20,550 nucleotides of DNA from a virus: IMG/VR virus record IMGVR_UViG_3300021963_000805, positions 1-20,550 of that record; one strand, written 5' to 3'. Made by a program: the position numbers and the translations under genes. Below, piece by piece: positions 1 through 20,550 of the stretch. How positions within the stretch are numbered: the stretch's first letter is position 1; each line of letters opens with the position of its first letter. The notes under the pieces are model-generated. The model made no database searches. It was given only the letters and a program-made list of their open reading frames with translations, and was not told the origin of the DNA.

Positions 1-409
1 GAAACGAGACTAGTGTTTGGTTGTATATCTCTGAATTTGAGGTTTGTCTGATATTTTGTAAAAAGTCTATCCAACCAGACACAGGAACTTTATATGGATT
101 TTCTGATGGTGATTTACCATAAGCAACTTCGGCCTCTTCGGCAGAAATGCTCACATTATTTACCTTTTCGTAAATATGAAGTTCAATATGTTTTTGAACC
201 TTTCTAACATGATTTACAGCAGAGACAAATCTATCTACTGGATTTCTATAGAAAGCATATAAAGAATAACCTTCTTCATCAAACGTTTCGTGTCCGGATG
301 AGAACACACAAACATCCAGTCCACATCCCAAAAAGAAGTTGTAGAGTGATTGTGATCCTGTTTTAGGATTAAAATGTACTGCTATCTTTTTACTGTGTGA
401 TACTAACAT
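1..409 (-). CDS. Sulfotransferase-family protein, N-terminal 136 residues (3' end beyond window)
   Basis: Translation from ATG at 409 stays open to the left edge, so this is a 5'-complete, 3'-truncated gene. Residues 12-23 read HFNPKTGSQSLY, which fits the PAPS 5'-phosphosulfate loop (PKTGS/T-x-S-L) of sulfotransferases. Residues 55-64 read RNPVDRFVSA, which fits the 3'-phosphate-binding motif (R-x-P-x-x-R-x-x-S) with Arg55 and Ser63 in the expected places. Family knowledge: these enzymes move a sulfuryl group from PAPS to a hydroxyl or amine on a glycan, protein or small molecule. The acceptor cannot be read from this half. The start overlaps the stop of the 247-aa gene upstream by 7 nt (ATGTTAG), so the two are probably cotranscribed with the fibre genes. 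There is no signal peptide or membrane segment in the visible part. A related nucleotide-binding fold is the main alternative. Confidence 0.82.
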   Translation of the reverse strand, partial: MLVSHSKKIAVHFNPKTGSQSLYNFFLGCGLDVCVFSSGHETFDEEGYSLYAFYRNPVDRFVSAVNHVRKVQKHIELHIYEKVNNVSISAEEAEVAYGKSPSENPYKVPVSGWIDFLQNIRQTSNSEIYNQTLVSF

Positions 410-1146
410 TCTTCACCTACAACAACAATTAAATCCTCTGAGTAATTATCGTTTGTTATTTGAAGGGTATTTTCTACCTCAATTCGAGTTGACACATTAT
501 AAATATTACCATTAACATTAAATGATTTGTGTTTTGGTAAATTCAATGAACGCACAACTTTATTTGTCGGCGTATTCAAAACTATTGTAGTGCTTGGTTC
601 CAGAATACAAAATTTAAAGTTATATGTTTTATTTGTTTTTACATTGACTTTATATATTTCAAATGCTCTCGTTTTTTTACCAATTATAGTATTTATTTTT
701 ATGTGATTAGAAATCCATCCTTTATCAACATCAATCCAAACGTTCTTATTATAAGTTGGATCTTTGATGTGAACAATTAAAGAGTTTTTAAATTCTTCAT
801 AATCATACACTTCTGATTCGTCGCGTGAGTCAATAAAATCTTTTATCTTTTTAATATCATCTAATTGTTCTTGGGTTGCTGTGTTTCTATCGAAAGAATA
901 AGTTATATCATAAACACCTTTAATCACCACATAACACACATTATTTGTCGCACCAAAATAATCAGAAATAACATTAGAATCTGTAGATCCGTCTTTAAGT
1001 ATCAAAGTTGGTTTGCCCTCAGAATCCATAGATGCTTTTACACTTTCTAAATTATTATGAATGAAATTCAATCCATGATCGTGATCATCGTTCTTATCGT
1101 ATTTCTGTCCTTGGACGAAAATTAAAGGATTTGCTTCTATGATCAT
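403..1146 (-). CDS. Hypothetical protein (247 aa), tail-fibre operon
   Basis: I do not recognise this protein. The reading frame is open further upstream to an ATG at 1233, but that would overlap the repeat protein by more than 80 nt. The ATG at 1146 (MIIEANPLIF) lies 4 nt after the previous stop and is the better start, although its ribosome-binding site is weak. The protein is acidic in its first third, with a DDHDHG cluster near residue 20 and a D/E-rich, probably helical stretch around residues 95-120. The last half is rich in beta-prone residues (Ile, Val, Thr, Asn), ending near IVVVGEEC. There is no signal peptide, membrane helix or repeat. It sits between the octapeptide adhesin and the sulfotransferase, so a fibre-associated, chaperone or modification role is possible, but that is inference from position only. 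Confidence 0.72.
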   Translation of the reverse strand: MIIEANPLIFVQGQKYDKNDDHDHGLNFIHNNLESVKASMDSEGKPTLILKDGSTDSNVISDYFGATNNVCYVVIKGVYDITYSFDRNTATQEQLDDIKKIKDFIDSRDESEVYDYEEFKNSLIVHIKDPTYNKNVWIDVDKGWISNHIKINTIIGKKTRAFEIYKVNVKTNKTYNFKFCILEPSTTIVLNTPTNKVVRSLNLPKHKSFNVNGNIYNVSTRIEVENTLQITNDNYSEDLIVVVGEEC

Positions 1147-1150
1147 GGTT

Positions 1151-2590
1151 TTACTTCGACTGAATTGAGACAGAACCACCGGTACCAACTTGTACTGGAT
1201 AGGTTGCGCTGTCTGGGAAACTGAAATATACAACTCTTGTTGCTGGTGTATATGAGCCAGGCTGACTTGGTGTATTACTTGCTAGAGCGCCAGGAGCATA
1301 TACACCTAAAGCACCAGAAACGTTTCCTGCTTGTGCGGCATTATATGTTGCAACAGTTTGTGCATTATAGGTAGCAGGATTATTTGTATTATATGTTGCA
1401 ACATTTTGTGCATTATAGTTCGCAATATTTTGAGCGTTATATGTTGCGGGATTTTGTGTATTATATGTCGCTGGATTGTTTGCGTTATATGTAGCAGGGT
1501 TTTGTGAGTTATAAGATGCTATATTGTTTACGTTATAGTTTGCTGTGTTTACGTTATATGATGCAGGATTCTGTGAGTTATATGATGCTATGTTTTGTGC
1601 ATTATATGATACTACGTTTTGTGCATTATACGATACTACGTTTCTTACGTTATATGATGCTACGTTATTAGCATTATATGATGCAGGATTCTGTGAGTTA
1701 TATGATGCAGGATTCTGTGAGTTATAAGATGCTACGTTTTGTGGATTGAATCCAGAAACGTTTTGTGGATTGAATCCTACAACACCGTAATTAGGATTAT
1801 TTCCGAATCCTACGCATGAATCATAGTTTACTTGATAATATTGAAATCCATAGTTTACTTGATAATAACTAGGACAATTTGGGGCTGTTGCGTTTGATGC
1901 AAAAAAGGATGTATTATATCCCGAATAAAAAGAAAAATTTGTTTGATAAACTTCAAAATGATAATTGTATCCGTTGTATGGATTGAATCCTACAACACCA
2001 TAGTTGGGATTGCTTGAGTTATAGTTCGCATTACTTGCATTATAAGATGCAGGATTCTGTGAGTTATATGATGCTACGTTTTGTGCATTATAAGATGCAA
2101 CGTTCTGTGCGTTGTATGTTGCAGGATTTCCTGCGTTGTATGTTGCTGGGTTGTTTGCGTTGTATGTGGCAGGATTCTGTGAGTTATATGATGCTACGTT
2201 TTGTGAGTTATATGTTGCTACGTTTTGTGCGTTATAGTTAGCAATGTTCTTAGCATTATATGTTGCTGCTGTCTGTGCGTTATATGATGCAGGGTTCTGA
2301 GCATTATAAGATGCAGGATTCTGTGAGTTATATGATGCTATATTGTTTACGTTATAGTTTGCTGTGTTTACGTTATATGATGCAGGATTCTGTGTATTAT
2401 ATGTGGCAACGTTATTTGTGTTATATGTTGCGGCATTACCTACAACGTTTTGTCCACCAGTAGCAGTAACTAGAATATCATACTTACCATAAGGTACGTT
2501 ATAGTTTCCTGGTGCGTTGAAGTTTTGTGTGCCAACTCCAGTCGCTCTCCATGTTTTTTCTAATTCAAAGTTTTTTGCTTTATTACTCAT
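1151..2590 (-). CDS. Tyr-Asn octapeptide-repeat protein, putative adhesin (479 aa)
   Basis: Residues 1-50 contain NFNAPGNYNVPYGKYDILVT followed by ATGG, resembling the start of the glycine-rich domain of phage adhesins (F-x-APG-x-Y-x-VP). The C-terminus (YPVQVGTGGSVSIQSK) resembles the closing strand of that fold. Between them lie two arrays of an octapeptide with consensus A-(S/T)-Y-N-(A/S/T/V)-(Q/N)-N-(P/V/I). Array 1 spans residues 53-191 with 18 Tyr-Asn pairs; array 2 spans 286-417 with 17. Spacing is 8 residues except for one 7 at each NTANYN and one at the end of array 1. Residues 191-286 are a non-repeat aromatic-rich insert flanked by GVVGFNP boxes, with Cys at 239 and 259. The start is ATG at 2590, 16 nt after the fibre stop. 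By analogy with gp38-type distal adhesins it may be the fibre tip protein; that is inference. There is no signal peptide. Confidence 0.85.
   Translation of the reverse strand: MSNKAKNFELEKTWRATGVGTQNFNAPGNYNVPYGKYDILVTATGGQNVVGNAATYNTNNVATYNTQNPASYNVNTANYNVNNIASYNSQNPASYNAQNPASYNAQTAATYNAKNIANYNAQNVATYNSQNVASYNSQNPATYNANNPATYNAGNPATYNAQNVASYNAQNVASYNSQNPASYNASNANYNSSNPNYGVVGFNPYNGYNYHFEVYQTNFSFYSGYNTSFFASNATAPNCPSYYQVNYGFQYYQVNYDSCVGFGNNPNYGVVGFNPQNVSGFNPQNVASYNSQNPASYNSQNPASYNANNVASYNVRNVVSYNAQNVVSYNAQNIASYNSQNPASYNVNTANYNVNNIASYNSQNPATYNANNPATYNTQNPATYNAQNIANYNAQNVATYNTNNPATYNAQTVATYNAAQAGNVSGALGVYAPGALASNTPSQPGSYTPATRVVYFSFPDSATYPVQVGTGGSVSIQSK
1340..1735 (-). repeat. Octapeptide-coding array 2 (24-nt period, 17 units)
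   Basis: This is the DNA encoding residues 286-417 of the same protein, with the same 24-nt period. One 21-nt step occurs at the NTANYN unit. Positions 1515-1575 are identical to 2334-2394 in array 1, which points to copying between arrays. Confidence 0.92.
2018..2434 (-). repeat. Octapeptide-coding array 1 (24-nt period, 18 units)
   Basis: This is the DNA encoding residues 53-191 of the 479-aa protein. Tyr-Asn recurs every 24 nt, with two 21-nt steps. Units are similar but not identical at the DNA level, with variation in the second, fifth, sixth and eighth positions. It contains a 61-nt segment (2334-2394) found again in array 2. Confidence 0.92.
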
Positions 2591-2606
2591 TTAATTACAC
2601 CATAAT

Positions 2607-5600
2607 TTACGAAGCATTTTTAACGGCGAGAGAAACTATCCAAGTTGTACCAGCATCATACGTCATTACTGACCAAACGTCAACCGCATTTGCTGTTGTT
2701 GTTGCAGGAGGAGAAGTGCCACCAGAATACTTAGATCCTGCTGGCCAAGTGATTGTTCTGCCTCCTGTAGCGTCTTGTTTTGCGATAATTGTAAATGAGA
2801 ACGCACGACCAGAAGGAGCATTTGAGAATGTATATGTTATATTACCTGTGAGGGTATTATAGAACATATTACTTGTTGACAAGTCTAGAGTTGTGGCGCC
2901 TGTTGTTGTGGCATTGTTACTGAGAAATTCAGATGATGCTTTAATAATAGGAGCAATCAAATGATTGTTACCTAGATTTGTATTTGCGCCAAAAACTAAT
3001 CCTGTTGAGTTAATAGTATGTGTTGATCCTACTGTAAACGAAGCAGCATTAATAGTTCCAGTATGATAAGCGCCTGTTGTGTTAGCAATGAATGAAGAAC
3101 CTACAGTATGTGAAGCAGCATTAACTGTGCCGGTATGATAAGCGCCTGTTGTGTTAGCAATGAATGAAGAACCTACAGTATGTGAAGCAGCATTAACTGT
3201 GCCGGTAGATTTGTCAAATGTAAACGATGAGACAGCATTTGCTACACCAGAATCATTGAATACAACTTGAGTGTTTGATCCAGCAACAGGTCCTTGTGAG
3301 CCTGTGTAACCAATATCACCCTTAGAGCCTGTATATCCTAGCGATCCTGTGTAACCAATATTACCCTGATCGCCCTTAGAGCCAGTATATCCTAGTGATC
3401 CAGTGTAACCTACTGACCCATCGTAACCTGTGTTACCTTTGGATCCAGTGTAACCAATATCGCCTTTTGATCCTGTATAACCTACTGAACCATCATAGCC
3501 TGTATCACCTTTGGATCCAGTGTAACCTATATCACCTTTAGATCCAGTATAACCGAATGAACCATCGTAACCAGTATCACCTTTAGATCCTGTATAACCT
3601 ATGTCACCTTTTGATCCGGTGTAACCTACTGACCCATCGTAACCTGTGTTACCTTTGGATCCAGTGTAACCAATATCGCCTTTAGATCCGCTGTAACCGA
3701 ATGAACCATCATAGCCTGTATCACCTTTGGAACCAGTGTACCCGATATCACCTTTAGACCCTGTATAGCCAAATGATCCGTCATAGCCTGTGTCGCCTTT
3801 TGATCCTGTGTATCCGATATCGCCCTTTGATCCAGTATAGCCAAATGATCCGTCATAACCAGTATCACCTTTGGATCCAGTATAACCTATCGACCCATTG
3901 TAACCAGTATCGCCTTTGGATCCTGTGTAACCGATATCACCTTTAGAACCAGTATAACCTAGTGAACCCGTATAACCGATATCTCCTTTGGATCCTGTGT
4001 AGCCTATCGAACCATTGTAACCAGTATCGCCCTTAGAACCGGTGTAACCAGTAATACCTTGTGATCCCGTGTAACCGACAATACCACTAGTTATTGCTAG
4101 AATTATTTTTGTATTGTTGGAAAAACCACTTCCCGCGCCTGCTCCAGCAGAATCAATCAATGTAACGGGAAAGTCCCACCAAGCATCGGCGCCAGAAGTT
4201 TGTCTTGTTCCATCTGCTGTCAATTGCCAAACTTGATAGTCGCCGCTATCAGATATATCTTGAATTGTTATTTGTTGTGTTTCTTTTAACAAATCTAAGA
4301 AAACATCAATGTCAATATTCAATTGATCCAAATGACTTACTGATATTGTGTTGGCGCTTGTTTGTGTAGCATTATTCCAAGAAATATTTCCGTTACCAGG
4401 ATATCCTGATGTTGATGTTGTTGTATTATATTCATAAATTGTTGATGATACACCAGCAATGCCTTGTGAACCATTGTAACCAGTGTCGCCTTTAGAACCA
4501 GTGTAACCGATATCACCCTTTGAACCTGTGTAGCCTATATCGCCTTTAGATCCCGTATATCCGAATGAACCATCATAGCCTGTATTACCTTTTGATCCAT
4601 CGTAGCCTGTATCGCCCTTTGATCCAGTATAGCCAAATGATCCTGTATAGCCTGTATCACCTTTTGATCCATCGTAGCCTGTATCGCCCTTTGATCCAGT
4701 ATAGCCAAATGATCCTGTATAGCCTGAGACACCAAATGATCCATCGTAACCTGTATCGCCTTTGGATCCAGTGTATCCTTTAGAGCCAGTGTATCCGAAT
4801 GATCCATCGTAGCCAGTATCACCCTTAGAGCCTGTGTATCCAATGTCTCCTTGTGACCCATCATAACCAGTATCACCTTTAGACCCTGTGTAACCAATAT
4901 TACCTTTGGATCCGGTGTAGCCGAAAGAACCATCGTAACCAGTATCACCTTTAGAGCCTGTGTATCCTGTATCACCTTTGGATCCTGTATAACCTACTGA
5001 ACCACCGTAACCAGTATCACCTTTAGAACCTGTGTATCCTGTATCGCCCTTGGATCCGGTGTAGCCGAAAGAACCATCGTAACCAGTATCACCTTTAGAC
5101 CCTGTGTATCCTGTATCGCCCTTGGATCCAGTATAACCTATTGATCCTGTATATCCAAAAGAACCATCGTAACCAGTATTACCCTTAGAGCCTGTGTATC
5201 CAATGTCTCCTTGTGAGCCTGTGTATCCAGTGTTGCCTTTAGAGCCATCATATCCCGTATCGCCTTGTGAGCCTGTGTATCCAATGTCTCCTTGTGAGCC
5301 TGTGTATCCAGTGTTGCCTTTAGACCCTGTGTAACCAATATCACCTTTAGATCCAGTATAACCGATATCACCTTGTGAACCTGTGTAACCCGTCTCTCCT
5401 TCTGCCGCTATGAGTGTCCAAAAAGCGTTTTCTGCTGGGGTGTCACCAACATTCCCGCCATTGGAGTTAATACGATACCAAGTTTGTCCTTCATATGTCG
5501 CTATATCGCCGACCGCATATGAACTACCGCCGCTGTAAGCACCAGTAAAATTCCATAGAGCGTCTGCTCCTACTGATCCTGTATAACCGATATCGCCCTT

Positions 5601-7895
5601 TGATCCTGTGTATCCAATTTCGCCCTGTGAGCCTGTGTATCCAGCGTCTCCTTTGGAACCACCGTAACCAGTATCACCTTTAGAACCTGTGTATCCTGTA
5701 TCGCCCTTGGATCCTGTGTAACCAATAACGCCTTGAGTACCTTGAGAACCAGTATAGCCTAGCGATCCTGTATAGCCAGTATCGCCCTTGGATCCGGTGT
5801 ATCCAGCGTCTCCTTTGGAACCATCATATCCTGTATCACCTTGTGAACCAGTATAACCAATGTCTCCTTGTGAGCCACTGTAACCGATACCACCTTGTGA
5901 TCCTGTATAGCCAGCGTTTCCTTTGGAACCTGTGTAACCAGTGTCACCAATATCACCAGTTCTAGCAAATGTTATTGTTGAAAGAGTGGTGTCATCTAAT
6001 GAAGTTCTGCCCGACAACCAAGAAACAGGAACTAGAAAATAATTTCCAGTTTCATAGTGTGCGCCAACAATAGAGAACGTAGCAACACCAGCAGCAGTAT
6101 TTCCTGAAATGCTAAGTGTAAAGTGTCCTTTAATAGCAGAAGTAGAATCGTCAATTGTCGTTAAGAAATTGTAGACGTTTGCTGATTCTGCATCAGAGAA
6201 ATTGATGTATAATGTGTTTGCTGTTGAAAAATTTGTATTGTTAAATGCTAGATGTCCAGCAGTAGGATCCGTGTTTGCTGTTTCATCACTATAGTAATAC
6301 TCAAAACCAGCACCACCGAAAGCACCAGTATCACCTTTTGATCCTGTGTAGCCTAGAGAACCAATAGAACCATCATAACCAGTATTACCTTTGGATCCAG
6401 TATAACCTATATCTCCTTTTGAACCTGTATAACCTATCTCGCCTTGAGAGCCAGTGTAACCAATTACACCTTGAGAACCGCCGTAGCCTAGTGAACCAGT
6501 GTAACCAGTTGCACCAAATGAGCCATCGTAACCTCTTGAGCCTGTGTAACCAGTAGCGCCAAATGAACCGTCGTAGCCTGTGTTACCCTTAGAACCAGTG
6601 TAGCCAATTACACCTTGAGAACCGCCGTAGCCTAGTGAACCAGTGTAACCAATTACACCTTGAGAACCGCCGTAGCCTGTGTCACCCTTAGAACCAGTGT
6701 AGCCAATTACACCTTGAGAACCGCCGTAGCCTAGTGAACCAGTGTAACCAGTTGCACCAAATGAGCCATCGTAACCTCTTGAGCCTGTGTAACCAATGTC
6801 ACCTTTATCACCAGTTCTATTGAATATCGAAAGAACTTCTAGGTCATCTAAAAATGAAGTTTCGCCGTTTAGCCAAGCAACAGGAACATGGAAATGATCT
6901 ACGTCTGCTGTATGTGAACCTGTAATTGAGAAGTATGCATACGATAAATTGTTTGCGTTGTCTTGAAGTTTAAATGATCCTTTGATAGCAGATGTAGAAT
7001 CATCAATTGTTTCTAGATAATTGTAGTTGTTTGCGCCATTTTTATCTGCATACGCAATATACATTATATTTGCACTTGAAAGATTAGCACTATTGAATTT
7101 TAAAGCACCATTAGCAACACTACTATCTGTAGTGTTGGCATCATAATTGTATAAAAATATTGCTCCACCAAATTCGCCTTGTGGTCCTTGTGAGCCAGTA
7201 TAACCGAATGAGCCATTGTAGCCTGTGTCACCTTTAGAACCAGTGTAGCCTAGTGAACCAGTGTAGCCTAGTGAACCAGTGTAGCCAGTTGCACCAAATG
7301 ATCCATCGTAACCTCTTGAGCCTGTGTAACCAGTAGCGCCAAATGAGCCATCGTAACCTCTTGAGCCAGTATAACCAGTAGAGCCGTTATAGCCTACGCC
7401 AATAGAACCAGTGTAACCGACTGAACCAGTATAGCCAACAGAACCGCCATAGCCAAATGAGCCTGTGTAGCCGATGCTGCCAGTATAGCCAGTGGAACCT
7501 TGTGAACCAACAGAACCGCCATAGCCTAGAGAACCAGTATAGCCTACTGATCCGTTGTAACCAGTAGAGCCAGTATAGCCTACTGATCCGTTGTAACCAG
7601 TAGAGCCACTGTAACCCGTGACGGTGCTCCAATAAGTTGATGTTCCGTTACTTGTTAGTGCTTGTCCAGCAGTGCCGACTGAGCCATTTGCAGAGATTGC
7701 TTTGACAGTAAGAGTGTTTGAAACTTTGACATTTGTGTTGTTTGCGCCAATAGCAAAGATTGCCGTACCATTAGAAGAATAAAGAATACCGTCAGTTAAG
7801 TTAAGACCTAACTCTCCTGTATCAATATTGTCTGTTGTTGGAACTTTTCCGGAAACAGAAGTTCTACGAATATAGATATTCGTGTTTGCTGACAT
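2607..7895 (-). CDS. Collagen-like tail fibre protein (1762 aa)
   Basis: The start is ATG at 7895 (MSANTNIYIRR), 7 nt after AGGA; an ATG 36 nt further upstream lacks such a site. Residues 1-90 look like the fibre attachment domain common in marine phages (GELGLNLTDGILYSSNG). About 1,000 residues then form Gly-X-Y collagen-like repeats, dominated by GYT-GSK-GDT/GDI and GYD-GSF, in five blocks separated by globular inserts. Residues about 243-362 and 524-646 are homologous to each other (both contain TIDDSTSAIKG and end in RTGD). About 777-832 resembles a CBM5/12 carbohydrate-binding module (YAVGDIATYEGQTWYR, then GDTP and W). About 1148-1271 is a third insert. From about 1537 to the end is a beta-rich tip ending in a domain with TGNITYTFSNAPSGRAF and ITWPAGSKYSGGT, common at phage fibre ends. 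It probably forms a trimeric receptor-binding fibre. It is first in its operon, behind a late-type promoter. Confidence 0.93.
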   Translation of the reverse strand: MSANTNIYIRRTSVSGKVPTTDNIDTGELGLNLTDGILYSSNGTAIFAIGANNTNVKVSNTLTVKAISANGSVGTAGQALTSNGTSTYWSTVTGYSGSTGYNGSVGYTGSTGYNGSVGYTGSLGYGGSVGSQGSTGYTGSIGYTGSFGYGGSVGYTGSVGYTGSIGVGYNGSTGYTGSRGYDGSFGATGYTGSRGYDGSFGATGYTGSLGYTGSLGYTGSKGDTGYNGSFGYTGSQGPQGEFGGAIFLYNYDANTTDSSVANGALKFNSANLSSANIMYIAYADKNGANNYNYLETIDDSTSAIKGSFKLQDNANNLSYAYFSITGSHTADVDHFHVPVAWLNGETSFLDDLEVLSIFNRTGDKGDIGYTGSRGYDGSFGATGYTGSLGYGGSQGVIGYTGSKGDTGYGGSQGVIGYTGSLGYGGSQGVIGYTGSKGNTGYDGSFGATGYTGSRGYDGSFGATGYTGSLGYGGSQGVIGYTGSQGEIGYTGSKGDIGYTGSKGNTGYDGSIGSLGYTGSKGDTGAFGGAGFEYYYSDETANTDPTAGHLAFNNTNFSTANTLYINFSDAESANVYNFLTTIDDSTSAIKGHFTLSISGNTAAGVATFSIVGAHYETGNYFLVPVSWLSGRTSLDDTTLSTITFARTGDIGDTGYTGSKGNAGYTGSQGGIGYSGSQGDIGYTGSQGDTGYDGSKGDAGYTGSKGDTGYTGSLGYTGSQGTQGVIGYTGSKGDTGYTGSKGDTGYGGSKGDAGYTGSQGEIGYTGSKGDIGYTGSVGADALWNFTGAYSGGSSYAVGDIATYEGQTWYRINSNGGNVGDTPAENAFWTLIAAEGETGYTGSQGDIGYTGSKGDIGYTGSKGNTGYTGSQGDIGYTGSQGDTGYDGSKGNTGYTGSQGDIGYTGSKGNTGYDGSFGYTGSIGYTGSKGDTGYTGSKGDTGYDGSFGYTGSKGDTGYTGSKGDTGYGGSVGYTGSKGDTGYTGSKGDTGYDGSFGYTGSKGNIGYTGSKGDTGYDGSQGDIGYTGSKGDTGYDGSFGYTGSKGYTGSKGDTGYDGSFGVSGYTGSFGYTGSKGDTGYDGSKGDTGYTGSFGYTGSKGDTGYDGSKGNTGYDGSFGYTGSKGDIGYTGSKGDIGYTGSKGDTGYNGSQGIAGVSSTIYEYNTTTSTSGYPGNGNISWNNATQTSANTISVSHLDQLNIDIDVFLDLLKETQQITIQDISDSGDYQVWQLTADGTRQTSGADAWWDFPVTLIDSAGAGAGSGFSNNTKIILAITSGIVGYTGSQGITGYTGSKGDTGYNGSIGYTGSKGDIGYTGSLGYTGSKGDIGYTGSKGDTGYNGSIGYTGSKGDTGYDGSFGYTGSKGDIGYTGSKGDTGYDGSFGYTGSKGDIGYTGSKGDTGYDGSFGYSGSKGDIGYTGSKGNTGYDGSVGYTGSKGDIGYTGSKGDTGYDGSFGYTGSKGDIGYTGSKGDTGYDGSVGYTGSKGDIGYTGSKGNTGYDGSVGYTGSLGYTGSKGDQGNIGYTGSLGYTGSKGDIGYTGSQGPVAGSNTQVVFNDSGVANAVSSFTFDKSTGTVNAASHTVGSSFIANTTGAYHTGTVNAASHTVGSSFIANTTGAYHTGTINAASFTVGSTHTINSTGLVFGANTNLGNNHLIAPIIKASSEFLSNNATTTGATTLDLSTSNMFYNTLTGNITYTFSNAPSGRAFSFTIIAKQDATGGRTITWPAGSKYSGGTSPPATTTANAVDVWSVMTYDAGTTWIVSLAVKNAS
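3061..3204 (-). repeat. Exact tandem duplication, 2 x 72 nt, in fibre tip
   Basis: Positions 3061-3132 and 3133-3204 are identical base for base. Each encodes 24 residues containing NAASHTVGSSFIANTTGAYH. A diverged third unit (INAASFTVGS) follows in the protein. The phase is in frame, so the duplication lengthens the fibre tip without breaking it. Confidence 0.95.
3285..7625 (-). repeat. Gly-X-Y collagen-like coding repeats, interrupted
   Basis: Triplet repeats occupy roughly 7620-7171, 6811-6330, 5960-5580, 5395-4455 and 4084-3290; the gaps encode globular inserts. Codons are mixed between copies, but some long identical stretches exist. Positions 6460-6552 equal 6703-6795 (93 nt), and 4588-4654 equals 4660-4726 (67 nt, period 72). 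Confidence 0.9.
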
Positions 7896-7910
7896 ATGGC
7901 AATCCTTTAT

Positions 7911-7924
7911 TAGATATATATCTA
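7911..7924. repeat. 14-bp palindrome in the fibre mRNA leader
   Basis: TAGATATATATCTA is self-complementary and lies just upstream of the fibre ribosome-binding site (AGGA on the minus strand at 7906-7903). It is AT-only apart from two G:C pairs, so it may be chance; if it folds in RNA it could affect access to the start. Confidence 0.35.
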
Positions 7925-7944
7925 TTGGCAAAACAACATAAATA

Positions 7945-7973
7945 TTGACAGTTATATAACTGTATGTTATTAT
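7945..7973 (+). promoter_or_regulatory. Sigma70-like extended -10 promoter for the glycan operon
   Basis: TTGACA at 7945-7950 is a perfect -35. After a 17-nt spacer, TATTAT at 7968-7973 matches the -10 in 5 of 6 positions, with the extended TG at 7965-7966. The start point would be near 7980, giving a leader of about 38 nt to the ATG at 8018. A near-match to a late octamer (CATAAATA, 7937-7944) on the same strand could be an alternative. Confidence 0.7.
7948..7963. promoter_or_regulatory. Perfect 16-bp palindrome, possible operator
   Basis: ACAGTTATATAACTGT is its own reverse complement. It occupies the spacer of the rightward promoter, overlapping the last three bases of its -35, and lies at the predicted 5' end of the leftward late transcript. 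It could bind a dimeric regulator or fold as a 6-bp hairpin with a 4-nt loop in the late mRNA. Confidence 0.55.
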
Positions 7974-7978
7974 TTATA
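7971..7978 (-). promoter_or_regulatory. T4-type late promoter for the fibre operon
   Basis: The minus strand reads TATAAATA, the exact T4 late-promoter octamer, which is recognised in T4 by gp55/gp33 with the gp45 clamp. Transcription would start near 7964, about 70 nt before the fibre ATG at 7895. It overlaps the -10 of the rightward sigma70-like promoter at 7971-7973. Such an octamer is expected about twice per strand by chance in 20 kb of this composition, but few would fall in a gene-free gap upstream of a start. Confidence 0.65.
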
Positions 7979-8017
7979 AAAAGACGAACTAGTGGTTTGA
8001 GAAAAAATGGAGTTTTA

Positions 8018-10084
8018 ATGAAAATAACTTTTATTGATTGTCTCGGTTTACCTTATGATGGTTCTACTCTTTCCAAAAGAGGGCTTGGCGGTTCTGAATC
8101 CGCTGTAATCTATATCTCTAGAGAACTTGCTAAGATCGGATTTGATGTTACCGTCTATAACGATTGTGACGGAGAAAAAGATTGTTCGCCTGGTATCTAC
8201 GACAATGTAAGATATCGTCCGATCAGAGAAATTGCTAATGAAAACAATTTTGGTATAGTAATTTCATCACGCTCGGTAGCACCTTTTACCCCGTCACATA
8301 TCAATAAAACCTTTAAGAGTTTTGTTACCTTACCGAACTTCGATCATATCGTTCCTAACTCTGTTCATAGAGTCTTGTGGCTACATGATACATTTTGCGA
8401 CGGCGACGATTTGATGGAGGACCTGATCATCCAGAAACGCCTCAATGAAGTATTCGTTCTGTCTGACTTCCATCTAGATTATGTCACGAATTGTCATCAT
8501 GGTAGAAAGAGGATGTTTGAGGTACTTAAAAAGTACATGTTCCTTACCAGAAACGGTATAGGTAGATATGTAGATTTTGTTGATGTAAGAAAAAAGGATC
8601 CAAATCTATTTGTCTATAACTCCTCTGTTACTAAGGGAATGATGCCTCTAATTGACAAGGTTTGGCCAAGAGTACAAGAGGCGATCCCTGAAGCCCGGCT
8701 GAAGATCATCGGCGGATACTATAAGTTCAAAGATCAGGATGGACCTGACGCTCAACAGAAGCGATACTATGAACTTATTGAGTACAGCAAAAGTATGGGA
8801 CTCAATATTGAATTTACTGGTATCATTAAGCAAGATCAAGTCGCTGCTATTATGGCAGAATCGTCGTACATGATTTATCCAGCAGCATATCCAGAGACTT
8901 ACGGTATCTCTTGTATAGAAGCATTAGCACATAACACTCCATTGATTACCTGTGATTTTGGTGCGCTAGAAGAAACAGCGATTGATTCTGCCTGTTACAA
9001 GATTCCATATCCTATCGAACCAAACAGTTTATTTCCTCATATCAATAATGAATATCAAGTAAATGCTTTCGTTGATATGGCAATTCGCGCACACAAAGAC
9101 AAATATCTTCATCAACAAAAAATGTATGCTTGCAATCAACTAAAAGATATCGTCGGTTGGGATTCTGTAGCACTTCAATGGAAACAACATCTATTCTACA
9201 AACTAGGAGAATATCTACCTGTTGACGAATATCATAAAGTTTCTAGAATCAATCACAAAGTCAGAAAGGCTTTTGGTCGTAGATTCATGAATCCAGAGGA
9301 ACTTCAAGACCCCAGAACAGAAGAAAAACAGATCACAGTTATAACTCCTGTGTATAATTCTGAAAAATATATTCAGAAATGTATTTTTTCTGTTGCATCT
9401 CAGGATTATTTGATGTATAATATGGTTGTTGTGAATGATAATAGTACAGATAGAACTCTTGAAGTTATCAAAGAAACTCTAGAACAGTTACCCGAAAAGA
9501 TCAGAAAAAAGTTCACTGTTGTAAACAACACGGAAAATATGGGTGCTGTCTACAATCAAATTACCAATATTAGAAAGTATAACGATGACAGAATCATCAT
9601 GCTATTGGATGGTGATGACTCTCTTGTAAATGATCCAAACATTTTCCACAAGTACAATAATTTATATCATGATGGTGCTGAATTTACTTATGGTTCATGT
9701 TGGTCAATGATTGACAATATTCCTTTGATTGCTCAAGAATATCCACCATTTATTAAAGAAATGAGACTGTATAAAGATTACAAGTTTAATTGGAACATGC
9801 CTTATACTCATCTAAGAACATTCTCTAGAAGACTCTTAGATAACATTCCTGATTATGAATTTAAGAGTTTAACAGGATCGTGGTATAAAGCAGGTGGAGA
9901 TAATGCTGTGTTCTATTCTATTCTACTCAAAGCAGATCCATCAAAGGTTGTTTGTGTGCCAGAAGTCGTATATAATTATAACGACATGAATCCTCTGAAT
10001 GACTTTAAGGTTAACTCAAACGAACAAACAAAAAACTCTAAAGAAATTTGTGGTGAAACCAAGACTATTGATATGGAGATATAA
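8018..10084 (+). CDS. Two-domain glycosyltransferase, GT4-like plus GT2-like (688 aa)
   Basis: ATG at 8018 follows GGAG by 5 nt. The frame is open back to 7964, but that would start inside the promoter. Residues 1 to about 420 are a GT-B fold of GT4 type: a GLGGSE donor loop near residue 25, a LKIIGGYY strand, and the catalytic-region E-x7-E motif at Glu293/Glu301 (PETYGISCIEAL). Residues about 437-688 are a GT-A fold of GT2 type: ITVITPVYNSEKYI, NDNSTDRT, and a DGDD metal/nucleotide-sugar motif at 531-534. Both catalytic motif sets look intact, so the enzyme may add two sugars in turn. It is cytoplasmic, with no membrane helix. The stop overlaps the next start by 1 nt (TAATG). The first half is clearly richer in GC than the second, suggesting a fusion of two sources. 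Confidence 0.92.
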   Translation: MKITFIDCLGLPYDGSTLSKRGLGGSESAVIYISRELAKIGFDVTVYNDCDGEKDCSPGIYDNVRYRPIREIANENNFGIVISSRSVAPFTPSHINKTFKSFVTLPNFDHIVPNSVHRVLWLHDTFCDGDDLMEDLIIQKRLNEVFVLSDFHLDYVTNCHHGRKRMFEVLKKYMFLTRNGIGRYVDFVDVRKKDPNLFVYNSSVTKGMMPLIDKVWPRVQEAIPEARLKIIGGYYKFKDQDGPDAQQKRYYELIEYSKSMGLNIEFTGIIKQDQVAAIMAESSYMIYPAAYPETYGISCIEALAHNTPLITCDFGALEETAIDSACYKIPYPIEPNSLFPHINNEYQVNAFVDMAIRAHKDKYLHQQKMYACNQLKDIVGWDSVALQWKQHLFYKLGEYLPVDEYHKVSRINHKVRKAFGRRFMNPEELQDPRTEEKQITVITPVYNSEKYIQKCIFSVASQDYLMYNMVVVNDNSTDRTLEVIKETLEQLPEKIRKKFTVVNNTENMGAVYNQITNIRKYNDDRIIMLLDGDDSLVNDPNIFHKYNNLYHDGAEFTYGSCWSMIDNIPLIAQEYPPFIKEMRLYKDYKFNWNMPYTHLRTFSRRLLDNIPDYEFKSLTGSWYKAGGDNAVFYSILLKADPSKVVCVPEVVYNYNDMNPLNDFKVNSNEQTKNSKEICGETKTIDMEI

Positions 10085-10665
10085 TGAAAAGCATTTTAAT
10101 AGCAATTCCTACTGCTAACGATATTCAGCCCGATACATTCAAGTCAATCTACGATCAGATTGTACCTGATGGATATAGAACTCAATTTCAATACTTCTAT
10201 GGTTATCGTGTAGATCAAGTTCGCAATCTAATTGCAGACTGGACAGTTAAAGGTTTTGATTACCTGTTTGCTGTCGATCACGATATGACTTTTCCACCAG
10301 ATACACTAGCAAGACTTTTAGCAGCAGACAAGCCGGCAATCTCTGCGGTATATCGTCAACGAAATGAAAATCAAGTATTAGAAGTACATGATTTCTCTTT
10401 CAGAAATATTCCTTGGGAAAATCTAAAAGGTAAGGGTGTAGTAGAAGTTGGATCGTTTGGTTTCGGTTGCGTTCTAATTAAGAAGCAAGTTTTTGTTGAT
10501 ATTGGATATCCACAATTCTATTATCATCATGCTCTAGATCACAAAGACACCTTTAGCGAAGATTTAGACTTCTGTAGAAAAGCAAGAGATAAGGGACATT
10601 CTCTCTGGGTCGATACATCTATAACATGTGGACATATCGGTAAAAGGACATTTACAGTATCATGA
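10084..10665 (+). CDS. GT-A fold glycosyltransferase, small (193 aa)
   Basis: The protein starts with a beta strand (MKSILIAIPTAND). A DxD-type motif, Asp65-His-Asp67 in FAVDHDMTFPPD, would bind the nucleotide-sugar and metal. SEDLDFCRKARDKGHSLWVD (from about 158) matches the late acidic region of GT-A enzymes, where an ED pair precedes the catalytic area, and His184 (CGHIG) could be the C-terminal metal ligand. The length is short but typical of phage and capsule GT-A enzymes of this type. GGAG, 5 nt before the ATG, lies inside the end of the previous gene, so translation is probably coupled. The sugar and acceptor are unknown. It works in the cytoplasm with the preceding fused transferase. 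Confidence 0.88.
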   Translation: MKSILIAIPTANDIQPDTFKSIYDQIVPDGYRTQFQYFYGYRVDQVRNLIADWTVKGFDYLFAVDHDMTFPPDTLARLLAADKPAISAVYRQRNENQVLEVHDFSFRNIPWENLKGKGVVEVGSFGFGCVLIKKQVFVDIGYPQFYYHHALDHKDTFSEDLDFCRKARDKGHSLWVDTSITCGHIGKRTFTVS

Positions 10666-11387
10666 CATACACATTTGAAACATACTCAAAAGATTATGCA
10701 AGAAAAGAATTTGCTTTGCACGGAGAAGATTGGATTCTTCAACATCTGCAAGGTAAACTAAACACCATTCTAGATGTTGGTTCTAATATTGGGGAATGGA
10801 CTCGCATGGCAAGAGAGTTCCATCCTGATGCCGAGATTCATACATTTGAAGTTGTATATGAAACTTATAAGAAACTTCTTAATAACATTCCATTAGACTC
10901 TAAGATCATTCCTAATGGATTTGGTCTTTCGGATTCATGTGGAACATTACGAATGAAATGGCGGAAAGATCATGACGCTGTAAGCACACATCTCGCTAAA
11001 CTAGCAGTAGAGAACTTTGAGTGGCGCGAAGGTATTATCTTCACAGGTGATCAATACATCAAGAGCAGATCACTTGGTTATGTTGATTTTCTAAAGATAG
11101 ATGTTGAGGGCGCTGAAGGTATGGTTCTAGACGGCTTTATTGATTCACTGACAGAAAAAAAGATAGGTATTATTCAGTTTGAATATGGTCTTGCTGCTAT
11201 TCTAAGCAGATTTCTTTTAGTGGATGCATACGAACTATTAACACCACTAGGATATAATCTTGGTAGATTACATTCTGGTCGAGTTGAATTTAAAGGATAT
11301 AGTTTATTAGATGAGACTTTTAGTATGAACACCAACAGTCAAGACTATGTTGCTGTACATCAATCTAAGATGCATCTATTCTCTTAG
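10662..11387 (+). CDS. FkbM-family SAM-dependent methyltransferase (241 aa)
   Basis: Residues 36-44 (ILDVGSNIG) form the SAM-binding motif I, and the acidic Glu63 in HTFEVV ends the next strand as expected for ribose binding. DFLKIDVEGAE at 142-152 is the hallmark FkbM motif, followed by IIQFEYG. Family members O-methylate sugars or small molecules, so here it probably caps or modifies the sugar added by the two transferases upstream. The start overlaps the previous stop in ATGA, indicating coupled translation. Its stop (TAG, 11385-11387) overlaps the stop of the opposing minus-strand gene, leaving no gap for a terminator. The whole core domain is present. Confidence 0.92.
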   Translation: MTYTFETYSKDYARKEFALHGEDWILQHLQGKLNTILDVGSNIGEWTRMAREFHPDAEIHTFEVVYETYKKLLNNIPLDSKIIPNGFGLSDSCGTLRMKWRKDHDAVSTHLAKLAVENFEWREGIIFTGDQYIKSRSLGYVDFLKIDVEGAEGMVLDGFIDSLTEKKIGIIQFEYGLAAILSRFLLVDAYELLTPLGYNLGRLHSGRVEFKGYSLLDETFSMNTNSQDYVAVHQSKMHLFS

Positions 11388-11593
11388 AACTCGCCGCCGT
11401 CAATCTCTGTGATGTTGAGATTGTTTGGTGACTGTAGAACGTATGTAGTATTTGCCGAATAATATACTAAAGTATTACCATTATTTTTTTCTGCTTCGTC
11501 TACATTACTCAAAGCACCCACAGTGCCTCGAACCGCAAATGAATTTGCGTTAACAAATGTTACTTTAATACTTGATAAGTTGCTTATTGGCAT
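11384..11593 (-). CDS. Small hypothetical protein at the end of the baseplate operon (69 aa)
   Basis: I do not recognise this 69-residue protein. It is rich in Asn, Ser, Thr and Val, with alternating beta-prone segments (IKVTFVNANSFAVRG, NTLVYYSANTTYVLQ), like small phage structural domains. Its ATG overlaps the stop of the 113-aa gene by 1 nt (TAATG), which supports it as a real coupled gene. A strong GGAGGT lies about 15 nt upstream, farther than usual. Its stop overlaps the end of the FkbM gene on the other strand. A virion accessory role is inferred from position and composition only. Confidence 0.7.
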   Translation of the reverse strand: MPISNLSSIKVTFVNANSFAVRGTVGALSNVDEAEKNNGNTLVYYSANTTYVLQSPNNLNITEIDGGEF

Positions 11594-11934
11594 TAGTCTA
11601 AAGTGGTTACCTCCGGTGTTACTGTAAGTATTCCTTCAATGATTCTAGTTATTGTACCGTCACTTTCTTTAAGTGCAATGATATCATATACATATCTACC
11701 ATAATCTAGAGTTGCCGTGGTATTAGCACTCAAATTAAGATTTACTATTCCTTGGGAGGGTGTAGGCACATCTATAACAAAACTGACAGAATTTGATGAT
11801 GTATACCACTTCTTAAACTTAGCGTAAATATCATAACCAGTAAGATCAATAGGAAAATCGTTATCGTCCGTAATTACCAATTGCGTATTAAACGTTGTGG
11901 CTTGATCTACAATAATATTTGCTTTTGCGGCCAT
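11593..11934 (-). CDS. BppU-like small phage structural protein (113 aa)
   Basis: The protein has the layout of a widespread phage protein with a BppU-N-like beta-sandwich: an opening strand with a TTFNTQLVITD stretch, then DLTGYDIYAKFKKW, a middle GIVNLNLSANTTATLDYGRY, and the closing YVYDIIALKESDGT followed by IIEGILTVTPEVT. Such proteins are usually attached to tail or baseplate fibres. ATG at 11934 follows AGGT by about 8 nt. It is preceded by a T4-late-like octamer that overlaps the stop of the upstream gene, so it may be transcribed separately as well as by read-through. Family assignment is by remembered pattern, not by a search. Confidence 0.8.
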   Translation of the reverse strand: MAAKANIIVDQATTFNTQLVITDDNDFPIDLTGYDIYAKFKKWYTSSNSVSFVIDVPTPSQGIVNLNLSANTTATLDYGRYVYDIIALKESDGTITRIIEGILTVTPEVTTLD

Positions 11935-11954
11935 TGTTAATACCTATTATTATA

Positions 11955-11962
11955 TATTTATA
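11955..11962 (-). promoter_or_regulatory. T4-type late promoter octamer upstream of the 113-aa gene
   Basis: The minus strand reads TATAAATA. The octamer includes the stop codon of the 190-aa gene (11960-11958) and lies about 20 nt before the ATG at 11934, so the start point would be close to 11948. Confidence 0.5.
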
Positions 11963-12530
11963 CTTTTAATGACGTTCTTTGGAAACTTACATCCGAAACT
12001 GCTGGAGTAGGAGTAACTAATAAATTAACATTACCAGATGCTACATTCACAGAGAATACGCCTTGAATACCATTTGTGCTTAATGTAGCATATTCAGTAG
12101 AATATACGTTTGTTCCACCGTCATGTAAAACCATAATTTCTGTTGACTGATATCCTACGGCTGTGTTTACCTGAAGAAAATATTTTGTTGCCCTGCTGTT
12201 TGTAAGACCAAAGGAATCTACAATCTGATTGGCACTTGAATTGCAAGAAACTAAACCAGATACAGTCAAAGTAACATTCTGTTGTAAAACATTGCTGCTA
12301 ATGTTTAATGTGTTTGCAGTTCCAACATTACCACCACGAATATTAGAAACAACAACAAGCGTGTTTGCTGCAAAAATGCCATTCACATAAGCATTGCCGG
12401 TAGTGATACCTGCCGTGCCGTTTGCTGTTACGACTTCTGTAGATAACTTATGGGCTATCTCATCTGTCTTATCTATCCAGTCTTTAAACGTATCTGTAGT
12501 GATATTTACGTTTGCAGTATTAATTGCCAT
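11958..12530 (-). CDS. Phage tail fibre/baseplate structural protein (190 aa)
   Basis: The N-terminus contains TDTFKDWIDKTDEIAHKLST, a segment recurrent at the start of structural proteins in marine T4-like phages. A linker rich in Asn, Thr, Ala and Gly follows. Residues from about 105 on form a beta-rich domain (RATKYFLQVNTAVGYQSTEI, then VLHDGGTNVYSTEYATL, then NVNLLVTPT) that I know from many phage fibre and neck proteins, where it is often C-terminal. The start ATG overlaps the stop of the 79-aa gene by 11 nt, with GGTG upstream. It is probably an adaptor between baseplate and fibre. A role as a short fibre fragment is equally possible. Confidence 0.82.
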   Translation of the reverse strand: MAINTANVNITTDTFKDWIDKTDEIAHKLSTEVVTANGTAGITTGNAYVNGIFAANTLVVVSNIRGGNVGTANTLNISSNVLQQNVTLTVSGLVSCNSSANQIVDSFGLTNSRATKYFLQVNTAVGYQSTEIMVLHDGGTNVYSTEYATLSTNGIQGVFSVNVASGNVNLLVTPTPAVSDVSFQRTSLKV

Positions 12531-12759
12531 TTTTGGTCACCAAAATATTTAACATTTGTTTGATATCTTCTATTGACTTTTCTAAGATGTCAACCTTCTT
12601 TGCAAGATTATGTTGTTGTGCGCGTCTTGATCTTTCATTCATAAAAGTATTATATTCAGAGTCGTTGTTATTTATTACTGCGCCGCTTCTCAAGTCTCGA
12701 ATAAGACCTGGTACTGATGTGCTTATATATTTTTTATCTGTCTGTAACCCGGGTCGCAT
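12520..12759 (-). CDS. Small coiled-coil protein of the baseplate operon (79 aa)
   Basis: I do not recognise a named family. Residues 1-40 are polar (MRPGLQTDKKYISTSVPGLI), and residues about 45-73 form a heptad-like helix (LAKKVDILEKSIEDIKQMLN) expected to be a coiled coil. Its ATG overlaps the stop of the 691-aa gene by 1 nt (TAATG), and TTAGGAG lies about 10 nt upstream. The tight coupling on both sides argues that it is a true gene and probably a small virion or assembly protein. A plus-strand frame covers almost the same bases but has no operon context. Confidence 0.75.
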   Translation of the reverse strand: MRPGLQTDKKYISTSVPGLIRDLRSGAVINNNDSEYNTFMNERSRRAQQHNLAKKVDILEKSIEDIKQMLNILVTKNGN

Positions 12760-14834
12760 TATGCGCTAACTCCTAATGCACGAATATTGTTAATTCTTGG
12801 TGAAACATTGACATTATCAGAAAGAATATCAATTTTGAATTGCATAGTATCAAATGTATCATATTCATTTAGATCAGATCCATAATATCTTACAATATTA
12901 CCGTTCTGTTGATTGATAAACGCCCCTTGAGGATATTTAAGTACATCAATTTTAAATCCAGAACCAGAAAGACTGTTATTTGCAATCGGGACATTAATAT
13001 CTAAAGATGTTGCGCTATTAACAATTGATACAAGAGCAATTTGAAACTGTTCTGGGAAAATTGGTGAATATACTTTGATAACATCGCCAGCAGTTAAATC
13101 TGTAGAGAAGTTTGTTCCACTACCGACAATTGTAGTATCATTAAAGGTTGTAGTCACAGTACCAGTGAGTGTGGTGTCAATCTGAGGAGAAGATGGAATA
13201 CCAAAAGCGTATTCTAGATAGTTCTTTGTGGCTGTGCTACTGACTACCGCATTGCTGCTATATAGAGGAACCATTCTTGTCCAATCTTTATCGTCAAATG
13301 CTTCTGGATCTTTTGTATTATGAATCTTGATGTAAGGAACAAGATCAGTGCCTGCAGGCTTATATGCTGTGAGATATAATAGAGCATCTTCGGCTGACTT
13401 GCCTTGATCAAATGTAATTTTAGTCGTAATGTGTTTAGAAATACAATTGCCATATCTTGTATTTTCATCAGTAACATCATTATTAATGTTGTTCTTACCG
13501 ACGAACATATCAAGTTTTTCGCCATATAGATATGGACTGTTAAAGACTACGCTATATGAATTATTGGCTTCGCCCTTTTCTGTTAATTCAACTTTTAATA
13601 CGGCAGATTTTTTTCTATCACCATAAAGATAAGTTGGATTAGAAACTTCATTTGATCTAGACATTACTAGAGCATTATATGTGTCAATCAATTCTAATTT
13701 ATTGTTGTTGATTTCTTTGAAATTGCTTGTATTTACTTTATATGATCCACCGTCTAATGCGGCAAAAACATATGATAGAATAGCACTACCGTCTGATGGT
13801 ACAGTAACACCAATTTCTGGTTTAAACTGAGCAGCAGCAATGTTATCAACACTAACGATAGTTGCTGTTGCGCCAGAGATTTCGCCAGCAATTGTGGCAG
13901 CACTATCAAACTTTAATGAACTATTTGCAAATGAATCCACTAGATATACTGTGTTTGCTGGTTGATTTGCTGAATACGCTTTAGCAACAGGTGCTACAAA
14001 GAAGTTTGCGGCCGCATTTGTATATGAGAAAGGTTCTGTTACAGTTAATGATGTAGCATTAGTAATAGAATTTACTTGACGGACAGAATATGTGCTGCTA
14101 TTAGCAAACAATACTACATGACCACTAACAGCAACCGCCGTAGAAAAGTTTGTACCATTTCCAGTTAAAGTAGTTCCACCTAAAGTAAAACTTACAGTGC
14201 CTGTAGCGTTTGCTTCTACTTGAAATACTTTTTCGCCGCCTGTAAACTTTGCCGTTTGATTTGATACAGTTAAAAACTCAAAGTCTTTATTTGTAAGATA
14301 ATAAGTTTCTGTATTTGCAGTAAATTTAGCAACTTTAAGTCTGAACTTTAATTGTGTTGAAGCACGAGGAGTTACTGTACCTGCTGTAACATAATCGAAT
14401 AATTGTCCTTGTGATTCATTTGAGAATCCAGAAAATCCGTTATTAGTTCCTACTAAAGCATCGCCGGTTTTTGCTGTCCACACATCGTAATCAGGATCTT
14501 CAAACTTTACTTGAATAGAATATGAAGTATTTGTTTTAACTATAATAGGTTGAGAAAACGTAAATGTTGTTGCTGTAACAGCACCGGTACTTGTTGCAAT
14601 ATTACCATAAGATTCTCTTGTTACAGAGTTCTTATATTCTGCCATACTATTTGGTGCACCGCTGAATGTTGTATCCAAAATTGATACGATAACACCAGGA
14701 TTTGTTATGCCAGAAGAATTATTTGTTGCGTTTGGTTTCTTTTTAAAAAATAAGTCAACGCCAGACACGAAAGCACTATCTGCTCCATGAAAAGCGTTTT
14801 TATCCAAATAAAAAGTTTGAGAAATAATATACAT
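12759..14834 (-). CDS. T4-like phage structural protein, companion of the DUF4815 protein (691 aa)
   Basis: The N-terminal 170 residues (ISQTFYLDKNAFHGADSAFV, VDLFFKKKP, then FEDPDYDVWTAKTGD) follow a pattern known from giant tail proteins of marine myoviruses. Residues from about 460 (YGNCISKHITTKITFDQG, LLYLTAYKPAGTDLVPYIKI, DPEAFDDKDW) match another conserved segment of those proteins. Two copies of a beta module, G-T-V then GSGTNFST or GNGTNFST, lie near residues 210-285 and 555-640. There is no enzyme motif. ATG at 14834 follows AGGAG by about 10 nt, 31 nt after the DUF4815 stop. In some phages these segments appear to belong to one longer chain, so this gene may be a split-off C-terminal half. 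It probably sits at the baseplate edge. Confidence 0.83.
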   Translation of the reverse strand: MYIISQTFYLDKNAFHGADSAFVSGVDLFFKKKPNATNNSSGITNPGVIVSILDTTFSGAPNSMAEYKNSVTRESYGNIATSTGAVTATTFTFSQPIIVKTNTSYSIQVKFEDPDYDVWTAKTGDALVGTNNGFSGFSNESQGQLFDYVTAGTVTPRASTQLKFRLKVAKFTANTETYYLTNKDFEFLTVSNQTAKFTGGEKVFQVEANATGTVSFTLGGTTLTGNGTNFSTAVAVSGHVVLFANSSTYSVRQVNSITNATSLTVTEPFSYTNAAANFFVAPVAKAYSANQPANTVYLVDSFANSSLKFDSAATIAGEISGATATIVSVDNIAAAQFKPEIGVTVPSDGSAILSYVFAALDGGSYKVNTSNFKEINNNKLELIDTYNALVMSRSNEVSNPTYLYGDRKKSAVLKVELTEKGEANNSYSVVFNSPYLYGEKLDMFVGKNNINNDVTDENTRYGNCISKHITTKITFDQGKSAEDALLYLTAYKPAGTDLVPYIKIHNTKDPEAFDDKDWTRMVPLYSSNAVVSSTATKNYLEYAFGIPSSPQIDTTLTGTVTTTFNDTTIVGSGTNFSTDLTAGDVIKVYSPIFPEQFQIALVSIVNSATSLDINVPIANNSLSGSGFKIDVLKYPQGAFINQQNGNIVRYYGSDLNEYDTFDTMQFKIDILSDNVNVSPRINNIRALGVSA

Positions 14835-14865
14835 TTAAAACTTTCTCCTAAGCATATCTATAGTC

Positions 14866-17800
14866 TTAATAAAGTTGTACTAAATTGCCATATTGATCAT
14901 ACCAACCAGCATTTTCGCCTGGTGGGAACAATAACGTCAAGGTTTGTTCAGTCTGAACCGAAGTTTCTTCAACAGGTTCTGTTGTTGTTACTGTTGGTTG
15001 AGATGATACTTGATAATCTGAACCTTTCACTATTCTTATGGTTTTTGATGCTTGTGAGTTTGGCGCAGTAAGTGTGCAAACTTTATCACCAGCAAGATTA
15101 TTTAGTAGACTTTGTGCATAAGAATAATCAGTGGTTTGTTCTGGTGTACCGGCATCATAATAGAATGTGAAACTTATTTGTCCACTTGCATCAGTCACAA
15201 GAGCGTCACCTTGATTTTTACCAAAAGGTTGGCATCTTGAAGATAAGTCAGCACCATCAAAATAGAAAGTGTGTTCTGTTAATGGTTTCAATCCAGTTGC
15301 AGTAAATGTGAAAGACTGAGAAGCAGAGAAATAGTAATTTGTTTCTTGCTGAGTTCCCTCTAGATAATAACCATTATATCCGCCGTAATATCCATAATAA
15401 TCTGTTGTTGTTACAAAATAATCTGCGGCTCCACCCTGGAATGAATATCCATAATCGTAGTTATTGTATCCATAATATGCGTAAGTATAATATGTTAGTG
15501 TAGAAGATGTAGTCTCTAGAGTAAAGGTATCGGGATTACTTGTTAGAATACCCACGAAAGGAACCGGCGTTGGAGGATCAATTGGTTTTCCACAATCCGG
15601 ACTATTTTGTGTAACTACTTCATATTCTCCGCCACTGCCATTAGCATATACATCATGCTTATCATAAATTGAACCGCAATATGTGCGAAGATATGTTCCA
15701 TAAGGAGGATATGTTGTTCCGCCGCCGCAAGTAGGACTATTTGCTTCATGTAATTCATCATAACTTCCACCATTACCATCAGCGAGAGTGTAATATAAAT
15801 CATTGCCTAAACAATATTGTGTAATATAAGTTCCACGAGCAGGATATGTTATGACTGGCCCGCTTGTGGCAACAAGTTGACTTGTTATAGTGTGCTGACC
15901 GTATGGTAAACTTAGTAGTTTGCCTGTAGCATTTTCAGTATTGGCAAATTTAAATTCAAAGTTACAGAAATATTGTTTTGCTACAACTTCATTATTGATA
16001 ATTGATGCGTTGTATTCTGGATTTAATATGTCAGAATAGAATGACGTTTTGAAATCGTCAGCAAAGAATCCATATTTAAATCTATTAATACCAGGATCAA
16101 GAGAAGAAGGAATAGTTAAATCTTTTATTTGTGTTTCTAGTTGTGTTAGAGCAGCCTGCTTTTCGAGCATAGCAATTCTCTTTTCAAGAGTTTGAATATC
16201 CTGCATTGAATAACGTCTTGCCTGATAATTTTTAATATTATCAGAATTTAGTAGAGGTATAGCAATTTCGTGGTTAGCATCTCTTTGAACAGAGAACTTT
16301 TCGTTGGCAATACCCTTATCTAGAATTGTAACAAGATTTGTAGATTTCTGCTGAGGAATATTTGGATAAGGTGGAATATACAGTAGATTAATAGTCATTG
16401 TATCTGCTGGTTGTGCAGGAGCATTTAGAGTGTCAGCGTTACTTGGTTTACCCTTAACGTCATAAATTCTACCAGTCTTATCAATTACAATTCTGTCAAC
16501 GCGACCTAGATAGTGTGATAGATCAGAAATAAATCTGCTATCAGGAACTGGAAATCCAACTTCGGCAAGAGTGTTGCTCGCGCCGAATCTATTGTTTGCG
16601 TCTAGGGCGGCAGGATTTGTTGTAGAGATATTCACGTTTGCTGCTGTTGTATTTGCTGTAGCAACAACTCTTGGTCTAAAGTCTACGCTGTCAATGAGAT
16701 CAATGTATTTTCCTGACGTTGTGTAAAGTTCAGGAATTTCATTTGTATTGATATCGCCGCCTGTTTTTGTTGAGTTCAATTGTGAATATGTTTTTGTATC
16801 ATCAATAGAATATGAATCAATTGTAAAGAAGCCTGGAGTTGAATTGGTAAAGTGATCAAACACTACAATTAGACCTTCGTTATTCGCTAATGCTAGGTTT
16901 GATCTTGGCTTCTTATAAAGATATCCATAATCATAGTAATCTAGATTTTGATTGTGATCAATATAGAAGTCGTTTGTAACATCAATAAATGTTGAGTTTG
17001 TATAAGTTGAAGTATTAGCGGCGAGAATGGCTGTATTAACTGCCTTTCTTACGGATTTCAATCTAAAGATATCAGGTACACCCAAGCACCATGGACCAAC
17101 AGTGTTATTACCACTAGCGTTATTAGCAATATTAATTTTTACTGTAGTATCTCTGTTAGAAGTCTTTACTGATGGTGTAGCATTAACAACAAGAATATTT
17201 GTTGAAATAGCATATTCAACATTTGCACTTAATGTTTCATTTAAATCAATTGTCAATAATTGACCAGAAGAATCAATATTAGCAGAAACACCATGGGAAG
17301 ATAGAGAAACGTATGCGTCTTCTGGGAAATATTTTACGATTTTTGTAGAAGCATTTGCTACTGTAGTGTTTGAATTTACTATGATTAAAGTATTATTAAC
17401 AACAGAATCTACTCTACGAATTTGTTGTGTGATGGTATTGCTAAAGATTTTTACATAATCGCCAGCAACAAGATCAGAAACAAATGTTGTTGATGAACCA
17501 ATAATCCAGTTATTGCCAGAAGCAGCAACGGCAACAGTCCCGGTAAGATTAGCCGCGGCCTGAGCGTTTGCGGTAAATGTTAAATCGAAATCTAAAAGTT
17601 GTGATCCAGAAAGAGCGGCATTTGCTGTGTATTGGAAATATTCATCGCCAGAAAGAGAAACTTCAATAGTACCAGAAGTATTTCCAGTCTTTATCGTTCT
17701 ATATGAATAAGCAATATTTGCTGTTGTGTGTGTTGCTTTTGAACCAATATCAAAGATCATTGCTGATCCAGAAGTATTAGCAACAGAGGCGATATACTCA

Positions 17801-19749
17801 TTAGTTGCAGGATCTACGCTAAGAACAGTATCAGCAATACCAGTATAAGTTGCGTTTGTATAACGAATAGATTTTACGCTTCTGAAATTGTAACCAGTGT
17901 ACATGTTGATATCATATAGATACATACGATATACTGCTGATGGAGTACCAGGAACACCGTAATCTAGAACTAATGATCTAATTCTTGCTGTACCAATTGC
18001 TGTACCAACGGCAGTTAGATCGTTTGTTGTAAAGTCGGCTGTTGTAGTTAGATACTCTTTCGCTGTATCATATAGTGTAACTAGATCACCTAGAGTAAAG
18101 TCAAATGTTCCGCCTAGTTCATCAACAAGAACATAGTTGCCATAAGCAAGATTGATTGTTGCTGAATTGACTGTAGTATCATCAATACCTTGATCAATTA
18201 CAAGAGAATAATTTTTGGTGGTCTTTACTTTATAGCCAGAAACATAACCTTCGCCAGGATCAATCGTAACTCTGAAAGATCCGCTTTCGTCTATAGTGTT
18301 TGCAGCAGTTTTGGTTGTAAGCATAAAGTTATCAAGAACATAGTCACCAGCAGAATCATAAGTTCTCTGAGCCATCTTGTCGCCAATTTTACTATATTGT
18401 GTTTCTTGATTCTGTAGATATGGCTGACCAAGAGAGAATTGTGTGATTGTAAAGAAGTCTGTATTGCCTAAAGCGTCAGCAGCAGAGATAACAGTAAGTT
18501 CTGGTGTGAGTTTTAGACGATCAGCACCAGGAGCCTGATAGTTTAGAGAACCACTGGCATTATCTAATAAAGTGTTATCAATATTGCTATTAATAATTTC
18601 TTCTGAGGTGCTGAAACCAACAGCGATTTCATCTGGCTTATTTGTATACTTTGATACAATGGTTGTCTGAGGATTTACAAATAAGAAATAACCCTTCTGA
18701 TAGATCACACCTTCAGAAACGCCAAAAGCAAAACCAGAACCAGTTGGAGGTGTTGCACCAGATAGAGTGTTATTTGCTACTGTTAATGTTGTTAGATAGT
18801 TCTGCGCCGTTAGATTGATCGCGGCAGGAGCAACGTTAGCGGTGGTATTTGACGTTTTGATAGTGGCATAAGGAGGAATGATATATCCATCACCTTGTGT
18901 TATCATTAGAACGTCTTTAATTTTACCAACGCCGTCTGTAACTGGTGTTGCTGTTGCTCCAGAACCAATAATTGATGTAACTCCAGCCGAGACAGTATTG
19001 TTAATTAACACAGTATTGCCTGTGGTAAATGTCCATGATGTGGAATTGATTGAAGTGTTTGTTAGAGAGTTAGCATATGGACGAACTGAAATTAGATTTG
19101 CGCCAGAGACAGCGGTTGTATTAATAGAAACAACAACGCCGTTGGCTTTTGATACTGGATCGTTGATGGTATCACCAACGTTAATTGAGTGATTAAGTGT
19201 CATGGCAGACATGAACACAATAGAGTCAGAATTACTAAAGCCTTGACCAGTGCCGCCAACAGGAACAACTACCTTGAAGATAGAATTGTTTGCATCATAT
19301 AGAGTAAGAACGTCATCTGCTGAATATGCATTGGCATTATATGTTGTACCAGAGTTTAGATATTTCACAAAAAGAGTATTCAAATCTGGCGATAATGACT
19401 CGTATCCAGTCTTTACTTCTAGAACTTGTGAAACAAGATTTGCACCATTTTTTGCGAATAAACCAGTATAGTTACCCATAGCCACTGGCTGAAGGTCGCC
19501 CTGTAAGTCTCTGATCTTTACATAAGGATAGTTTGTATAATACTGAAAGTTACATCCATTGATAATAGTTCCCTTTGTGAAAATATTATCACCAAAGCGT
19601 TCAATCTGATTCTGTAGAATTGTCTGTAGTTGGTTTAGTTCCCTGGTTTGTACGGCAACCGAAGGCTTAAATAGGATTTTGTTGTAATTCTTTGACTCCT
19701 TGAAGTCATCAAAATATGGAGCAACGCTAAGATCAGTTTGAATTGACAT
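14866..19749 (-). CDS. DUF4815-type giant baseplate/tail fibre protein (1627 aa)
   Basis: The N-terminus (LSVAPYFDDFKESKNYNKIL, then VQTRELNQLQTILQNQIERF) is the signature of DUF4815, found in T4-like phages of marine and soil bacteria. VDFRPRV and a coiled coil around residues 1175-1200 (YSMQDIQTLEKRIAMLEKQA) followed by RFKYGFFADDF are further family landmarks. A GTV...GSSTTF beta module lies near 735-810. Residues about 1302-1342 and 1347-1388 are two copies of a Cys/Gly motif (GTY-x-x-x-YC ... GGxY ... NSPxCG) known from phage fibres. About 1417-1465 is extremely Tyr-rich. The C-terminus returns to a family-like domain (HTFYFDGADLSSRC, SGQISFTFYYD). ATG at 19749 follows AGAGGA, which overlaps the gp8-like gene's stop region. 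It probably occupies the gp9/gp10 position in the baseplate. Confidence 0.9.
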   Translation of the reverse strand: MSIQTDLSVAPYFDDFKESKNYNKILFKPSVAVQTRELNQLQTILQNQIERFGDNIFTKGTIINGCNFQYYTNYPYVKIRDLQGDLQPVAMGNYTGLFAKNGANLVSQVLEVKTGYESLSPDLNTLFVKYLNSGTTYNANAYSADDVLTLYDANNSIFKVVVPVGGTGQGFSNSDSIVFMSAMTLNHSINVGDTINDPVSKANGVVVSINTTAVSGANLISVRPYANSLTNTSINSTSWTFTTGNTVLINNTVSAGVTSIIGSGATATPVTDGVGKIKDVLMITQGDGYIIPPYATIKTSNTTANVAPAAINLTAQNYLTTLTVANNTLSGATPPTGSGFAFGVSEGVIYQKGYFLFVNPQTTIVSKYTNKPDEIAVGFSTSEEIINSNIDNTLLDNASGSLNYQAPGADRLKLTPELTVISAADALGNTDFFTITQFSLGQPYLQNQETQYSKIGDKMAQRTYDSAGDYVLDNFMLTTKTAANTIDESGSFRVTIDPGEGYVSGYKVKTTKNYSLVIDQGIDDTTVNSATINLAYGNYVLVDELGGTFDFTLGDLVTLYDTAKEYLTTTADFTTNDLTAVGTAIGTARIRSLVLDYGVPGTPSAVYRMYLYDINMYTGYNFRSVKSIRYTNATYTGIADTVLSVDPATNEYIASVANTSGSAMIFDIGSKATHTTANIAYSYRTIKTGNTSGTIEVSLSGDEYFQYTANAALSGSQLLDFDLTFTANAQAAANLTGTVAVAASGNNWIIGSSTTFVSDLVAGDYVKIFSNTITQQIRRVDSVVNNTLIIVNSNTTVANASTKIVKYFPEDAYVSLSSHGVSANIDSSGQLLTIDLNETLSANVEYAISTNILVVNATPSVKTSNRDTTVKINIANNASGNNTVGPWCLGVPDIFRLKSVRKAVNTAILAANTSTYTNSTFIDVTNDFYIDHNQNLDYYDYGYLYKKPRSNLALANNEGLIVVFDHFTNSTPGFFTIDSYSIDDTKTYSQLNSTKTGGDINTNEIPELYTTSGKYIDLIDSVDFRPRVVATANTTAANVNISTTNPAALDANNRFGASNTLAEVGFPVPDSRFISDLSHYLGRVDRIVIDKTGRIYDVKGKPSNADTLNAPAQPADTMTINLLYIPPYPNIPQQKSTNLVTILDKGIANEKFSVQRDANHEIAIPLLNSDNIKNYQARRYSMQDIQTLEKRIAMLEKQAALTQLETQIKDLTIPSSLDPGINRFKYGFFADDFKTSFYSDILNPEYNASIINNEVVAKQYFCNFEFKFANTENATGKLLSLPYGQHTITSQLVATSGPVITYPARGTYITQYCLGNDLYYTLADGNGGSYDELHEANSPTCGGGTTYPPYGTYLRTYCGSIYDKHDVYANGSGGEYEVVTQNSPDCGKPIDPPTPVPFVGILTSNPDTFTLETTSSTLTYYTYAYYGYNNYDYGYSFQGGAADYFVTTTDYYGYYGGYNGYYLEGTQQETNYYFSASQSFTFTATGLKPLTEHTFYFDGADLSSRCQPFGKNQGDALVTDASGQISFTFYYDAGTPEQTTDYSYAQSLLNNLAGDKVCTLTAPNSQASKTIRIVKGSDYQVSSQPTVTTTEPVEETSVQTEQTLTLLFPPGENAGWYDQYGNLVQLY
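15590..15846 (-). repeat. Two-copy Cys/Gly fibre motif in the DUF4815 protein
   Basis: The two ~42-residue copies share YP-x-x-GTY, then YC, a middle Asp-rich segment, a GGxY and a final NSPxCG. Each has two cysteines, so each may be a small disulfide or metal-stabilised surface domain. They are homologous in protein, not identical in DNA. Confidence 0.8.
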
Positions 19750-19759
19750 TTAAATCCTC

Positions 19760-20550
19760 TTAAAACTCTAATATTAACTTAATAGTTTCAGACTGTGTGT
19801 TTGATCTGTTTACAGCATCAAAATTCTCAAGGTACAGAATGTCGCCACTTTGCATAACTAAATCTGGTTCATAACTTGTATTTATATTGAAAATAGCACC
19901 ACTTGAATTGCCCGTAAGAGTATTTGAAGAATACAACGGACCTAATTTTTCAGAAAGATATACAGTATTGCCGGAAGAATTGTTTGAGTGGAAGACAGCA
20001 TTTGCTATCGCAACATTTGCTTGATATACGGTTTCATGCTCTGTGAATTTTGTTGCCGTAACATAAGTGCCTTCATATCTGTATAGTTGAGAAAAGGTAT
20101 CAAATTGTTTAGCAACTCCATTATTAATAATAGTGTCCACTTGAGCGTTTGCAGAAGATGTATTACCCACAATAGTATATCCTGTTGTAAAGAATCCAAC
20201 AGTATTTGATACTTTAACTGTTCCTACTCCAATATTTTCTACTATTCCATAAGCAGTTTTACCTGAATATGTCTGACTTACGCTTTCTCCCACTTGAAAA
20301 GTACCATTTTCGCTAGATATATTAAACACAACATTAGCAAACATTGGATCTCTAAGGATACCGACTGTTCTATAATCGCCGTCTGTTGTTATTGTATTGC
20401 TTTGACTATTAGCAAATGTGGTTGTTACCCCTACTCTAGAGCAGAATAGTTCTGATAGGGGATCAGAACCATGTCCTCCACGAGGTGAGGCTATAACTCT
20501 TAGTGTAGCAGTATTAGATACGCCGACTTGATTAGCAGCGAAAACATAAG
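19760..20550 (-). CDS. 8: T4 gp8-like baseplate wedge protein, C-terminal 262 residues (5' end beyond window)
   Basis: The frame is open from the right edge; the first visible residues are YVFAANQVGV. ASPRGGHGSDPLSELFCSRV followed by TTDGDYRTVGILRDP matches the conserved block of gp8-like baseplate wedge proteins in T4-like phages (GGHG-x-D ... EL ... DYR-x-x-G-x-L-x-x-P). An internal Met at 20344 is not the start, because this block lies upstream of it in frame. In T4, gp8 dimers link the gp10 arms to the gp6/gp7 wedge core. The rest of this chain is beta-rich. It is followed after 10 nt by the DUF4815 gene, as expected for the gp8-gp9-gp10 order. A TATAAATA octamer inside the gene (19886-19879) may or may not act as a promoter for that gene. 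Confidence 0.83.
   Translation of the reverse strand, partial: YVFAANQVGVSNTATLRVIASPRGGHGSDPLSELFCSRVGVTTTFANSQSNTITTDGDYRTVGILRDPMFANVVFNISSENGTFQVGESVSQTYSGKTAYGIVENIGVGTVKVSNTVGFFTTGYTIVGNTSSANAQVDTIINNGVAKQFDTFSQLYRYEGTYVTATKFTEHETVYQANVAIANAVFHSNNSSGNTVYLSEKLGPLYSSNTLTGNSSGAIFNINTSYEPDLVMQSGDILYLENFDAVNRSNTQSETIKLILEF

Follow-up and report, generated by a model that had tools for sequence, protein, structure and literature searches.

A putative phage fibre-tip adhesin family with length-matched repeat arms around an exchangeable centre

A virus contig of 20.5 kb (20,550 nucleotides; the whole stretch is called the window here) carries tail and virion genes and, among them, a gene for a repeat protein which on sequence grounds belongs to an undescribed family of putative phage surface proteins. 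Members share conserved ends, display two repeat arms of equal length around a non-repeat centre, and in nearly all loci are encoded directly behind a tail fibre gene. In one subfamily the arms show a mirrored register. These features make it likely that the protein is a fibre-tip adhesin with a base on the fibre, arms zipped out and back, and an exchangeable distal tip.

In the proposed arrangement the N- and C-terminal ends would combine into one base, docked on the terminus of the fibre whose gene lies immediately upstream. From this base the chain would extend as arm 1, reach the distal non-repeat tip and come back antiparallel as arm 2, with the tip domain contacting the host receptor. 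The arms would pair unit by unit, so that the number of repeats determines how far out the tip stands and any insertion in one arm needs a counterpart at equal height in its partner. The tip is a cassette that is swapped by recombination between phages, which would alter specificity.

The window protein, its family and its neighbours

The open reading frame has an ATG at 2590, a stop at 1151–1153 on the minus strand and a 479 aa product, which bears out the coordinates, strand and frame given in a preliminary description of this DNA (Table 1). The 35 Tyr-Asn octapeptides of that description are present as 35 Tyr-Asn-initial units, although the 8-residue spacing is regular rather than strict: 32 units are octamers and three are heptamers (starting at residues 72, 183 and 345), all other spacing being 8 residues. 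Array 1 has 18 units (residues 56–190) and array 2 has 17 (residues 289–416), and these two uninterrupted runs of 17–18 units exclude chance. Tandem Repeats Finder shows that the repeats are real at the DNA level too, with a period of 24. The two arrays are equally long and flank the non-repeat central domain, which holds both cysteines of the protein. Composition is extreme: of the 479 residues, 106 are Asn, 56 are Tyr and one is His. An open reading frame at 403–1233 on the minus strand, for which a TTG start had been listed, runs into the adhesin gene and is without a family match; an internal ATG (MIIEANPLIF) right after the adhesin stop is its likelier start.

Table 1. Features of the repeat protein gene and the adjoining fibre gene in the window
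Feature	Position	Strand	Evidence
Collagen-like fibre protein, 1774 aa, upstream of the adhesin	2607..7931	-	Pfam Collagen, E 4.6e-133
Two-arm repeat protein gene	1151..2590	-	Open reading frame and array count; relatives with the same ends
Base domain, N-terminal half (residues 1-54), KTWRATGVGTQNFNAPGNYNVPYGKYDILVTATGG	2429..2590	-	Conserved in all members; modelled beta-strands, best block pLDDT 88
Arm 1 (outgoing), Tyr-Asn octapeptides, residues 55-203	1982..2428	-	Array count and arm measurements
Non-repeat centre (residues 204-266), proposed distal receptor-binding tip	1793..1981	-	Arm measurement, tip comparison
184-bp patch with 41/42 differences from the near-identical contig L002	1766..1949	-	Window/L002 comparison
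Arm 2 (returning), Tyr-Asn octapeptides, residues 267-419	1334..1792	-	Array count and arm measurements
Base domain, C-terminal half (residues 420-479), ending YPVQVGTGGSVSIQSK	1154..1333	-	AlphaFold; subfamily profile match E 3.7e-20

Relatives were gathered from IMG/VR with the window protein and then with growing alignments, yielding about 130 loci with 61 distinct sequences, all in uncultured phages. Every member opens with K-T/S-W ... FNAPG...YG, and the closing strands (...YPDNATYPVTV..GG...) are missing only from L079 and from incomplete copies. Two non-overlapping subfamily alignments match over the closing domain in a profile comparison (E 3.7e-20). The core between the ends is highly variable, consisting of the Tyr-Asn octamers of the window protein, PGNLNYNPLV decamers, NGPQNFNAPT decamers, 14-mers, 19-mers, or units of 22, 23 and 27 residues. 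The aromatic residue of the repeat pair is Tyr in the window protein and mostly Phe in one subfamily. Members carry exactly two cysteines or none, except L079 and L004.

Searches of Pfam, PHROGs and NCBIfam gave no family match above the curated cut-off save on L004, L079 and L043. The first two are inserted domains: a DUF4214 in the L004 tip and an AXH/Hint-like end in L079 (4001–6217), where an AXH/Hint/intein-like module, preceded by GGGGGSCC, takes the place of the closing end at residues ~590–739. The third, PF09077 (MuB_C) with 41.3 bits on L043, was judged a repeat artefact, as no single stretch passes. Low-complexity filtering reduces the sensitivity of whole-protein searches and the ends were therefore also searched alone. 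At the sensitivity used, no relative was found in 50,697 records of cultured phages, where the weak matches are low-complexity, nor in bacterial genomes, and the PDB sequence search gave no match. L005 and L006 were dropped as low-complexity false matches. As far as the libraries and literature searched go (subscription papers and preprints lay outside), the family, its non-glycine repeat arms and its length-matched pairing are undescribed; phage tip adhesins with a conserved frame and a variable tip are already known.

The adjoining 1774 aa fibre protein consists of 18 Pfam Collagen stretches with non-collagen domains between them, and its last ~110 aa form a C-terminal domain that adjoins the adhesin gene. 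In nearly all family loci this domain precedes the first adhesin gene by 3–20 bp, a position that suggests docking of the adhesin on the fibre. In several loci one fibre gene is followed by two tandem adhesin genes that differ in arms and tips (L055, L057, L058, L046–L049, L051, L054, L059). The same ~110 aa domain also terminates tail-fibre genes of cultured phages; there the next gene encodes a different protein, which is glycine-rich in Microcystis phage Mel-JY34.

Two other groups of genes are found nearby. A 2OG-Fe(II) oxygenase (PF13640, E 1.8e-18; L002 positions 8847–9443, outside the window) is found downstream of the adhesin in 43/43 loci with enough sequence; it is the next gene in most members, and two genes intervene in the lineage of the window. 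It might act on the arrays, hydroxylating Pro or Asn, or on the collagen-like fibre. Glycosyltransferases and an FkbM-type methyltransferase lie amid the tail genes on the opposite strand (window 7964–11387, plus strand) and possibly modify virion or host glycans.

Equal arms and mirrored register

The centre was located as the longest interior stretch without self-similarity, a detector that is blind to position; when centres were relocated to random places, it recovered them with a median error of 0.002. In 51 complete proteins with arms from 31 to 335 residues long, the centre falls at the middle of the repeat region (left arm fraction 0.502±0.011, r=0.993), and 25 clusters at 80% end identity give 0.4985±0.0105. 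Changes in the two arms co-vary (r=0.972 in 25 independent closest pairs), and all 15 pairs with an arm change above 8 aa changed in the same direction on both arms. The near-identical pair L072 and L086 differs by one 19-residue unit per arm, situated 106–125 and 107–126 residues from the base. The window type also has equal arms, with 19/19 aromatic-Asn units when measured on the 98%-identical form of L002. Within the Phe-Asn subfamily it is the unit count that agrees between the arms (slope 0.995±0.052), not the residue count (0.899±0.019), which favours one unit per rung.

The YPxANQP subfamily permits a finer comparison. Each unit has two parts: the N segment measures 12 residues, rising to 16 when TNYN is added, and the P segment 6, rising to 11 when xANQP/EAARP is added. 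Starting at the base, both arms were read so that N lies opposite P, as antiparallel chains require, and members with unreadable segments were left out. Long lies opposite long and short opposite short in 249/250 half-unit pairs, a pooled count that overstates the number of independent tests since close relatives are not independent. For example, left units of 27,27,23,22,22,23,23,22,22,27,23,23,23 residues lie opposite right units of 27,27,22,23,23,22,22,23,23,27,22,22,22. Several distinct length patterns occur among the members and the rule holds in all. When the register is shifted by 1–4 segments, or arm 2 is read in direct order, matches mostly fall to about a third to two thirds. A mirror test by Tyr/Phe-Asn spacing alone is uninformative, as some units hold two such pairs. 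The units of the window protein are too uniform to reveal a mirrored code, and its three 7-residue units are not opposite one another.

Equal arms might also arise if one array had been duplicated from the other, and some unit strings are in fact common to both arms, e.g. ASYNVNTANYNVNNIASYN in the window protein. However duplication yields direct order, and direct order matches only 5/13 to 15/25 where mirror order scores 13/13 to 25/25. Arms of unlike repeat type are also still matched in length (L118, L130, L011). An origin of equality by duplication is thus extremely unlikely. Since DNA duplication gives direct order and inversion cannot reverse a peptide, the mirror order is explained only by selection on pairing.

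The mirrored arms imply a chain that leaves and returns along itself, each rung zipped to its partner, and a centre placed at the distal tip. A stronger proposal, to which we give an even chance, is a peptide zipper in which each segment, long or short, dictates an opposite of its own length class. The fold would be a two-strand solenoid or ladder absent from the PDB, with length and tip varying independently. On the main reading, sequence by itself reveals the topology and the rung-by-rung pairing of this adhesin family.

Structure models

An AlphaFold model of the whole window protein, built on a 9-sequence alignment, shows residues 20–44 and 420–479 as β-strands with moderate to good confidence. 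The mutual packing of both ends in this model depends on that shallow alignment. Arms and centre are not resolved (pLDDT about 20). The model of the relative L119 shows one short strand per 10-residue unit, with a pLDDT of 71–84 in the right arm; the left arm is similar at low confidence and the base is weak. One short strand per unit is thus the probable shape of a rung. Foldseek searches of the PDB with both models gave no significant match. Weak structural matches are mostly to beta-helix proteins, and others are to phage proteins named 'glycine-rich domain-containing'. A BFVD match, A0A516KZD8 (E 1.7e-6), was unusable (rmsd 52, unnamed).

The preliminary description had read the octapeptides as a stacked solenoid with a Tyr/Asn ladder; in a single continuous beta-solenoid stacked from N to C, the centre would be an insertion loop. 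Stacked strands within the arms are suggested by the L119 model, and the weak matches to beta-helix proteins point in the same direction, but these have probabilities of just 0.01–0.03. Furthermore a single column does not force an insertion at the exact middle, arms of equal length, or mirrored segment lengths. The single solenoid is therefore considered quite unlikely, and the topology is read instead as a hairpin that goes out to a tip and returns.

The low pLDDT across the arrays would agree with a spacer or decoy of low complexity, disordered and without a defined fold. Such a reading is nevertheless very unlikely, because mirror register and coordinated insertions and deletions require contact between the arms. 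For the hairpin, the matched arms supply a strong and falsifiable constraint on structure prediction.

Tip exchange and comparison with known systems

The window and the 99.5%-identical contig L002 differ at 42 positions over 8590 bp, and 41 of these lie within 184 bp of the tip. Twenty-nine codons are changed in this patch, with 10 amino-acid changes and 19/29 synonymous. Because many of the tip changes are synonymous, import of a divergent allele by recombination is indicated. A diversity-generating retroelement was ruled out as the source, as the changes affect all bases and 19 of the 29 changed codons are synonymous. Elsewhere in the family some pairs have arms 92–98% identical and tips only 20–30% identical; conversely, tips up to 75% identical are found on frames only 54% identical. 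Judged from these comparisons, tips are exchanged between phages. Matched arms can locate the putative host-specificity cassette in genomes without a cultured host.

The protein could instead assist assembly, as a fibre chaperone or in some other role, without being part of the virion: T4 gp38, whose gene occupies the same position, is a chaperone that mature virions lack (PMC9608196). Host recognition is the better fit to exchangeable tips and to a polymorphic patch limited to the tip, and in Mel-JY34 the slot is occupied by a glycine-rich protein. The assembly-factor reading is considered unlikely, and receptor binding by the tip remains the probable function.

The gp38 adhesins of S16, T2 and PP01 likewise have a gene of their own immediately after that of the distal fibre and combine a conserved frame with exchangeable receptor-binding segments. 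The preliminary description had likened the ends of the window protein to those of glycine-rich adhesins. One conserved family-wide frame, modelled beta-strands and a gene directly behind the fibre gene agree with this, but homology to gp38-type adhesins is not supported: hhalign against S16 gp38 gave E 0.15 and 0.26, not significant, the former alignment covering the opening strand and its GRGGTGG. The family also differs from gp38, a polyglycine II sandwich, in its long repeat arms and in the lack of polyglycine motifs: the L002 form, which is 98% identical to the window protein, contains 5.6% G and no G run longer than 2. Homology to T4 gp37, whose distal needle (D10/D11, PDB 2XGF) is a trimer with iron-binding histidines, was not found either (hhalign E 0.26 over 12 columns).

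In Pam3 gp24, loops extend from a beta-domain in the direction of the fibre axis, and a conserved stem carries a variable distal tip (PMC9608196). It differs in having a 39% glycine lattice and six loops inside the fibre protein, whereas the window family would have one out-and-back loop without polyglycine. The T4 gp37 needle has a base (811–881 and 1010–1026), a stem of 50+50 residues (882–931 and 960–1009) and a tip (932–959) that binds receptors (PMC6957217). The split base, two equal antiparallel stems and tip between them are shared with the family, where the topology is deduced from sequence, and in both the specificity segment is exchanged between phages (PMC6957217, PMC9659904). The T4 needle, however, ends the fibre protein itself and has 50-residue stems and His-bound irons, while the family is encoded by a separate gene and has arms of 31–335 residues of N/Y/P repeats, with one His in the window protein. 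On the best reading the family works like the T4 gp37 needle and is a member of neither gp37 nor gp38. It would represent a second way, distinct from the polyglycine lattice and from the T4 needle, of mounting an exchangeable receptor-binding tip on a fibre end.
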